64,000 nt of DNA, from assembly GCF_020092905.1 (NCBI RefSeq), contig NZ_JAGSGB010000001.1, forward strand, positions 248,001-312,000. The letters run 5' to 3'. The notes below the pieces were generated by a model. It was not told where the DNA came from. It made no database searches and was given only the letters and a program-made list of their open reading frames with translations. Every line of letters starts with the position of its first letter. Within the stretch, counting starts at the first letter, position 1. Shown one piece after another: positions 1-64,000 of this stretch. The position numbers and the translations under genes were made by a program. The DNA is from Pacificimonas aurantium. GTDB taxonomy: Bacteria; Pseudomonadota; Alphaproteobacteria; Sphingomonadales; Sphingomonadaceae.

Positions 1-1182
1 ATAGGGCGGCATGACATAGACCGTATTCCCCAGCGGGCGCAGCAGGATCCCCTCGCCGCGGAACCGGCGCATCAGCCGCGGGGCGAGGTCCGACAGATAG
101 CTTGCCGCCTCACCGCCTAGGTCCAGCGCCGCGATGGTCCCGCACCAGCGCACGTTGCGCACTGCGGGCAGAGCCTCCAGCGCCCGCGCATGGTCGGCCT
201 GCCGCGCCGACAGGTCGCGAATTCGCGCTTCGACCGGCTCGCTTTTCCAGATGCCGATATTCGCCGCTGCCGCCGCGCAGGCCAGCGGGTTCGCGGTGTA
301 GCTCGACGAGTGGTAGAACATCTTCGCGCGGTCCTCTGACAGGTGCGCCTCATAGATCGGCTCCGCCGCCATGGTCACCGCCAGGGGAACGGCGCCGCCG
401 GTCAGCCCCTTCGAAAGGCACAATATGTCGGGAACGACCTTCGCTTGGTCGCAGGCGAGCAGCGTGCCGGTGCGGCCCCAGCCGGTCATCACTTCGTCGG
501 CAATGAACAAGACGCCGTGCGCGGTGCAGATGCGGCGCATCTCGGCCAGTAGCCCGGCGCCGTACATCAGCATTCCCCCGGCACCCAGCACCAGCGGTTC
601 GACGATGAAGGCCGCCGCGCCCTTGCGACACTCCGCTTCCAGCGCATCGAGCGTCTCCTGCCCGTTCCCCTCCGGAAACGGCACCCGGCCGACGTCGAAC
701 AGCAGCGGGTCATAGGGTGCGTTGAACACTCCGCGGGCGCCGACCGACATCGCGCCGATCGTATCGCCGTGATAGCTGTGTTCCATCACCAGGATGCGGT
801 GCCGGCCTTCGCCCCGATGCGCCCAGAAGCCCAGCGCCATTTTCAGCGCCACCTCGACGCTGGTGGAACCGGAATCCGAAAAGAACACGCGCGTCAGCTC
901 GTCGGGCAACATGCGGCGCAGGCCCGCCGCCACCGTCTCGGCCGGCTCGTGCGTCCAGCCGGCGAAGATGATCTGGTCAAGCTGCTGCGCCTGCTCGGCG
1001 ATCGCGGTCATGATCTTCGGGTGGCAGTGGCCGTGCGTCGTGACCCACCAGGAGGAGATGGCGTCGATCAGGCGCTGCCCATCGCGCGTATGAATCGCCG
1101 CGCCCTCCGCGCGCACGACTTCGGGAATGTCGTCGCCCAGCCCATGCTGGGTGAAGGGATGCCATATGGGCTTGTCGCTCAT
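1..1182 (-). CDS. bioA: Adenosylmethionine-8-amino-7-oxononanoate aminotransferase (partial, C-terminus outside the window)
   Basis: PLP enzyme that transfers the amino group of S-adenosylmethionine to 8-amino-7-oxononanoate, giving 7,8-diaminononanoate in biotin synthesis. The minus-strand frame is open from an ATG at 1182 to the first base of the window, 394 codons. It begins MSDKPIWHPFTQHG, the usual BioA opening, and contains SSWWVTTHGHCHP early on, the PLP-lysine region CLSKGLTGGAVPL and the later SSSYTANPLACAAA. The last visible residues, GNTVYVMPPY, match the end region of BioA, so only about 30 residues are missing. Its ATG overlaps the bioD stop as ATGA, so it is the third gene of a bioF-bioD-bioA operon. 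Identification rests on several motifs and on context. Confidence 0.95.
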   Translation of the reverse strand, partial: MSDKPIWHPFTQHGLGDDIPEVVRAEGAAIHTRDGQRLIDAISSWWVTTHGHCHPKIMTAIAEQAQQLDQIIFAGWTHEPAETVAAGLRRMLPDELTRVFFSDSGSTSVEVALKMALGFWAHRGEGRHRILVMEHSYHGDTIGAMSVGARGVFNAPYDPLLFDVGRVPFPEGNGQETLDALEAECRKGAAAFIVEPLVLGAGGMLMYGAGLLAEMRRICTAHGVLFIADEVMTGWGRTGTLLACDQAKVVPDILCLSKGLTGGAVPLAVTMAAEPIYEAHLSEDRAKMFYHSSSYTANPLACAAAAANIGIWKSEPVEARIRDLSARQADHARALEALPAVRNVRWCGTIAALDLGGEAASYLSDLAPRLMRRFRGEGILLRPLGNTVYVMPPY

Positions 1183-1808
1183 GTAAACTCGCCGATCCGG
1201 AAATTCTCGTCGAAGGCGCGCGCAAGCGCCGCGGGGGTCAGCGGATCGAGGCGCGGCAGGCGGCCGAGGCGGCGCACCTGGCCGATACGGCAGATCGCCT
1301 CCTCGCTGTCGGGGACGGCCTCGCCAATAAAGGCGATCCCGGCAATGGGCACCCCGCGCCGGCGCAGCGCCTCGACCGTCAGCAAACTATGGTTGATCGT
1401 GCCAAGCTCCGTCCGCGCGGCGATGATCGCGGGCAGGCCCCAGCGCGCGAACACGTCGGCGAACAGCATCTCGCCCGCCAGCGGCACCAGCGCTCCGCCC
1501 GCACCCTCGACCACCAGCGGCCGCTCTTCCGGCAGCGCCAGCCGGTCCGGGTCTATCGTCACACCGTCGATGCGCGCCGCGACATGGGGCGCACAGGGCG
1601 TCGACAGGCGATAACCGTCGGAAAGCACCCGGTGGGGCGGAAGTTCGGCCAGCCGCGCGACCCGGTCGCGGTCGCCGCCATCTTCTTCCAGGCCGGCCTG
1701 CACCGGTTTCCAGTAATGGGCGTCCAGCGCGCGCGTCAGCGCTGCCGCGAAGACGGTCTTGCCGATCTCGGTATCGGTGCCGGTCACGATGAAGGCGGGT
1801 CCCGTCAT
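1179..1808 (-). CDS. bioD: Dethiobiotin synthetase
   Basis: ATP-dependent closure of the ureido ring: 7,8-diaminononanoate plus CO2 gives dethiobiotin. The protein has 209 residues, close to the usual 220-230. A P-loop GTDTEIGKT lies at residues 10-18 and the family motif VEGAGGALVPL near residue 100; the ATP-Mg and diaminononanoate sites are therefore in place. It overlaps bioF upstream and bioA downstream by 4 bp (ATGA), which is typical of translational coupling. The start at 1808 is fixed by that overlap. The product acts in the cytoplasm. Confidence 0.95.
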   Translation of the reverse strand: MTGPAFIVTGTDTEIGKTVFAAALTRALDAHYWKPVQAGLEEDGGDRDRVARLAELPPHRVLSDGYRLSTPCAPHVAARIDGVTIDPDRLALPEERPLVVEGAGGALVPLAGEMLFADVFARWGLPAIIAARTELGTINHSLLTVEALRRRGVPIAGIAFIGEAVPDSEEAICRIGQVRRLGRLPRLDPLTPAALARAFDENFRIGEFT

Positions 1809-2959
1809 GCCGGCCCCGCCTGAAGCACATCGGCCAGCGCCTCCGCCAGCTCCCCGATATCGTCGGCGCTGCTGTTCAGCGTGATCGAGATGCGCAGCCG
1901 CGCGGTTCCGGCGGGCACGGTGGGCGGACGGATCCCGCGTACGTCGAAGCCGCGCCGTTGCAGCTCACCGGCGGCGCGCATGGTCCGCACATCGTCGCCA
2001 AGGAGCAGCGGAATGATCTGAGAGGAGGTGCGAACCGCGCCGAGCGGGACCAGAAGCCGCCGTGCCTCTGCGCACAGGTCGGTTAGACGCTCGCGCGGCT
2101 CGTCCTCGTCGGCAACGATGCGCAGGCTTTCGCGTACCGCGCGCGCCATCAGCGGCGAGGGCGCCGTGGAGAAGATGAACGGCCGGGCGCGGTTTACAAG
2201 GAAGTCGGTCACCACCGCGGGGCCGCTGACCAGCGCGCCCTCGCATCCCAGCGCCTTTCCGCAGGTATGCAGGAAGATCGCGTTTTCCCGCCCGGCAAGT
2301 GCCGCCGCCAGCCCGCGCCCTCCCGGACCGAACACGCCGGTGGCATGCGCCTCGTCCAGAAGCAGGATTGCCTCGTGCCGGTCCGCCACAGCGGCGAACT
2401 CCTCCAGCGGGGCCCGGTCTCCGTCCATGCTGTACAAGGTTTCGGCGACGATCCAGGACCGCCCCGTTCCGCCCGCTGCCCGCCATGTGGAGATAGCCTG
2501 CTCCAGCGCATTCGCATCGTTATGGGCGAAGCTCTCTGCCGGGGCGCGCGACAGGCGCATGCCGTCATGCGCGCTCGCATGGACCAGGTCGTCGTGGAAA
2601 ATGCGGTCGCCGCGCTGGGGCAGCGTTCCGAGCAGCGCCATGTTGGCGGCAAAGCCAGAGCCGAAGAACAGCGCCGCTTCGCAGCCGAACTGGCGCGCCG
2701 CGTCGGCCTCCAGAGCTTCATGCTCTGAATGATTTCCCCGCAGGAGGCGCGATCCCCCCGACCCGGCCGGAACCCCCTCGTCGATCGCCGCGCCAAGGGC
2801 AGCGCGCAGCCGCGGATCCTCCGCGAGCGCCAGATAGTCGTTCGAGGAAAAGTCGCGCCCTGCCCGCACGGCAAGGGCCCGCCGCCGCCCGCGCGACGAC
2901 AGCGCTTCCAGGTCGGCGGCCTGCTGCGCGAAATAGGGCTGGGCGGGGCGGTCGGTCAT
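1805..2959 (-). CDS. bioF: 8-amino-7-oxononanoate synthase
   Basis: Alpha-oxoamine synthase that condenses pimeloyl-ACP or pimeloyl-CoA with alanine. It has 384 residues, a normal length. Visible landmarks are FSSNDYLALA (residues 38-46), the GSGGSRLLRGNH region (66-77), LDEAHATGVFG (201-211) with the PLP-binding aspartate and histidine, and the Schiff-base Lys235 in HTCGKALG. First gene of the bioFDA operon on the minus strand. No bioC, bioH or bioB is seen in the window, so the pimeloyl arm and the final sulfur insertion must be encoded elsewhere. A candidate promoter lies about 45 bp upstream (3003-3032). Confidence 0.95.
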   Translation of the reverse strand: MTDRPAQPYFAQQAADLEALSSRGRRRALAVRAGRDFSSNDYLALAEDPRLRAALGAAIDEGVPAGSGGSRLLRGNHSEHEALEADAARQFGCEAALFFGSGFAANMALLGTLPQRGDRIFHDDLVHASAHDGMRLSRAPAESFAHNDANALEQAISTWRAAGGTGRSWIVAETLYSMDGDRAPLEEFAAVADRHEAILLLDEAHATGVFGPGGRGLAAALAGRENAIFLHTCGKALGCEGALVSGPAVVTDFLVNRARPFIFSTAPSPLMARAVRESLRIVADEDEPRERLTDLCAEARRLLVPLGAVRTSSQIIPLLLGDDVRTMRAAGELQRRGFDVRGIRPPTVPAGTARLRISITLNSSADDIGELAEALADVLQAGPA

Positions 2960-3002
2960 AGGGGTGCGGAAGCGGGCTCCGTGACGAGGGCGAGGTCCGC
3001 GC

Positions 3003-3032
3003 GCTATAGGTGGGCGGGGTGCCTGACGCCAA
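3003..3032 (-). promoter_or_regulatory. Candidate sigma-70-type promoter for bioFDA
   Basis: Read on the minus strand, TTGGCG (3032-3027) is followed after 18 bp by TATAGC (3008-3003). The expected start of transcription near 2996 would leave a leader of about 37 nt before the bioF ATG. No BioR-type TTAT-N2-ATAA site or BirA-like palindrome was seen. This is pattern matching only. Confidence 0.35.
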
Positions 3033-3059
3033 CCCGTCCCGCCAGCCCCTCACCTCGAA

Positions 3060-3107
3060 CCCCCTGGACGCCCCGCCCCCTGGACGCCCCGCCCCCTGGA
3101 CGCCCCG
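3060..3107. repeat. Three perfect tandem copies of a 16-bp unit
   Basis: The unit CCCCCTGGACGCCCCG is repeated three times without mismatch at 3060-3075, 3076-3091 and 3092-3107. It lies in the non-coding gap between the divergently transcribed bioF and ffh. The unit length is not a multiple of three, and no convincing ORF covers it. Copy number could vary between strains by slippage. Confidence 0.9.
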
Positions 3108-3122
3108 CCTCCGCGCGCCATC

Positions 3123-3151
3123 TTGACCCGCTCGCGCCCCGGCCCTATGTG
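3123..3151 (+). promoter_or_regulatory. Candidate promoter upstream of the ffh leader RNA
   Basis: TTGACC at 3123-3128 and TATGTG at 3146-3151 are separated by exactly 17 bp. Transcription would begin near 3157, just at the first hairpin of the predicted leader RNA. The -35 box is a good match, the -10 box a moderate one. Confidence 0.45.
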
Positions 3152-3155
3152 CCCC

Positions 3156-3255
3156 TCCGCTTACTTAGCGAAGCGGACATTGAAGATACCCGACGTCCAC
3201 CGTTTCTGAACGGGGGCGCCGCCGGCCAGCGAAGACTCGCCCGCCGGCGTTTTTT
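3156..3255 (+). ncRNA. Candidate approximately 100-nt structured small RNA or ffh leader/attenuator
   Basis: Three successive perfect or near-perfect hairpins fill this stretch. Hairpin 1 pairs 3156-3162 with 3171-3177 (TCCGCTT/AAGCGGA). Hairpin 2 pairs 3200-3204 with 3209-3213 (CCGTT/AACGG, loop TCTG). Hairpin 3 is a strong intrinsic terminator ending in six T. A promoter-like pair sits directly in front, so a discrete RNA of about 100 nt is predicted, ending 42 bp before the ffh start codon. It could be an independent sRNA or an attenuated ffh leader. It is not 4.5S SRP RNA: the conserved GGAAGGAAGCAG-type tip is absent. No Rfam family was recognised by eye. Confidence 0.45.
3220..3255 (+). 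terminator. Strong intrinsic terminator just upstream of ffh
   Basis: CGCCGGC (3220-3226) pairs with GCCGGCG (3243-3249); inside it GCGA (3229-3232) pairs with TCGC (3237-3240). Six T follow at 3250-3255. The stem is at least 11 bp with one small internal loop. It would end the leader transcript 42 bp before the ffh TTG, so ffh expression needs read-through, a second promoter or regulated antitermination. Confidence 0.8.
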
Positions 3256-3297
3256 GCGTTGGGCCTATATGATCCGCACTCGCGACTGGAGACACGT

Positions 3298-4755
<1,458 letters not shown>

Positions 4756-4773
4756 AGGCGGGCAAATTCATCG

Positions 4774-4840
4774 TCCCGGCGCAAACCGGGATCCGATCTC
4801 AACTTGTAAATGTGGAAACGGAATCCCGGCCCCGGCCGGA
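4774..4840. repeat. REP-like interrupted inverted repeat between ffh and rpsP
   Basis: TCCCGGCGCAAACCGGGATCC (in part, 4774-4794) is mirrored by an arm containing GGAATCCCGGCCCCGG at 4820-4840, with about 25 bp between the arms. Each arm is itself a small hairpin (CCCGG...CCGGG). This resembles the short palindromic intergenic elements common in sphingomonad genomes, from memory rather than a search. It lies between two co-oriented highly expressed genes and may shape mRNA ends. Confidence 0.5.
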
Positions 4841-4865
4841 AGAGAAATCGAAGGAAGACTAGATC

Positions 4866-5372
4866 ATGGCAGTTGTAATGAGGCTTTCCCGGGGCGGCGC
4901 GAAGAAGCGGCCCTTCTACAAGATCGTCGTGGCCGACAAGCGCGCCCCGCGCGACGGCAAATATCTGGAGCGTCTGGGCAGCTACAACCCGCTCCTTCCG
5001 AAGGATCACGAGGACCGCGTGAAGCTCGACGCCGAGCGTGCCAAGCACTGGCTCGACCACGGCGCCGTGCCCTCGGACCGCGTGTCCCGCTTTCTCGACG
5101 CCGCCGGCCTGATGGAACGCAAGGCGCGCAACAACCCGAACAAGGCCGAGCCGGGCGACAAGGCGAAGGAACGCGCCGAAGAGAAGGCCGCCAAGGAAGC
5201 CGAGCGCAAGGAAGCCGAAGAGGCCGCGAAGGCCGAAGCCGAAGCGGCCCCCGCTGAGGAAGCACCCGCCGAGGAGGCATCCGCTGAAGAGGCTCCGGCA
5301 GAAGAGGCCGCTTCCGAGGAGGCGCCTGCCGCCGAAGCCGAAGCCGACGCCGACGCCGAAAAGACGGAATAA
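4866..5372 (+). CDS. rpsP: 30S ribosomal protein S16 with long Ala/Glu tail
   Basis: Small-subunit ribosomal protein needed for 30S assembly. Residues 1-85 or so are a standard S16 ([24 protein letters not shown]). The remaining approximately 83 residues are a low-complexity tail made almost only of Ala, Glu, Lys and later Asp, with repeated AEEAPAEE-type units and the end DAEKTE. S16 is usually 75-90 residues, so the tail doubles the protein; alphaproteobacterial S16 proteins often have shorter extensions of this kind. The ATG at 4866 is preceded by an AAGGAAG ribosome-binding site. Second gene of the SRP/translation block. The tail is predicted to be disordered or helical and strongly acidic. 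Confidence 0.96.
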
Positions 5373-5414
5373 GCGCGTGCCGTTTGCCGCCCTGAACCTG
5401 CTTCAGGGCCGCGC

Positions 5415-5921
5415 ATGAGCGGCGCAACCAACGACCCGCCCGTCACTCTGGCCGCCATTGCGGGCGCGCATGGGGTGACGGGCGAGGTGCGTCTGAAGCT
5501 CTTCGCCGAGAGCCTCGACAGCCTGAAGCGCCACGGCCGCTTCGACGCCGGCGGGCGTCCGCTGCGCCTGAAATCGCTCAAACAGTCGGGCAAGTGGATC
5601 GTCGCCCGTTTCGAGGGCGTCGGCGACCGCAACGCCGCCGAGGCGCTGCGCGGCACACCCCTCACCGTTCCCCGCTCCGCCCTCCCCGAACCCGGCGACG
5701 ATGAAATCTACGTCGCCGACCTTGTGGGCCGCCCCGCCTTCTCCGCCGCCGGCGCAGAGCTGGGCCGCGTCGTGGCCGTCGAGAATTTCGGCGCCAGCGA
5801 CATCTTGGAAATCGAACGTCCGGAGGGCGGCCGCTTCATGGTGCCCTTCACGGCGGAGGCCGTACCGCAGCTCGATCCCGATCTCCTCATCGCCGACGAA
5901 TTCGTGGAGGGCCTTGGCTAA
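5415..5921 (+). CDS. rimM: Ribosome maturation factor
   Basis: Assists maturation of the 30S head by binding S19 and the 16S 3' domain. The protein has 168 residues, standard for the family. The N-terminal RimM barrel starts ITLA-like with AAIAGAHGVTGEVRL, and the C-terminal PRC-barrel-like part carries DDEIYVADLVG and the end DLLIADEFVEGLG. It lies 42 bp after rpsP on the same strand, the usual order, but trmD does not follow directly: about 5.5 kb of other genes intervene. Confidence 0.95.
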   Translation: MSGATNDPPVTLAAIAGAHGVTGEVRLKLFAESLDSLKRHGRFDAGGRPLRLKSLKQSGKWIVARFEGVGDRNAAEALRGTPLTVPRSALPEPGDDEIYVADLVGRPAFSAAGAELGRVVAVENFGASDILEIERPEGGRFMVPFTAEAVPQLDPDLLIADEFVEGLG

Positions 5922-5983
5922 GCCGGCAGTCCCCTCTGCGCGCCCGATGAAACAAGCGCCCGTTCGCCCGTGTTGACCCGGGC

Positions 5984-6718
5984 ATGATAACGAGAGCGCT
6001 TCCCCTCATTCTCCCCGCCCTTCTCATGTCCGCCTGTAGCGGCGGTAGCAGCGGGGGCGGCGACGCGCCCGCTCCCGACAACGGGGCCCAAGCTCCCTCT
6101 TCGCCACCCTCTTCACCTGCTGCCGGGACGCGCCCTGCCGGCGAGCCGCAGAATGTCGTCACGGTGGAAGGACGGATCGGCGAGGGGGTCGAATGCCCCG
6201 TCATCGAAACGCCGGACGGCCTTACCTACGCCCTCAGTCTGGCCGAAGCGGACGTCGGCCCCGGCGACTATGTGCAGGTGAACGGCGAACTCGCCGACGC
6301 CTCTTTCTGCATGCAGGGCGAGGGGACGATCATCCCCATCCGGATCGATCAGGTAGATCCCCCGGCCCGTGACCGCGATCCCGCTCGCAGCGGGGGCACG
6401 CGCATCACCACCTCCTATGTGGAGGGGCCCTGGGCTGCGAAGGGGGAAGGCGACTGCCGCAAACCCGATTTCGACATCACGACGAACGAAAATGGCGGCA
6501 GCATCATCGAGACCAGCGTCCGCGGTGTGCCGTCCACCGGCTATGTCGATGTGGGTCCGGACCCCTCCTTCAATTTCGACGCACCCGTCCCGCCGCTGCC
6601 CATCGAATCGCGGGGGCCCGACGGTCTCGCGGTCATGGCGCCGGACGGCGAAAGCATCGAGTTCGCGCAGTACACGCTTCGGGGTGACGGCATGGTGTTC
6701 GTGAAATGCCCCGGCTGA
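5984..6718 (+). CDS. Two-domain lipoprotein, DUF5818-like N-terminal part
   Basis: Predicted outer-membrane or periplasmic lipoprotein of 244 residues with the lipobox LMSAC (Cys18) followed by a Gly/Ser-rich linker. Residues about 50-120 (VVTVEGRIGEGVECPVI...GDYVQVNGEL) look like an OB-type DUF5818 domain. Residues about 140-244 form a second unit beginning GPWAAKGEGDCRKPDF and ending GDGMVFVKCPG, which is repeated as the whole mature part of the next gene. Two conserved cysteines frame this unit and may pair. The next gene overlaps by 13 bp. Function unknown. Confidence 0.8.
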   Translation: MITRALPLILPALLMSACSGGSSGGGDAPAPDNGAQAPSSPPSSPAAGTRPAGEPQNVVTVEGRIGEGVECPVIETPDGLTYALSLAEADVGPGDYVQVNGELADASFCMQGEGTIIPIRIDQVDPPARDRDPARSGGTRITTSYVEGPWAAKGEGDCRKPDFDITTNENGGSIIETSVRGVPSTGYVDVGPDPSFNFDAPVPPLPIESRGPDGLAVMAPDGESIEFAQYTLRGDGMVFVKCPG

Positions 6719-7149
6719 TCTTCCAGCGCGCGGCGCTTCCGGCGCTGCTGCTCATGGCTGCCTGCAGCGAGGAGACCATCGAGGCGCCTGAAATGGAGCA
6801 GCCCGAGACGGCCGGCTTCGTCGGCATCTCCGAGCTCGGCGGCGAGGCACCGCTGGGTGCCTGGGCAACCGAGGGCGGCGATTGCACCGCGCCCGACTTC
6901 CGCATCTCCGACGATGGCGGTGAGCGTCCGGCCGTCGAGGCGGAGTTCAACGGTTGGGACCGCACCGGCCGCCTGCGCAGCGCGGACTCGGTCATTCGCT
7001 TCGTCGACCCGACCAAGAACCTGCCCATCGCGCTTGAAGACGGGGGCCTCAGGGTCTTCCCCCCGCCCGACGGCCTCGCCGTTCTCGGCAGCCGCAACCT
7101 GTTCGAAGAGGGCGTCCTGTTCCGCAAGTGCGCCGAAGCCGCCGACTGA
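6706..7149 (+). CDS. Small lipoprotein, paralogue of the C-terminal half of the preceding lipoprotein
   Basis: A 147-residue predicted lipoprotein with lipobox LMAAC and a short acidic linker. The mature region starts LGAWATEGGDCTAPDF and ends EGVLFRKCAEAAD; both landmarks, and PDGLAV between them, match the second half of the upstream gene, so the two arose by duplication of a domain with two cysteines. It overlaps that gene by 13 bp and is surely co-translated. The family is not one I can name. Confidence 0.8.
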   Translation: MPRLIFQRAALPALLLMAACSEETIEAPEMEQPETAGFVGISELGGEAPLGAWATEGGDCTAPDFRISDDGGERPAVEAEFNGWDRTGRLRSADSVIRFVDPTKNLPIALEDGGLRVFPPPDGLAVLGSRNLFEEGVLFRKCAEAAD

Positions 7150-7291
7150 GGCAAGGTGTCGGCAGGTTTTACAACCGGCCGCCCGGATGTGCGCATCCCC
7201 GCCTCAGCGCGCGCTCGGCCTCGGAATGGGCGCGCCGTTACGAGCTGTGCGGGCCCAGGCACGCGGCTGGCGACGGCCTCTGCAATGGGCT

Positions 7292-7762
7292 ATGGCTGCG
7301 GCCATGGCCCGCGGCGCGCGCACTCTGGACACGGTCGGCTGGGCCGAGCTTGTGGCTCTTCCCGACCTCGACATTCCCTTCGTCCGCGCAAAGGTCGATA
7401 CCGGCGCGCGCACCTCCGCACTTCATGCCATCCGCCTGCACCATTTCGAGAAGGACGGGCGCGAATGGGTACGCTTCACCGTCCCCGCCAGGAAGGGCCG
7501 CTCGAAGCACCGGGTGGAAGCGCCGCTCGCCGGCATCAAGAAGGTCAGGAGCTCGAACGGCGAAACGCAGAAACGCTTCGTCATCCGCACGCGTTTCGTC
7601 ATTGGCGGGAAGCGGTTCCGCGCCGAAGTCACGCTCTCCAACCGCTCGCAAATGGGCTATGCGATGCTGGTGGGAAGGACGGCGCTCAAAAACCGGTTCC
7701 TGGTCGATGTATCGCACGCCTACATGCAGGGCGACACGCCGCCCGAAGGAAGCAAGTCATGA
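7292..7762 (+). CDS. Retropepsin-like aspartic protease of the RimB / ATP-dependent zinc protease type (PF05618)
   Basis: About 156 residues. The active-site signature [13 protein letters not shown] is at residues 34-46 with Asp36 as the predicted catalytic residue; [14 protein letters not shown] and [15 protein letters not shown] are the other conserved stretches of PF05618. In Pseudomonas the homologue RimB is reported to trim the poly-glutamate tail that RimK adds to S6. Its stop overlaps the rimK start as ATGA, so the two form a tight pair. The start is uncertain: 7292 and 7304 are both in frame, neither has a clear ribosome-binding site, and the frame is open further upstream. Confidence 0.85.
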
Positions 7763-8664
7763 AACTGCTGATGCTGGCGCGCAATCCGCGCCTTTATTCC
7801 CACAAGCGGCTCGTCGAGGCTGCGGAGGCGCGCGGGCACACGCTCGACATCGTCAACACGCTGCGCGTCTACATGAACATCACCTCGCACCGGCCGCAGG
7901 CCTATTATGACGGCCAACCCTTGTCGGGTTATGACGCGGTCATTCCGCGCATCGGCGCGTCCATCACCCATTACGGCCTCGCCGTCCTGCGCCAGTTCGA
8001 GATGATGGGCGTCTGGCCGTTGAACGAAAGCGTCGCGATCGGTCGCAGCCGCGACAAGCTGCGCTCGCTGCAGATTCTCGCCCGCGCCGGCCTCGGCCTT
8101 CCCGTCACCGCCTTTGCCTATGATCCCAAACAGACTGACAAGGTGCTGGAAATCGCCGGCGGCGCCCCTGTGGTCATCAAGCTGCTCGAGGGGACGCAGG
8201 GCATCGGTGTCGTGCTGGGGGAAACGGAAAAGTCCGCCCGCTCCGTCATCGAGGCGTTCCGGGGCGCCAACGTCTCCGTGCTCGTGCAGGAGTTCATCAA
8301 GGAGGCGGGCGCGACCGACCTTCGCTGCTTCGTCGTCGGCGGAAAGGTCGTCGGCACCATGATGCGCACCGGCGCGGAGGGCGACTTCCGTTCCAACCTC
8401 CATCGCGGCGGCAGCGCCAAGACGGTGAAGATTACGCCGGTCGAGCGCGAGACCGCCGTGCGCGCCGCGCGCAAGATGGGGCTCAACGTCTGCGGCGTCG
8501 ACATGCTGCGTTCGAACCACGGTCCGGTCATCATGGAGGTCAATTCCTCGCCCGGGCTCGAGGGGATTGAGAATGCCACCGGCAAGGACATCGCCGGCCA
8601 GATCATCGATTATATCGCGGCCAACGCGAAGGCGGGCGCGACCAAGACCAAGGGGTCGGGGTGA
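7759..8664 (+). CDS. rimK: Ribosomal protein S6--L-glutamate ligase
   Basis: ATP-grasp ligase that adds glutamate residues to the C-terminus of ribosomal protein S6 in enterobacteria and pseudomonads. From the ATG at 7759 it has 301 residues, the same size as E. coli RimK. Landmarks are [21 protein letters not shown], the ATP-grasp loop [16 protein letters not shown] and the metal-binding C-terminal [14 protein letters not shown]. It overlaps the RimB-like protease gene by 4 bp. Its true substrate here is not proven; S16, encoded 2.4 kb upstream, has a glutamate-rich tail and ends in Glu. Confidence 0.92.
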
Positions 8665-8770
8665 TGTCGGCCTTGGTCCCAGACCAGAATGTCGTCGGGC
8701 GATCAGGGAACGTTCCCCGATAGACGGTCAGGATCGCGGCTGCGATCATCGTTTGGGGGAGGAGCCTTTG

Positions 8771-9124
8771 ATGACCCCGAAACAGCTCGTTGAACTCTGG
8801 GTGGACCGTTTCAATGCCGCCGATGTGGAGGGTCTTGCCCAACTCTACCATGAAGACGCCGTGAATCATCAGGTGGTACAGGACCCTGCCCGCGGGCGCA
8901 CGGCGATAGCCGGGATGTTCGCCCGCGAGATGGCCGCTGCAAAGATGGTTTGCCAGATAGAGGCTATTCACGAAGCGGGCGACGTCGCCATCCTCGAATG
9001 GAGCGATCCGCTCGGCCTGCGCGGCTGCGGCTTCTTCACCGTCAGGGACGGTCGGATACAGTTTCAGCGGGGTTATTTCGACCGGCTGACCTTCCTCAGA
9101 CTGCACGGCCTTCCGGTCGAATAG
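8771..9124 (+). CDS. NTF2-like / SnoaL-type small protein
   Basis: A 117-residue protein starting MTPKQLVELWVDRFNAADVEGLAQLYHEDAVNH, the typical first helix and strand of SnoaL/NTF2-like folds, and ending in beta strands (GCGFFTVRDGRIQFQRGYFDR). Such proteins form cone-shaped pockets and act as isomerases, hydratases or binding proteins. The ATG at 8771 has GGGGGAGGAG upstream. It stands 106 bp after rimK on the same strand and is the last plus-strand gene before the convergent diguanylate cyclase. Substrate unknown. Confidence 0.75.
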   Translation: MTPKQLVELWVDRFNAADVEGLAQLYHEDAVNHQVVQDPARGRTAIAGMFAREMAAAKMVCQIEAIHEAGDVAILEWSDPLGLRGCGFFTVRDGRIQFQRGYFDRLTFLRLHGLPVE

Positions 9125-9163
9125 GCCGTCGGCCCATGTCCGCGGTTGGCGCGGGGGTATATG

Positions 9164-10564
9164 CTACGCAGCGGCGGTCAGGCGGCGCGCGGGCCGAACT
9201 TCGGCGGCTGGGGCGGCGCCGGCATCCGCAAGGGTCTCGGTCGCCGCCAGCGGGTCCGTGCCGCTATCCTTCAGGGCGAAGACGCAGCGGTCCCGTCCCG
9301 CGGCCTTGGCGAGGTAGAGGCACTCGTCGGCGCGTTTCAGGATCGCCGCAAAGGGCTCGTCCGGCTCGGGCCAGGCGATGCCCAGGCTGGCGGTAACGCT
9401 GTGCTCTACCTCGGGCACCGCATCGCGAATGGTCCGCGGAAGACGCGCGCGCAGCCGTTCGGCCGTTCCGCGCACGTCCTCGCCGTAAAAGAACAGCGCG
9501 AACTCTTCTCCGCCCAGACGCGCGGCGAAGCAGCCCGGATGCCAGCTCATCGCGCGCGCGGCGGCGACGAGGACGTCGTCCCCGACATCATGGCCGTAGC
9601 CGTCGTTCACCCGCTTGAAATGGTCGAGGTCGAGGATCGCGACGGCGGTCAGGCTGGCGGCGCCCTGCGCATATTCCGCTTCCAGTCCGCGCCGGTTCGC
9701 AAGGCCTGTCAGCGGATCGGACAACGCCGCGCTGCGCATCGCGCTCGCTTCCGCAAGCCCCCGGTCGCGGTCGAGCTTCAGTGTCATGAAGCGATCCGAG
9801 ACACCCATGGCGCCGACCACGATCTCCACGGTCAGCGCCGCGAAGATCAGCGGAATGAAGGCGAGAAAGGAGTCGCCGAGGACCAGGTCGTGATACAGGC
9901 TGATGGCGCAGACGGCGAAAACGCCCGTCCAGGCCGCCGCCTGATAGCGCGCCGCCCGGCTTCCCCGGCGTAGCGCGCCCCCCAGCGCCCAGACCAGCAG
10001 GCCCAGGATCAGGCAGAGGATCACGGTCCGAAACGCGAAATAGCCGGGAATATCCGGCACCAGCATGGCCGGGGTGGTCAGCAGCGTGGCGGGAAACGTC
10101 CAGCCGAGCAGCCGGTGGGTCCGCGGCCCGATGGTGCCGGGCTCGAGATAGCTGCGCAGGAAGGGGCCGGAGGCGGCGATGGCAAGGTCGAAGCCCAGGT
10201 TGAGGATGATCGCATGGACAAGTGTCCCTGCCGCGACGACCGGCGCCAGGTCGAGGGGGGCATGCCCCAGGACCAGCGTCACGATGCCGAGCGCGCGCAG
10301 GCTGTGCCACAGCAGGAACCGCTCTTTCAGCACATGATAGGAGCTGAGGTTATAGGCGATCGGAAACAGGGTTATGCCGATGAAGATACCGGTGACGACC
10401 GCCAGCCAGTCCAGCCGCGCGGTTTCCACCCGCACATGATCGCCGAAACTGACGGCCATCTGGGCGGCAGCGGGCGAGTCGGCGAGCAGCACGACCGCGA
10501 CAACCGCCAGTGCCCCGCCGACGTCGCCTCCCGGCCCCGCTCTCCATGCCCCAATTAGACCCAT
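9164..10564 (-). CDS. Membrane-bound diguanylate cyclase (GGDEF)
   Basis: Makes cyclic di-GMP from two GTP. About 466 residues: a hydrophobic segment at the N-terminus, then six to eight membrane helices (about 50-255) like a 7TM sensory module, then a GGDEF domain with LSDPLTGLANRRG, DLDHFKRVNDGYGHDVGD and the active-site loop GGEEF at 351-355. The RxxD inhibitory site normally five residues before GGEEF is absent; that position reads HPGC, so product inhibition may be lost. Start: the first in-frame codon is TTG at 10585, the ATG at 10564 looks better, but neither has a good ribosome-binding site. It faces the NTF2-like gene with a 39-bp gap. Confidence 0.9.
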   Translation of the reverse strand: MGLIGAWRAGPGGDVGGALAVVAVVLLADSPAAAQMAVSFGDHVRVETARLDWLAVVTGIFIGITLFPIAYNLSSYHVLKERFLLWHSLRALGIVTLVLGHAPLDLAPVVAAGTLVHAIILNLGFDLAIAASGPFLRSYLEPGTIGPRTHRLLGWTFPATLLTTPAMLVPDIPGYFAFRTVILCLILGLLVWALGGALRRGSRAARYQAAAWTGVFAVCAISLYHDLVLGDSFLAFIPLIFAALTVEIVVGAMGVSDRFMTLKLDRDRGLAEASAMRSAALSDPLTGLANRRGLEAEYAQGAASLTAVAILDLDHFKRVNDGYGHDVGDDVLVAAARAMSWHPGCFAARLGGEEFALFFYGEDVRGTAERLRARLPRTIRDAVPEVEHSVTASLGIAWPEPDEPFAAILKRADECLYLAKAAGRDRCVFALKDSGTDPLAATETLADAGAAPAAEVRPARRLTAAA

Positions 10565-10673
10565 GTTAGTTTTGTACGGCGCCAATCGGAAAGGAATGGT
10601 TACCTTGGATCTCTACGAAACGCGGGTGCCAGACAGGCCGCAGATCGTCGCCAAGGGCCCGGCCGCAGCGGAC

Positions 10674-10692
10674 CTGTCGAGATTCTTGACAG
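10674..10692. promoter_or_regulatory. Inverted repeat, candidate activator site for the PEP-CTERM gene
   Basis: CTGTC (10674-10678) and GACAG (10688-10692) are perfect inverted half-sites with a 9-bp centre. The pair lies about 55-70 bp upstream of the -24 element of a sigma-54-type promoter, where an enhancer-binding protein such as PrsR could act. Inference from position only. Confidence 0.3.
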
Positions 10693-10743
10693 AGTTTCGC
10701 GCGCGGCCTTCAAATAATGCTGATTCCTAGGCCGTTATACTCC

Positions 10744-10759
10744 CGGCACCCTTCTTGCA
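10744..10759 (+). promoter_or_regulatory. Sigma-54 (-24/-12) type promoter of the first PEP-CTERM gene
   Basis: CGGCACC-CTTC-TTGCA matches the consensus TGGCACG-N4-TTGCA at all core positions: GG at 10745-10746 and GC at 10757-10758 are exactly 10 bases apart. Transcription would start near 10770 and give a leader of about 57 nt before the ATG at 10827. The same type of element precedes the second PEP-CTERM gene at 61684-61699. Confidence 0.7.
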
Positions 10760-10826
10760 TTGCACAGCTTTTGCGCATCTCGGCGCCTGTCTGCGGTCAT
10801 GAATCGCGGTTTTTTGAAGGGTGGTC

Positions 10827-11420
10827 ATGCTTAAACCTGTCCTTGCCTTTGCGGCGGCCCTCACCGCAGCCACGGCCCAGGCGGTCCCGATTACCTTTGA
10901 CGAGGTGCCTGCCTCCACTCCGGGCGATTTCACGATTGGCGCGTATCGCTTCGACGTGGTCCTCGATGGGGTTCCCGGGCCGATCACCACCAGCCTGGGC
11001 AACAGTTCACCCGCGCTTGGGTTCTACGAATTCGATGGAGAGATCGGCCTGTACGTCACCATCACGCGTACTGACGGAGCCGGATTTTATTTCAGACAGG
11101 CGGACTTTCACAGCGACTTCCTCCAGCAGCCCGACGGGACCCGGTTCTACTATGTCGGCATGGAGGGTGGGTTCGACTCTTTGTCGCTCCCCGACAATAC
11201 GGAAGGCGCGTTCATCCCGGTTCTGGGCAATGGAGAATTGCTTCGCGAACTGCGGCTCGAACTCTACGCGCCGGAAGCGCCCCAGTTCGACAATGGCCGC
11301 TCGGTCGTCCTCGTCGACAATCTGGTTCTCGAAAGCCCCGCCGACGTTCCGGCACCCGCCGCTCTGGGCCTCCTCGGCATCGGCGTCGCGGCCATGGGAC
11401 TTCGCCGCCGCACCGATTGA
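10827..11420 (+). CDS. PEP-CTERM sorting domain-containing secreted protein
   Basis: A 197-residue exported protein. It has a signal peptide (MLKPVLAFAAALTAATAQA) and a C-terminal sorting signal VPAPAALGLLGIGVAAMGLR followed by RRTD: the VPAP motif, a hydrophobic helix and a basic end, as recognised by exosortase. The middle has no recognised domain and is rich in acidic and aromatic residues. I chose ATG 10827 (GAAGGG upstream) over the GTG six bases earlier. No exosortase gene lies in the window. It sits between the diguanylate cyclase and trmD but has its own sigma-54-type promoter, so it is probably not part of the ribosomal operon. Confidence 0.85.
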   Translation: MLKPVLAFAAALTAATAQAVPITFDEVPASTPGDFTIGAYRFDVVLDGVPGPITTSLGNSSPALGFYEFDGEIGLYVTITRTDGAGFYFRQADFHSDFLQQPDGTRFYYVGMEGGFDSLSLPDNTEGAFIPVLGNGELLRELRLELYAPEAPQFDNGRSVVLVDNLVLESPADVPAPAALGLLGIGVAAMGLRRRTD

Positions 11421-11453
11421 CCGCGGCGCCGCGCGCGGCATAGGCCGCAGGGC

Positions 11454-12203
11454 ATGACCTTCGCCGCGACCGTCCTTACCCTCTATCCGGACATGTTCCC
11501 GGGGCCGCTCGGTCAGTCGATGGCAGGACGCGCGCTGGGTGACGGTCTCTGGTCGCTCGACACGGTGCAGATCCGCGACTTCGCCGAGGGCCGGCACCGC
11601 AATGTCGACGACACCCCCGCGGGCGGCGGCGCGGGCATGGTGATGCGCGCCGATGTCCTCGCCCGGGCCTGCGACCATGCACTCGCCGCGCGGCCGCAGG
11701 CACCGCTTCTCTACATGAGCCCGCGCGGCGCGCCGCTGACGCAGCACCGGGTGCGCACGCTCGCCGCGGGGCCCGGCGTCTCCCTTCTCTGCGGCCGGTT
11801 CGAGGGGGTGGACCAGCGCCTTCTGGACGCCCGCCCGATTGAAGAGGTGTCGGTCGGCGACTACATCCTGTCGGGCGGCGAGATGGCGGCGCTGGTGCTC
11901 CTCGACGCTTGCATTCGGCTCGTACCCGGCGTAATGGGCGCGGCCGCGAGTGGTGAGGACGAATCGTTCGAAAACGGGCTCCTCGAATACCCACAATATA
12001 CCCGCCCTTCCGAATGGGAGGGCCGCACGGTCCCTGAAGTGCTGCGATCGGGGGATCATGCGCGCATTTCGGCATGGCGCCAGCGCCAGTCGGAAGAGCA
12101 GACACGGCTACGGAGGCCGGACCTTTGGGAGCGCCATACCGGCGCTCGGGCCCAGTCTCCCTCTGGTGCGCGGCGAGAGAAGCAAGAGGAGGACGAGGCA
12201 TGA
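11454..12203 (+). CDS. trmD: tRNA (guanine-N1)-methyltransferase
   Basis: Methylates G37 of tRNAs with a G at position 36, using S-adenosylmethionine bound in a trefoil knot. The protein has 249 residues. Landmarks are [54 protein letters not shown] and the C-terminal EYPQYTRP. It starts only 33 bp after the PEP-CTERM gene, and its stop overlaps the rplS start (ATGA). In most proteobacteria it follows rimM directly; here the two are 5.5 kb apart. Confidence 0.96.
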
Positions 12204-12658
12204 ACCTCATCCAGCAGATCGAGGCGGAACAGGTAGAGAAGTTCGCCGCCACGAAGGACATTCCGGAATTCCGCGCCGGCGACACGGTCCGCGTGGGCGT
12301 ACGCGTTGTCGAAGGCACGCGTGAGCGCATCCAGTATTTCGAGGGCGTCGTCATCGCCCGCTCCAACAAGGGCATCAGCTCCAACTTCACCGTCCGCAAG
12401 GTTTCCTTCGGTGAGGGTGTCGAGCGCGTCTTCCCGCTTTACGGCCCCAATGTTGCCTCGATCGAGTTGAAGCGCCGCGGTGTCGTGCGCCGTGCGAAGC
12501 TCTACTATCTGCGTGGCCGCTCGGGTAAGTCGGCGCGTATCGCCGAGCGCCGCTATACCGGCCCGACCGAGGCGACGCAGGGCAGCCCGGTGCCCGACGC
12601 CAGCGCCACCGAAGCCGAGAAGCAGGAAGCTGTCGAAGAGATCAAGTCCGAGGACTGA
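12200..12658 (+). CDS. rplS: 50S ribosomal protein L19
   Basis: Large-subunit protein at the 30S-50S interface. From ATG 12200 it has 152 residues: [46 protein letters not shown] and [10 protein letters not shown] are typical. The last about 35 residues are an Ala/Glu-rich extension beyond the usual length of about 115-120, like the tail of S16 in the same block. The start lies inside the end of trmD with AGAGGAGG upstream. A terminator follows at 12693-12728. Confidence 0.96.
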
Positions 12659-12692
12659 TCCTGCGAACGACGCTGCCGTCACGGCATGAAAC

Positions 12693-12728
12693 AGGGGCTC
12701 CGCCGCATCTAAGCGCCGGGGCCCTTTT
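12693..12728 (+). terminator. Intrinsic terminator after rplS
   Basis: A stem formed by GGGGCTCCGCCGC (12694-12706) and GCGCCGGGGCCC (12713-12724), with one bulge and one mismatch, a 6-nt loop and four T at 12725-12728. It closes the ffh...rplS block. Confidence 0.7.
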
Positions 12729-12893
12729 CATGTTGCGGCGTGTGCGCGCCGCGTTCCTCGCCGTTTATCGACCGAATCCGTAGCCCGGTCGAACGCCAAG
12801 GCGCCGAAACTCGACACGGCCTGACGGCCCACCTAGGGCTGCGCGCCCCATTCCTGCCGCCCCCCGCCGGCCGTCACATTCCCGGAGACGTCG

Positions 12894-14330
12894 TTGCCCT
12901 CTTTCTCCCGCGCCCTTCTGCTCGCCACCTGCGCCGGCGGCCTCCTCGCGTCCTGCGCCGCCCCGGCGGAACGCGGCAGCGCCGCCACGGCGCACGCCGC
13001 AGCGCCGTCTCCCTTCACGCCATGTCCCGACGCCGCCGACGCACCCGCCCTCGCCGGGACCGAATGCGCGCGGATCGAGGTGCCGCTCGACCATGCCGCA
13101 CCGCAAGACGGCACCCAAGACGGCGCCCAAGACGGCAGCGTCGAGCTGTTCGTACGGAAATTCCCGGCGGACGGGGCACCGCAGGGCGAGCTCTGGCTGG
13201 TCGCGGGCGGACCCGGCGAATCGGGCGCGTCCTTCTACCCCTTCCTCGACACGCTGCGCGCGGCGGCGCCCGGCTACGACCTTCTCATTCCCGACCATCG
13301 CGGCACCGGCTATTCCGCCCGGCTCTGCCCTGCGGAGGAAAGCGCGGACAGTCCCGGCGGCACCGCCCTCGTGGGCGCGGAATGGGGCAGCTGCTTCGGC
13401 GCGCTGAATGCCGACGCTGCCCGCACCCGCGCCTTTACCATCACCAATGCCGCACATGACCTGTCGCAGCTGATGGAGCGCCTCGGGTCGGGTGGAGAAA
13501 CCTGGCTTTACGGCGTCTCCTACGGCACGCAGCTCGTGCTTCGCACCATGGCCATCGACCCGCCCGCCGGCGTCGACGGCGTCATCCTCGATTCGCTCGT
13601 CCCGCCGGAAGATACCGAACGCTACGATCTCAGCCGCCGCTCCGGGGTCGTGGACGCCGTCGGCCGCACCGTCCTCGCTGAGGAGCAGCAGGATGACCTT
13701 GCCGCGCTGGTCGAGGAGGCCGGGCCCGATGGCCCGCTGGGGCCGCGGCCGAAATATCTCCTGGGCGCTCTGCTCGACCTGCCCGAAACCCGCGCCATGC
13801 TGCCGCGGATCGTCGCCGGGCTAAAGGCAGGCGACACCCGCCCGCTCGGTGCCGCAACGGCGCGGCTGGAGGCGCTCGGCGCCCGCTTCGCACCCTATCC
13901 GCAGGCCCCTTCCTCGATCCCGCTCGTCAGCCTGATCAGCCGCGCGGAGAATAATGCGCGGCCGGGTCTCACCGCCGAACAGATCGCGGCGGAGGAGGAG
14001 GGCTATCTCTTCGCCAGCCCGCTGCCCGGCCAGCTGCTGCAGGGCGGCTTTCCCGCCTATCGGCGCGGCGAGCACTTCGCCCGGCCGCCCGCCAGCCTGC
14101 CGCCGACGCTCGTCCTTCACGGGACGCTCGACCCCAAAACGCCCTATGCCGGCGCGCGCGAACATATTTCGCGGTTCACGGAGGCCGGCGACACCCGCCT
14201 GCTCACGGTGGAGGGCGCGCCGCACTTCATCCTGATGACGGCGCCGGACTGCTTTCGCGCGGGCGTCGGTGCCGTCTTGCGCGGCGACTCGCCCCCGACG
14301 ACCTGCTCCGTGGAGACCTCCGTCGACTGA
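12894..14330 (+). CDS. Alpha/beta-hydrolase lipoprotein of the tripeptidyl aminopeptidase (TAP/SlpD) type
   Basis: Predicted exported serine aminopeptidase, 478 residues. A lipobox LLASC puts the lipidated Cys at 21. The nucleophile is Ser209 in YGVSYGTQ, the catalytic Asp is in HGTLDPKTP and the His in EGAPHFIL, the last within a TAP-like C-terminal domain. WLVAGGPGESG forms the oxyanion region. Six further cysteines in the mature part suggest disulfides. The start is a TTG with GGAG upstream. A small in-frame repeat, three QDG(T/A/S) units, sits at residues 71-82. Together with the two peptidases downstream it suggests proline-rich peptide use. Confidence 0.85.
   Translation: MPSFSRALLLATCAGGLLASCAAPAERGSAATAHAAAPSPFTPCPDAADAPALAGTECARIEVPLDHAAPQDGTQDGAQDGSVELFVRKFPADGAPQGELWLVAGGPGESGASFYPFLDTLRAAAPGYDLLIPDHRGTGYSARLCPAEESADSPGGTALVGAEWGSCFGALNADAARTRAFTITNAAHDLSQLMERLGSGGETWLYGVSYGTQLVLRTMAIDPPAGVDGVILDSLVPPEDTERYDLSRRSGVVDAVGRTVLAEEQQDDLAALVEEAGPDGPLGPRPKYLLGALLDLPETRAMLPRIVAGLKAGDTRPLGAATARLEALGARFAPYPQAPSSIPLVSLISRAENNARPGLTAEQIAAEEEGYLFASPLPGQLLQGGFPAYRRGEHFARPPASLPPTLVLHGTLDPKTPYAGAREHISRFTEAGDTRLLTVEGAPHFILMTAPDCFRAGVGAVLRGDSPPTTCSVETSVD
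13104..13139 (+). repeat. Three in-frame 12-bp repeats in the TAP-like peptidase
   Basis: CAAGACGGCACC, CAAGACGGCGCC and CAAGACGGCAGC follow each other at 13104, 13116 and 13128. They encode QDGT-QDGA-QDGS near the N-terminus of the mature protein. Gain or loss of units would keep the frame. Confidence 0.85.
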
Positions 14331-14482
14331 GCCTGGCAGCGCCCGCAACCGCTCCCCGCTCGCCACCCTGCTCTCTGCACGGCTCTTTTTTGCTAGTGGG
14401 GCCGTCCCTCGACACCGATTCCACCCCTCTCTAGGCCTGTCTCGAGACCAGCGACCAGGCACGGACGGGGAGGAACGGAGCG

Positions 14483-14575
14483 ATGGGCGACGGCATCTTC
14501 TCGACGCTCGGGGGGGGGGGTGGTGACACAGGCCGCCGGATGCAGCTTCACGCGGCTGACGCTCTCTTTGCATAG
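14483..14575 (+). CDS. Possible 30-residue ORF with an 11-G tract
   Basis: An ATG at 14483 has a purine-rich GGGGAGGAACGGAG stretch in front and opens a frame reading MGDGIFSTLGGGGG, then to a TAG at 14573-14575. The run of eleven G (14510-14520) lies in codons 10-13. One G more or less would change the frame after residue 13; in the minus-one reading a stop comes at once (GGG TGG TGA). It may be a small peptide, a phase-variable leader or the decayed start of a lost gene. No homologue is recognised and the coding call is weak. Confidence 0.25.
   Translation: MGDGIFSTLGGGGGDTGRRMQLHAADALFA
14510..14520. repeat. Homopolymeric tract of 11 G
   Basis: Eleven consecutive G bases, the longest homopolymer noticed in the window. 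The surrounding gap, 14331-14698 (368 bp), holds no established gene; it contains only the short ORF described above and the ribosome-binding site of the nitroreductase. A T-rich stretch near 14390 was seen without a clear hairpin. Confidence 0.9.
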
Positions 14576-14698
14576 GTGAGCAGGAGAGTGCGCCGACCGC
14601 TTGTCATATCGGCCATCCGGCAACCCTCCCTCACCTGACGGCTTGGCGTATCAAGACAGGGCAGTAGCCAGCGGCAATGGGAAAGAGGAGCAGCGCAT

Positions 14699-15388
14699 AT
14701 GGGCGGCAATAGCGAAGAAACCTATGAAGAGATCGTACGCGGGCGAAAGTCCATTCGCGGCTTCCTCGACAAGCCGGTGCCGCAGGAGCTTCTGCAGGAG
14801 ATCGTCGAGCTCGCCTGCCGCGCACCGTCGTCCTTCAACAACCAGTGCTGGCATTTCACGGTCGTTACCGGCGATCCGCTCGACGATATTCGGCAGGGCA
14901 ATACCGAGGGCATCCTTGCCGGAAAGCCCGACAGCCGCGAATTTCGGAAGGGCGGCGAGATCGCCGAGGCGCACCGTCACCGCCAGATCGAGGTCGCCAA
15001 GCAGCTCTTCGGAGAGATGGAGATCGCCCGCGACGACAAGGAGGGGCGGCAGGACTGGGTCATGCGCGGGTTCCGCCAGTTCGATGCGCCCGTCAGCGTC
15101 GTCGTCAGCTACGACAAGGAGCTGGTCGGCTCAGACATCGCGCCGTTCGACTGCGGCGCGGTGACCAACGCACTGGTGAACGCGGCCTGGTCGCGCGGGC
15201 TTGGCTGCGTGATCAATTCGCAGGGTATCATGCAGTCGCCTGTGGTGCGCGAACATGCAGGCATTCCCGATGAGGAGGTGATCATGATCTGCGTCGCCAT
15301 GGGCTTTCCGGACCCGGACTTTCCCGCGAACCGCGTCTATACCAACCGCAAGCCGCTCGAGGACACCGTTCGCTTCGTGGGCTTCTAG
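14699..15388 (+). CDS. Nitroreductase family protein
   Basis: FMN-dependent oxidoreductase of the nitroreductase superfamily, 229 residues. The FMN-binding N-terminal motif is RGRKSIRGFLDKPVP (residues 14-28), followed by ACRAPSSFNNQCWHF. Downstream, ALVNAAWSRGLGCVINSQG and ICVAMGFPDPDFPANR are the typical C-terminal elements. ATG 14699 has GAGGAG at suitable distance. The physiological substrate cannot be read from sequence; candidates are nitroaromatics, quinones or enones. It ends 63 bp before the convergent proline iminopeptidase. Confidence 0.88.
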   Translation: MGGNSEETYEEIVRGRKSIRGFLDKPVPQELLQEIVELACRAPSSFNNQCWHFTVVTGDPLDDIRQGNTEGILAGKPDSREFRKGGEIAEAHRHRQIEVAKQLFGEMEIARDDKEGRQDWVMRGFRQFDAPVSVVVSYDKELVGSDIAPFDCGAVTNALVNAAWSRGLGCVINSQGIMQSPVVREHAGIPDEEVIMICVAMGFPDPDFPANRVYTNRKPLEDTVRFVGF

Positions 15389-15451
15389 ATAGCCCCGCCC
15401 GCCTCGATCGCGGCCGGCAAAGGCTCGGTACAGCGCGAGCGCCGCTCCGCG

Positions 15452-16408
15452 CTAGCCGGCGGCAAACCGGTCGGTGGCCGTCACCAGCTCGCTCAGGATC
15501 CCCGGCTCGTCATAGCTGTGCCCCGCGCCCTCGACGATCTTCAGGTCGCCCTTCGGCCACGCCGCCTTCAGGTCCCAGGCATTTTTCAGCGGGCACGGCA
15601 TGTCGTAGCGCCCATGGACGATGACGCCGGGAATGTCGGCGATCTTCCGCGCCTCGGTCAGCAGCTGGCCCTCGCGCAGCCAGCCGCGATGGCGCATATA
15701 GTGGTGCTCGATGCGCGAGAAGGCGAGCGCGAAGTGCCCGCCGGAGAATGTCTCGGTCACGTCCGCATCGGGCAGCAGTTTCACCACCGTCCCTTCCCAC
15801 AGCGCGAAGGCCTGCGCGGCGGCAAGCTGTGTCTCCTTGTCGTCGGACGTGAGGAGGTCGTGATAGACCTCCAGCGGGTCCTCGCCGCGCCGGTCTTGGG
15901 GGATCGGCGCCAGGAACTTCTCATAGGCGTCCGGAAACATCTTCGGCACACCGCTGCGGTAGAACCAGTCGATCTCTTCCTCGCGAAAGGTGAAGATGCC
16001 GCGCAGGACCAGCTCCGTGACACGCTCCGGATGCGCCTCGGCATAGGCGAGGCTGAGGGTCGAACCCCATGACCCGCCGAACACCTGCCAGCGCTCCACC
16101 CCCATCAGCGCGCGCAGCTTCTCGATGTCCGCCACCAGGTGCCAGGTCGTGTTCGCTTCGGTCGACGCGTGCGGCGTCGAGCGGCCGCAGCCGCGCTGGT
16201 CGAACAGCATGATGTCGTACTTGTCGGGGTTCCACTGGCGCCGGTGATCCTCGGATGCCGTGCCGCCCGGGCCGCTATGCAGGAAAACGGCGGGCTTCGC
16301 CCCTTTCGTGCCGCACCGCTCCCAATAGACGCTGTGGCCGTCGCCGACGTCGAGCATGCCGGTCTCATAGGGCTGGATGGGCGGATAGAGGGTGCGCAGG
16401 TCGGTCAT
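15452..16408 (-). CDS. pip: Proline iminopeptidase
   Basis: Cytoplasmic alpha/beta-hydrolase (S33) that removes N-terminal proline from peptides. It has 318 residues, typical length. HSGPGGT (44-50) is the oxyanion HGGPG-type loop, MLFDQRGCGRSTPH is the family signature, Ser113 in GGSWGSTLSLAYAE is the nucleophile, and the Asp and His are in HGRYDMPCP and EGAGHSYDEP. No signal peptide. It is divergent from the DPP-IV-like gene, so both may share a control region at about 16409-16696. Confidence 0.93.
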   Translation of the reverse strand: MTDLRTLYPPIQPYETGMLDVGDGHSVYWERCGTKGAKPAVFLHSGPGGTASEDHRRQWNPDKYDIMLFDQRGCGRSTPHASTEANTTWHLVADIEKLRALMGVERWQVFGGSWGSTLSLAYAEAHPERVTELVLRGIFTFREEEIDWFYRSGVPKMFPDAYEKFLAPIPQDRRGEDPLEVYHDLLTSDDKETQLAAAQAFALWEGTVVKLLPDADVTETFSGGHFALAFSRIEHHYMRHRGWLREGQLLTEARKIADIPGVIVHGRYDMPCPLKNAWDLKAAWPKGDLKIVEGAGHSYDEPGILSELVTATDRFAAG

Positions 16409-16696
16409 CGCTTCCGCTTATCCGCCACGGCGCGCACCGCCAAGCGGTCGCTACACAGCCTTGCGGGCCGATTTTCCCCCTTCCGAAATAGGCAGAACTG
16501 GGCAACGCTTGGCGCCATGACCATGCTTCACAGGACCGCCGCGCCGCTGCCCGCCCCGACCGGACACCTCGCCTCCGCAGGCACACGGGCCCCTTCTGCG
16601 CACGCGCATGCAGGCGCGCACCCGCACATGCGTGCGTTCGAGTGTGACCTTTGTGACTTTCGGGTGGCGGGCCTGCGCCTGCCTTTCGGCGGGGTC

Positions 16697-18925
16697 GTGC
16701 GCGTTTCCGCTCTTTCGCTCCTGCTCGCTCTTCTCGCCGCGATGCTCGCAGCGGATCCCGCCACCGCGCAGGACGAGCTGACGCTGGAACGTCTTGTCGC
16801 CAGTCCCGCCCTCTCCGGCCCTATCCCGCGCCAGGTGAAGCTGTCGCCGGACGGGCGCATGGCGGCCCTGTTGAAACCGCGCGCCGACGAGCGCACCCGC
16901 TACGATCTGTGGGTGGTGAACACCGAGACGGGCGCGGAGCGCATGCTCGTCGACTCCAAGAAGCTCGGCAGCGGCGCGGCGCTGTCGGAGGAGGAGCGGA
17001 TGCGCCGCGAGCGCGCGCGGATCGGCGACCTCACCGGGATCGTGTCCTATGACTGGGCGCCGGACGGCAGGACGGTGCTCGTGCCGCTCGACGGCGATCT
17101 CTACCTGGCGGGCCTGGACGGCACCACCGAGCGGCTGACCGACACGGAGGACACCGAGCTCGACGCGCAGGTATCGCCTGGCGGCCGCTACGTCTCCTTC
17201 GTCATAGACGGCGCGCTCCACGTCATCGACCGGCAGGACGGCGCCGCGCGGCAGGTCTCGCCTGATGGCAGCGACACCGTCTCCTGGGGCGTCGCGGAAT
17301 TCGTCGCGCAGGAAGAAATGCGCCGCAATATCGGGCATTGGTGGGCGCCCGGCGAATCCCGCCTCGCCGTCGCGCGCGTCGACGAATCGCCGGTCGAGGT
17401 CGTTACCCGCACCGCCATCGGCGCGGAGGGGACGCGCGTCTACGACCAGCGCTATCCGGCGGCAGGGACGCCGAACGCCGTCGTCGATCTGTTCCTGATC
17501 GACCCGGACGGCGGAAACCGGATTGAGGTAGATCTCGGCCCCGACGACGACATCTACCTTGCGCGCGCCGACTGGGCGCCGGACGGCTCGGCGCTGTTCG
17601 TGCAGCGCCAGTCGCGCGACCAGCAGACGCTCGACCTGCTGCGCATCGACCCCGCAACCGGCGCCAGCGAGCGTCTCTTCACGGAGACGGCGGAGGACAG
17701 CTGGCTCAACCTCCACGACAACCTCACGCTGCTCGGTCCCGACGACCTGCTCTGGACGTCCGAGCGCAGCGGCTATTCGCACATCTACCGCTGGACAGGC
17801 GGCGCGTGGACGAAGTTGACCTCGGGCAGCTGGATGGTCGGCGAGATCGAGGCGTACGACCCGCAGGCGGACGCGCTGTACTTCACCGGCAATCTCGACA
17901 CGCCGCTCGAAAACCATCTCTACCGGCTCGGTCCGCTGGCTGGCGGCGAGCCCGTCCGCCTGACCGAGGCGGGGGCGTGGCACGAGGTGGACATGGATTC
18001 GCAGGGCCACGGGGCGGTCGTGACGCGCTCCTCTCCCACGCAGCCGCCGCAGACCTTTCTCACCTCGGGCGACTTCACCCACCGCACCTGGATCGAACGC
18101 AATCCGCTCGACGCCTCCCACCCCTATGCGCCCTATCTCGGGGGCCATGTCGCGCCGCGCTTCGGCACGATCGAGGCGGCGGACGGTTCGGCACTTCTCT
18201 ACAAGCTGCTGCTGCCCGACCTCGCCCCCGGTGAGCGCGCACCCGTCTTCGTGCAGGTCTATGGCGGACCGGGAGTCGGGCGCCAGGTGACGCGCAAATG
18301 GGATGGCCGCGACGGCCTCTTCCACCAGTGGCTCGTCGACCAGGGCTATGCCGTCTTCTCGGTGGACGGACGCGGTTCGCCCGACCGCGGCAAGGCGTTC
18401 GAGGACAATATCTTCCGCGCCATGGGAACGGCGGAGGTGGAAGACCAGCTGACCGCGCTCGACTGGCTGAAGCGGCAGGACTTCGCCGACCCCGAGCGGA
18501 TCGGCGTCTATGGCTGGTCCTATGGCGGCTACATGACGCTGAAGCTGCTGGAGGCGGCTCCCGGCGCCTATGCCGCGGGGATTTCCGGTGCGCCGGTGAC
18601 CGACTGGACGCTCTACGACACTCATTATACCGAGCGTTACCTCGGCGACCCCAATGCCGACCCCGCCGTCTACGAACGGGCCGGCGCGCTCGCCGATGCG
18701 GAGAGGATCGAGGATCCGCTCCTCCTCATCCACGGCATGGCCGACGACAATGTCGTCTTCGAAAACTCAACCGTTCTGATCGGCAGGCTGCAGCAGGCCG
18801 CCATCCCCTTCGACCTCATGGTCTATCCGGGCGCCACGCACCGCGTCGGCGGCGAGGGCCGGGAACTCCACCTCATGCGCACCGTCGCCCGCTTCTTCGC
18901 GCGCGAGGTGGCGGGGGAGGAGTAG
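16697..18925 (+). CDS. Dipeptidyl peptidase IV-like serine peptidase (S9B), periplasmic
   Basis: Releases X-Pro dipeptides from peptide N-termini. It has an N-terminal beta-propeller (DPP4_N; repeated SPDG and DWAPDG blades) and a C-terminal hydrolase with Ser in GWSYGGY near residue 608, Asp in GMADDNV near 683 and His in GATHRV near 715. The double Glu that anchors the substrate amino group is visible as AQEEM. I prefer the GTG at 16697 because it gives a clean signal peptide (VRVSALSLLLALLAAMLAA, then ATAQ/D). ATGs at 16517 and 16628 are in frame but would place a long His/Ala-rich or Cys-containing stretch before it. Confidence 0.88.
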   Translation: MRVSALSLLLALLAAMLAADPATAQDELTLERLVASPALSGPIPRQVKLSPDGRMAALLKPRADERTRYDLWVVNTETGAERMLVDSKKLGSGAALSEEERMRRERARIGDLTGIVSYDWAPDGRTVLVPLDGDLYLAGLDGTTERLTDTEDTELDAQVSPGGRYVSFVIDGALHVIDRQDGAARQVSPDGSDTVSWGVAEFVAQEEMRRNIGHWWAPGESRLAVARVDESPVEVVTRTAIGAEGTRVYDQRYPAAGTPNAVVDLFLIDPDGGNRIEVDLGPDDDIYLARADWAPDGSALFVQRQSRDQQTLDLLRIDPATGASERLFTETAEDSWLNLHDNLTLLGPDDLLWTSERSGYSHIYRWTGGAWTKLTSGSWMVGEIEAYDPQADALYFTGNLDTPLENHLYRLGPLAGGEPVRLTEAGAWHEVDMDSQGHGAVVTRSSPTQPPQTFLTSGDFTHRTWIERNPLDASHPYAPYLGGHVAPRFGTIEAADGSALLYKLLLPDLAPGERAPVFVQVYGGPGVGRQVTRKWDGRDGLFHQWLVDQGYAVFSVDGRGSPDRGKAFEDNIFRAMGTAEVEDQLTALDWLKRQDFADPERIGVYGWSYGGYMTLKLLEAAPGAYAAGISGAPVTDWTLYDTHYTERYLGDPNADPAVYERAGALADAERIEDPLLLIHGMADDNVVFENSTVLIGRLQQAAIPFDLMVYPGATHRVGGEGRELHLMRTVARFFAREVAGEE

Positions 18926-18934
18926 CGACCCGCC

Positions 18935-20434
18935 CTATTCGGCGGCGATAGCGAAGACCTCGCCATCGGCTTGCCGCGCGGTCGGTGCGGCGGCTTTCGA
19001 GAGGGTGATGGTCCCGTCCTCGATCTCGCCGTCCAGCAACCACTTGCGGTCGTTCAGATAATCGTGCGGCTGCTGCCACGGGGCCTTGTCGGTCGACCGC
19101 GGAACGCGGTCCTCGGCGCGTTTGAAATAGCCCGACGAAAGGTTGGAGAAGGGCTGTTCGGTGAAATCGCCATGCGGAAAGTCGGGGGTGGCGACCGCCA
19201 TTCCCTTCTCGTCCATCAGGTTGAGGAGGCGGGCGACATATTGCGCGGTGATATCGGCCTTCAGCGTCCAGCTGGCATTGGTATAGCCGAAGGTGGCGGC
19301 CAGGTTCGGAATGCCCGAGAACATCACGCCCTTATAGGGATAGGTCTCGCGCGGCCCGACCGTCTTGCCGTCGAGCGACAGCTCGGCGCCGCCGAACAGC
19401 TGCAGGTTGAGGCCGGTCGCCGTAACGACGATGTCGGCCTGCAGGAACTTGCCCGATTTCAGCCGGATACCGCCCGCTTCGAACGTCTCGATATGGTCGG
19501 TGACGATTTCCGCCGAGCCGTTGCTCAGCGCCTCGAACAGGTCGCCGTCCGGGACCAGGCACAGCCGCTCTTCCCAGGGATTGTAGCTGGGCGTCAGGTG
19601 GGTCTTCACGTCATAGTCGGCGGGCAGGTGCTTTCTCACCATCTCCAGCAGCTTCTCGCCAACCTTTTCGGGGCGCGAGCGGGCGCGGCGGAAGAAGAAG
19701 TCCTGCAGCCGCACATTCTTCCAGCGGATCAGCCTGTAGGCCCGCTCTTCGCCGAGCAGCTTGCGGAGGAGATTGCCCAGCCGGTCCTGCGCCGGACGCG
19801 ACACCATCCATGTCGGCGAGCGCTGCAACATGACCGTCTGCGCCGCCTCTTTCGCAATCTCCGGCACCAGCGTCACGGCCGTGGCTCCGGACCCGATGAT
19901 GACGACGCGCTTGTCCTTATAGTCCAGGTCTTCGGGCCAGTGCTGCGGATGCACGAACCGCCCCTCATAGCCATCCTCGCCGGGGAATTCCGGGCGGTAG
20001 CCCTGATTGTAATTATAATAGCCCGAATTCATGAACAGGAAGGCGCAGGAAATCTGCCGCTCCTCGCCCTCGTGCAGCATGGTCAACGTCCAGCGGGCCG
20101 TCTCGCTCGACCAGTCCGCACTGACGACCTTGTGGCCGAAGCGAATCCTGTCCCGCACGCCATGCTCGTCGGCCGTCTCGTTCACATAGTCGCGGATCGA
20201 GGGGCCGTCGGCGATAGCCTTCGCCTTCGTCCAGGGTTTGAAGACATAGCCCAGCGTATGCATGTCGCTGTCGGAACGGATGCCCGGATATCGGAACAGG
20301 TCCCAGGTCCCGCCGATCGCCTCGCGGGCTTCGACGATGACGAAGTCCTTCGACGGACAGTCGCGTTGCAGATGAACGGCCGCGCCGATGCCGCTGAGGC
20401 CGGCGCCGACGATGAGAACGTCGGTAGTTTCCAT
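18935..20434 (-). CDS. Flavin-containing monooxygenase, Baeyer-Villiger type
   Basis: FAD- and NADPH-dependent oxygenase of 499 residues. The FAD Rossmann motif is GAGLSG at 10-15, the NADPH one GSGATA at 181-186, and the Baeyer-Villiger fingerprint appears at 156-167 as YEGRFVHPQHWP, with Tyr in place of the usual Phe. Cyclic ketones, steroids or sulfides are possible substrates. The start ATG at 20434 has GGGAGGGG upstream. It converges on the DPP-IV-like gene (9-bp gap). Confidence 0.9.
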   Translation of the reverse strand: METTDVLIVGAGLSGIGAAVHLQRDCPSKDFVIVEAREAIGGTWDLFRYPGIRSDSDMHTLGYVFKPWTKAKAIADGPSIRDYVNETADEHGVRDRIRFGHKVVSADWSSETARWTLTMLHEGEERQISCAFLFMNSGYYNYNQGYRPEFPGEDGYEGRFVHPQHWPEDLDYKDKRVVIIGSGATAVTLVPEIAKEAAQTVMLQRSPTWMVSRPAQDRLGNLLRKLLGEERAYRLIRWKNVRLQDFFFRRARSRPEKVGEKLLEMVRKHLPADYDVKTHLTPSYNPWEERLCLVPDGDLFEALSNGSAEIVTDHIETFEAGGIRLKSGKFLQADIVVTATGLNLQLFGGAELSLDGKTVGPRETYPYKGVMFSGIPNLAATFGYTNASWTLKADITAQYVARLLNLMDEKGMAVATPDFPHGDFTEQPFSNLSSGYFKRAEDRVPRSTDKAPWQQPHDYLNDRKWLLDGEIEDGTITLSKAAAPTARQADGEVFAIAAE

Positions 20435-20555
20435 ATCTCACCCCTCCCTAAGGGTCTGAGTGAGACTTAGGACCGGCCCGGCAGCTTCACAAGCTGGCGA
20501 GGCTGGCAGGACCGGGCGCCCCGGGAAGCGCGGGTCCGCCAGCCGCCCCTGCCCG

Positions 20556-21728
20556 TCAGTCGATGGCGCGCTGTTCGACGATGTTGAGGCCGTAGGCGCC
20601 AAGCCCGACGAGGCTCTGCTTCGAATTGGTTAGAAGCACCATGTCGTGCACCCCGAGGAGGGCGAGGATCTGCGCGCCGATGCCATAGTCGCGGATTTCC
20701 ATCTCGCCGTCCCCGGACGGACGCCGCGGTTCCAGCGCCCGCATGCTGGTCTCGACCGTATAGCGGCCCGGCTTGTTGATCAGCACGACGGCGCCGGTGC
20801 CCGCTTCGGCGATCATTTCCATAGAGCGGCGCAGATGTCCGCTGCGCGGCGACATGTTGGCGAACGCGTCGTCGAACAGGTTGAAATGGTGCATCCGGAT
20901 CAGCGGCAGAACACCTTCGGCGCCCGGGTCGCCCTTCACCAGCGCCAGCTTGTCGGTGTCGGAAACGGTATCCTTGAAGCGGATGGCGCGCCAGCGGCCG
21001 CCCCATTCGCTTTCGAAGCTTTCCTCGGCGACCTGGCGGACGAAACTGTCATGCCGGCGGCGATAGGCGATCAGATCGCGAATCGTGCCGATCTTCAGGC
21101 CGTGAAGCTGCGCGAAGGAGACTAGGTCGTCCATGCGCGCCATCGTGCCGTCGTCCTTCATGATCTCGCAGATCACACCCGCCGGGATCAGCCCGGCGAG
21201 GCGCGAGATGTCGACGGCAGCCTCGGTGTGGCCGGCGCGGACCAGCACACCGCCGTCGCGGGCCGCGAGCGGGAAGACATGGCCGGGGGAGCCGATCGAG
21301 TCGGGGCCGTTGCGCGGGTCGATCGCAACCGAGATGGTGCGCGCCCGGTCGTGCGCGCTGATCCCCGTCGTAATGCCTTCCTTCGCCTCGATGGAAACGG
21401 TGAAGGCAGTCTCCAGCGGTGTCTCGTTACGCGGCGTCATCGCCTTCAGGCCAAGTTCGTCCACCCGTTCGCGCGTCAGCGACAGGCAGATCAGCCCGCG
21501 GCCGTTCTTCGCCATGAAAGCGATCTTGTCGGGGGTGGCCATCTGCGCCGGAATGACGAGGTCGCCTTCATTCTCGCGGTCCTCGTCGTCGACGAGGATG
21601 AACATACGGCCGTTCCTGGCCTCCTCGATGATCTCGTCCACGCTCGAGAGGGCAGGATTCGCATGGCCCTTCGCGGCCGGCTTCACATCGGTCTGGATCG
21701 AGACGATCTTCGGATCGCGTTCGGTCAT
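20556..21728 (-). CDS. ribB: 3,4-dihydroxy-2-butanone-4-phosphate synthase with degenerate GTP cyclohydrolase II domain
   Basis: Converts ribulose 5-phosphate to the four-carbon precursor of riboflavin. From ATG 21728 (AAGGAA upstream) it has 390 residues. The RibB part shows DDEDRENEGDLVIPA, HDRARTI, GHVFPL and HTEAAVD, the conserved acidic and His residues. The C-terminal part is GTP cyclohydrolase II-like in length and in its end (GLGAYGLNIVEQR), but the three zinc cysteines are absent; the expected place reads MHHFNLFDDAF. Thus only the RibB activity is likely; a separate RibA is needed. An ATG-less upstream extension to 21758 is possible. No FMN riboswitch was seen. Confidence 0.9.
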   Translation of the reverse strand: MTERDPKIVSIQTDVKPAAKGHANPALSSVDEIIEEARNGRMFILVDDEDRENEGDLVIPAQMATPDKIAFMAKNGRGLICLSLTRERVDELGLKAMTPRNETPLETAFTVSIEAKEGITTGISAHDRARTISVAIDPRNGPDSIGSPGHVFPLAARDGGVLVRAGHTEAAVDISRLAGLIPAGVICEIMKDDGTMARMDDLVSFAQLHGLKIGTIRDLIAYRRRHDSFVRQVAEESFESEWGGRWRAIRFKDTVSDTDKLALVKGDPGAEGVLPLIRMHHFNLFDDAFANMSPRSGHLRRSMEMIAEAGTGAVVLINKPGRYTVETSMRALEPRRPSGDGEMEIRDYGIGAQILALLGVHDMVLLTNSKQSLVGLGAYGLNIVEQRAID

Positions 21729-21788
21729 AAGAGTTCCTTTCGCGGCCCAGATACACATCGTCCCCGCCGACTGCCAGCTAGCGAAACG

Positions 21789-24116
21789 TCACAATTCGCC
21801 GCGCAGCTGCTCGATCAGGTCGGAGACCTTGCCCAGATGGTCGGCTTCGGTGTCGAGAATGGCCGACAGACAGGCGCGCTTCGTTTCGGTCACTTCGTGG
21901 CCCGCCGGTTGTTCGGACGCCGACAGGGCGCTCAGAACGATTTCGATCATGCGCTCCGCGCCGTGCAAACGGCCCCACAGATAGTCGTTCTCGCGGTAGG
22001 CGCGGCTGAAGAAGGCCCCGAAGGAGTTGAACCGGATCCCCTTCAGGGTCGCCTCTGTCCCGCCGCTGCGCAGAAAGTGGGCGTCCTCCGGCGAAATGCG
22101 GTCGATGCGCACTTCGCCATATTCGTCCAGCCCCTCGCCCTGCAGCAGCGGAAAGGTCGCCATGTCGTAGAGCGGAAAGCCGAGATAGGCGCGCAGGATG
22201 GCGCGGCGAACGACGGGCATCGTCGCGGGCGCCCGGATGAGGACGGAGATTCTCCGGTCGATCTCCGTGTCCAGCTTGGCGAGGTCCAGTTCGGCGCGGT
22301 AGCGGGCGATTGCCTCGGCGGGCTCGTTCGCCAGGAGGCCGTTCCAGTCGGCCACTGTGTCCTCTGCGAATTCGACTGTTTCCCGGTCGAGGAACGGCCC
22401 GAGCATCTCGAACAGCGCGCCGCGCGCACGTTCGGCAGAGGCCATGACTTCGCGCGCCTCGTCTTCCGCGGTCAGCTCGTTCAGTTTCCGCACGACGTAG
22501 CGCAGCCGGCGAATCCGGTAGCTGAGGTCGAAGGCGCGCAGGAAGCGTACGAATCGGTCGCGCGCAGCATCCTTAGCCCTCACCGTGCGGGTGATGTCCT
22601 CGATCCCCTCGTCGCGGCGCCACTCGCGGATTCTGGCGCGAACGTCGGCTTCGCCGGCCGCGCTGTCCGGCCGCGCGAGCTGCACCATGATACGCTCGAG
22701 AAAGGCCGTGACCTCCGCCAGTTTCAGATGCGCGTAGGGCGAATAGGCAAGACCCGCCTTCTCTACCGCCGCCGCCGTTGCCTGCGCCCGCAGCGTTTCC
22801 AGCCGCGCTGCGGACGGCTTGGCGTTCATCGTTCGCGAACCGAGAGCGGAATTGATCGCCGCATCGGTGTCGTCCGCGATGCCGTCGAGCACCGAGCGGA
22901 GCTTGCGTACGCGCTGCGACCGCCGGTCGAGCGCCTCCAGATCGTCCCGGATCGGCTGTTCGCGCGGAATATCGGAGAGGGACTGGATGATCGTCGTGAA
23001 GAAGCCCGGCGGCCCCTCCGTCTGGCCGCGCGATACGCCGATGGACCGGATGCCGGGCTTCGGGTCGATATAGACGAAGCGCCGGTCGACCTCCCGATAT
23101 GCCGTTCTGTTCTTCAGGGCGGCAAGCGCAGGCCGGAAGGGCGCATTGTTGAGGATCGAGCCATCGAGAAGCGGCACGAGGTCGAGATCCTCCTCGCCTG
23201 CCCGTTCGGGAAACACATTCGCCAGAAAGGCACCGCGGTCCGGCCAGTTCTGGTTGCGACGCTCGAGCAGCTCATCCATCTCGGCAGCCTGGAAGGGCGG
23301 AAAAGCGCCCGGAAAGCTTGCCGTGGCGCGTGCCGCCGAGGCGAGCGACTGCGAACTGGCGAGCGACCTGACGACATTCCGGCCTCTGTCGCGAAAGGCG
23401 ATCACCTTACGGTGCTCGATCTCTCGCACCACCGGGGGGGAGTGAAGTGTCAGCACCTGATCATGCCCGTAAAAGTCCGTGACGGTCACGAACAGGTCGA
23501 GCGGGGAGCCCTCAGGCAAAAGAGGCGGGGTGTGCGGCCCTGCATGCATGGCCTCGAACGCGTCGAGAATGAAGCCGCTGAACCGCGCCCCGGAAAAGGG
23601 CGGCTTGAACCAGCGGGACCTGACGAAGCGGGAGAGCTTCTCGCGCAGCTCGCGGCGGGCGCCGGCCTCGACCACCTCCTTGGTCAGGTCGATGCTGCGA
23701 TCCTTCGCGAGCAGGCGTAGCAGCGGCGCAGCGTAGAATTTGGTGAACGCCGACTTGGGCACGGCGTCGGGATCGAGAAGCTCGTCGACGTCGGCCTTGT
23801 CGAGCCACAGGTCCACGAGCGGATCCAGACTGGCCCCGGAAGAGATCGCTTCGCCGAGAAGAATCCCGTTGATTCCGCCCGCCGAGGCACCGGCGATGAT
23901 ATCGACGCTGACCTTCAGGTTCACCCCCGGCCGGAGGCTTTTGAGCAGGTCGTAATAGACCCGCTCGCTGTCGCCCTCCGGCGCGGGCTCGTTCGCCTCC
24001 ACCGCGCGGGACGCCTTCAGCAGTTTCCAGATCTCGCGGGTGATGCCGTGCATGTAGACGGCAAGGCTGATTCCCCCGTAGCAGATCAGCGCAAGGCGAA
24101 GCTCCTTTTCCCGCAT
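21789..24116 (-). CDS. Patatin-like phospholipase (TIGR03607 / DUF3376 type)
   Basis: Large patatin-related protein, 775 residues from the ATG at 24116 (AAGGCGGG upstream). The Ser-Asp dyad is visible: Ser78 in GASAGGING and Asp318 in LLDGSILNNAPF. The N-terminal RLALICYGGISLAVYMHGIT contains the glycine-rich oxyanion segment. The C-terminal half is helical and acidic, as in DUF3376. No signal peptide. The likely role is lipid acyl hydrolysis. The gene is 30 bp upstream of... that is, its stop lies 61 bp before the ribB start on the same strand, so the two could be co-transcribed. Confidence 0.82.
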   Translation of the reverse strand: MREKELRLALICYGGISLAVYMHGITREIWKLLKASRAVEANEPAPEGDSERVYYDLLKSLRPGVNLKVSVDIIAGASAGGINGILLGEAISSGASLDPLVDLWLDKADVDELLDPDAVPKSAFTKFYAAPLLRLLAKDRSIDLTKEVVEAGARRELREKLSRFVRSRWFKPPFSGARFSGFILDAFEAMHAGPHTPPLLPEGSPLDLFVTVTDFYGHDQVLTLHSPPVVREIEHRKVIAFRDRGRNVVRSLASSQSLASAARATASFPGAFPPFQAAEMDELLERRNQNWPDRGAFLANVFPERAGEEDLDLVPLLDGSILNNAPFRPALAALKNRTAYREVDRRFVYIDPKPGIRSIGVSRGQTEGPPGFFTTIIQSLSDIPREQPIRDDLEALDRRSQRVRKLRSVLDGIADDTDAAINSALGSRTMNAKPSAARLETLRAQATAAAVEKAGLAYSPYAHLKLAEVTAFLERIMVQLARPDSAAGEADVRARIREWRRDEGIEDITRTVRAKDAARDRFVRFLRAFDLSYRIRRLRYVVRKLNELTAEDEAREVMASAERARGALFEMLGPFLDRETVEFAEDTVADWNGLLANEPAEAIARYRAELDLAKLDTEIDRRISVLIRAPATMPVVRRAILRAYLGFPLYDMATFPLLQGEGLDEYGEVRIDRISPEDAHFLRSGGTEATLKGIRFNSFGAFFSRAYRENDYLWGRLHGAERMIEIVLSALSASEQPAGHEVTETKRACLSAILDTEADHLGKVSDLIEQLRGEL

Positions 24117-24235
24117 CGGCCCGCCTTGCCACCGGCAGCGGCGGCCCTCAAGCATGCCGCCTCAATTGGTGAGCGTGACCACCCCGGCCCAAGGCGCTAG
24201 ATATATCAGCCGATAGGGATCAGGAGGAATTCATC

Positions 24236-25687
24236 ATGGCAACGCAGATCGCTCCCACGGAAAATCCGCAGGCCGCGGACATGCACGACATTCTTCGCCG
24301 TCAGCGCGCCGCCTTCATGGCCGAGCTGCCGGTCGGCGCAGCCATTCGCAAGGACCGCATACGCCGCGCCATAGACCTTCTGAAAACGCACCAGACCGAG
24401 CTGGTCGAGGCGCTGACCGAGGATTTCGGACACCGGTCGAAGGACCAGTCGATGTTCACGGACATCGCCGGCTCGGTCGGGCCGCTGAAACATTCGCTGA
24501 AGCATGTCGACGACTGGATGAAGCCGGAAAAGCGCAAGGTCGATTTTCCGCTCAACCTGCTGGGCGCCAAGGCCCGCATCGAGTTCCAGCCGAAGGGCGT
24601 CATCGGCGTCATCAGTCCCTGGAACTTCCCCGTGAACCTCACCTTCGCGCCGCTTGCCCAGATCTTCGCGGCGGGCAACCGTGCGATGGTGAAGCCGTCG
24701 GAATTCACTCCGGAAACCTCCGACCTGATGAGCCGGCTGGCGTCGAAATATTTCGACGAGACCGAACTCGCCTTCATCAACGGCGGCCCCGAGGTCGGCA
24801 AGGAATTCTCGGGACTCGCTTTCGACCATCTGATCTTCACCGGCGCCACGGGCATCGCAAAGCACATCCTTCACGGCGCGGCCGACAACCTGGTTCCGGT
24901 GACACTTGAACTCGGCGGGAAATCGCCGGTCATCGTCGGGGAGAGCGCCGACCTCGATGTCACCACGAAGCGGGTCGCCATGGGCAAGATGCTGAACGCC
25001 GGGCAGATCTGCCTTGCCCCCGACTACATGCTCGTGCCGCGCTCGAAGGAGCGGGACGTGGTCGGCGGACTGACCAGCGCGGCCGTCGAGATGTATCCGA
25101 GCCTCCTCTCGAACGACGACTATACTTCCATCGTCAATGGCCGCCACCGGGAGCGGCTTCAGGGCCTGGTCGACGATGCGCGCGAGAAGGGTGCCGAGGT
25201 CATCGAGGTCAATCCTGCCGGCGAGGATTTCGCCTCCGCCAACTCGAACAAGATGCCGCTGACGATCGTCCGCAATCCCACCGACGACATGAAGGTGATG
25301 CAGGAAGAGATTTTCGGCCCCGTCCTGCCCATCAAGACCTATGACCGGCTCGAAGAAGCGGTCGGCTATGTGAATGCCAACGACCGGCCGCTCGGTCTTT
25401 ATTATTTCGGGACGGATTCGAAGGAAGAGACGCGCGTTCTCGACCAGACCATCTCGGGCGGTGTGACGGTGAACGACGTCATTTTCCACGTGTCGGTCGA
25501 AGACCTGCCCTTCGGCGGCATCGGCCCCTCCGGCATGGGCAGCTATCATGGCCATGACGGGTTCAAGACCTTCAGCCACGCCAAGTCGATCTACACCCAG
25601 CCGAAGCTCGATGTGGCGAAGATGGGCGGCATGCGTCCGCCCTATGGCGAGGCTCTCAGGAAGACCGTAAAACGGCAGATGGGCTAG
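24236..25687 (+). CDS. calB: Coniferyl-aldehyde-type aldehyde dehydrogenase
   Basis: NAD(P)-dependent aldehyde dehydrogenase of the class-3-like group, 483 residues. Catalytic Cys259 sits in NAGQICLAPDY and the general-base Glu225 in LELGGKSP; the cofactor region is FTGATGIAKH. The family without the usual 20-residue N-terminal extension, and the motif IGVISPWNFPVNL, place it with coniferyl aldehyde dehydrogenases (CalB), though lipid aldehydes are also possible substrates. The ribosome-binding site AGGAGG is one of the strongest in the window. The gene is divergent from the patatin gene and is followed by a pirin. Confidence 0.85.
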   Translation: MATQIAPTENPQAADMHDILRRQRAAFMAELPVGAAIRKDRIRRAIDLLKTHQTELVEALTEDFGHRSKDQSMFTDIAGSVGPLKHSLKHVDDWMKPEKRKVDFPLNLLGAKARIEFQPKGVIGVISPWNFPVNLTFAPLAQIFAAGNRAMVKPSEFTPETSDLMSRLASKYFDETELAFINGGPEVGKEFSGLAFDHLIFTGATGIAKHILHGAADNLVPVTLELGGKSPVIVGESADLDVTTKRVAMGKMLNAGQICLAPDYMLVPRSKERDVVGGLTSAAVEMYPSLLSNDDYTSIVNGRHRERLQGLVDDAREKGAEVIEVNPAGEDFASANSNKMPLTIVRNPTDDMKVMQEEIFGPVLPIKTYDRLEEAVGYVNANDRPLGLYYFGTDSKEETRVLDQTISGGVTVNDVIFHVSVEDLPFGGIGPSGMGSYHGHDGFKTFSHAKSIYTQPKLDVAKMGGMRPPYGEALRKTVKRQMG

Positions 25688-25726
25688 GGCGCCGGTGCCC
25701 GGCCTTTCTTGGGAAAGGGTCGCGGC

Positions 25727-26620
25727 ATGATCATCGAAGGGCGGCAGCGGGACCTTGGCGGCGGCTTCGCGGTCCGCCGGGTTCTGCCCAGTGCGAGGCG
25801 TCGTTCGGTAGGCCCGTTCGTCTTCTGGGATCATTTCGGTCCGAAGACCTATGAGCCGGGCGAGCGGTTCGACGTGCGGCCGCATCCGCATATCGACCTT
25901 GCCACCATCACCTATCTGTTCGACGGCGAGATCATGCACCGGGACTCGCTGGGCTCGCAGCAGGCCATCACGCCGGGCGCGGTCAACTGGATGACGGCCG
26001 GGACCGGCATCGTGCACTCGGAGCGGACGAGCGACGAGCGCCAAAAGAACGGCCAGACGCTGGAGGGCATCCAGTCCTGGGTGGCGATGCCGCGAGATCA
26101 TGAACAGGGAGAGCCAGCCTTTCGCCATCATTCCGCAGACAGCCTGCCGCGCTGGGACTGGCCGGGCGCGCGCGCCGTCCTGATCGCAGGCGACGCCTAT
26201 GGGCACAGCAGTCCCGTCGCCTATCCGGGCGGCATATTCTATGTGGACGTCACAGCGGAGCAGGGCGCGGAATTCGCCATGCCCGAGGGGCATGAGGAAA
26301 TGGCCATTTACGCGGCGCACGGGCAGGTCAGCCTGCTTGGCGAAACCCTTTCACAGGGGCAGATGATGTTCGCCGACGCTGCCGGGCCGGACGACCTCGT
26401 GCGCTGTCATTCCGCATCGCGCCTGCTGCTGCTCGGCGGAGCGTCGCTCGAAGGTCCGCGGCATATCTGGTGGAATTTCGTCAGTTCTGATCCCGAGCGT
26501 ATCCAGAAGGCTGCGGACGACTGGCGGCATGACCGCTTCCCATCCATCCCCGGTGATGACGACGAGCGCATTCCCCTGCCCGACGACGGCCCGCCGCCCC
26601 CGGTGCAGGGCGGCAGCTGA
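25727..26620 (+). CDS. Pirin family protein
   Basis: Bicupin metal-binding protein of 297 residues; some pirins have quercetin 2,3-dioxygenase activity, others act as redox-sensing partners. The N-terminal cupin shows the iron ligands in RPHPHIDLATITYLFDGE and HSER, and the C-terminal pirin domain begins near 180. I start at ATG 25727 with GGAAAGGG upstream; a TTG at 25709 would add six residues. It follows the aldehyde dehydrogenase by 39 bp and precedes a membrane protein by 1 bp. Confidence 0.9.
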   Translation: MIIEGRQRDLGGGFAVRRVLPSARRRSVGPFVFWDHFGPKTYEPGERFDVRPHPHIDLATITYLFDGEIMHRDSLGSQQAITPGAVNWMTAGTGIVHSERTSDERQKNGQTLEGIQSWVAMPRDHEQGEPAFRHHSADSLPRWDWPGARAVLIAGDAYGHSSPVAYPGGIFYVDVTAEQGAEFAMPEGHEEMAIYAAHGQVSLLGETLSQGQMMFADAAGPDDLVRCHSASRLLLLGGASLEGPRHIWWNFVSSDPERIQKAADDWRHDRFPSIPGDDDERIPLPDDGPPPPVQGGS

Positions 26621-26621
26621 C

Positions 26622-27230
26622 ATGTTCGTCGGTCATTTCGGGGCGGGCCTGACCGACTATGCCTTCTTTACCTTCAGCCTGTTCGGGATCGAGCGGTTCC
26701 GCGTCGACGAAGGGCTGATGGCGCTGTCCGACTTCGACCTGATGCACATGCCCTGGACGCACAGCCTGGTGGCGACATTCGGCTGGGCGGCCCTGTTCGG
26801 CCTGCTGGTGGGCGCGGTCTTGCGGCGCCCGGCGGTAGGCTGGGTCGCGGCAGCCGTCGTCATATCGCACTGGGCTCTCGATCTTCTCGTCCACCGGCCC
26901 GACCTGACACTTACGGGATCGCCGCCCAAATTCGGCTTTGGCCTGTGGGACGTTCCGGCGGTCGGGATACCGCTGGAGTTCGCCATTCTGCTCGGCGGCG
27001 CCTGGCTCTACGCACGCGCAGTTCCGTCGGCAACGCGCGCAGGACGGATCGGACTCTGGCTGCTCGTCGCCGCTCTGGTGGGGGCACAGCTCGTCAACTG
27101 GTTCGCAGAACCGGCAACGACCGCACCGCCGCTCCTTGCGCTTCAGGCGCTCGCCGTCTTCGCGGTCGTCACACTCGCGGGCTGGTGGGTAGACCGGGCC
27201 CGGCGGCGGGTCCCCACCGCTGCAGGCTAG
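26622..27230 (+). CDS. Small polytopic membrane protein
   Basis: 202 residues with five or six predicted membrane helices. Conserved-looking polar residues are MHMPWTHSL and ISHWALDLLVHRPD, a His/Asp pattern like that of YdjM-type (DUF457) membrane-bound metal-dependent hydrolases, but the match is only by eye. The ATG lies 1 bp after the pirin stop, so it is translationally coupled with it. It overlaps the end of the convergent GST gene by 4 bp. Confidence 0.7.
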   Translation: MFVGHFGAGLTDYAFFTFSLFGIERFRVDEGLMALSDFDLMHMPWTHSLVATFGWAALFGLLVGAVLRRPAVGWVAAAVVISHWALDLLVHRPDLTLTGSPPKFGFGLWDVPAVGIPLEFAILLGGAWLYARAVPSATRAGRIGLWLLVAALVGAQLVNWFAEPATTAPPLLALQALAVFAVVTLAGWWVDRARRRVPTAAG

Positions 27231-27832
27231 GCGTGCGGGAACTGGGTCGAGACCATCGACCCCTTAGCCGCCCATTTGTCGTGCAGCTCGACCAGTGCGG
27301 GGCGTCCGCGCCGCCAGTCCATCATACTGTGCCGGAAGTCGAGATACTCGAGCGCGATGACCGACAGCATTTCGGCATAGGGGACATAGGCGGGGGCGCC
27401 CGCCAGCATCTCGGGCAGCGCGTCGAGCGCGCGCTCGATCTTCCCCTTCCAGCGGTTCTGCCAGAAGACCGACCGCTCACCCGGCTGGCGCTGGGTTTCC
27501 ATGCGCCAGGCGACGGCGGCGTCGAGGATCGCGTCGATATGGGAGGCGAGAGTCATGGCCGCCCAGCGCTTCGGGTCGTTAGGCTGGGGGTAAAGCTCGC
27601 CCGCCTCCTGCACGGAGGCCAGATAGCCCAGGATGACGCGGCTGTCGTGAATCGACTGGCCGTCGACCTCGAGCGCGGGGATCTTGGAGACGGGATTGAC
27701 GCTGATCAGCTCATCGGGATCGGCGAGCGCATCCACCGGCACCTCGTCGATCCGGTGATCCATGTCGAGTTCCCGCACGAACACACGGACCTTGCGCGCG
27801 TAGGGCGAGGTGTAGGACATGAACAGCTTCAT
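27227..27832 (-). CDS. Glutathione S-transferase
   Basis: 201 residues with a thioredoxin-like N-terminal domain, MKLFMSYTSPYARKVRVFV, where Ser/Tyr near residue 9 may activate glutathione. The gamma-Glu site is the VSKIPALEVDG and IHDSRVI region (about 48-67), and the rest is the helical C-terminal domain. ATG 27832 gives the canonical start and has GGGGGA upstream. Its start codon overlaps that of the divergent CoA-transferase gene (shared CATG), so its promoter must lie inside that gene. Confidence 0.9.
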   Translation of the reverse strand: MKLFMSYTSPYARKVRVFVRELDMDHRIDEVPVDALADPDELISVNPVSKIPALEVDGQSIHDSRVILGYLASVQEAGELYPQPNDPKRWAAMTLASHIDAILDAAVAWRMETQRQPGERSVFWQNRWKGKIERALDALPEMLAGAPAYVPYAEMLSVIALEYLDFRHSMMDWRRGRPALVELHDKWAAKGSMVSTQFPHA

Positions 27833-29042
27833 GGATGATTTCCCCCAAGACTCCCGAACCGATACCGAAGCTCCCGCGCCGGGTCCACTGTCGGGCATCA
27901 CGGTCGTCGATCTGTCGCGGGTCCTCGCCGGGCCCTATGCGACGATGGTGCTGGCCGACCTAGGTGCACGGGTGATCAAGGTCGAGCGGCCGGGCGAGGG
28001 CGACGATTCGCGCGGCATCGGGCCGTTCAAGGACGGCAAAAGCGCCTATTTCACCTCTATCAACCGCGGAAAGCAGTCGATCGCCCTCGACCTGAAGGAT
28101 GCGGGCGACCGGCAGGTTTTCGAGGCGCTGCTGCAGCGCGCGGACGTCCTCGTCGAAAACTACCGGCCCGGCACGATTGACAAGCTCGGCTATGGCTGGC
28201 CGGCCCTGCATGAGCGCTATCCTCAGCTGATCTATGCGGCGGCGAGCGGGTTCGGGCATAGCGGGCCGGACAGCCGCAAGGCAGCCTATGACATGGTGGT
28301 GCAGGCCATGGGCGGCATCATGAGCGTCACCGGGCATCCCGGCGGTCCGCCGACGCGGGTCGGCACCAGCATCGGCGATATTACCGCCGGCCTGTTCACC
28401 GTCATAGGCATCCTGTCCGCGCTTCACGACAGAAGGGACAGCGGCAGCGGGCGTTTCGTCGATGTCGCCATGCTCGACGGGCAGATCGCGATCCTGGAAA
28501 ACGCCATCGCACGCTATGCGGTGACGGGCGAGGCGCCCGGCCCGCTGGGGGCCCGGCACCCGTCGATCACGCCCTTTGCCGCCTTTCGCTGCCGCGACGC
28601 CCATATCGTCATCGCCGCCGGGAACGACAGCCTGTTCCGCGCACTCTGCGACGTTCTGGGACTGCCCGACCTGCCGGGCAATCCCAGATTCGCCAGCAAC
28701 AATGCGCGCAGCGAGAATGCAGAGGCGCTCCATACGGTCATGGAGGCGCAGCTCGAGACTGGCGACGCCGCGACCTGGCTCGCGCGGCTGGACGAGGCGG
28801 GTGTTCCCGCCGGTCCGCTGCAGGATGTCGGCGAGGCGCTCGCCCATCCGCAGGTGCGCGCACGCAACATGGCTATCCGCACCGCCTTCGAGGACGGCAC
28901 CCCGCTGACGGCCGCGGGCAACCCGGTGAAGATCAGCGGCTTCGACGATCCGGCTACACGGCCGAAGGCTCCTGCCCTCGATGAACATCGCGCCGCGATC
29001 CTGGCGGAACTGGGACTGGCGTCGGGCACTGAACAGGCATGA
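27819..29042 (+). CDS. Family III CoA-transferase (CaiB/BaiF type)
   Basis: Transfers CoA between carboxylic acids, 407 residues. LSGITVVDLSRVLAGPYATM is the usual opening, followed by LGARVIKVERPGEGDD. The catalytic Asp is expected in AAYDMVVQAMGG, followed by GTSIGDITAGLF. Substrate unknown. Two in-frame ATGs exist (27819, 27831), and none lies further down before the conserved region, so the gene overlaps the divergent GST gene by 2-14 bp. I chose 27819, with GAGG upstream. It overlaps the next gene by 4 bp (ATGA). Confidence 0.88.
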   Translation: MNSFMDDFPQDSRTDTEAPAPGPLSGITVVDLSRVLAGPYATMVLADLGARVIKVERPGEGDDSRGIGPFKDGKSAYFTSINRGKQSIALDLKDAGDRQVFEALLQRADVLVENYRPGTIDKLGYGWPALHERYPQLIYAAASGFGHSGPDSRKAAYDMVVQAMGGIMSVTGHPGGPPTRVGTSIGDITAGLFTVIGILSALHDRRDSGSGRFVDVAMLDGQIAILENAIARYAVTGEAPGPLGARHPSITPFAAFRCRDAHIVIAAGNDSLFRALCDVLGLPDLPGNPRFASNNARSENAEALHTVMEAQLETGDAATWLARLDEAGVPAGPLQDVGEALAHPQVRARNMAIRTAFEDGTPLTAAGNPVKISGFDDPATRPKAPALDEHRAAILAELGLASGTEQA

Positions 29043-29809
29043 CGGAAAACGACCTAAGATTCGCGCACCGCCTTGCAGACGCCGCTGCCGCCGCCATCCG
29101 GCCCTATTGGCGGTCCGCCTTTTCCGTCGAGTCTAAGGGCGACCAGTCGCCGGTAACGGCGGCCGACCGCGCCGCCGAACTGGCGATGCGCGAGTTGATC
29201 GATAGAGACCGGCCGGACGATGGCATCGTCGGCGAGGAATATGGCACCAGCCGGGAGGGTGCGCGCCGGACCTGGGTGCTCGACCCCATCGACGGCACGA
29301 CCAGCTTCATGGCGGGACGGCCGATCTTCGGCACGCTGATCGCGCTTCTCGAGGATGGGTGGCCGGTCCTCGGCATTATCGACCAGCCCATCGGAAAGGA
29401 GCGCTGGGCGGGCCGTACGGGCGACGGCACGACCTTCAACGGCAACCCGGTCGAATCGCGCCGCTGTGCGAAGTTGGACCGGGCCGTTCTCGCGACCACC
29501 AGTCCGAACCTCTTTTCGGAGGAAGACGGCCACCGCTTCATGGCCCTCGCCGGCCAGGCAGACCACAAGCGCATGGTCTATGGGGGCGACTGCTACAACT
29601 ACGGCCTGCTTGCCTCGGGCCATCTCGACATCGTCGCCGAAACGGGACTGAAGTTGCACGACTTCGCCGCCCTCGTTCCCATCGTAGAGGGTGCTGGCGG
29701 CATGATGACCGACTGGGCGGGCGAGCCTCTGCACGCCGGGTCGGACGGCAGCGTGCTCGCGCTCGGAGATCCCGCCCGGCTGGAAGATGTGCTGGACGTG
29801 CTTCGCTAG
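29039..29809 (+). CDS. hisN: Histidinol-phosphatase of the inositol monophosphatase family
   Basis: Magnesium-dependent phosphatase, 256 residues. The metal ligands are Glu66/Glu67 in GEEYG and Asp82, Asp85 in WVLDPIDGTTSFMAG; a third Asp is in HDFAALVPIVEGAGG. The family contains inositol, CysQ and histidinol phosphatases; MAGRPIFGTLIALL and the size fit the HisN subgroup used for histidine synthesis in many alphaproteobacteria. It is coupled to the CoA-transferase by ATGA overlap. No other his gene is nearby, so the HisN assignment rests on subfamily resemblance. Confidence 0.82.
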   Translation: MTENDLRFAHRLADAAAAAIRPYWRSAFSVESKGDQSPVTAADRAAELAMRELIDRDRPDDGIVGEEYGTSREGARRTWVLDPIDGTTSFMAGRPIFGTLIALLEDGWPVLGIIDQPIGKERWAGRTGDGTTFNGNPVESRRCAKLDRAVLATTSPNLFSEEDGHRFMALAGQADHKRMVYGGDCYNYGLLASGHLDIVAETGLKLHDFAALVPIVEGAGGMMTDWAGEPLHAGSDGSVLALGDPARLEDVLDVLR

Positions 29810-29813
29810 CGGC

Positions 29814-30680
29814 TCAGGCGGGCTTCACCGCGTAGACCTTCACCGATCCGGCGTAATCGTTGAGATCGTAGCTTGAGAGAATCTGCCTGAGCGCCGCATG
29901 AGCGTCCTCCGGCTGCGCTGCAGACGACGGCCCGCAACATGAGCTTTGCACCTCCGCGGCGGCAGGTGCGCAGCAGGCCGCCTGACCGTCCACCTCGCCA
30001 TAGGCGTTGAGATCGGTGCCGTCCTTTACCACCAGAACATCCCGAAGGCCGGCGGCCGTAAGCCCCTCCACAAAGGCTGAGGCGGGAATCGCGCCGGCAA
30101 TGCAGCCGACATAGGCGGCCACGGACTCCTTCAGCGGGGCGGGAAGCGTTTGCTTCAGAGCGATGTCGCTGATCGCGACCCGTCCGCCGGGCTTCAGGAC
30201 GCGCGCGATCTCGCGAAACACCGCGGCCTTGTCCTCGCTCAGGTTGATGACACAGTTCGAGATGACGCAGTCGGCGCTGGCGTCGGGAAGCGGCAACGCT
30301 TCGATCCCCCCAAGGCGGAACTCCGCATTGCGGACTCCCGCCTTCTCCGCATTGCGGCGCGCAAGCGAAAGCATGTCGGGGCTCATGTCGATGCCGATCG
30401 CCCGGCCATCCGCACCCACGGCCCGCGCCGCCAGGAAGACATCGAAGCCGCCGCCCGAACCGAGATCGACCACGGTTTCGCCGGGCCGAAGCTTCGCAGT
30501 GGCGGTCGGGTTGCCGCAGGACAGGCCGAGATTGGCACCTTCGGGCACCGCCGCCAGTTCGTCCGCGCTATAACCGAAGGCTGCCGCAACCCTGTCCGCC
30601 GCAGCGCGGTCGATTCCCGCTGCCCCGCGCGCCGTGGCACCGTAAAGCCCCCCGACCGCCTCGCCCATATTCGTCGCCAT
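29814..30680 (-). CDS. arsM: Arsenite methyltransferase
   Basis: SAM-dependent enzyme that methylates As(III). 288 residues. The SAM motif is [11 protein letters not shown] (70-80). Three cysteines match the arsenic-binding set: Cys55 in GLSCGNP, Cys143 in ISNCVINLS and Cys193 in YVGCIAGAI. Two extra CC pairs at 236-237 and 248-249 lie in an Ala-rich C-terminal stretch. No arsR, arsB or arsC is beside it, which is unusual for an ars gene. It converges on hisN with a 4-bp gap. Confidence 0.9.
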
Positions 30681-30875
30681 GCGCCGCTACTCCCTGTTGA
30701 TCGCCAATGTGCCGCCCTTCGGACATATTGCGCGCAAGGTTACATGTCACCGCCCGGGGGACTGCGCGGATGATGATTGCGGCTGCATCCGAACTGTAGG
30801 AAAATGTCCGCGTCGGCGCGCCGTTGCGCCGATGCGTGGACGGCCGCCTCCTGCTCCGTCCGGAATGCCCCTCAC

Positions 30876-31310
30876 ATGATGATCGTTCCTACGTTCGTCG
30901 GGCCCAGCTCCATCGAAGGTGTCGGCCTGTTCGCCGCGGCCCCCATTCGTGCCGGACAGTCCATCTGGCAGCTCGACGAGCGATTCGACCTGCTGCTGAC
31001 GCCAGACGACCTCGCCGGCCTTCCCGATCTCCAGCGCAGCTTTGTCGAGCGCTACGGCTATCCGCACATGACGCGCCCGGGCCTGACGGTGGTGGAATTC
31101 GACCATGGCCGCTTCATGAATCACAGCGAGACGCCGAATACCGACTTCCAGCACCCCGAGACAGGCTATGCCATTCGCGACATCGCCGCGGGCGAGGAGC
31201 TGACCTGCGACTATGCCGAGTTCGATCCCGGCTTCGCCATGCAGCCCGGGCGTTCCTTTTTCCTGAACGGGACGGCAGGACCGCCGCCGCCATCCGGCAT
31301 CCATACTTGA
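30876..31310 (+). CDS. SET domain-containing protein
   Basis: Small SET-domain protein, 144 residues, a putative protein-lysine methyltransferase. The opening [21 protein letters not shown] and the SAM/active-site motifs [12 protein letters not shown] and [12 protein letters not shown] are clear; the last contains the catalytic Tyr. No post-SET cysteines. The ATG at 30876 is in the usual position; the next codon is also ATG. The frame is open upstream to 30777 but not conserved. It precedes rpmI by about 100 bp; a link with ribosomal proteins as substrates is only a suggestion from position. Confidence 0.82.
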
Positions 31311-31334
31311 TTTTCGGAGGGCGCCCGCTATGTC
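31307..31334 (+). promoter_or_regulatory. Candidate promoter for rpmI-rplT
   Basis: TTGATT (31307-31312) and TATGTC (31329-31334) are 16 bp apart, about 75 bp before rpmI. The pair overlaps the stop codon of the SET gene. An inverted repeat GGGCGC/GCGCCC spans 31319-31345 and could fold at the start of the leader. Moderate to weak match. Confidence 0.3.
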
Positions 31335-31413
31335 AGCGCCCTTCGACGTGACCGTCCGGCCAGTGTGGGCTGCCGAGGCGGTCTTTTATCGTTCCAGACG
31401 ACAGGAGACGAAA

Positions 31414-31614
31414 ATGCCCAAGCTGAAGACGAAGAGCGGCGTCAAGAAGCGCTTCAAGATCACCGCCACCGGCAAGGTGAAGCACGGTGTGGTCGGCAAG
31501 CGCCACCGCCTGATTTCGCACAACGCCAAATATATCCGCTCCAACCGCGGCACGAAGGTCCTGTCCGATGCGGACACGAAGACCGTCAAGAAGTGGGCGC
31601 CCTACGGGCTTTAA
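31414..31614 (+). CDS. rpmI: 50S ribosomal protein L35
   Basis: 66-residue basic ribosomal protein, [23 protein letters not shown] at the N-terminus and KKWAPYGL at the end, normal length. ATG 31414 is preceded by CAGGAGACG. It forms the usual pair with rplT, 19 bp downstream. infC, its common upstream partner, is not here; the SET gene takes that place. Confidence 0.97.
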
Positions 31615-31633
31615 GAGACGCGGAGACTAGACA

Positions 31634-31999
31634 ATGGCACGTATCAAACGCGGTGTGCAGACGCACGCCAAACACAAGCGGGTTCTGAAGCAGGCGAAGG
31701 GCTATACCGGCCGCCGCAAGAACACCATTCGCGTCGCGATGCAGGCGGTCGACAAGGCCGGCCAGTACGCCTACCGTGACCGCAAGGTTAAGAAGCGGAA
31801 CTTCCGCGCTCTGTGGATCCAGCGCATCAACGCCGCCGTTCGCGAAGAGGGTCTGACCTATTCGCGCTTCATGGCGGGCGTGAAGGCGGCGGGCATCGAG
31901 CTTGACCGCAAGGTCCTCGCCGACCTCGCCATGAACGAGGCCGACTCGTTTAAGTCGATCGTCAAGCAGGCCCAGACCGCGCTCGACAAAGCCGCTTAA
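31634..31999 (+). CDS. rplT: 50S ribosomal protein L20
   Basis: 121-residue assembly protein of the large subunit. [28 protein letters not shown] and [19 protein letters not shown] are diagnostic. L20 represses its own operon in several bacteria by binding the leader; no such element was identified here. Followed by an intrinsic terminator and then pheST. Confidence 0.97.
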
Positions 32000-32036
32000 G
32001 CGAACGCCTAGACCCACAGGCACTTACAGCTAGAAG

Positions 32037-32082
32037 GCGCGGGGAGGCCGTCCCATCCGGGACCGGCTTTCCCGCGCTTTTT
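32037..32082 (+). terminator. Intrinsic terminator/attenuator between rplT and pheS
   Basis: GCGCGGGGAGGCCG (32037-32050) pairs with CGGCTTTCCCGCGC (32064-32077) through 14 positions, mostly Watson-Crick with a few wobbles; TCCC and GGGA inside the loop can also pair. Five T follow at 32078-32082. It ends 20 bp before the pheS ATG, a position typical of pheST attenuators, but no short leader peptide rich in Phe codons was found. Confidence 0.8.
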
Positions 32083-32102
32083 GTTTGACCAGACGAGATT
32101 TC

Positions 32103-33188
32103 ATGACTGCCGATATCGACCAGCAGACCGCCGACTGGCTTGCCCGCATAGCGGCCGCCGACAGCCCCTCCGATGTGGAGGCCCTGCGTGTGGAGGCCCT
32201 CGGGAAGTCGGGCGCGATCACCGCGCAGCTGAAGACCCTCGGCAAGATGAGCCCGGAAGAGCGTCAGACGACGGGCGCCGCGCTCAACAGGATGCGGCAG
32301 GAGGTGCAGGCCGCGCTCACGTCTCGCAAGGAAGCGCTGGAGGCCGCCGAGCTGGATCGCAAGCTGACCGAAGAGGCGGTCGACGTCTCGCTGCCCGTCG
32401 ATCATGGCCGCACAGGCAGCGTTCACCCGGTCAGCCAGGTGATGGACGAGCTTGCGGAAATCTTCGCCGACCTCGGCTTCGCCGTCGCGACGGGGCCCGA
32501 GATCGAGGACGACTGGCACAATTTCACCGCCCTCAACATTCCCGAGCATCATCCCGCCCGGACCATGCACGATACATTCTGGTTTCCGAAGGAAGAGGGC
32601 GAAGACGCGCCGAAGCTGCTGCGTACCCACACCTCGCCGGTCCAGATCCGCACCATGACCGACGGCGAGCCGCCGATCCGCATCATCGCGCCCGGCCGGG
32701 TCTACCGTTCCGATTCCGACGCGACCCACACGCCCATGTTCCACCAAGTCGAGGGGCTGGTGATCGACCGCGGCATCCATATGGGCCACCTGAAATGGAC
32801 GCTGGAGACCTTCGTGAAGGCGTTCTTCGAGACCGACGACGTCGAACTGCGGCTGCGCCCCAGCTACTTCCCCTTCACCGAGCCCTCGGCGGAGGTCGAT
32901 GTGCGCTGCTCCTTCGCCGGCGGCAAGCTGACCATTACGTCCGACGGTGACGACTGGATGGAGATCCTCGGGTCCGGGATGGTGAACCGGCGCGTCATCG
33001 AGATGTGCGGGCTCGACCCGTCGGTCTGGCAGGGTTTCGCCTTCGGCGTCGGCATCGACCGTCTCGCCATGCTGAAATATGGCATGACCGACCTCAGGCA
33101 ATTCTTCGAGGGCGACCTGCGCTGGAGCGGCCATTACGGCTTCTCGCCCTTTGCCGTCCCCACCCTCTCGCAGGGAGTGGGCGCATGA
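32103..33188 (+). CDS. pheS: Phenylalanine--tRNA ligase alpha subunit
   Basis: Catalytic subunit of the heterotetrameric PheRS. 361 residues from ATG 32103. Coiled-coil N-terminal arm, then the class II motifs: motif 2 in [20 protein letters not shown] and motif 3 in [22 protein letters not shown] and [11 protein letters not shown] are also typical. A TTG 18 bp upstream is in frame but not needed. Overlaps pheT by 4 bp (ATGA). Confidence 0.97.
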
Positions 33189-35554
33189 AGTTCACCCTGT
33201 CCTGGCTGAAGGATCATCTCGAGACCGAGGCAAGCCTCGACGAGATCGTGCGCACGCTCACCGCTGTAGGCCTCGAGGTCGAATCGGTCGACGACCCCGC
33301 GGCCCGGCTGGCTCCGTTCACCATTGCAGAAGTCGTCTCGGCAGAGGCGCATCCCGATGCCGACAAGCTCCGCGTGCTGCGCGTCGAGACCGGGTCCGGC
33401 GAGCCGCTTCAGGTCGTGTGCGGCGCACCGAATGCCCGCGCGGGCATGAAGGGCGTCTTCGCGGCAGAGGGCAGCTATGTCCCGGGCACCGGCATCACGC
33501 TGAAGCCCACCAAGATTCGCGGCGTCGCCTCGAACGGCATGATGGTGTCCGAGCGCGAGCTGGAACTGTCCGAGGATCATGACGGGATCATCGACCTTCC
33601 GGACGATGCGCCCGTTGGAACCTCCTATGCGTCCTGGGCGGGTCTCGACGACCCGGTCATCGAGATCGGCATCACGCCCAACCGGCAGGACTGCCTTGGC
33701 GTCCACGGCATTGCGCGCGACCTCGCCGCCGCCGGCCTCGGCACTTTGAAGGAGGGCACGGTCGAACTCGTCCCTGCCGCTTTCCCCAGCCCCGTCGAGA
33801 TACGCACCGAAGACGAGGAGGGGTGCCCGGCGCTCTACGGCCGCGTCGTGCGCGGCGTGAAGAATGGCAGTTCGCCGGCATGGATGCAGCGCCGGCTGCG
33901 CGCCGTGGGCCTGCGCCCCATCGACGCGCTCGTCGATATCACCAACTATCTCATGCTCGACCGGGCGCGGCCTCTTCATGTCTACGACCTGGCGAAGCTC
34001 GATGGCCCGCTCGTCGCGCGCAAGGCGAAGGCGGGAGAAACCGTCGAGGCGCTGAACGAGAAGACCTACGAGCTCGCCCCTTCGATGACCGTCCTCGCCG
34101 ACGACGCCGGCGCGCATGACATTGGCGGCATCATGGGCGGCGAGCGCACCGGTGTATCGGCGGACACCACCGACGTGCTGATCGAGTGCGCCTATTTCGA
34201 TCCGGTCTCGGTCGCCCGCACGGGCCAGGCGCTCAGCCTCTATTCGGACGCCCGCGCCCGTTTCGAACGCGGCGTCGATCCCGGCTTTCTCGAAGGCGGC
34301 ATCGAGCTGGCCACCAGGCTGGTCCTCGACCTGTGCGGCGGCGAGGCATCCGACATCGCCCGCGCGGGCACCCCGCCTACAGAGAAGAAGATCGTCAGCT
34401 ACGATCCCGCACTCTGCGCGTCCCTCTCGGGGGTGGACGTGGACGAGGCCGAACAGGCGCGCATCCTCTCGGAGCTGGGCTTCGACGTCGACCGGGCCTT
34501 TCCCTGGTCGGTTACGGTGCCGCTATGGCGCCGCGATGTGGACGGCGCCGCGGACATCGTCGAGGAGGTCATCCGCATCCACGGTCTCCATACCGTGCCA
34601 TCGACGCCGCTGCCGCGCGGCGAAGGCGTGGCTGCGCCGACGGCAACACCTGCCCAGACGATGGAGCGGCGCGTCCGCCGCGCGCTGGCCGCCCGCGGCC
34701 TCGACGAGATGATTACGTGGAGCTTCGTATCCGACGCCGAAGCCGAGGCGTTCGGCGGTACCTCCTTCCGGCTCGCGAACCCGATTTCCGCCGACCTCGT
34801 GGCGATGAAGCGCTCGGCGCTGCCCAGTCTCGTGTCGGCAGCGAGGACGAATCTCGACCGCGGGGCCCGCACGGTGCGCGTCTTCGAACTCGCCCGGCGC
34901 TATCTGGACGACGGCGAGCGCCCCACTGTCGGCATCCTCCTTGCGGGACTCTCGCGCGAGAAGGACTGGCGCACGGGCAACGAGGCCGGGTTCGACATAT
35001 TCGATGCCAAGGCCGAGGCGCTCGCCGCCCTGGCTGCTGCCGGAGCGCCGACCGACAATCTGCAGGTGCAGGCCGGCGCATCGGACTGGTATCATCCGGG
35101 TCGCTCGGGCCGGCTGATGCTAGGCCCCAAGACCTGCCTTGCCGAATTCGGCGAGCTTCACCCCCGCACGGCGCGCGCCATGGACGTCGGCGGCCGTGTG
35201 GCGGCAGCGGAAGTCTTCCTCGACGCCGTCCCCGCCGCCAAGGGCAAGCGCGCCCGCCCCGCCTTCGCGCCCCCGGCGCTCCAGCCCGTCCTGCGCGACT
35301 TCGCCTTCCTGCTCGACCAGGCCGTTCCGACCGCGGACCTGGTGCGGGCTGTCGCTGGGGCAGACAAGTCCGCGATCACCGAGGTGCGGTTGTTCGACTA
35401 TTTCGAAGGCGCGGGCGTTCCCGAGGGTAAGGTATCCGTTGCGATTCGCGTTACGTTGCAGCCGGGCGACAAAAGCTTCACCGATGAGGAGCTGTCGGCG
35501 ATCTCGGCGAAGGTCGTGGCGGCGGCGGAAAAGCGCGGCGCCACCCTCCGCTAG
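33185..35554 (+). CDS. pheT: Phenylalanine--tRNA ligase beta subunit
   Basis: Editing and structural subunit of PheRS, 789 residues, the normal size. The domains visible in order are the N-terminal [14 protein letters not shown], an EMAP-like tRNA-binding part with [13 protein letters not shown], the B3/B4 editing module with [18 protein letters not shown] and [10 protein letters not shown]5, the inactive catalytic core, and the C-terminal ferredoxin-like anticodon domain ending [19 protein letters not shown]. Coupled to pheS through ATGA. Confidence 0.97.
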
Positions 35555-35609
35555 GAAAGCCGCTTCATAGAAAGGGCCGTTCTTGTGGCTTCCGCCAGGA
35601 GCCGCCCGG

Positions 35610-35637
35610 TTGACGGACGTCCGAAGCTCTATATATA
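35610..35637 (+). promoter_or_regulatory. Promoter of the MarR-GNAT gene
   Basis: TTGACG (35610-35615) and TATATA (35632-35637) with a 16-bp spacer; a TATAAC at 35634-35639 is an alternative -10. The -10 box is embedded in the palindrome 35633-35648, so a bound repressor would block it. Confidence 0.6.
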
Positions 35638-35648
35638 ACATGTTATAT
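35633..35648. promoter_or_regulatory. Perfect 16-bp palindromic operator
   Basis: ATATAACATGTTATAT reads identically on both strands, an AT-only block except for its C/G pair, in a very GC-rich region. A further TGTTAT half-site follows at 35653-35658 and runs into the start codon. The size and dyad are typical of MarR-family operators, and the MarR-type gene begins 9 bp downstream; autorepression is the simplest reading. Confidence 0.75.
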
Positions 35649-35656
35649 TACCTGTT

Positions 35657-36658
35657 ATGAAAAGGCTTGCGACAATGCCGGATATCCTTGCGGACGAAGG
35701 TCTCTACCTGATGGGAAGCCGCCTTAAGAGGCTGGCCGAACGAATGCAGGCGGACGCGTCGGAGATTTTCAGGCAGTGCGGGCTCGACCTGCAACCGCCG
35801 CAGGCCGCGGCGCTGGTCACCACGGACAGGCTCGCTCCGCTGAGCGTCGGCGCGTTGGCAGCCGCCCTTGGCTATAGCCAGCCAGCGGCGACGCGCGTCG
35901 CCCTTTCGCTGCAGAAACGCGGTCTTGTTTCCATCGAGCCGGACGCCGCCGACAAGCGCACGAGGCTTGTCAGTCTGACAAGTGAAGGCGAGCATCTGGT
36001 TCGGCGCCTCCGCCGCGAAGTCGTGCCTCGGATTACCCATGGCGTGTCGAGCCTGCTCGGGGGTCTGTCCGGTACGTTCGTCGAGCAGCTGGCCGGGATC
36101 GAAACGGCCTTTGCCGAAAATTCGCTAGCCGAACGTGCGCTGAACGAGGGGCCAGGCGCTGGGGCCGACAATATCCGCATTACCGGCTACCGCGAGGAGC
36201 ATGCAGCGGACTTCAAGCGCCTCAATCTCGAATGGCTCGAGACGATGTTCGAGGTGGAGGCGGGTGACCTCGACGTGCTCGACCATCCCTATGAGCGGAT
36301 CATCGCGCGCGGCGGTCAGATTCTCTTCGCTCTGGATGCTGCCGACACATGTGTGGGCACCTGCGCCTTGAAGCCCGACGGAAGCGGCAGCAGTGTCGAA
36401 CTCACGAAGATGGCCGTTACCGGCGCGGTACGGGGGCAGAAGATCGGCGAAAGACTTCTCAACGAGGCCTTGCGCAGGTTCGAGGACAGCCGGTTCGACG
36501 AACTGTACCTCCTGACCAACACCGACTGCGGCCCTGCCATTCGGCTTTACGAGAAGTCGGGCTTCGTCCACGACGACGGCGTGGCGCGGCGCTTTGCCAG
36601 CCGCTACGCGCGCGCCAACGTCGCGATGCGCTACGTCCCCGGCAGCAGTTCCGCGTAA
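35657..36658 (+). CDS. MarR-type regulator fused to a GNAT acetyltransferase
   Basis: 333 residues with two domains. Residues about 1-150 are a MarR-like winged helix (LSVGALAAALGYSQPAATR as the helix-turn-helix, then KRTRLVSLTSEGE as the wing). Residues about 170-330 are a GNAT domain with ELTKMAVTGAVRGQKIGERL as the acetyl-CoA loop and LYEKSGF near the end. Fusions of this kind are known; they may sense or modify a small molecule that the operon deals with. The gene stands alone on its strand, with a palindrome overlapping its own promoter. Target genes beyond itself are not evident. Confidence 0.88.
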   Translation: MKRLATMPDILADEGLYLMGSRLKRLAERMQADASEIFRQCGLDLQPPQAAALVTTDRLAPLSVGALAAALGYSQPAATRVALSLQKRGLVSIEPDAADKRTRLVSLTSEGEHLVRRLRREVVPRITHGVSSLLGGLSGTFVEQLAGIETAFAENSLAERALNEGPGAGADNIRITGYREEHAADFKRLNLEWLETMFEVEAGDLDVLDHPYERIIARGGQILFALDAADTCVGTCALKPDGSGSSVELTKMAVTGAVRGQKIGERLLNEALRRFEDSRFDELYLLTNTDCGPAIRLYEKSGFVHDDGVARRFASRYARANVAMRYVPGSSSA

Positions 36659-36682
36659 GGTGCGGCGAGACCCAACGCTCGG

Positions 36683-37339
36683 CTAGTCGTCAGCCTCGCT
36701 CTCGATGACCTCGGCCCGAACGGTCTCGGCTTCCCTCAGGGCTTCATGATTTACCGTCACGATCTTCGGCTGGCCGCCATCATGGTCTGCCACCAGCCAG
36801 AGCGAGCCGAGTTCCAGAAAGGCCCCCTCCCCGGGCACGACCGTGACTTCGGCCAGATCCAGTCGCTTCAGCAGCGTCATGATCCGTTCGTCGAAAATAT
36901 CGTCGAAAATGCGGTTGATCTCATCCCGGTCGTCGAGCTGCCGCGTCTCTCCGCCCGCATCGATATAATAGAAGGGAATGTTGAGCGCATCGAGTATGGC
37001 CGCACGGTCTTCGGCCTCGGCGGCCGCCCGCAAGGCATCGAGCGCTTCGACGAACTGGCTGGCGGTGGTCGACATGCCGCAGGAGATGCTGACGCCGCCG
37101 ATTTCGTCGTGGCTGCGGTCGAAGGCACGCTGCTCCTCGGTCTGCGCGTCCCAGATCTGATCGAGGCAGCTTGAAATCGCCTCGGCTTCGGCGTCGGCTC
37201 CCGCTGCGGTGACGGGCCCCTCCTCGCCGTCGCCGCCGACTCGCGCGATGTCTTCGTCTGCAGGATCGGGCTGACCGCAAGCAGCGAACGCCAGGAGGGC
37301 GGCAAGGGGGAGGAGATTAGTTTTCACGCGGATCGGCAT
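36683..37339 (-). CDS. Hypothetical lipoprotein
   Basis: 218 residues. LAFAAC is a lipobox (Cys21), followed by an acidic linker rich in Asp, Gly and Glu. The mature part has two further cysteines (SSCLDQIW and SISCGMS) that could form a disulfide, and a helical middle. No named family. It overlaps the end of the GH24 lysozyme gene by 23 bp on the same strand, so the two are co-expressed, and it may be an accessory or immunity partner; that is only inferred from linkage. Confidence 0.7.
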   Translation of the reverse strand: MPIRVKTNLLPLAALLAFAACGQPDPADEDIARVGGDGEEGPVTAAGADAEAEAISSCLDQIWDAQTEEQRAFDRSHDEIGGVSISCGMSTTASQFVEALDALRAAAEAEDRAAILDALNIPFYYIDAGGETRQLDDRDEINRIFDDIFDERIMTLLKRLDLAEVTVVPGEGAFLELGSLWLVADHDGGQPKIVTVNHEALREAETVRAEVIESEADD

Positions 37340-37988
37340 AGGACTTGTCTTTGAATATGCGGCGGCGGCGTTCGCTCCGGTTTACCAGACCCGGGGCCTG
37401 TCGGCCCAGACGGTCGAGCGTATAGTTCAGTTCATTGGCGATCATATCGTAGTCGCCCTCCCTGATTGCCCGGTTCAGCCGCGGCGAGGCCTCCGGTGAG
37501 ATGTTCTTCTCGCCGACATTGAAGGCGAGATCGACGAGCGCATCGAATTCATACTGGTCCAGATGCAGGTCGCCGACGACGCGGCGGACCGCCTCTTCGG
37601 CGATCTTCAGGTCGTCTGTCAGGAACTGCATTACCTGGCTGTCGTCGATCCTGTCGCCGACGCGCAGTCCGTCTTCCGGCCTGACCAGATGACCGACTCC
37701 GACGGTCGGCAGACCGGTGATGTCGCGGTAGACCTCTTTCACGGCGCCTTCTTCGGCCCGGATGACCTCCTTCATCTTCTGCGAGACTTTCAGTTCCGCC
37801 ACCGCCCGGCGGACCCGGCGCCGCGCCTCCGCAACCTCCGGCGACAAGTCGGCGCCTTCCATCCGCTCATCGACCCCCTCCTGCAGGCGTGCCTGGGCGT
37901 CCCGCAGCTCCTCGGCCGTCGGCGGGTCGGCAGGTTCGCAAGCGGCGAGCGGTAAGAGGAAAACTGCGAAGGCAGGTGCGAGTCGCAT
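37317..37988 (-). CDS. GH24 (T4-type) lysozyme-like lipoprotein
   Basis: Predicted cell-envelope muramidase, 223 residues. LPLAAC gives a lipidated Cys17. A helical stretch (about 25-70) is followed by a lysozyme domain in which Glu80, Asp89 and Thr95 have the spacing of the T4 catalytic triad, within EGAVKEVYRDITGLPTVGVG. The later YEFDALVDLAFNVG is another GH24 signature. A lipid anchor instead of a phage-type signal-arrest-release or holin context, and no phage genes nearby, suggest a domesticated host enzyme for peptidoglycan turnover. Confidence 0.82.
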   Translation of the reverse strand: MRLAPAFAVFLLPLAACEPADPPTAEELRDAQARLQEGVDERMEGADLSPEVAEARRRVRRAVAELKVSQKMKEVIRAEEGAVKEVYRDITGLPTVGVGHLVRPEDGLRVGDRIDDSQVMQFLTDDLKIAEEAVRRVVGDLHLDQYEFDALVDLAFNVGEKNISPEASPRLNRAIREGDYDMIANELNYTLDRLGRQAPGLVNRSERRRRIFKDKSYADPREN

Positions 37989-38061
37989 CCTGTCCGTCTT
38001 AGCGAACGCAGGCTAGGCGACAATGATTACCCTGCCCGCTTCAATCTGTTAGGCCCCTGCC

Positions 38062-39378
38062 ATGGAAGACGATCCCGAAAAGCTCGACGAAGGACGCCCG
38101 TCGCGTCAGCCAACCCCGCCGCAGGTCACCGAACTCGGCGGGCGGCAGCTTCATCCCTCCACGCTGATGATGGGCTATGGTTACGAGCCGCGCCTGTCCG
38201 AGGGCGCGTTGAAGCCGCCTATCTTCCTGACATCGACCTATGCCTTCGAAAGCGCGGCGGACGGCAAACGCTTCTTCGAAGGGATCACCGGCAAGCGTCC
38301 CGGCGGTTCCGAGGGGCTGGTCTACGGACGGTTCAACGGGCCGAACCAGGAAATCCTCGAGGACCGGCTCGCCCAGTGGGAGCGCGCCGAGGAAGCGCTC
38401 AGCTTCTCCTCGGGCATGTCCGCCATCGGCACGTCGCTGATGGCGCATGTCCAGCCCGGCGACGTCATCGTCCATTCCGCCCCGCTCTACGCCGCAACGG
38501 AAAAGATGATCGATTCGATGCTCGGCAAGTTCGGCGTCACCTGGGCCGACTTCCCGGCTCATTCTTCCCCGGAAGACATCCGGACGACCATCGAGGCCGC
38601 GCGCGGGCAAGGCCGCGTTTCGGTCATCTACCTCGAAAGCCCCGCGAACCCGACCAACGACCTGGTCGATATCGAGGCCGTCGCGGCCATTCGCGACGAG
38701 CTGTTCGCCGATGCCGAGCACAAACCGGTAATCATGTGCGACAACACCTTCCTGGGCCCCTGCTTCCAGTCGCCGACGCTGAACGGCGCCGACATCTCGC
38801 TCTATTCGCTGACGAAATATGTCGGCGGCCATTCGGATCTGGTGGCCGGGGCCTGTGTCGGCAGCCGTGAGGCGCTCGCGCCCATCCTGGCGCTCAGGAA
38901 CACGCTCGGGACGATTACCGACCCCAACACCGCCTGGATGCTGCTTAGGTCGCTCGAAACCGTGCAGCTGCGGATGGAAAAGGCGGAGTCGAATGCCCGC
39001 GCGGTGGGCGAATTCCTGCGCGATCATCCGAAGGTGGAGCGCGTCTCCTGGCTGGGCTTTCTCGACCCCTCGTCGTCGCAGGGCGAAATCTACAAGCGCC
39101 ACTGCACGGGCGCGGGTTCGACCTTCTCGGTCATCGTGAAGGGCGGCGAACCGGAGGCGTTCCGCCTGCTCGACAACCTGCGCACGGTGAAGCTGGCCGT
39201 CAGTCTCGGCGGCACCGAATCGCTCGCCAGCCACCCGGCTGCGATGACGCATCTCAGTGTGCCCGAAGACAGGCGGGCCGAGCTCGGCATCAGCGACAAT
39301 CTGGTGCGTGTGTCGATCGGTGTGGAACATGAGGACGATCTGATCGCTGACTTCGATCAGGCCCTGAAAGCCGTCTAG
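38062..39378 (+). CDS. Cys/Met metabolism PLP-dependent enzyme (cystathionine gamma-synthase family)
   Basis: 438 residues. Schiff-base Lys252 lies in SLYSLTKYVGGHSDLV, and the family landmarks YGRFNGPNQEILEDRLA, FSSGMSAIGTSL, LESPANPTN and GGTESLASHPAAMTH are all present. The N-terminal 30 residues are an extension. In this family sequence alone does not separate cystathionine gamma-synthase, gamma-lyase, methionine gamma-lyase and O-acetylhomoserine sulfhydrylase. Monocistronic or with the HAD gene 42 bp downstream. Confidence 0.85.
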   Translation: MEDDPEKLDEGRPSRQPTPPQVTELGGRQLHPSTLMMGYGYEPRLSEGALKPPIFLTSTYAFESAADGKRFFEGITGKRPGGSEGLVYGRFNGPNQEILEDRLAQWERAEEALSFSSGMSAIGTSLMAHVQPGDVIVHSAPLYAATEKMIDSMLGKFGVTWADFPAHSSPEDIRTTIEAARGQGRVSVIYLESPANPTNDLVDIEAVAAIRDELFADAEHKPVIMCDNTFLGPCFQSPTLNGADISLYSLTKYVGGHSDLVAGACVGSREALAPILALRNTLGTITDPNTAWMLLRSLETVQLRMEKAESNARAVGEFLRDHPKVERVSWLGFLDPSSSQGEIYKRHCTGAGSTFSVIVKGGEPEAFRLLDNLRTVKLAVSLGGTESLASHPAAMTHLSVPEDRRAELGISDNLVRVSIGVEHEDDLIADFDQALKAV

Positions 39379-39420
39379 GGAGGGACAGCGCGCCGGACAT
39401 TCGTGCCGGCATGTTCGACG

Positions 39421-40092
39421 ATGCAGCGTATCAGTATTTTCGATATGGACCGCACGATCACGCGCGGCGGCACATATTCCCAGTGGCTGATGCACTGGAT
39501 CCGGAACCGTGCGCCCCACCGCGCTGTGCTGCTGCCGGCCACCGGTGTGGCCGGCCTTGCCTATTTGTCCCGCGCTGTCGGCCGGGCCCGGCTGAAGGAA
39601 CTGAACCAGGCCCTCCTGATGGGGCGCCGGGTCGATGCCGCCCGCGCCGAGGAAGAGGCCGAGCGCTTCGCCGAGATCATCGTCCCCGAACATTGTTTCC
39701 CTGCCGCCATCGAGCGCATCAAGGCGGAACGGGCGGAAGGGCGGCGCGTGATGCTCGCGACGGCATCCTATGCCTTCTATGTTCGCCCCATTGCGCGGAG
39801 GCTACGGGCCGAGGACGTCATCGCGACCGAGGTCGAACGCGACGAAGCCGGCCGGCTTCTGGCGAAGATCGACGGCGAGAATTGCTACGGCCCCGCGAAG
39901 CTGCGGAAAATCGAGGCCTATTTCGAAGAGCGCGGCATCGACCGCGACGAGGCGCATGTGCGCTTCTTCACCGACCATGAAAGCGATGCACCGGTCCTCG
40001 ACTGGGCCGACGAAGCCTTTGCCGTAAACGGGAAATCCCCGATGAAGAGCCTGTCGTCCGATCGGGGCTGGACCCAGCTGGACTGGGCCTGA
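39421..40092 (+). CDS. HAD-IB family phosphatase
   Basis: 223 residues from ATG 39421. The nucleophile motif DMDRTIT (residues 8-14) has both aspartates, followed by a helical cap; motif II is ATASYAFYV and the metal site FFTDHESDAPVL. It resembles phosphoserine phosphatase-like HAD-IB enzymes of about 220 residues, with an unknown small-molecule or lipid-phosphate substrate. A GTG at 39403 would add six residues. It follows the PLP enzyme by 42 bp and may share its transcript. Confidence 0.82.
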   Translation: MQRISIFDMDRTITRGGTYSQWLMHWIRNRAPHRAVLLPATGVAGLAYLSRAVGRARLKELNQALLMGRRVDAARAEEEAERFAEIIVPEHCFPAAIERIKAERAEGRRVMLATASYAFYVRPIARRLRAEDVIATEVERDEAGRLLAKIDGENCYGPAKLRKIEAYFEERGIDRDEAHVRFFTDHESDAPVLDWADEAFAVNGKSPMKSLSSDRGWTQLDWA

Positions 40093-40120
40093 GCTCAGGC
40101 GTCGTCAGCCACTCCGACCC

Positions 40121-41605
40121 TCAGGACTGGCAGCGGAAAAAGGACGGCGCCTGGAAATAGCAGGTCGCGACCTGGCCCCGGCGGGAGAAGGTCACTTCCG
40201 CCTCCTGCTCGGTATCGGCGGCAAGCTCGGTAAGCTGCCTGACCGACGTCACATCCTGCCCGTTCACACGCTCGATCACGTCGCCGGTGCGTACGAAGTT
40301 CACCCGTGAGGCCGGCGCGCCCCGCGCGATGCCCGTGACGATCACGCCGCGTTCGGGGGTGCCGCCGCCCAGTTCGGAGGCAAGCCGGGGGCTGAGATTG
40401 GCGACCCTGACCCCGGTCAGGATCGTCCGGCCGGAAATGATGGTCTCGTTGCGAGGGGGCGTTTCGGGCGGCTCGATCAGCCGCGCCGTCAGGCTCCGCC
40501 GTTCACCGTCGCGCAGCACCGTCATCTCGACGGGCGTATCGATGCCCCGGCTGCCTGTCAGATATCGGAGCGAATTGGGGTCGAGCACCGGCTCTTCGTT
40601 TACGGCGATCACCACATCCCCCTGGCCCAGCCCGGCATTGTCGGCGGGCGAACCGGGCGTCACCTGCCTGACGATGACGCCGGCGGGGCGGTCGAGACCG
40701 ATGGAGCGGGCAATGTCGCGCGTCACGGCCTGCGTATCCGCGCCCAGCCAGGGCCGGATCACCCGGCCGGCGGCTGCGCTGGAGAGGAACTGACGCACCA
40801 TGTTCACCGGAATAGCGAACCCGATGCCGTTCGAGCCGCCCGAGCGCGAATAGATGGCGGTATTCACGCCGACGAGCTGGCCGTCGAGGCCGATCAGCGC
40901 GCCGCCGGAATTTCCCGGATTGATGGCCGCGTCGGTCTGCAGGAAGAACTGATAGTCGCTGATGCCGACGCCGGTACGCGCCACGGCGGAGATGATCCCG
41001 CTCGTGACGGTCTGGCCGACGCCGAAGGGATTGCCGATGGCGACCACGATGTCGCCCACCTCGACCTGGTCGCTGTCGCCGAGCGGAACGGTCGGAAGCG
41101 GCGTTCCGCGCGTGTCGACCTTCAGGAGCGCAAGGTCCAGCTGCGGGTCGGAGAAGACGAGTTCTGCGGAAAACTCACGCCGATCCGACAGGGCGACGAG
41201 GATCTGCTCGGCATTCTCGACGACGTGATTGTTGGTGACGATCAGGCCGTCCCCGCCGACGATCACGCCTGAGCCGAGCGACTGCTCGGTGCGCTCGGGG
41301 CGCTGCATGCGCCCAAAAAACTGATCGAAGAAGCTCTGCGCAACCCGCCGCTGGCCGCGCCGCGCCGAATATACGTTGACGACTGCCGGCGACACCTCCT
41401 GCACAAGCGGGGCGTAGGACAGCAGCACTCCTTCCCGGCTGCCGGGAACCAGCCGCCTGTCCGCCTCTGGCAGGGAGGGCTCGGTTTCCGCAAGCAGTTC
41501 GGCCTGCTGGGCGAATGCACCCGATAGATGGTCGCGCAACAGGACGGCACCGGTCGCACCGATCAGGAGGCCGAGTAGGACGAGGAGAACGGTCTTCAGT
41601 CGCAT
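40121..41605 (-). CDS. degP: DegP/HtrA-type periplasmic serine protease
   Basis: Protein-quality protease or chaperone with an N-terminal signal-anchor (VLLVLLGLLIGATGAVLL). 494 residues. The triad is His127 (TNNHVVE), Asp157 (PQLDLALLKVD) and Ser233 (INPGNSGGAL), and two PDZ domains cover about 270-360 and 390-480. The last 20 residues are unusual: two cysteines nine apart in CYFQAPSFFRC. Third gene of fumC-gmk-degP, 15 bp after gmk. Confidence 0.93.
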   Translation of the reverse strand: MRLKTVLLVLLGLLIGATGAVLLRDHLSGAFAQQAELLAETEPSLPEADRRLVPGSREGVLLSYAPLVQEVSPAVVNVYSARRGQRRVAQSFFDQFFGRMQRPERTEQSLGSGVIVGGDGLIVTNNHVVENAEQILVALSDRREFSAELVFSDPQLDLALLKVDTRGTPLPTVPLGDSDQVEVGDIVVAIGNPFGVGQTVTSGIISAVARTGVGISDYQFFLQTDAAINPGNSGGALIGLDGQLVGVNTAIYSRSGGSNGIGFAIPVNMVRQFLSSAAAGRVIRPWLGADTQAVTRDIARSIGLDRPAGVIVRQVTPGSPADNAGLGQGDVVIAVNEEPVLDPNSLRYLTGSRGIDTPVEMTVLRDGERRSLTARLIEPPETPPRNETIISGRTILTGVRVANLSPRLASELGGGTPERGVIVTGIARGAPASRVNFVRTGDVIERVNGQDVTSVRQLTELAADTEQEAEVTFSRRGQVATCYFQAPSFFRCQS

Positions 41606-41620
41606 GGGCTCGAAATGGGG

Positions 41621-42250
41621 TCAGTCGTCCTGCCGTTCCATGGTTCTTACGAACTCTTCCAGCCAGGGCCCCCGCCGGCTTGCGCGCAGGCGCTCTGCCT
41701 CAACCACTTTCCGCACATTCTGGAAGCAGCCGTCGAGGTCGTCGTTCACGAACACATAGTCGTAGGAATCATAATGGCTGATTTCGTTCGTCGCACGGGC
41801 CATGCGCCGTTCGATCACCTCTTCGCTATCGGTGCCGCGGCCGCGCAGCCGCCGCTCCAGCTCCTCGAGCGACGGCGGCAGCAGGAAGATCGACACCACG
41901 TCGTTCTGCAATTTTCCCTTCAGCGCGCGGGTGCCCTGCCAGTCGACGTCGAACAACATGTCGCGTCCCGCTGCGAGGGCCTCCTCGACCGGCGCCTGCG
42001 GCGTGCCGTAGCGATGATCGAAGACCTGGGCATGTTCGATGAACTCGTCGGCCTCGATCATCGCCGCGAACTGGGCGTCCGTCTTGAAATAATAATCGCT
42101 GCCGTCGACCTCGCCGGCGCGCGGCGGGCGCGTGGTCGCCGAGACGCTGAGACCCATATTCGCCTCGGCGGCCAGCAGCTTTCTCGCCATCGTGCTCTTG
42201 CCCGCGCCCGACGGCGAGGACAGCACGAACAGGACGCCCTTGCGCTTCAT
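41621..42250 (-). CDS. gmk: Guanylate kinase
   Basis: Phosphorylates GMP to GDP with ATP. 209 residues. P-loop SSPSGAGKST at 11-20, GMP-binding SATTRPPRAGEVDGSDYYF and the lid region with RRLRGRGTDSEEVIERR. Its ATG overlaps the fumC stop by ATGA. Association of gmk with fumC and a DegP gene, rather than with rpoZ or yicC, is less common. Confidence 0.96.
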   Translation of the reverse strand: MKRKGVLFVLSSPSGAGKSTMARKLLAAEANMGLSVSATTRPPRAGEVDGSDYYFKTDAQFAAMIEADEFIEHAQVFDHRYGTPQAPVEEALAAGRDMLFDVDWQGTRALKGKLQNDVVSIFLLPPSLEELERRLRGRGTDSEEVIERRMARATNEISHYDSYDYVFVNDDLDGCFQNVRKVVEAERLRASRRGPWLEEFVRTMERQDD

Positions 42251-43638
42251 TGGCCGGTCATCGTCTCCGGCCGCACCACCTCGCGGAACTTCTCCTCGGA
42301 GATCAACTCCAGCGACAGCGCGGCTTCGAGCAGCGTGGTGCCGTCCTTATGCGCCTTCTTGGCGATGGCGGCCGCATTGTCATAGCCGATCTCGGGCGCG
42401 AGCGCCGTCACCAGCATCAGCGAGCGCTCCACCAGTTCGGAAATCCGCTCGCGGTTCGGCTCGATGCCGTCGACGCAGCGCTCGGCGAAGCCCTCCATGC
42501 CCGTCGCGGCAAGCTCGATCGAGCGCAGGACGTTGGAGCCGATCAACGGCATGAAGACGTTCAGCTCGAATGCGCCCTGCATGCCCCCGACGGTCACCGC
42601 CTGATGGTTGCCGATGATCTGGCCGGCGACCATGGTCAGCATCTCGCACTGTGTCGGATTGACCTTGCCGGGCATGATCGAGCTGCCCGGCTCGTTCGCC
42701 GGCAGGTCGAGTTCGCCAAGGCCGGACCGCGGGCCGGAGCCCAGGTAGCGGATGTCGTTGGCGATCTTGTTGAGCGCCACCGCGAGGGTGTTGAGCGCGC
42801 CCGAAAAGAAAACGAGGCCGTCCTTCGCGGCAAGCTGCTCGAACTTGTTCGGCGCTTCTTCGAATTCGATGCCCGTAATGTCGGTCAGCGCCGCAACCAT
42901 GTCGGCCGCCCAGCCGTCGGGCGCGTTAAGGCCTGTGCCGACCGCGGTCCCGCCGATGGCGAGCTTGCGGATATTGCCGTCGAGCGCACCTTCGATGCGC
43001 GCCTTGCAGCTCTTCAGCTGCGCGACATAACCGGAAAATTCCTGGCCCAGCGTCAGCGGCGTGGCGTCCTGTACGTGGGTGCGGCCGATCTTGACGATGT
43101 CGGACCATGCCTTCGCCTTTTTCTCCAGCGAAGCAGTCAGCGTCTCCAGCGCGGGCAGCAGGCGGTCGCGCGTCGCCGTGGCGGTCGCCACATGAAGCGC
43201 GGTCGGGAAGCTGTCGTTCGAGCTTTGCGAGCGGTTCACATGATCGTTCGGATGCACCGGCTCCTTGCCGCCGCGCGTGCCGGCCAGCTTTTCGTTCGCA
43301 TAGCCGGCGATGACCTCGTTCACGTTCATGTTGGTCTGGGTGCCGGACCCGGTCTGGAAGATCGCGAGCGGGAACTGGTCGTCCAGTTCGCCGCCGCGGA
43401 TGGTCTCGGCGGCCTGTTCGATGGCATCGGCCAGCTTGCCGTCCATGCCGTGCGTGCGGTTCACCCGCGCGGCCGCCTGCTTCACCGCGGCCTGAGCATA
43501 GACGATGCCGAGCGGCATGCGCTCGGACGGCGGGAAGGGGAAATTCTGCACGCTGCGCTGCGTCTGCGCGCCCCAATAGGCGTCCGCAGGCACCTCGATC
43601 GCGCCAATACTGTCGGTTTCGGTACGGGTATCACTCAT
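42247..43638 (-). CDS. fumC: Fumarate hydratase, class II
   Basis: Iron-independent fumarase of the TCA cycle, 463 residues. The signature GSSIMPGKVNPTQ contains the catalytic loop; HPNDHVNRSQSSNDSFPTA and GRTHVQDATPLTLGQEF carry substrate-binding His residues. ATG 43638 gives MSDTRTETDSIG, the usual N-terminus; the frame is open 78 bp further upstream without conservation. First gene of the fumC-gmk-degP transcript. Confidence 0.96.
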   Translation of the reverse strand: MSDTRTETDSIGAIEVPADAYWGAQTQRSVQNFPFPPSERMPLGIVYAQAAVKQAAARVNRTHGMDGKLADAIEQAAETIRGGELDDQFPLAIFQTGSGTQTNMNVNEVIAGYANEKLAGTRGGKEPVHPNDHVNRSQSSNDSFPTALHVATATATRDRLLPALETLTASLEKKAKAWSDIVKIGRTHVQDATPLTLGQEFSGYVAQLKSCKARIEGALDGNIRKLAIGGTAVGTGLNAPDGWAADMVAALTDITGIEFEEAPNKFEQLAAKDGLVFFSGALNTLAVALNKIANDIRYLGSGPRSGLGELDLPANEPGSSIMPGKVNPTQCEMLTMVAGQIIGNHQAVTVGGMQGAFELNVFMPLIGSNVLRSIELAATGMEGFAERCVDGIEPNRERISELVERSLMLVTALAPEIGYDNAAAIAKKAHKDGTTLLEAALSLELISEEKFREVVRPETMTGQ

Positions 43639-43716
43639 GGAACGGGTCTCCGCGGATCTGGGCGTCGGCTTGGGAAAAGTCGGGCCGGTGATAGGCAGAC
43701 GCGCGGCGCGCCTCAA

Positions 43717-44208
43717 TCACTTCTTGCGGAAGTCGATCTCTACGACGTTGGAGCCGCCCTTTTCCTCGCCCTCGGGTGCGCTGTCCTCTTCCTCTTCGGA
43801 AACGGCGCGAAGGCCCGGCTTCGCATCGGGCAGGTCGGGTGCCGGGAATTGCAGCGCGAAATTCACCGAAGGATCGATGAAGCCTACGACGGCGGAAAAG
43901 GGGATGATCAGCTTGGCCGGCACCTGGTTGAAACTCAGGCCGATTTCGAACCCTTCGCGGTCGACGGCAAGGTCCCAGAAGCGGTGCTGGACGACGATCG
44001 TCATCTCGTCCGGATAGCGCTCCTTCAGGTGCGGCGGGATGTCGACACCGGGCGCATTCGTCTTGAAGGCGATGTAGAAATGATGGTTGCCGGGCAGGCC
44101 GCCAGTCGCGGCGACGTCCGTCAGGACGCTATAGACCACCCCGCGCAATGCGCTCTGCACATGCTCGTCATAGGGGATCAGGCTTTCGGGCGTCTCGTCG
44201 TCGCTCAT
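43717..44208 (-). CDS. sspB: ClpXP adaptor SspB, alphaproteobacterial type
   Basis: Adaptor that delivers ssrA-tagged and other substrates to ClpXP. 163 residues. MTIVVQHRFWDLAVDREGFE and LSFNQVPAKLIIPFSAVVGF form the substrate-binding fold seen in the Caulobacter-type SspB. An acidic flexible linker (SEEEEDSAPEGEEKG) leads to VVEIDFRKK, the C-terminal ClpX-binding tail. It sits 78 bp upstream of fumC on the same strand. Confidence 0.92.
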   Translation of the reverse strand: MSDDETPESLIPYDEHVQSALRGVVYSVLTDVAATGGLPGNHHFYIAFKTNAPGVDIPPHLKERYPDEMTIVVQHRFWDLAVDREGFEIGLSFNQVPAKLIIPFSAVVGFIDPSVNFALQFPAPDLPDAKPGLRAVSEEEEDSAPEGEEKGGSNVVEIDFRKK

Positions 44209-44299
44209 ATGACGCTAGCTGAACCACGTACCAGAGTCGGTCAAGGCGGCGGGGCCTGGCAGCGGCCATTTATTCCGCGATGCGGAGGCCACAAAGCCG

Positions 44300-46288
44300 T
44301 CACACCGGCTTCGGCCCCTCCCCGGTCGCATCTTCCGTCGCGGGAGCGTCGCCGGAGTCGCTGCTACCGGCAGTCTCGGGCTGCGTAGCGCTCTCCGCCT
44401 CGGCCTCGGCCTTGGCGTTCTTGCGCTCCTTCTGCCCCTTGGCCTCTCGCGCCCGGTCCTGCCGCTCCTTCATGTCCTCCTCGTCCGCTGCGTCGCCGCC
44501 GGGCGGAACATAGGCGATGACATAGTCGCCCTCGTCCACCGCGGGACGACCTTCATTCGTGAAGAAAGACAGTTCGAGGGATGGTTTCACATGGCCCAGC
44601 AGCTCGCTTTCCTGCGACAGGCGCTTGCGCAGGTCGGACAGCGAGTATTTCTCGCCGATACGGGTCTGGCGGAATTCCCAGCCCTTCTCCTGCCGGTTCA
44701 GCAGTTCCATCAGCCCCGCGCCCGATTTTAGAAGGTCGCGGCCCTTCAGCGCACCGGGAAGCGCCGCCGTGCCGGCCGCCTCGCTGGTGCCGACCTGGAA
44801 CACGGCGTTGCGGCCGATTTCGGGGCCGAGCTCCGCGCAGATCAGCGAGTTGTAGGCGTCATTGTCGGTGGCGGCGATGACCGCCTGAAAGCTGCCGATG
44901 TCGAGATGGTCGGCATGAATGGCCTCCAGCGCCTCGCCATGATGCGTTTCGAGCCCGGCCTGGCGCGCCCGGCGGAGCGCGAGATAGCTGGTGTCCGCGA
45001 TGTGCACGGGGATGTTTCGCTTGGCGAGCGCCTGGCCCAGTTCGATCGACCAGCGGTTCGCGCCGACGATCAGCGTGGACCGACCGGGCCCCTGGTCGAT
45101 ACCGAGACGCTGGGCAACGAACTTCGCGGAGAAACCGTGCGCGATGATCGTGACGATGACGACGGCGAAGGCCAGCGGGTTCAGCGCCTCGGCCGAGACA
45201 TAGCCCAGCTCTTCCAGCCGGATCGCGAACAGGCCGGTAATCGCGACGCAGACGACGCCGCGCGGCGCGACCCAGGCGATGAACAGCTGCTCGCGCCAGG
45301 GCACGCTGGAGAAGGCGAGCGCGATAAGGACCGATGCCGGGCGGACGAAGAACAGGAGCAGGGCAAGGAAGACCACGAAGCGCAGTTCGAAACTTTGCAG
45401 GATATCCATGTTCAGCGTCGCCGACAGGATGACGAACACGCCCGACAGCAGGAGGATGGTGACGCTTTCCTTGAAGCGGCGCATCTCTCCGAAACTGTCG
45501 AGGCGCATGTTTGCCAGCGCGATGCCCATGGCCGTCACGGTCAGAAGGCCGGTCTCATGCTCGACGAAGTCCGCCAGCACGAAGCCCACGATCACCAGGC
45601 CGAACACGACGGGCGTCTTCAGGAACTCTGGAACGTGCCCGCGCGGGAACAGGAACTTGATCAGATAGGCCAGCGCGACGCCAAGACCGATGGCGAACAG
45701 GCTCGCCGCGCCGATGTGAAGGCCGATATCCTCCCAGACGCTGCCCTGTCCCGTCGTGTCCGCATAGGTGATCCAGGCCAGCGTCACGACCGCGAACAGG
45801 GCGCCAAGCGGGTCGTTGACGATCCCTTCCCATTTCAGGATGTCGCGCGGCCGGTTGCCGATGCGCAGCTGTCTCAGCATGGGCCCGATCACGGTGGGGC
45901 CGGTAACGACCAGGATGCCCGCGAACAGGATGGCCGGCTCCCACGGCAGCCCGGCGGCGAAGTGAAGACAGATTGCGCCGAGGGTCCAGGCCACCGGCGC
46001 CCCGATGACCACCAGCCTGCCGACCGCCCAGCCCGATTGCCTGAGCTCGCGGAAATTGAGGCTTAGGCCGCCTTCGAACAGGATGACTGCGACGGCCAGC
46101 TTGATCGCCGGCTGGTATAGCTCGCCGAAGTCCTCGATCGGGTTGATATATCCCGTGACCGGACCCGCCAGAATGCCGCCGAGGAGCATCAGCGCGATGG
46201 CCGGCCAGCCGGTCCGCCACGCAATCCACTGCGCAGAGATACCGATCGCGCCGATGGCGGCGAGCTTGATCGTCAGGTCGGCTTCCAT
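44300..46288 (-). CDS. Cation:proton antiporter (CPA family) with a TrkA-N domain
   Basis: Inner-membrane sodium or potassium/proton antiporter, 662 residues. About 12 membrane helices (to residue about 390), with ILFEGGLSLNFREL and GPTVIGPMLRQLR as conserved helices; then a RCK/TrkA-N nucleotide-binding domain (RSTLIVGANRWSIELGQAL). After about residue 600 the chain is a charged low-complexity tail rich in Glu, Lys and Ala. The layout resembles the NhaP/KefB-like group. Start ATG 46288; a divergent small membrane gene begins 181 bp away. Confidence 0.9.
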   Translation of the reverse strand: MEADLTIKLAAIGAIGISAQWIAWRTGWPAIALMLLGGILAGPVTGYINPIEDFGELYQPAIKLAVAVILFEGGLSLNFRELRQSGWAVGRLVVIGAPVAWTLGAICLHFAAGLPWEPAILFAGILVVTGPTVIGPMLRQLRIGNRPRDILKWEGIVNDPLGALFAVVTLAWITYADTTGQGSVWEDIGLHIGAASLFAIGLGVALAYLIKFLFPRGHVPEFLKTPVVFGLVIVGFVLADFVEHETGLLTVTAMGIALANMRLDSFGEMRRFKESVTILLLSGVFVILSATLNMDILQSFELRFVVFLALLLFFVRPASVLIALAFSSVPWREQLFIAWVAPRGVVCVAITGLFAIRLEELGYVSAEALNPLAFAVVIVTIIAHGFSAKFVAQRLGIDQGPGRSTLIVGANRWSIELGQALAKRNIPVHIADTSYLALRRARQAGLETHHGEALEAIHADHLDIGSFQAVIAATDNDAYNSLICAELGPEIGRNAVFQVGTSEAAGTAALPGALKGRDLLKSGAGLMELLNRQEKGWEFRQTRIGEKYSLSDLRKRLSQESELLGHVKPSLELSFFTNEGRPAVDEGDYVIAYVPPGGDAADEEDMKERQDRAREAKGQKERKNAKAEAEAESATQPETAGSSDSGDAPATEDATGEGPKPV

Positions 46289-46468
46289 TGTTCCCCCGGG
46301 CGCGCTGTTCGGCCCATGTTATGAATCGGATGATTGTGGGACAACGCCGTCCCTGCCTTGCGGTTTCCCCTCCTGCGGCAAGACGGCCCCCTTCGGACGC
46401 GGAGGGCGTGACGCAACGTTCGCCCCCGCTGGATGTTGTCACCGCAATCAGCCCCAGCAGGATCGCTT

Positions 46469-46711
46469 ATGCAACAGGTTATCGAATGGAGTTCGTCCAT
46501 TATCGGCATGGTCGCCGCGCTTATGATCGCGCTGCGCATCAGTTCGCGCGTCACGGGCTGGGGCTTTGTGCTTTTCCTGGTCGGATCCGTACTCTGGATC
46601 GTGGCCGGGCTGCGCGAGGGCGACAATGCGCTCGCGGCTCAAAATGTCGTGCTCTTCGGCATCAACCTGCTGGGCATCTACCGCTATCTGATCAAGCATG
46701 AGGAAGCCTAG
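46469..46711 (+). CDS. Small membrane protein with two or three helices
   Basis: 80 residues: MQQVIEWSSSIIGMVAALMI, then WGFVLFLVGSVLWIVAGL, then QNVVLFGINLLGIYRYL, a pattern of three short hydrophobic segments. Similar small proteins are common in sphingomonads, some fused or linked to PRC-barrel proteins, but I cannot name a family. AGGA lies 8 bases upstream of the ATG. Divergent from the antiporter; function unknown. Confidence 0.7.
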   Translation: MQQVIEWSSSIIGMVAALMIALRISSRVTGWGFVLFLVGSVLWIVAGLREGDNALAAQNVVLFGINLLGIYRYLIKHEEA

Positions 46712-46774
46712 CGGCGCTTCGCCGCGCAACTCCCATCCCCTTCGCCCGTTGAAGGTTCGAAGGGAGATTATTCA

Positions 46775-47032
46775 ATGGCTTATAATATGTTGAAGGGGGC
46801 CTCCGCAGCGGCCGTGCTGATTGCAACCACTGCGTGCCAGGTGACCGGCGACGACACCGCCGATGCGGCCATCACGGGCGCAGGCGTCGGCGCTGCGGCG
46901 GGCGAAGTGCTGACAGACGATCCTGTTGCGGGCGCCGCCGTGGGCGCCGGTGTCGGTGCCGTCGCGGAAGAAGTCACCGACGATGACGATGATGACGACT
47001 GGGACGATGACGACGATCCGTTCCGCGGATGA
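46775..47032 (+). CDS. Glycine-zipper lipoprotein with an aspartate-rich tail
   Basis: 85 residues. IATTAC is a lipobox (Cys21). The middle contains glycine-zipper repeats GAGVGAAAG and GAAVGAGVGAV, typical of YMGG/SlyB-like envelope lipoproteins. The end is almost pure aspartate: TDDDDDDDWDDDDDPFRG. Such a tail may bind calcium or other divalent ions. ATG 46775 has GGGAG upstream. It ends 21 bp before the convergent oxidoreductase gene. Confidence 0.75.
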   Translation: MAYNMLKGASAAAVLIATTACQVTGDDTADAAITGAGVGAAAGEVLTDDPVAGAAVGAGVGAVAEEVTDDDDDDDWDDDDDPFRG

Positions 47033-47053
47033 CGCGCTCCCTCGCTCCCGGTG

Positions 47054-48463
47054 CTAGTCGCCGGTGACGATCCGGTCGACGAGTTGCTTTACGGTCGGCA
47101 CGAACCCGTTCGAATAGAAGGGGTCGGTCGAGAAATGATGGGCGGAATGCCCGGCGAAGGTCAGATTGTCGTCTGGATCGCCGCCATGGGCGATATCCTG
47201 CAGCGTTTTCTGGATGCAGAATGACCGTGGATCGGCAAGGCGGCCGGTCGAGTGGTTGTCCGCATGCTCGTTCCAGCTCGAAAACTTGCACTGGGACAGG
47301 CAGCCCATGCAGTCCGCCTGGTCTTTGCGGATGACCTTCGCCTGCTCCGCGGTCACGAAGACCAGCGTATCGTCGGGCGTCTTCAGCCCCTCGGTATAAC
47401 CTTCGCCGTGCCAGCCGCGAGCCTTCAGCAGGTCGTCGCGCGTCACGTAGAACGACTTGTTGCCCTTGAAGCCGACATCGAGCTTGTGGGTGCGCTCGTC
47501 GCTCGGCTCGGTCCCGAACGCGATTTGCCGCTCCGACCTGTGCTTCAGGTCCATCAGGAACGGTGTCTTTACCGCCGAGGAGTAGAAGCCTGTCGGCGAG
47601 AAGGGATGCAGCAGGATGTCGCCCTTCTCCAGCTTCGGAAGGCGTTCCTTCCAGATGTCCGGGATCGGGCTTTCCTTGGTCAGAAGCGGTCGGGACCCGA
47701 ACTGAAAGGCAATGGTGCCCAGTTCGGGATTGTCGATCCAGTCGCTCCATTCGCGCAGGAACCAGACGCCGCCGGCCATGATGATCGGCACATCGTCGGA
47801 AATCCCTCCGGCGCGCATGACCTCTCGCAGCTCTTTTACCCGGGGATAGGGATCCTGCGGTTCGTTGGGATCCTCGGCATTGGACAGGCCGTTATGGCCG
47901 CCCGCGAGCCACGGATCCTCGTAGACCACCGCGGCCATCCACTCGGAATGCTTGCTGTAGCTGCGCTTCCACAGCGCACGAAACGCACGTCCGGAGGAGA
48001 CGATCGGATAATAATATTTGCCATATTTGGCGGCGATGTCCGCCAGCTTGTACGGCATGCCCGCGCCGCAGGTGACGCCGTCGACCGCATCGCCGGCGGG
48101 GCCCGAAAAGACTCCCTCCAGGATACGCTGCGCGCCGCCCATCTCCCACAGGACATTGACGTTCAGCGCACCGTCTTCGCCGCAGATCTCGCGCGCCCGC
48201 AACACCTGCTCGGTGCCGCCGGCAATGCCATATTCGACCAGTTCCTCGTGCCGGTCCCCGCGTGTGCGTCCGCGATAGACCTGCGGGATCAGATTGCCGT
48301 CCTCGTCATGGCTGTCGGCATTGACGGCGCTGACCGTTCCGAGCCCCCCGGCCCGTGCCCAGGCGCCGGAACTGTCGCCGTTCGTGGCGCTGACCCCTTT
48401 GCCGCCTTCGACGAGCGGCAGAATTTCCTTGCCGCCCATGCGTATGGAATTGAGAGCTTTCAT
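47054..48463 (-). CDS. NAD(P)H-dependent flavin oxidoreductase / nitronate monooxygenase-like
   Basis: FMN TIM-barrel enzyme of the 2-nitropropane dioxygenase-like family, 469 residues, longer than usual (about 330-380). LVEGGKGVSATNGDSSGAWA, VTCGAGMPYKL, VPIIMAGGVWF and AFQFGSRPLLTKE are barrel landmarks. A C-terminal extension has the cysteine cluster CMGCLSQC and a further Cys, which may bind metal or an Fe-S centre. It lies 109 bp behind two acyl-CoA dehydrogenases on the same strand, so enoyl-CoA or dienoyl-CoA reduction is a plausible role rather than nitronate oxidation. Confidence 0.82.
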   Translation of the reverse strand: MKALNSIRMGGKEILPLVEGGKGVSATNGDSSGAWARAGGLGTVSAVNADSHDEDGNLIPQVYRGRTRGDRHEELVEYGIAGGTEQVLRAREICGEDGALNVNVLWEMGGAQRILEGVFSGPAGDAVDGVTCGAGMPYKLADIAAKYGKYYYPIVSSGRAFRALWKRSYSKHSEWMAAVVYEDPWLAGGHNGLSNAEDPNEPQDPYPRVKELREVMRAGGISDDVPIIMAGGVWFLREWSDWIDNPELGTIAFQFGSRPLLTKESPIPDIWKERLPKLEKGDILLHPFSPTGFYSSAVKTPFLMDLKHRSERQIAFGTEPSDERTHKLDVGFKGNKSFYVTRDDLLKARGWHGEGYTEGLKTPDDTLVFVTAEQAKVIRKDQADCMGCLSQCKFSSWNEHADNHSTGRLADPRSFCIQKTLQDIAHGGDPDDNLTFAGHSAHHFSTDPFYSNGFVPTVKQLVDRIVTGD

Positions 48464-48572
48464 GAACGTCCATCATTTACGGCCGACCGCAGACGCGGCG
48501 CCTGTCCCCACCGTCTTACGGATATGACCGCCATAAATCGACCATGTTTGGCAAGCCTGCCAACAAGGCGGG

Positions 48573-49694
48573 TCAGAACAGCAGTTCGGCCAGGCGCCGC
48601 TTCTGCGCGCGGGCGTCGCCGTAGCGCGTCGCGTTCCAGATCGCCCGCCGGCGGTGCAGGCCGGCATCGCAGTCATAGGTGAAGCCGAAGCCGCCGTGGA
48701 ACTGGATGGCCCGGTCGGCGGCATAGGCATAGGCCTTCTCGCCCTGCGCCTTCGCCATGCGCACCGCCACCTCGCCGCGGCCCTGGTCGCCGAAGGAATG
48801 CGCCGCCGCATAGAGGTGCGAGCGCGCGCGCTCATGGCCGATAAAGGCATCGACAAGCGGGTGCTTCAACGCCTGGAAGCTGCCGATCACCTTCTCGAAC
48901 TGCTTGCGGGTGCGCAGATAGTCGGCGGTATAGTCGACGACGCGGAACGTGCCGCCCACCATGTCGGCCGCGTAGAGCAGAGCGCCGACCATGTCGGCAT
49001 GCGCAAGCGCCTCTTCGACCTTGTCCGGGTCGAGCACCGCATCCCCGGCGACCTCGAACGTATCTAGCCGCAGTTCATAGGCCCGGCGCGTATCGTCGAT
49101 GATCGCTTCACGGCGCAGCGCTTCGCCGGGCAGTGCGCTGCGCTCGACCAGCGCCAGCTGCCGGCTGCCGCCGTGCGAAAAGGCAAGGATGATCAGGTCC
49201 GCGTCGGCGGCATATTCGACAAGTCTTGTCGTGCCGCTGACGAGGAAGCCTCCGGCTTCGTTCTCGCCCAGCGCGGCCATGTCGTCTCCGGGCTCGCCGA
49301 ACGCGGTCGTGGCGAAACGCTCTCCCGCTGCGAGCGCCGGAAGGACCTCCTCCTTCTGCCGCTCGGTCCCGGCTTTTGCCAGCAGCTGCCCGGCCACGGT
49401 CGCGGGAATGAAGGGCGTCGCCATCAGCGCGCGGCCCATCTGTTCGGCAATCGGCACGATCTCGCCGACCCCGAGGCCCGAACCGCCGAATTCTTCCGGG
49501 ACGGCGATCCCCAGCCAGCCCAGTTCTGCGATTTCCGACCAGACCTTCTCGTCATAGCCGCGGTCGGTCTCGATCAGCTTGCGGACGTCTTCGACAGGGG
49601 ACTTGTCGCGGCAGAATTCGGTCGCGACATGGAGCAGGTCCACCTGCTCCTCGCTGATGCCCAGCTGTCCCAGCGATGCGGAAATATCAGTCAT
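48573..49694 (-). CDS. Acyl-CoA dehydrogenase (second subunit of a pair)
   Basis: 373 residues from ATG 49694; the upstream open frame is an extension into the previous gene. Typical ACAD elements are present: GWLGIAVPEEFGGSGLG, an FAD/acyl-binding middle, RTRKQFEKVIGSFQALKHPL and YAADRAIQFHGGFGFTYDCD. FTYDCDAGLHRR lacks the usual TxxQ arrangement near the FAD, as in the beta-type partner of heteromeric alpha2beta2 ACADs acting on steroid side chains or branched acids. 14 bp behind its partner gene. Confidence 0.86.
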   Translation of the reverse strand: MTDISASLGQLGISEEQVDLLHVATEFCRDKSPVEDVRKLIETDRGYDEKVWSEIAELGWLGIAVPEEFGGSGLGVGEIVPIAEQMGRALMATPFIPATVAGQLLAKAGTERQKEEVLPALAAGERFATTAFGEPGDDMAALGENEAGGFLVSGTTRLVEYAADADLIILAFSHGGSRQLALVERSALPGEALRREAIIDDTRRAYELRLDTFEVAGDAVLDPDKVEEALAHADMVGALLYAADMVGGTFRVVDYTADYLRTRKQFEKVIGSFQALKHPLVDAFIGHERARSHLYAAAHSFGDQGRGEVAVRMAKAQGEKAYAYAADRAIQFHGGFGFTYDCDAGLHRRRAIWNATRYGDARAQKRRLAELLF

Positions 49695-49708
49695 TCGAGA
49701 AGGTCCCC

Positions 49709-50911
49709 CTACCGCGTCTTCGGCAGGCCGAGCACATGCTCGCCGATGATGTTGCGTTGAATCTGGCTGGTGCCGCCGCCGATGGTCGCGGAGAAGGCGT
49801 TCAGATAGCTGCGCGCCCACCAGCCGCCGTCGGCGGAATTCTCCTCGCCGACATAATAGGCCGCCTTCGGCCCCAGCAGCGTCAGCGCGAATTCCGACAA
49901 TTCCCGGTACAGCTCGGAAAATTCCAGCTTGCTGATCAGCGGCAGGGCGTTCGGATAATCCTCCACCAGCGGCATCATGCGCTTGCGCTCATTGCCCAGC
50001 GACAGGGCGTGCATGTCCATCAGATAGTCGACCATCCGGTCCTTCAGCACGGGATCGTCCATCGCCGCGGCGCCGTCGCGCTTCGCGGTCTTCGCCAGTT
50101 CGACGATTTCCATCAGGTCCGGCGGGATCGAGACGTAGCCGCCTGCCTGTCCCCCGCGCGCGCCGCGCTCATATTCCAGCGTGCGCATCGCGACTTTCCA
50201 GCCATTCCCCTCCCCGCCGATCAGGCAGTCCGCGGAGATGCGCGCATCCTCGAAAAAGGTCTGGGTAAAGCCGAATTCGCCGGTCAGCTTCTTGATCTTC
50301 TGCGTGCGAATTCCGGGGATCTTCATCGGCGACAGGAAGAAGCTGAGGCCGGCATATTTATTCTCGGCGGCGGGATTGGTCCGCGCCAGGAGGATCATGT
50401 ATTTCGCGTAGTTGCCCTGGGTGGTCCAGATTTTCGACCCGTTGAGGACGAACTCGTCGCCCTCGCGCTCCGCCTTCAGCTGCGCATTGCCGAGGTCGGA
50501 GCCATGCTCGGGTTCTGAGAAGCCCTGGCACCAGATGTCTTCCGCCGACAGGATGTCCTTCAGATAGGCGCTCTTCTGTTCCTCGCTGCCGATATCGAGG
50601 ATCAGCGGCCCGGCCCAGTTCAGGCCGATCGCGTTGAGCAGAATGGGCCCGCGATATTTGCGCATGGCGCGGGTGGCCGCCTTCTGGTGCGCTTCGGAAA
50701 GCCCGCCGCCGCCATATTCGGTCGGCCAGGCCGCGCCCAGATAGCCCGCCTCGTACACCTTGCGCTGCCAGTCGCGCAGGAAGTCGAACTGCCGGTCCTC
50801 ACCCACTTCCATGAAGGTGAGCGGCAGCATGAAGCCCGGGTCCTCCGGGACGTTTTCAGAAAACCAGGCGTCCGCGTCACGCGCGAACTCTTCGACGGTC
50901 GGATCGGTCAT
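49709..50911 (-). CDS. Acyl-CoA dehydrogenase (first subunit of a pair)
   Basis: 400 residues. AAWPTEYGGGGLSEAHQ, CQGFSEPEHGSDLGN, GSKIWTTQGNYA and the C-terminal IGGGTSQIQRNIIGEHVLG are clear; the last is the FAD-binding end missing from the partner. Pairs of such unequal ACADs in one operon form heteromers (FadE26/27-like in actinobacteria), so this pair is probably one enzyme. Together with the flavin oxidoreductase it makes a three-gene fatty or steroid acid unit. Its upstream region holds a hairpin terminator pointing towards it (50978-51006). Confidence 0.9.
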   Translation of the reverse strand: MTDPTVEEFARDADAWFSENVPEDPGFMLPLTFMEVGEDRQFDFLRDWQRKVYEAGYLGAAWPTEYGGGGLSEAHQKAATRAMRKYRGPILLNAIGLNWAGPLILDIGSEEQKSAYLKDILSAEDIWCQGFSEPEHGSDLGNAQLKAEREGDEFVLNGSKIWTTQGNYAKYMILLARTNPAAENKYAGLSFFLSPMKIPGIRTQKIKKLTGEFGFTQTFFEDARISADCLIGGEGNGWKVAMRTLEYERGARGGQAGGYVSIPPDLMEIVELAKTAKRDGAAAMDDPVLKDRMVDYLMDMHALSLGNERKRMMPLVEDYPNALPLISKLEFSELYRELSEFALTLLGPKAAYYVGEENSADGGWWARSYLNAFSATIGGGTSQIQRNIIGEHVLGLPKTR

Positions 50912-50977
50912 GAGGCATCTCGCAGCTTCTAGTCAGCGCCGATGGATGGCCGAGCGGCGCTGTCCTCACAACCCATG

Positions 50978-51006
50978 AAAAAGCGGCGGCCCACTGGTCT
51001 GCCGCC
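50978..51006 (-). terminator. Minus-strand intrinsic terminator in the ACAD/DsrE divergent gap
   Basis: On the minus strand GGCGGC (51006-51001), a 10-nt loop, GCCGCC (50990-50985), GC, then five T (50982-50978). It lies between divergent genes, so it either ends a transcript running antisense through the DsrE-like gene from the TonB receptor gene, or attenuates the acyl-CoA dehydrogenase operon. Confidence 0.6.
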
Positions 51007-51030
51007 TCTCGAGCTTCTAACCTTCCCGGC

Positions 51031-51594
51031 ATGACCCACCCATGTCTCGCTGCGGCGCGCTTCGCCCTTCCTGCCCTCCTCCTGCTCGCCGCGCCTGCTT
51101 CGGCACAGGGCCTGCCCGACAGCTTCGTCACCGGACCGCGTATCGAGGGCTACGGTCCGGCCGCACCGGTCGACCAAGACAACCCGGTCGAGGCGGGCGA
51201 GGAGTTTCGGCACAGCTTCGACATTTCCGCGGGCAGCGAACCCGGCGAGCTGAACCGCGGGCTGGTCACGGCGGCGCGCTTCCTCAACATGCATGCAGCA
51301 TCGGGTGCGCGCGACCAGGATGTGACCGTCGCGCTCGTCGTCCACGGCGATGCCCTTGCCAGCCTTCTGAAGACGGACAGCTACGCCTCTCGCTTCGACG
51401 GGTTAGACAACCCCAATGCCCCGCTCGTGGCCGCGCTCATCGCGGAGAGCATCTCCATCCAGGTCTGCGGTCAGAGCGCGGAGTCGCAGGGATTCGCACG
51501 CGAAGAGTTCCTGCCCGGCGTCGAGATGGCGCTGTCAGCGATGACGGCCCATGCCCGATTGCAGCGCGACGGCTACACTCTCAATCCGTTCTAG
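51031..51594 (+). CDS. Secreted DsrE/YchN-like protein
   Basis: 187 residues with a signal peptide (ALPALLLLAAPASAQ). The mature chain has the DsrE fold landmarks VALVVHGDALASLL, NPNAPLVAALIAESI and IQVCGQSAES, with Cys146 in the place of the sulfur-carrying cysteine of DsrE-like proteins. Exported members of this family are known but uncharacterised. A role in periplasmic sulfur chemistry is only a suggestion. It ends tail-to-tail with the TonB receptor: both stop codons share CTAG at 51591-51594. Confidence 0.78.
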   Translation: MTHPCLAAARFALPALLLLAAPASAQGLPDSFVTGPRIEGYGPAAPVDQDNPVEAGEEFRHSFDISAGSEPGELNRGLVTAARFLNMHAASGARDQDVTVALVVHGDALASLLKTDSYASRFDGLDNPNAPLVAALIAESISIQVCGQSAESQGFAREEFLPGVEMALSAMTAHARLQRDGYTLNPF

Positions 51595-54077
51595 AAGCGC
51601 TTGCGGAATTCGATCTCGATCATACGCCCTTCCGGGTCGAGATAGCCCGGCTGGTAGCTCAGCGGCACGGCTCCGGTCTCGTCCTCGACACGGCGAATGC
51701 CGCCGAACAGATTGTCGACCGACAGCGACATCCGCGCCCCTTTGAGGAACGGAACGTCCTCGATCAGACCCTCATTGCTCTCGAAATTGTAAAAGGCGCG
51801 CAGGTCGACCGTCAGCAGGTCGCCGAAGAACAGGTCGCTCGATCCGGGCAGACCGCTGCCGGCAATCTCCGACGTACCGGTGTAGGTCGCATCCGCGCGC
51901 AGGCCCATGCCGTTCCAGAAGACCCCGCCTTCCACCTCGACATTGTGGCGGGCGGTCGGCGTGCCGCCGCCGATGACGTCTCCGTTCAGAAGGTCGAGCT
52001 CATCCAGGCCTGGGCGGATGAGTACCGTCTCGTCCAGGCTCCAGGTGTGATAGGCCGAAACGCTCCACCGTCCGCCGGAGGGGCCGCTGCCCGGCATGGG
52101 CGGACCGCCCCGGCCGCGCCCCCTCTCCTCCTCCTGATCGAACTCGCCGCGCAGGCTGAACCCATAGCGCAGGCGCTCTGCATCGACTTCGGACAAGGTG
52201 ATCGGCCGCGCGTCCAGCGCGACCAGTTGGCCGCTGGCATCGCGGGTCACCCGGTCGGGAAAGGCCGTCTCGATCGCGGGAGTGAGCAGCGGGAAGGAGC
52301 TGGTGACGTCCTCGCTATGGTTGCGGATATATTCGACCGTCACCTGCCGGTCGCGCTCGCCGCCGGGCGACCAGTTCAGCGTCAGCTTCAGGTCGCGGCG
52401 CGATTCCGCCAGCAGGTCGGGGTTGCCGCCGGTCGTCCGGTCGATGCGGACCGTCTTGCCGGTGGCGAGGTCGAAGGTGGTGACGTTCGGCGTCACTTCG
52501 ATCGGGTCGCCCAGCTGCGACACGCTCGGGGCGGCCTCCTCGCCGATGACGCTGGCAAGGAAGGACAGGCCGTCGACCGGCTCCCAGCGCAGGCCATAAC
52601 CATATTCGTACAGGCCGCCGAAATCGCTCAGCTCGCTATAGCCCAGATTGCCGTTGACGCTGATGTCGCCGACCGCGTCGAGAACGCCCTCGCGCACGCT
52701 GGTCAGCGGAATGTCCATATTGGCGCGGGCAAAGACCACCGAGCGGCCGAGATCGGCTGCCGCCGCGGTCCCGTTCGTGACCGACTCCGAATCGATGCCG
52801 AGCCAGTTGTAACCCGCCGTCAAGCTGGTGCGCAGTTCGCCGGCCGGGAGCAGCAGGGGCGCTCCCGAAATATTCCCGTTGAGGTCGACCGTCTGGTTCA
52901 CGCTTTCGCTGGTATCGACCGTGGGCAGCAGGCCGCTGCCGAGATCGGGATCGAACGGATCGACGGCGGGATCGCCGGCCGCGACGACCGCTGTCAGCGC
53001 ATCGGTGCCTGCCTCACGCTCGGTTTCGGTCTCCGAGGCGCTGCGCGAATAATTGGCGGTCAGCGACCAGCGATACTCGTCCAGCCGCCCGTTCATCACT
53101 CCGCCCACCGCCACGTCGTCGCTGCGGCTCTCGCGCGTCAGCGCGCCGGAGGCCGGAAGCAGGCGTGAAATCTCCTCGGGCTCGTCTGTGCGGGCGAAGG
53201 GACTGTCCGCCGGGATGGTGAGGTCGACATCGGCAAGACCCAGCAGCGACCGGCTTTCATCGTGCGAGAATTCGCCGCTCAGGGTCAGCGATGTCGCCTC
53301 CGACAGCTGGCCGCTCCAATTGGCATTCAGCTCGACGGTATCGCTTTCGGCGACAAGCGTCCGAAACTCGCCTTCATCGGCCAGGTCCAAGTCACCCGCG
53401 GACTCCTGCACGATGCCGCGCTCGGCCTCGGTCAGGCTGGACGAGGGCCGATATTCCAGATCGACGTTCAGCCTGCCGCCGCCGGTGATGCGCGTATAGG
53501 TCGTTTCGACTTCCCCTTCGGCGAAGCCGCCGCCGGTCGGAAAGGCGGCTTCCACTTCGCCGGTCAGCTGCGCGAAATTGTCCTTCAGGATGAAATTCAC
53601 CACCCGCTGGTCGGGTCGATAACCATATTCCAGCGCCAGCTCTTCGGGAAATACCTGCACCCGCTCGATGGCTTCGGGCGGCAGGTCGCGCAGTTCGCGA
53701 AAGCCTGAAATGCGCTGCCCGTTCAGCAGGATGATCGGCCGTCCCCCGCCGCCGCGTCCGCGCGCAGAGCCCGTCTGCGGGGCAATGGCGTCCAGCAGGT
53801 CCTCGATCGAACTGGCCCCGTAGGACGCCACGGCCTCTTCGCCCAGTTCGATGTCGGGGGGAATGTCGCTATCCACCGAACCGCGCAGGCGCGTCCCCGT
53901 GATGATGATCGGATCGGCCGCGGCAGCCGCGGCCTCGGTCAGCTCGCCCGCATCGCTCTCGGGCGCGTCCTGCGCCATCGTCGAGGCGCCCTGCGTGGCA
54001 AGAGCGCTGGCCGCGAGCAGGCGAACCATCAGGCGAGGACTTGCGGGGCGAAGCTTGGGAAGAAGGGGGAGGGGCAC
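51591..54077 (-). CDS. TonB-dependent receptor
   Basis: Outer-membrane active transporter, 828 residues. After a signal peptide (VRLLAASALATQGASTMAQ) comes a possible TonB box region with PIIITGTRLRG, a plug domain (SSIEDLLDAIAPQTGSARGR, IILLNGQRISGF, PPEAIERVQVFP) and a beta-barrel ending in Phe (IEIEFRKRF), as outer-membrane proteins do. The Arg/Gly-rich insertion ERGRGRGGPPM is odd for a loop. GTG 54077 has AAGGA upstream; ATG 54029 is an alternative start giving a shorter signal peptide. The adjacent M14 peptidase suggests peptide uptake, by linkage only. Confidence 0.9.
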   Translation of the reverse strand: MPLPLLPKLRPASPRLMVRLLAASALATQGASTMAQDAPESDAGELTEAAAAAADPIIITGTRLRGSVDSDIPPDIELGEEAVASYGASSIEDLLDAIAPQTGSARGRGGGGRPIILLNGQRISGFRELRDLPPEAIERVQVFPEELALEYGYRPDQRVVNFILKDNFAQLTGEVEAAFPTGGGFAEGEVETTYTRITGGGRLNVDLEYRPSSSLTEAERGIVQESAGDLDLADEGEFRTLVAESDTVELNANWSGQLSEATSLTLSGEFSHDESRSLLGLADVDLTIPADSPFARTDEPEEISRLLPASGALTRESRSDDVAVGGVMNGRLDEYRWSLTANYSRSASETETEREAGTDALTAVVAAGDPAVDPFDPDLGSGLLPTVDTSESVNQTVDLNGNISGAPLLLPAGELRTSLTAGYNWLGIDSESVTNGTAAAADLGRSVVFARANMDIPLTSVREGVLDAVGDISVNGNLGYSELSDFGGLYEYGYGLRWEPVDGLSFLASVIGEEAAPSVSQLGDPIEVTPNVTTFDLATGKTVRIDRTTGGNPDLLAESRRDLKLTLNWSPGGERDRQVTVEYIRNHSEDVTSSFPLLTPAIETAFPDRVTRDASGQLVALDARPITLSEVDAERLRYGFSLRGEFDQEEERGRGRGGPPMPGSGPSGGRWSVSAYHTWSLDETVLIRPGLDELDLLNGDVIGGGTPTARHNVEVEGGVFWNGMGLRADATYTGTSEIAGSGLPGSSDLFFGDLLTVDLRAFYNFESNEGLIEDVPFLKGARMSLSVDNLFGGIRRVEDETGAVPLSYQPGYLDPEGRMIEIEFRKRF

Positions 54078-54111
54078 GCTGACGGATCCTTACTAGAGCG
54101 ACGCCGACCGA

Positions 54112-54144
54112 CCGGGACACGCTATCGACGACTACGTGTCCCGG
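54112..54144. repeat. Perfect 10-bp inverted repeat upstream of the TonB receptor
   Basis: CCGGGACACG (54112-54121) and CGTGTCCCGG (54135-54144) around a 13-nt loop. No T-run on either side, so an operator or an mRNA end-structure is more likely than an intrinsic terminator. It lies 35 bp upstream of the receptor start codon and 65 bp after the M14 peptidase stop. Confidence 0.75.
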
Positions 54145-54156
54145 CCTAGCCTCCCC

Positions 54157-54207
54157 ATGTCGCGAAGCTTTGTCGCAGCCGGCCGAACTTGTCGCAGTTT
54201 GTCGCGG
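54157..54207. promoter_or_regulatory. Direct repeats of TTGTCGCAG
   Basis: TTGTCGCAG at 54170-54178 and 54189-54197 and TTGTCGCGG at 54199-54207; a weaker ATGTCGCGA starts at 54157. The last two begin 10 bp apart, about one helix turn, as in tandem sites for OmpR-family response regulators. They lie in the upstream region of the TonB receptor gene. Confidence 0.45.
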
Positions 54208-54208
54208 C

Positions 54209-56872
54209 TCACCGAACGCTTGCGGGCGCGAAGAGCAGGCTGTTCGCGATCAGAAGGTCGAGCCCGTCCAGATACCCGCGCGTGGCCGGATCATAGGCAA
54301 AGCCGATGGCGAGGCCCGACCCGGCGCGCTGCGCCATCATATAGGGCTTGAACGCGAGCTGGCGGCGGTTCTCGTCCCAGACGTAACCGCTGGCGAGCAG
54401 GTCGTCCGCGGCCGCGAACCGCACGACGTTCGTGCCGTCGGCGGCGTTCAGCGGCGTGAGGATCTGGCTGCCGTCGACCAGGACCACCGGACCGTCCCCA
54501 TATCCCGCCGACAGCAGGCTTTCCGGGTCGATGGCGGTATTGAGCAGCGCGCCCGGCATCTCGTCCGGCAGCGCCGCCGGATCGCCGGTCAGCTCACGAT
54601 AGTCGGCCTCGCTTGCGATCGCCGTCCCCGGGACCGGGCCACTCGAACCGCCGGACTCCTCACCGCCCGACGTCTCGCTGCCACGTGCTTCGCCGCCCAG
54701 CGCCGTTTCCCTGGCTGTTGCGAACATCGCCTTTTCGCCCTCTGCCAGCATCGCGACGGTGCCGCCGATCGCGACGACGACGCCGCCCTGGTCGGCAAAG
54801 CTTTGAATGGCGGCTTTCCCGCCCGCGCCGCCCAGCGCGTCGGGACCGTATCCCGACGGCAGGAGGAGCACGTCATACTCGCCAAGGTCGGCGCGGGAGA
54901 GACGGGCGGTGCGGATCGGCGCCACCGGCACGCCGAGCCGCCGTTCGATGACGTAGCGCAGGGCCCCCGCCGATGTGGGGGCAATCCCGTCGTCCCATGC
55001 CATGGCGATCCGCGGCGCGGCCAGGCTGACGAAATTGCCGCTGCCCAGATTGGGGCCGTCTTCGACCCAGCCGCTGGCCAGCCCCACGACCTCCGCGCCG
55101 ATCTCCGCTGCGAGCTCCGAGAGGCGGGCAAGCTGGGCGTCGTCGTTGGGACCGCGCGGAAATACGACCGTTCCGCGGGGAAAGGCCTGCCCGTCGGCCC
55201 GGAAGGCTTCGCCCGTGGCACGCGCATTCAGGCCTTCCGCCAGCGCCGCGAAGACCAGCCGTGCCTGACCCGTATCTGACCATGGGACCGCCATGCCGAA
55301 GCGGCCTGACCCGGAAAGGACCGGCGCAATCGGCGCGTCCGCCAGAACCTGCGTGCCGCCGCCCGGCGCAGCCGAACACATCGTCACGTCGAGCCCCGAC
55401 ATCAGGCCCAGCGACCAGGCCGTGACGTCGTACAGGCGGTGATTGAGGCCGCGGTCGCGACGCGCCTCCTGCTCGGCGACGAAATCTGCCGGCAGCGGGG
55501 TATTTTCATCGAGAAGGCTGCGGATCAGCCGCGCTTCGGGCTGCGACCGGTCGACCATCAGCGCGCCCTCGGGGAAGGACTTGCCGCAGGCACTGAAGGC
55601 GCCGCCGCGCCGCGTAACCTCGATGCCCTGATGAACCAAGCGGCGGGCCAGCGATTCCGCGTTCCAGCGACGCTCCGACAGGTCGATCAGATAGGTTCCC
55701 CGTCCCGCTTCGCCCGCTGCGGCGGTCCGGCGATAGGCGGCATAGTCGCGCAGGAACTGGTCTGCATTGCGGGCTACCGTTTCGGCGGTCGAGAGCGTGC
55801 CGATGAAATGGTTCGCGACGCCGTCGCCATAGGTCAGGATCGAACCGTCATTGCGCTCGAACAGCAAACCGCGCGCGCTTGCCTGCTCGAACGTCATGGC
55901 GATCGACCCGGTCAGGGTCGGCCAGCTGTCGCCATAACCGGGGTAAAAGGCGTCATAGACCTCGCGCGTGAAATAGGGCTCGCCGCGGCTGTCGAACCAC
56001 GCGGCATGGTTGCGGCCCAGCAGCTCCTGCTTGCGCTTTTGCATCTCGGTGATGTTCGGATTGAACGGGTCGGCGGACGGCGGGAAGAAATAGGTGCTGT
56101 TGCCGCCCATCTCGTGCGCATCGATCAGCGCGACGGGGTTCCAGTCGCGCACGGCGGCGACCTTGCCGACCGTTTCCGGCTGGGTCACCGCGAACCAGTC
56201 GCGATTGAGATCGAACAGATAATGGTTGTAGCGTCCGCCGGGCCATGGCTCGTCATGTTCCGCGGTGTCGGGATCGGCAAAGGGCGTCAGGCCGAGCGCC
56301 TGCTCGAAGCTGTGAACGAAGCGCGCGCGTCCGTCCGGATTCTGCGCCGGATCGATGACGACGATGCTGTTATCGAGGATCGTCTCGACTCGCTCGTCGC
56401 CTCGGGCCGCCAGCAGGTGATAGGCGAGCGCCAGCCCGGCATCGGAGGAGGATATCTCGTTGCCGTGGACGCCGTAGGACAGCCAGGTGACCGGCAGGGT
56501 TTCGGGCAGCAGCCGGTCGACCTCCGCCGGGGACGGTCCGTCGGCCAGGCGCGCCATGTTCGCGCGTAGCTCGGGCAGCCGCGCCATGTTCTCGGGCGCC
56601 GAGATGACGGCGTAGACGAGCGGACGTCCTTCCCAGCTTTCGGCATATTGAACCAGCTGCATGCGGTCGGGCGCCGCCGCCTGCAGCGCTTCGACATAAT
56701 CGATGATTTCGGCGGGATCGGTGATCGCCTCCGCCGTGCGGTGTCCGGTCACCTCTTCCAGGGTCGGAATGGCCGGATCGAAGTCGCCGGGAAGGATGGA
56801 CTGGGCATCGGCGGACAGTGCCGACAGGAACAGAAACGGGCCCGTCAGGACCGCGGCCAACCAGAATTTCAT
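54209..56872 (-). CDS. Secreted M14 family zinc carboxypeptidase-like protein
   Basis: 887 residues with signal peptide FWLAAVLTGPFLFLSALSAD. Zinc ligands His136 and Glu139 in GVHGNEISS and His253 in DAHEMGG match M14; NPDGR (178-182) is a conserved substrate site. A long C-terminal part (from about 480) contains a glutamine-amidotransferase-like fold (VLLLPSGYGPDALGG) as in large M14 members of Bacteroidetes and sphingomonads. ATG 56872 is preceded by AAAGGGGG. It lies upstream of the TonB receptor on the same strand, possibly a peptide-degrading and uptake unit. Confidence 0.88.
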   Translation of the reverse strand: MKFWLAAVLTGPFLFLSALSADAQSILPGDFDPAIPTLEEVTGHRTAEAITDPAEIIDYVEALQAAAPDRMQLVQYAESWEGRPLVYAVISAPENMARLPELRANMARLADGPSPAEVDRLLPETLPVTWLSYGVHGNEISSSDAGLALAYHLLAARGDERVETILDNSIVVIDPAQNPDGRARFVHSFEQALGLTPFADPDTAEHDEPWPGGRYNHYLFDLNRDWFAVTQPETVGKVAAVRDWNPVALIDAHEMGGNSTYFFPPSADPFNPNITEMQKRKQELLGRNHAAWFDSRGEPYFTREVYDAFYPGYGDSWPTLTGSIAMTFEQASARGLLFERNDGSILTYGDGVANHFIGTLSTAETVARNADQFLRDYAAYRRTAAAGEAGRGTYLIDLSERRWNAESLARRLVHQGIEVTRRGGAFSACGKSFPEGALMVDRSQPEARLIRSLLDENTPLPADFVAEQEARRDRGLNHRLYDVTAWSLGLMSGLDVTMCSAAPGGGTQVLADAPIAPVLSGSGRFGMAVPWSDTGQARLVFAALAEGLNARATGEAFRADGQAFPRGTVVFPRGPNDDAQLARLSELAAEIGAEVVGLASGWVEDGPNLGSGNFVSLAAPRIAMAWDDGIAPTSAGALRYVIERRLGVPVAPIRTARLSRADLGEYDVLLLPSGYGPDALGGAGGKAAIQSFADQGGVVVAIGGTVAMLAEGEKAMFATARETALGGEARGSETSGGEESGGSSGPVPGTAIASEADYRELTGDPAALPDEMPGALLNTAIDPESLLSAGYGDGPVVLVDGSQILTPLNAADGTNVVRFAAADDLLASGYVWDENRRQLAFKPYMMAQRAGSGLAIGFAYDPATRGYLDGLDLLIANSLLFAPASVR

Positions 56873-56939
56873 CGAACCCCCTTTGGTTTGGTCCCGGTTC
56901 TTCGCGGGAAAGCCCGGTGGGTTCAATGGGGCAGACGCC

Positions 56940-58160
56940 CTAGGCGGCGGCGCTGGCCTCGGCCGCCAGCCGGTCGCGCTCGGCGCGGCTCATCTTTTCC
57001 GCCGCAGTCTTCAGCTGCCCGCAGGCTGCCATGATGTCCTGGCCGCGCGGGGTGCGGACGGGCGCAGAGATGCCCGCGTCGAAGACGATGCCGGAAAAGG
57101 ATTTGATGCGCGCCGGGTCGGAACATTCATATGCACTGCCCGGCCAGGGGTTGAAGGGGATAAGGTTCACCTTCGCCGGCAGTCGGTATTTGCGGATCAG
57201 CCGCACCAGCTCGCGCGCGTCCGCATCGCTGTCGTTCACACCCTTCAGCATCACATATTCGAAGGTGATCCGCCGCGCGTTCGATGCGCTGGGATAGGCC
57301 GCGCAGGCTTCGAGCAGCTCCTCAAGGCCGTATTTGCGGTTGAGGGGGACGATCTCGTCGCGCGTTTCCTTGTTCACCGCATGCAGCGAAACGGCGAGAT
57401 TCACGCCCAGCTCATCGCCGCAGCGCTGCATCATCGGCACGACGCCGGACGTAGAGAGCGTGATGCGCCGTTTCGACAGCCCCAGGCCCGTCTCGTCCAT
57501 GACGATCGCAAGCGCCTGCTTCACATTGTCGAAATTATACAGCGGCTCGCCCATGCCCATCATGACGATATTGGTCAGCATGCGCGCATCGCCGGTGATT
57601 TCCTCGCCTTCGGCCGGCCATTCGCCCAGCGCGTCGCGCGCCAGCATGACCTGACCGGCGATTTCCCCCGCGGTCAGGTTCCTGACCAGCTTCATCGTGC
57701 CGGTATGGCAGAACCGGCAGTTCAGCGTGCAGCCGACCTGGCTGGAGACGCACAGCGTGCCGCGGTCATGGTCGGGAATGAAGACCATCTCGAACTCGTG
57801 GCCGTCATCGGTCTTCAGCAGCCACTTGCGCGTACCGTCCGTCGAGACCAGCGCCTGTGTCACGTCCGGCCTGCCGATGACGAACTGCCGCTCGAACCGC
57901 TCGCGGTCGGCCTTGGCGATGTCGGTCATGGCGAAGAAATCGGTGATGCCGCGCAGATAGATCCAGTGCCACAGCTGTTTTGCGCGCATCTTTGCGCGCT
58001 TCTGCTCGACCCCGCCCGCTTCCAGGCAGGCCCTCAGTTCGTCCTTGGTCAGGCCCAGCAGGTCGACGCGTCCGTCGGCGCGCGCCGGAATGGCGCGGGG
58101 GACGGGCACGGGACTGTCCGTGCCGGGAATGGTCATCGCAGCGGTCGGCATTGCCCGCAT
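56940..58160 (-). CDS. rlmN: Dual-specificity rRNA/tRNA adenine C2-methyltransferase
   Basis: Radical SAM enzyme that methylates A2503 of 23S rRNA and A37 of some tRNAs. 406 residues. The Fe-S cysteines are Cys144, Cys148 and Cys151 in [12 protein letters not shown], and the methyl-carrying Cys is in [11 protein letters not shown] near the C-terminus. [13 protein letters not shown] and [10 protein letters not shown] are further signatures. Other Met codons (residues 4 and 9) could also serve as starts. Confidence 0.95.
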
Positions 58161-58213
58161 ATAGGGAATTGTCGCCGCTTTGTCAGCGGGCGCGAGAACG
58201 GCGCTTGTTAGCC

Positions 58214-58219
58214 TTGACT
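58214..58219 (+). promoter_or_regulatory. Candidate -35 element of the SdpR/SdpI-like operon
   Basis: TTGACT at 58214-58219 upstream of the operator. The matching -10 is poor (GAAATA-like, at 58237-58242, 17-bp spacer) and lies in the dyad. Transcription would start very near the ATG at 58249, so the message may be nearly leaderless. Confidence 0.3.
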
Positions 58220-58225
58220 CTAATT

Positions 58226-58247
58226 AGCCTATATTCGAAATAACGCT
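58226..58247. promoter_or_regulatory. 22-bp dyad operator of the ArsR/SdpR-like regulator
   Basis: AGC...TTCGAA...GCT: outer half-sites AGC (58226-58228) and GCT (58245-58247) and a central TTCGAA (58234-58239), symmetric around 58236/58237, AT-rich in a GC-rich setting. The form ATATTCGAA is typical of ArsR-family sites. It overlaps the promoter and ends 1 bp before the regulator's start codon, so autorepression is likely. Confidence 0.65.
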
Positions 58248-58248
58248 C

Positions 58249-58524
58249 ATGGAGAGCGTCTTTCACGCCCTGGCCCATCCGGCACGCCGCCAGGCGCTGC
58301 GATACCTGGCGCGCGAATCCCTGACCGCCGGAGATCTCGCCGCCCGGTTCGACGCGGCCGCGCCCACCATGTCGCGGCATTTCTCCATTTTGAAGGAGGC
58401 GGACCTGATCCGCGAGGAGCGGCGCGGCACCAGCCGCGTCTACAGCCTCAATGCCTCGCTCGCCGAGGAAGTTCTCGCCTCCGTCATGACCCTGCTCGCC
58501 ATCGAAAAGGACGCTCCCGAATGA
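58249..58524 (+). CDS. ArsR-family winged-helix repressor, SdpR-like
   Basis: 91 residues. HALAHPARRQALRYLARESL, LAARFDAAAPTMSRHFSIL (recognition helix) and EERRGTSRVYSL (wing) are a standard ArsR/SdpR layout. No metal-binding ELCVC-type cysteines, so it is not a metal sensor. It overlaps the SdpI-like gene by 4 bp (ATGA). In Bacillus, SdpI bound to toxin sequesters SdpR at the membrane; the same circuit can be proposed here. Confidence 0.88.
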   Translation: MESVFHALAHPARRQALRYLARESLTAGDLAARFDAAAPTMSRHFSILKEADLIREERRGTSRVYSLNASLAEEVLASVMTLLAIEKDAPE

Positions 58525-59192
58525 TCCTGTCTTCAAAGCTCCTGTCGCCCGGCGCGCGCCTGGTCCTTGTCGGCGCGTTCATCGCCATGATCGCCCTGTC
58601 CGCCTATGCCTGGTTGGCACTGCCCGAGGGACCTTACCCGGTTCATTGGGACGCATCCGGACAGGCCGACCGCTATGGGTCGAAGGCCGAGGCCGTCTGG
58701 CTGCTGCCTGGCATTTTCCTCTTCACCATGACCATTGCGCTGGTCGCGGTGCACCTCGACCCACGCCGCCGCAATCTCGAACAGAGCCGGGCGGCCCTTT
58801 CCTTCATTCTCGGGTCGCTAGCCCTTGTTTTGCTGGCGGTACACGGCGCCACGATCGCCGGCGCCCTCGGATATGACCTCGACGTCGCCCGGGTCGTGAT
58901 CGGCGCCGTCGGGCTCCTGTTCGCGGTGATCGGGAATTTCCTTACCAAGGCGCGCAGCAACTTCGCCGTAGGGATCCGCACGCCGTGGACCCTTTCCAGC
59001 GACGAGGTATGGCGCCGGACACACCGTGTCGGCGGCATGGCCTTTACGGCAACGGGATGTCTCACTCTGCTCGCTGCGATCCTACTGCCACTCGGCTGGG
59101 CGATCGCCCTCCTGTCGGTGGGCGCAGCGATCACCGTCCTCATATCGTTCGCCTATAGCTGGTGGCTCTACCGCCGCGAAACCGGCGGCTGA
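58521..59192 (+). CDS. SdpI-family membrane protein
   Basis: 223 residues with six or seven membrane helices. GPYPVHWDASGQADRYGSK is the N-terminal DUF1648-type motif, and GNFLTKARSNFAVGIRTPWT, followed by SSDEVWRRTHRVGG, is the SdpI signature. In Bacillus it gives immunity to the SdpC toxin and controls SdpR; in proteobacteria its role is unknown. No sdpC-like toxin gene is present in the window. Expressed together with the upstream repressor. Confidence 0.88.
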   Translation: MILSSKLLSPGARLVLVGAFIAMIALSAYAWLALPEGPYPVHWDASGQADRYGSKAEAVWLLPGIFLFTMTIALVAVHLDPRRRNLEQSRAALSFILGSLALVLLAVHGATIAGALGYDLDVARVVIGAVGLLFAVIGNFLTKARSNFAVGIRTPWTLSSDEVWRRTHRVGGMAFTATGCLTLLAAILLPLGWAIALLSVGAAITVLISFAYSWWLYRRETGG

Positions 59193-59202
59193 CCTCGAGG
59201 CG

Positions 59203-60087
59203 CTAAAGCAGGGGCTCCAGACGGCGCTCCGCTTGGCCAAGAGCGATGATGTCGGCGTCGGTATCGGGCTCTCCGCGCATGGCCGCCTCGATCTGCCGGT
59301 GCCTGGCGGCGACCGACTCCCGATATTCTGAATGGGTGATGACGTAGGTTCGCCGCTCTTCGAGCGCGACGAAAGTCCGTGCGGCCAGCTCTTCGGGCGG
59401 AAGCCCGTCTGCCAGCATCGCCTTCGACACATCGCGAAGCGCCGGGTCCCGCGGTGTGAAGTCGCCGTCGCGGTGCGCGCCGGGGCGGTTGCGATCATCC
59501 GCATATATCCGGGTCGAGACGCGCCCCGGACAGATTACGGCGGCATGCATGTCATGCTCTCTCAGCTCGTGCGCGAGCGATTCGGTCAGCGAGACCACCG
59601 CGTGCTTCGTCATCGTATAGATGGCCATGCCGAACGGCGCGGTGATCAGCCCCGCGAGTGATGCCGTGTTGACGACATAGCCGCGCTGGCCGCTCTCGAT
59701 CATCGCCGGGACGAAGAGACTGAGGCCGTAGGCAACGCCGAGGATGTTGACCTGGACGGTCCACTCCCAGTCGCCGATCTTGCCCAGCGCGGCCGATCCC
59801 CCGCCGCCGACGCCCGCATTGTTGAATAGCATGTAAGGCGCGCCGTGCTCTGCCAGAACGGCGGCGGCCACCTCCCGGTACTGGTCCTTGTCGGAGACAT
59901 CGAGCCTGTAGGCGAACGCCCGGGCACCCTGCGCTTCCAGCTTGGCCCGGGCAGTCTCGAGCTCGGCGGCCTCGATGTCCGCCAGGAGGACCGTCATCCC
60001 GCGGGACGCGCATTCCTTGGCAAGGGCGAAGCCGATGCCGCTCGCGCCGCCCGTGATGAAGGCGGTCATTCCGTCCAGATTGTCCAC
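59203..60087 (-). CDS. Short-chain dehydrogenase/reductase
   Basis: 294 residues, classical SDR. Cofactor motif TGGASGIG (12-19), NNAG (89-92), and the catalytic Ser143, Tyr157 and Lys161 (YTMTK). ADIEAAELE after the second strand has an acidic residue that favours NAD. C-terminal extension of about 40 residues beyond the core. Substrate unknown. 31 bp downstream of the histidine phosphatase on the same strand... it is in fact transcribed first: its start at 60087 lies 32 bp before the phosphatase's end, so the two genes read in the order phosphatase, then SDR. Confidence 0.87.
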   Translation of the reverse strand: MDNLDGMTAFITGGASGIGFALAKECASRGMTVLLADIEAAELETARAKLEAQGARAFAYRLDVSDKDQYREVAAAVLAEHGAPYMLFNNAGVGGGGSAALGKIGDWEWTVQVNILGVAYGLSLFVPAMIESGQRGYVVNTASLAGLITAPFGMAIYTMTKHAVVSLTESLAHELREHDMHAAVICPGRVSTRIYADDRNRPGAHRDGDFTPRDPALRDVSKAMLADGLPPEELAARTFVALEERRTYVITHSEYRESVAARHRQIEAAMRGEPDTDADIIALGQAERRLEPLL

Positions 60088-60118
60088 TTGGCCCTCCCCG
60101 CTGCCGCTCCGGGGAAAG

Positions 60119-60763
60119 TCAGTAGCCCTTTTGCATCTTCTGCGCGCCTGAGCCTTCGAACAGGAGCGTCTCGCGCCCGTCCTCGACCAGGTGGATGCTG
60201 CCCTGCGGCGCGCCGTCGGCGATGGGAACGCAGTCCGGCTCGAAAGGTGTTCCGCCTACCAGCGCGCCGCGGAGGATGCGTGCGGTCATGCCATGCGTGA
60301 CGACGATGACCGGCCCTCCGGCAGGCAATTCGGCAAGCCACGCGTCGACCCGGCGCCGGATGTCGGGATACCATTCGCCCTCGGGAGGGCGGACGCAGAA
60401 GAGGCCGCGTTCGGCGTCGACGATGGGGCGCCCGGCCTCTTCCATGATCTCGGCATAGTCGCGCCCCGCCCACAGGCCGACATCGATTTCGAACAGCCGC
60501 TCGTCGGTGGTCACATCGAAGAAGTTGTGGCCCAGATGCTCGGCAATGATACCCGCCGTCTGCTGGCAGCGACCCGCCGCCGATGCCCAGATATCGACCT
60601 CGGGGGCCTTGCCGAAATGCTTGGCAAGTGCCTCTCCCATCGCCTCGGCCTGGGAAAATCCGCGTCGGGTCAACGGCGTATGGGCATGGTTTCCCTGCAT
60701 GCGGGCGCCGGCATTGAAGACCGTCTCTGCATGGCGGGCGATATAAAGCGGCGGCAAGGTCAT
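60119..60763 (-). CDS. Histidine phosphatase family protein
   Basis: Phosphoglycerate-mutase-like phosphatase, 214 residues from ATG 60763. The phosphate pocket is IARHAETVFN (Arg10, His11) with the second His in VVTHGMTAR, and Glu in EIDVGLWAG. Which small molecule it uses is unknown. It precedes the SDR gene on the same strand by 31 bp. ATG 60811 would add 16 unconserved residues. Confidence 0.87.
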   Translation of the reverse strand: MTLPPLYIARHAETVFNAGARMQGNHAHTPLTRRGFSQAEAMGEALAKHFGKAPEVDIWASAAGRCQQTAGIIAEHLGHNFFDVTTDERLFEIDVGLWAGRDYAEIMEEAGRPIVDAERGLFCVRPPEGEWYPDIRRRVDAWLAELPAGGPVIVVTHGMTARILRGALVGGTPFEPDCVPIADGAPQGSIHLVEDGRETLLFEGSGAQKMQKGY

Positions 60764-60820
60764 GCCCCGGGACCTAGGGGCGGCGCCGAGACAGTGCAAC
60801 GAGCGAGGCACCGCATACGG

Positions 60821-60853
60821 AAAACGCCGGCCCCGGACGATCCGGAGCCGGCG
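60821..60853 (-). terminator. Intrinsic terminator of the second PEP-CTERM gene
   Basis: CGCCGGC-C-CCGGA and TCCGG-A-GCCGGCG form a 12-bp stem with one mismatch and a 3-nt loop (60825-60853). On the minus strand four T follow (60824-60821). It lies 56 bp past the stop codon of the PEP-CTERM gene. Confidence 0.82.
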
Positions 60854-60908
60854 CTAACAGACCCTGTGACGAACCCGTTGTCCGCAGACAGGGTTTCACG
60901 GAATGGAA

Positions 60909-61607
60909 TTAGCCGCGGCGCTTGCGACGGCTGAAGCCGATGCCGGCCAGGCCGAGGCCGAGCAGACCGAGTGCCGCCGGAGCCGGCACGGCTTCGGGCG
61001 GAAGCGGGTCGCCGGTGACGGTGATGTCGGAAAGCGAGAGTGTTTCGCCATCGCCAAGGCCGCGCACATTGAACCGGATATAGTCGATATCGGTGAAGTC
61101 GAGATCAGGGTTCAGCGCCTCGAAGGTTGCGAAATCGATCGACGCGAAGCCGGTCGGATCCACCGTAAACGGCAGGTTCACCGCTTCCTGGACCGCATCG
61201 ATCGAGATGACGCGCAGCGAGTAGGTCAGCAGCGAATAGGAAACGCTGGCATCGCTGAACTGAACTTCGAAGCGGCTGTTCGTACCGCCGTCGGTCAGGT
61301 CGGCGTTGAGACGACGCGGCGCCTGAGCGATGCCGCCCCACCAGATTTCCTTGATCGCCGTGTCGTTGGCACCGCCGGTGATCACGACCGCATCGTCACC
61401 GCCCGTCAGCGACAGCTGCATCGAGCCCTGCGAGGCGGAAACATTCGGGTAGCGCGTGCCGCCAATGGCGGTCGGAGCCGGAATAACAGCAGACGACGTC
61501 AGCGGGCCGAAAGACCCGCTTTCGAAATCGTCGATGGTGATCGGCGCTGCGGAGGCAGCCGACGCAGCGAGAGTCGCGGCAGAGGCGGCAAGCAGAAAAC
61601 GGATCAT
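60909..61607 (-). CDS. PEP-CTERM sorting domain-containing secreted protein
   Basis: 232 residues from ATG 61607 (GGGAG upstream). Signal peptide FLLAASAATLAASAASA, a beta-rich middle (ITIDDFESGSFGPLTSSAV and SRFEVQFSDASVSYS), and a C-terminal exosortase signal VPAPAALGLLGLGLAGIGF followed by SRRKRRG. The middle resembles a discoidin or jelly-roll fold but is not a family I can name. A sigma-54 type promoter lies at 61684-61699 and a terminator at 60821, so it is a one-gene transcript. The exosortase is elsewhere. Confidence 0.88.
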   Translation of the reverse strand: MIRFLLAASAATLAASAASAAPITIDDFESGSFGPLTSSAVIPAPTAIGGTRYPNVSASQGSMQLSLTGGDDAVVITGGANDTAIKEIWWGGIAQAPRRLNADLTDGGTNSRFEVQFSDASVSYSLLTYSLRVISIDAVQEAVNLPFTVDPTGFASIDFATFEALNPDLDFTDIDYIRFNVRGLGDGETLSLSDITVTGDPLPPEAVPAPAALGLLGLGLAGIGFSRRKRRG

Positions 61608-61683
61608 CGGAACAACTCCCAACGTGTAAATCTCTCTCGTCTGACACCGAAGCGACGGCGAACAGACATTTCCCCCAACACCT

Positions 61684-61699
61684 AGCAAAGGCCGTGCCA
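61684..61699 (-). promoter_or_regulatory. Sigma-54 (-24/-12) promoter of the second PEP-CTERM gene
   Basis: On the minus strand TGGCACG-GCCT-TTGCT, identical to the consensus TGGCACG-N4-TTGC(A/T). GG (61698-61697) and GC (61686-61685) are 10 bases apart. Transcription would start near 61673, giving a leader of about 66 nt before ATG 61607. Confidence 0.85.
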
Positions 61700-61891
61700 A
61701 GAATGTTTTCGCGAGTATTTTCAGCGCTTCTTCGGGACATCGCCCCTCTCCGGCGCCGCCGGGTGTAAAGTGTGCCGACACCGTGATCGCAGAGTCTTTC
61801 CAAAGGGATGCGCACTCAATTGCACCTGCGGTCCGAGCATGCTTATCAGGCGGCCAATCGGTCCAGGCAAGCTGCAGGAATATGCGTCCCT

Positions 61892-62596
61892 ATGGCAGAA
61901 AAGCTCTTTCAATCCGCTCAGGCTGCACTCGACGGCCTCTTGTTCGACGGCATGACGGTAATGGCCGGGGGCTTCGGACTTTGCGGCATTCCCGAACATC
62001 TGATCGCGGCCCTGCGTAACAGCGGCGTGAACGACCTGACCTGCATTTCCAACAATGCCGGCGTGGACGATTTCGGCCTCGGCCTGCTGCTGCAGAGCCG
62101 TCAGATCAAGAAAATGATCAGCTCCTATGTCGGCGAGAACAAGGAGTTCGAGCGGCAATATCTCGGCGGCGAGCTGGAACTGGAATTCAACCCCCAGGGC
62201 ACACTGGCGGAGCGCTGCCGGGCGGGCGGCGCCGGCATTCCCGGCTTCTATACGAAGACCGGCGTCGGCACGGTGGTTGCCGAGGGCAAGGACCACCGGG
62301 AATTCGGCGGCGAAACCTACATCATGGAAACCGGCTTGGTGGCCGACCTGTCGATCGTGAAGGCCTGGAAGGCCGATCCATATGGCAATCTCGTCTACCG
62401 CAAGACGGCGAGAAACTTTAACCCGGTCATGGCCACGGCAGGCAAGGTTACCGTCGCGGAAGTCGAGGAACTCGTCGAACCCGGCGACCTCGATGCGGAC
62501 TGCATCCATACGCCCGGCATTTACGTCCAGCGCCTGATCGTCGGTAAGAATTTCGAGAAACGCATCGAACAGCGTACGGTGAGGGAGGCAGCGTAA
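61892..62596 (+). CDS. scoA: 3-oxoacid CoA-transferase subunit A
   Basis: Family I CoA-transferase, 234 residues from ATG 61892. [16 protein letters not shown] and [20 protein letters not shown] are typical of SCOT-type alpha subunits; these transfer CoA from succinyl-CoA to acetoacetate. AGGA precedes the start region, and the open frame begins 84 bp further upstream. The TAA overlaps the ATG of subunit B by one base (TAATG). Divergent from the PEP-CTERM gene; the 284-bp gap between them holds the sigma-54 promoter and whatever drives scoAB. Confidence 0.9.
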
Positions 62597-63237
62597 TGCC
62601 CTGGACACGTGATCAGATGGCCGCGCGGGCGGCAGAAGAACTTGAAGACGGGTTCTACGTCAATCTGGGCATCGGCATGCCCACCCTCGTGGCGAACCAT
62701 GTTCCCGAGCATATCGACATCACGCTGCAGTCGGAAAACGGCATGCTCGGTATGGGCCCCTACCCTACCGAAGACGAAGTCGATCCCGACCTGATCAATG
62801 CCGGCAAGCAGACGATCACCCAGATGCGCCGCACCAGCTACTTCGGCTCTGATGACAGCTTCGCGATGATCCGCGGCGGCCATATCGACATGTCCATCCT
62901 GGGCGCGATGGAAGTGGCGGAGAATGGCGACATCGCCAACTGGATGATTCCGGGCAAGATGGTGAAGGGCATGGGCGGCGCCATGGACCTGGTCGCCGGC
63001 GTCAAGAAGATCGTCGTCCTGATGGACCATACCAACAAGGCCGGCGAACCGAAATTTCTGAAGTCCTGCACCCTGCCGCTGACCGGGACCGACGTCGTGG
63101 ACATGATCGTGACCGACCTGGGCGTCTTCGGGCGGCCCGATCATGACAGCGGCTTCCGCCTCATCGAACTTGCGCCGGGGGTCACCGTGGACGAGGTCCG
63201 TAGCAAGACCGAAGCGGCGTTCGAGGTCGCCGTCTAG
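62596..63237 (+). CDS. scoB: 3-oxoacid CoA-transferase subunit B
   Basis: 213 residues. The catalytic Glu47 is in QSENGMLG, and GIGMPTLVANHVP, GGHIDMSILGAMEV and KSCTLPLTGTDVVDMIVTDL are standard. Works with subunit A in ketone-body or polyhydroxybutyrate-linked metabolism. It ends 15 bp before the DUF2959 gene, probably the same transcript. Confidence 0.92.
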   Translation: MPWTRDQMAARAAEELEDGFYVNLGIGMPTLVANHVPEHIDITLQSENGMLGMGPYPTEDEVDPDLINAGKQTITQMRRTSYFGSDDSFAMIRGGHIDMSILGAMEVAENGDIANWMIPGKMVKGMGGAMDLVAGVKKIVVLMDHTNKAGEPKFLKSCTLPLTGTDVVDMIVTDLGVFGRPDHDSGFRLIELAPGVTVDEVRSKTEAAFEVAV

Positions 63238-63252
63238 TCCAGGATCTCCAGC

Positions 63253-63897
63253 ATGAAAGCCCTCCTGACCGGCATTGCGATCGGCTTCCTTCTGACGGCA
63301 TGCGAAAGCACGCCCTATTACCGCGCGCTGGAAGTCGTCGGCATCGAGAAGCGGGACCTGCTCGTCGACCGCATTCAGGATACGAGGTCGAGCCAGGAGC
63401 AGGCGCAGGAAGCCTTTCGCAGCGCCATGACCGTCTACCGAGAAACCGCGGATGCCGATCTCGCCAATCTCGAAGGCGCCTACGACCGGTTCAACGGTGC
63501 CTATGACCAGGCCAAGGACAAGGTCCGGGCGGTCGAAAGCGATATCGACGCGGTAAAACGCGTTGCCGACGATCTGTTCGCCGAGTGGCAGCAGGAGCTC
63601 GACCTTTACCAGGACGCCCAGCTGCGCGCCGCCTCGCAGGCCCGCCTCGACGAGACGCGCCGGCAGTTCGCCGAGCTGGAACGCACGCTCGACGAGACCG
63701 AGCAGCGCATGGACCCGGTGCTGTTCGCCCTGCGCGACCGGGTTCTCTACCTGAAGCACAACCTCAACGCTGCCGCGCTCGCCCAGATGAAGGGGGAGGC
63801 GGCGCGGATCGAAGGCGACGTCGACGCGGTCGTGGCCGACCTCGACCGCGCCATTCGCGAGGCCAACGCCTTCATCGCATCGCTTCAGCGCGGCTAA
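63253..63897 (+). CDS. DUF2959 lipoprotein
   Basis: 214 residues. FLLTAC is a lipobox (Cys18). ESTPYYRALEVVGIEKRDLL is the typical DUF2959 start; the rest is almost entirely alpha-helical coiled coil (heptads from about 40 to 200). Members are exported lipoproteins of unknown function. It sits 15 bp after scoB and overlaps the next gene by one base (TAATG). Confidence 0.85.
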   Translation: MKALLTGIAIGFLLTACESTPYYRALEVVGIEKRDLLVDRIQDTRSSQEQAQEAFRSAMTVYRETADADLANLEGAYDRFNGAYDQAKDKVRAVESDIDAVKRVADDLFAEWQQELDLYQDAQLRAASQARLDETRRQFAELERTLDETEQRMDPVLFALRDRVLYLKHNLNAAALAQMKGEAARIEGDVDAVVADLDRAIREANAFIASLQRG

Positions 63898-64000
63898 TGA
63901 GCGGCGGCCAGCCTATCCTGTGGGGAACCCCCGCATCGCTCTATACGGCGAAGGCGCGCAGCTACCTGCGCAAGCAGCGTATCGGGTTCGAGGAACGTGC
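63897..64000 (+). CDS. Glutathione S-transferase-like protein (partial, runs off the right edge)
   Basis: From ATG 63897 the frame is open to the end of the window, 34 codons. MSGGQPILWGTPASLYTAKA and then RSYLRKQRIGFEER look like the first strand and helix of a GST N-terminal domain, with Ser/Tyr in the glutathione-activating position. Start codon and the DUF2959 stop share TAATG. Only the N-terminus is visible. Confidence 0.6.
   Translation, partial: MSGGQPILWGTPASLYTAKARSYLRKQRIGFEER

Follow-up and report, generated by a model that had tools for sequence, protein, structure and literature searches.

A rimB-rimK pair in the gap between rimM and trmD

The locus of interest lies in the window, the whole 64,000-nucleotide stretch of Pacificimonas aurantium DNA that was analysed, and opens with two plus-strand genes whose frames overlap by 4 bp (ATGA). 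The first, rimB (7292–7762), encodes a 156 aa RimB-type retropepsin-like aspartic endopeptidase with the predicted catalytic motif VDTGARTS (D36); the second, rimK (7759–8664), encodes a 301 aa RimK-type alpha-L-glutamate ligase (ATP-grasp). These are followed by a plus-strand SnoaL_2/NTF2-fold gene (8771–9124, 117 aa; PF12680, 57.5 bits) and, in convergent orientation, by a minus-strand gene (9164–10564) for a 466 aa membrane protein with 7TMR-DISM_7TM and GGDEF domains (PF07695, 51 bits; PF00990, 95.8 bits). The active site of the GGDEF domain reads HPGCFAARLGGEEF. An inhibitory I-site takes the form of an RxxD lying five residues ahead of the GGDEF-type motif; there is none at that position, and the GGEEF site itself is intact. 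All four genes had been named in an earlier note on this DNA, which also described the last as a diguanylate cyclase devoid of an RxxD inhibitory site; on both counts its reading is confirmed.

The block is bordered by rimM (5415–5921, plus strand; TIGR02273, 109.2 bits) and trmD (11454–12203, plus strand; NF000648, 295.3 bits), the latter followed by rplS (PF01245, 144.8 bits). On the rimM side, two genes intervene before rimB: a plus-strand DUF5818 gene (5984–6718; PF19135, 43.6 bits), homologues of which adjoin rimM in three relatives (G114, G142 and G129), and a gene at 6706–7149. On the trmD side, the SnoaL and GGDEF genes are joined by a third, plus-strand gene (10828–11421), whose product has no Pfam or NCBIfam match and ends in VPAPAALGLLGIGVAAMGLRRR—a C-terminus that, judged by eye, is PEP-CTERM-like. 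The description of the block as lying inside a ribosomal operon calls for qualification: it sits between rimM and trmD, but is parted from the one by two genes and from the other by three. A scan of 5850–11500 gave one promoter-like site (minus strand, 11111; shuffled sequences 0.4, sd 0.6) and three terminator-like sites (shuffled sequences 3.6); with counts this near shuffle levels, nothing usable emerges from the scan.

RimB and RimK retain most features expected of a protease and a ligase

RimK scores 411.7 bits over positions 1–294 on NF007764 (S6--L-glutamate ligase; cut-off 331), and the N-terminal RimK domain and the ATP-grasp domain are both recognized in it. Its closest solved structures are 7qyr and 7qys, which we take to be those of Pseudomonas RimK described in PMC10092738. 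The alignment with 7qyr runs ungapped from end to end, with 206 of 301 residues identical (455 bits, versus 368 bits for E. coli RimK). Six of the seven poly-glutamate-binding residues named in the accessible text of PMC10092738 (S7, R8, S14, R64, S68, R189 and N262) are kept, S7 being replaced by Ala, as are three of the four ATP-site residues named there; position 141, Leu according to that text, is occupied by Lys in 7qyr and in the window protein alike. In a RimK tree, the window sequence falls in a clade composed solely of members of its own family (support 0.987), with three other family members placed outside it. The window RimK is as similar to RimKs of named Thalassospira (77–79%) as to those of named Erythrobacter (76–78%), and so transfer between orders is possible.

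RimB scores 127.4 bits on PF05618 (cut-off 27) and 128.8 bits on NF052261, under the RimB equivalog cut-off of 200; we accordingly call it RimB-type, rather than an NCBIfam RimB equivalog. One fused RimBK protein of the order, scored on the same model, likewise falls below the cut-off (129.5 bits). Residues D36, T37, G38 and A39 are invariant across 35 aligned sequences—the window RimB plus 34 of the 45 unfused homologues with an exact DTGA; the two of 47 unfused homologues that have no exact DTGA (G071 and G140) were kept out of the alignment. An AlphaFold model (pLDDT 90.5) finds its best structural matches in 9g59 and 2pma (both E 1.2e-11), with 9g58 also among the best, and matches HIV-1 protease more weakly (E 1.2e-3). 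RimB is thus predicted to have a retropepsin fold. Taken together, the scores above the PF05618 and NF007764 cut-offs and the retained catalytic residues lend good support to the identity of the pair, and to the opposed ligase and protease functions that the earlier note had assigned to it.

The pair is conserved as a unit

Among 147 genomes of the order Sphingomonadales, rimB lies immediately upstream of rimK at 70 of 73 rimB loci, and none of the 71 rimK genomes (rimK E up to 1e-40) is without rimB. In 22 of these 71, the two genes are fused into a single frame. A phylum-wide sample of 120 genomes (rimK E up to 1e-60) contains 47 genomes with both genes, seven with rimK only and two with PF05618 only; in the E. 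coli control genome, RimK was detected and PF05618 was not. These results show that rimB-rimK is a real, ordinary and already known bacterial pair, conserved as a unit in the order. The fused type is the hybrid already published from D. psychrophila, whose two domains and their order correspond to those of the window, where they are instead carried by two separate, overlapping genes; the accessible text of PMC11957791 places most such hybrids in Flavobacteriales and Rhodobacterales.

The synteny suggested in the earlier note thus proves strong for rimB and rimK alone, and does not extend to the four-gene set at the 72 rimBK loci examined elsewhere in the order. No relative of the SnoaL_2/NTF2-fold gene was found at these 72 loci, and we read this gene as a bystander outside the rimBK module.

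Genomic position and the cyclic di-GMP link

The place of the block between rimM and trmD is most likely local, with no conserved functional link. Distances between trmD and rimB were obtained for 25 genomes, all from the window's family, that carry the two genes on one contig: rimB lies 5.8–13.9 kb downstream of trmD in 17, more than 130 kb away in seven, and upstream (by 4.2 kb) in the window only. At 80 named rimBK loci, trmD was detected inside the 3-kb flanks of a single one, L263, the nearest named relative. There, too, rimB lies upstream of trmD, the two being separated by a VapBC-like pair; the other flank carries divK/pleD-like genes, and no rimM was seen in it. Conserved ribosomal-operon linkage, and with it the proposal that operon position ties the pair to ribosome biogenesis, was therefore rejected: the upstream-of-trmD place is common only to the window and L263 among the loci compared.

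The earlier note had also proposed a local module sensitive to cyclic di-GMP, in which the adjoining diguanylate cyclase would supply cyclic di-GMP to RimK. The intact GGEEF site is in keeping with this, as is the report that cyclic di-GMP binds RimK of P. fluorescens and E. coli with low micromolar affinity (PMC4741518, accessible text). By analogy, direct binding by the window RimK is possible; the accessible text of PMC10092738 describes the binding site as unresolved even in Pseudomonas RimK. In L263, moreover, rimB is preceded at 42 bp by a PleD-type GGDEF gene of like orientation, which keeps a lineage-specific link possible in the closest lineage of the window. Against the proposal, a one-sequence phmmer search—which divergent domains can escape—with a distance limit of 2.5 kb from rimBK detected a GGDEF gene at none of the order's 72 other loci (complete flanks at 65), and at only two of the 80 named loci (L263 and L333; 69 with complete 3-kb flanks), a different gene each time. 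The genome of the window organism encodes 22 GGDEF domains, such that about 3.6% of positions would fall within 2.5 kb of one by chance. Finally, the window GGDEF gene is convergent and hence not in the rimBK transcript. We consider such a module improbable, and the gene at 9164–10564 probably a chance neighbour; as a conserved feature read from gene order, the module was rejected. It would have mattered, but the gene on which it relies has no conserved place beside rimBK.

Ribosomal protein tails and the target of RimK

In Pseudomonas, the studied target of RimK is S6 (RpsF), which in P. fluorescens ends in Asp-Glu (PMC11957791, accessible text); S6 of the window organism ends in RSDD, that is, in Asp-Asp. 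Tails were collected from the 136 of 140 genomes of the order with an S6 match (G023, G082, G085 and G106 were left out), and are compared here as raw genome and genus counts, uncorrected for phylogeny. The genome-encoded S6 ends in Glu in four of 70 rimB-positive versus 25 of 66 rimB-negative genomes and, taking the majority of the genomes of each genus, in one of 37 rimB-positive versus eight of 25 rimB-negative genera. A penultimate Lys or Arg is found in 31 of 70 rimB-positive versus 11 of 66 rimB-negative genomes. In mixed genera, the tails show no consistent change with rimBK.

The phylum-wide sample yielded 69 tails, from 51 of 54 rimK carriers, one of two rimB-only genomes and 17 others; left out were G000 and G012 (in the order sample), G215 (no S6 match) and G245 (rimB only). 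Glu-ended S6 occurs in eight of 44 genomes with both genes, four of seven with rimK only (some ending in Glu-Glu), none of the one with rimB only, and seven of 17 with neither gene, these last limited to genomes whose S6 match ranked in the best-scoring 30. In family f32, S6 ends in Asp-Glu in each of the four members; their likeness to Pseudomonas is a guess based on that tail and on genome size, and so f32 provides no independent control. A Glu-ended S6 was therefore rejected as a fingerprint of RimK action. S16, the other tail considered, ends in AEKTE in the window; across 10 family tails (the window and nine others), six end in Glu, three in Gly and one in Asp. With only six of 10 ending in Glu, and rimB-positive genomes alone sampled, S16 was set aside as an alternative target.

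Two readings of the target follow. One holds that the pair modifies S6 exactly as in Pseudomonas, and is thus a ribosome-modification module. It draws support from the RimK score above the curated S6--L-glutamate ligase cut-off, from the two acidic residues that end the organism's own S6, and from a further 16 genomes of the family in which rimBK and rpsF are 2.6–4.9 kb apart. However, none of these 16 has a Glu-ended S6 (11 tails end in EERD or EERN), and proximity of rpsF to trmD occurs also in genomes without rimBK. The scarcity of Glu-ended S6 alongside rimB counts against this reading too, as does the frequency of a penultimate Lys or Arg: the accessible text of PMC4741518 reports that a penultimate Lys (RpsF-D139K) blocked Pseudomonas RimK in vitro. 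We give the S6 reading a chance not far short of even. The S6-tail survey provides a testable reason to doubt S6 as the target in the order; judged by their ends, S6 proteins may not be the main target of RimBK there, and the window organism's own S6 is a possible one.

On the other reading, the main work of RimB-RimK in this order would be to build and trim poly-glutamate that is either free or attached to a substrate other than S6; an AstE/AspA-type amidohydrolase would take part in many species, while the window lineage lacks this third gene. Alongside the scarcity of Glu-ended S6, this reading is favoured by the neighbours of the pair. PF24827, the AstE/AspA-type family, is the commonest among 136 immediate rimBK neighbours, with 18 members against six for the next (best 25 of 103 families, the lowest having two members; families with one or two may lie outside these). 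These 136 remained from 141 after the removal of five proteins longer than 900 aa, and some genes may have been lost where contigs are short. Within 2.5 kb of rimK, PF24827 is found at at least 21 of 48 paired, at least eight of nine lone and at least two of 22 fused loci of the order; these figures derive from 47 matches that were strong or seemingly near rimK, and any missed match would raise them. It is also present at 46 of the 80 named loci. In addition, the accessible text of PMC11957791 reports that no activity of the RimBK hybrid was seen on Pseudomonas RpsF, and that RpsF has no Glu end in some bacteria. Set against a role for the amidohydrolase, no PF24827 gene was found in the window's own genome, 23 of 29 paired loci of its family have none nearby, and it occurs at only two of the 28 named loci whose names were read as Sphingomonadales. 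The inconsistent behaviour of S6 tails in mixed genera further weakens the case for a non-S6 substrate. We therefore advance this reading tentatively. Its broader form—that in the order, and probably in many RimBK bacteria, the pair primarily serves another protein or a free peptide, often with an AstE/AspA-type third enzyme, while Glu ends of S6 may be selected against in genomes that carry RimBK—seems to us rather doubtful.

Discussion

We have characterized 7292–8664 as, with high probability, a two-gene unit of a RimK ligase and a RimB trimming protease, to which the GGDEF gene, the NTF2-like gene and the position in the gap most likely have no conserved functional link. The computations made here establish what the genes are, which catalytic residues they keep, the fold predicted for RimB, the pairing of the two genes and the non-conservation of the GGDEF gene beside them; the ligase and protease reactions we infer from Pseudomonas work. 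Both readings of the target are compatible with this two-gene explanation.

The overlap suggests that rimB and rimK are probably translationally coupled. As in Pseudomonas, RimK would either extend a protein C-terminus with alpha-linked L-glutamate or make free poly-alpha-glutamate, while RimB, expected to act as a dimer, would trim the poly-glutamate and may modulate RimK.

The window locus resembles Pseudomonas rimBK/rimABK in its adjacent rimB and rimK, in their catalytic residues and in the expected opposition of ligase and protease (PMC4741518, PMC7343187, PMC10092738 and PMC11957791, accessible texts). It differs in the end of S6, in a RimB below the NCBIfam cut-off, in its location in the rimM–trmD gap, and in having no rimA among the neighbours scanned: no EAL (RimA) match was found among 10 window proteins between 4866 and 12520 (Pfam), nor for 6706–7149 (NCBIfam). 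E. coli RimK (4iwx, 5zct) shares the S6--L-glutamate ligase family, but comes without PF05618 and is less similar to the window RimK than 7qyr is. The PF05618 retropepsin fold is also that of Pseudomonas RloABC, as the RimB model's matches to 9g58 and 9g59 indicate; in the accessible text of PMC12239564, however, RloA has signal peptides and is accompanied by a transglutaminase-like membrane protein, whereas the window partner is a true RimK.

In the literature searched, we found no studies of rimB or rimK in this order, and no report of an association between bacterial RimK and AstE/AspA. Few reversible polyglutamylation systems are known from bacteria, and RimBK is among them; the AstE/AspA-type neighbour that recurs beside it is a concrete candidate for a third component.

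Identity and setting of the RimB-type–RimK pair

All four genes of the block described in the earlier note were found in the window at the positions given there. Gene rimB (7292–7762, forward strand) overlaps rimK (7759–8664, forward) by 4 bp, a SnoaL/NTF2-fold gene (8771–9124, forward) follows, and the reverse strand carries a convergent gene for a 7TMR-DISM plus GGDEF protein (9164–10564). As had been claimed, the GGDEF protein is without an inhibitory site: its active site reads GGEEF, and RxxD is absent five residues ahead. To the left of the block lie rpsP (encoding S16; 4866–5372), rimM, a DUF5818 gene (5984–6718) and an unnamed gene (6706–7149). To the right, a PEP-CTERM-like gene (10828–11421; no Pfam or NCBIfam match, motif judged by eye) sits directly upstream of trmD, with rplS also on this side. 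An upstream frame (3259–4755), which we take to be ffh, corresponds to the frame that precedes rpsP in relatives. The 168 aa S16 has a long, Glu/Ala-rich C-terminal tail beyond the S16 domain; tails are similar in nine relatives, with a variable end residue. Three relatives (L071, L058, L088) also have the DUF5818 gene behind rimM, so in the window it may have occupied the rimM–trmD gap for longer than rimBK has.

The RimB–RimK identification was correct. Window RimK fits its family well, scoring 411.7 bits on the S6--L-glutamate ligase model (cut-off 331). Its alignment with 7qyr, whose annotation is probable alpha-L-glutamate ligase, is gap-free (206/301 positions identical). Six of the seven residues reported as holding poly-glutamate in Pseudomonas RimK (PMC10092738) are present, with Ala replacing S7. 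RimB carries the catalytic DTGA, invariant across 35 aligned sequences, and its confident model (pLDDT 90.5) best matches structures 2pma, 9g58 and 9g59, followed by HIV-1 protease. Since its score of 128.8 bits lies under the NCBIfam RimB cut-off of 200, we call it RimB-type. The window pair adds one more case of a known enzyme pair, and its novelty goes no further. The top-scoring RimK in a phylum sample (G183:C91:7949-8842) contains an in-frame TGA, which points to either gene decay or an error in the sequence.

Conservation of the pair and the proposed cyclic di-GMP link

Among 147 genomes of the order, PF05618 occurs in 73 and RimK (E up to 1e-40) in 71; at this threshold, no rimK without rimB was found in the sample. 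Gene rimB immediately precedes rimK in 70 of the 73 PF05618 carriers. One of the three exceptions (G071) has rimK close to rimB on the opposite strand; no RimK match was found in G042 and G002, where no more than ~1.2 kb separates rimB from a contig end. Both domains share one frame in 22 genomes; such RimBK hybrids have been published, with the protease activity of one hybrid and their distribution (PMC11957791). Six genomes (G015, G020, G026, G027, G031, G032) carry a fused RimBK plus a second, lone RimK adjoining an AstE/AspA-type gene, which suggests two RimK systems side by side. In the RimK tree, the window falls inside a clade of own-family sequences only, and three other family members are placed elsewhere.

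Of the proposed four-gene synteny, the rimB–rimK part thus stands, but the two downstream genes drop out: elsewhere in the order, at 72 rimBK loci (65 of them with complete flanks), we detected no relative of the SnoaL gene, and no GGDEF gene within 2.5 kb. This argues against a module in which the neighbouring diguanylate cyclase is coupled to RimBK, and a cyclic di-GMP link is not supported as a conserved feature. The nearest GGDEF genes among these loci are 4.7 kb off, in the apparent sister genomes G004 and G018; in G025, a relative of the window GGDEF protein's membrane part lies ~8 kb from rimBK, cut by the stretch end. With 22 GGDEF domains in the window genome, ~3.6% of positions would lie within 2.5 kb of one by chance. 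A GGDEF gene is present at two of 80 named loci fetched with window RimK (3-kb flanks were complete at 69 of the 80). The first, L263, has the closest RimK (88% identical) and a co-oriented PleD-type gene 42 bp upstream of rimB (442.6 bits, below the model cut-off of 474; RGVD I-site, by eye). The second, L333, has a PAS-GGDEF protein on the far side of an AstE-type gene. The GGDEF genes of the window, L263 and L333 differ from one another in identity and in arrangement, a pattern consistent with chance; the L263 gene directly upstream of rimB speaks against our reading, and because of it we leave the coupled module a slim chance.

Position among ribosomal genes

Linkage to a ribosomal operon is not supported as a conserved feature either: in 17 of 25 family genomes compared, rimB and trmD share a strand and rimB lies 5.8–13.9 kb downstream, whereas in the window it lies 4.2 kb upstream. 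L263 shares the upstream position, with response-regulator and PleD-type genes, not rimM, on the other side of rimBK; rimK and trmD are separated there by a VapBC-like toxin-antitoxin pair (3974–4613 of that locus; scores under curated NCBIfam cut-offs). A distance of 2.6–4.9 kb separates rimBK and rpsF in 16 other family genomes. Since rpsF and trmD are also <16 kb apart in some genomes without rimBK (e.g., G117, G136, G110), the rimBK–rpsF–trmD neighbourhood is probably an inherited one that gives no strong support to a functional link. TrmD of G025, G091, G118 and G130 gives a two-piece match inside a single open frame, split at about profile positions 53–61, suggesting a lineage-specific insertion.

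A recurrent AstE/AspA-type neighbour

The AstE/AspA catalytic domain is by far the top Pfam family among 136 immediate neighbours at the 72 loci (18 members vs 6 for the runner-up). Genes of this type lie within 2.5 kb of rimK at no fewer than 21/48 paired, 8/9 lone and 2/22 fused loci (lower bounds), on the same strand in 26 of 31 cases, 25 of these 26 with 150–230 bp between matched domains. They occur at 46 of the 80 named loci (43 downstream, same strand), and at just 2 of the 28 assigned by name to Sphingomonadales, in line with 6/29 paired loci of the window's family. The single member scored against NCBIfam was neither a curated AstE nor an aspartoacylase. No such gene was found in the window's genome. 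The protein is likely a RimBK partner in part of the order.

S6 as a possible target

Encoded S6 ends in Glu in 4/70 rimB-positive vs 25/66 rimB-negative genomes of the order, and in 0/30 vs 11/34 of the window's family (the 70 and 30 include G025; otherwise 69 and 29). By genus, the figures are 1/37 vs 8/25; the other larger families show only a weak contrast (f5, 0/14 vs 1/9; f8, 4/12 vs 8/17). A penultimate Lys/Arg is found in 31/70 rimB-positive vs 11/66 rimB-negative genomes, and a penultimate acidic residue about equally (23/70 vs 20/66); in P. fluorescens, a penultimate Lys (D139K) is reported to abolish modification in vitro (PMC4741518). Of the 44 genomes in the phylum sample that have rimB together with rimK, just 8 encode a Glu-ended S6. 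These counts extend a published remark that RpsF is without a Glu end in some bacteria (PMC11957791). Because they are raw counts ignoring phylogeny, stem mainly from the window's family, and are matched by no consistent tail change with rimBK in mixed genera, we treat the association as a lead. Window S6 is one of six among the 70 with two acidic end residues; as it ends Asp-Asp, it is still a candidate target. What RimBK modifies in this order is worth pursuing.
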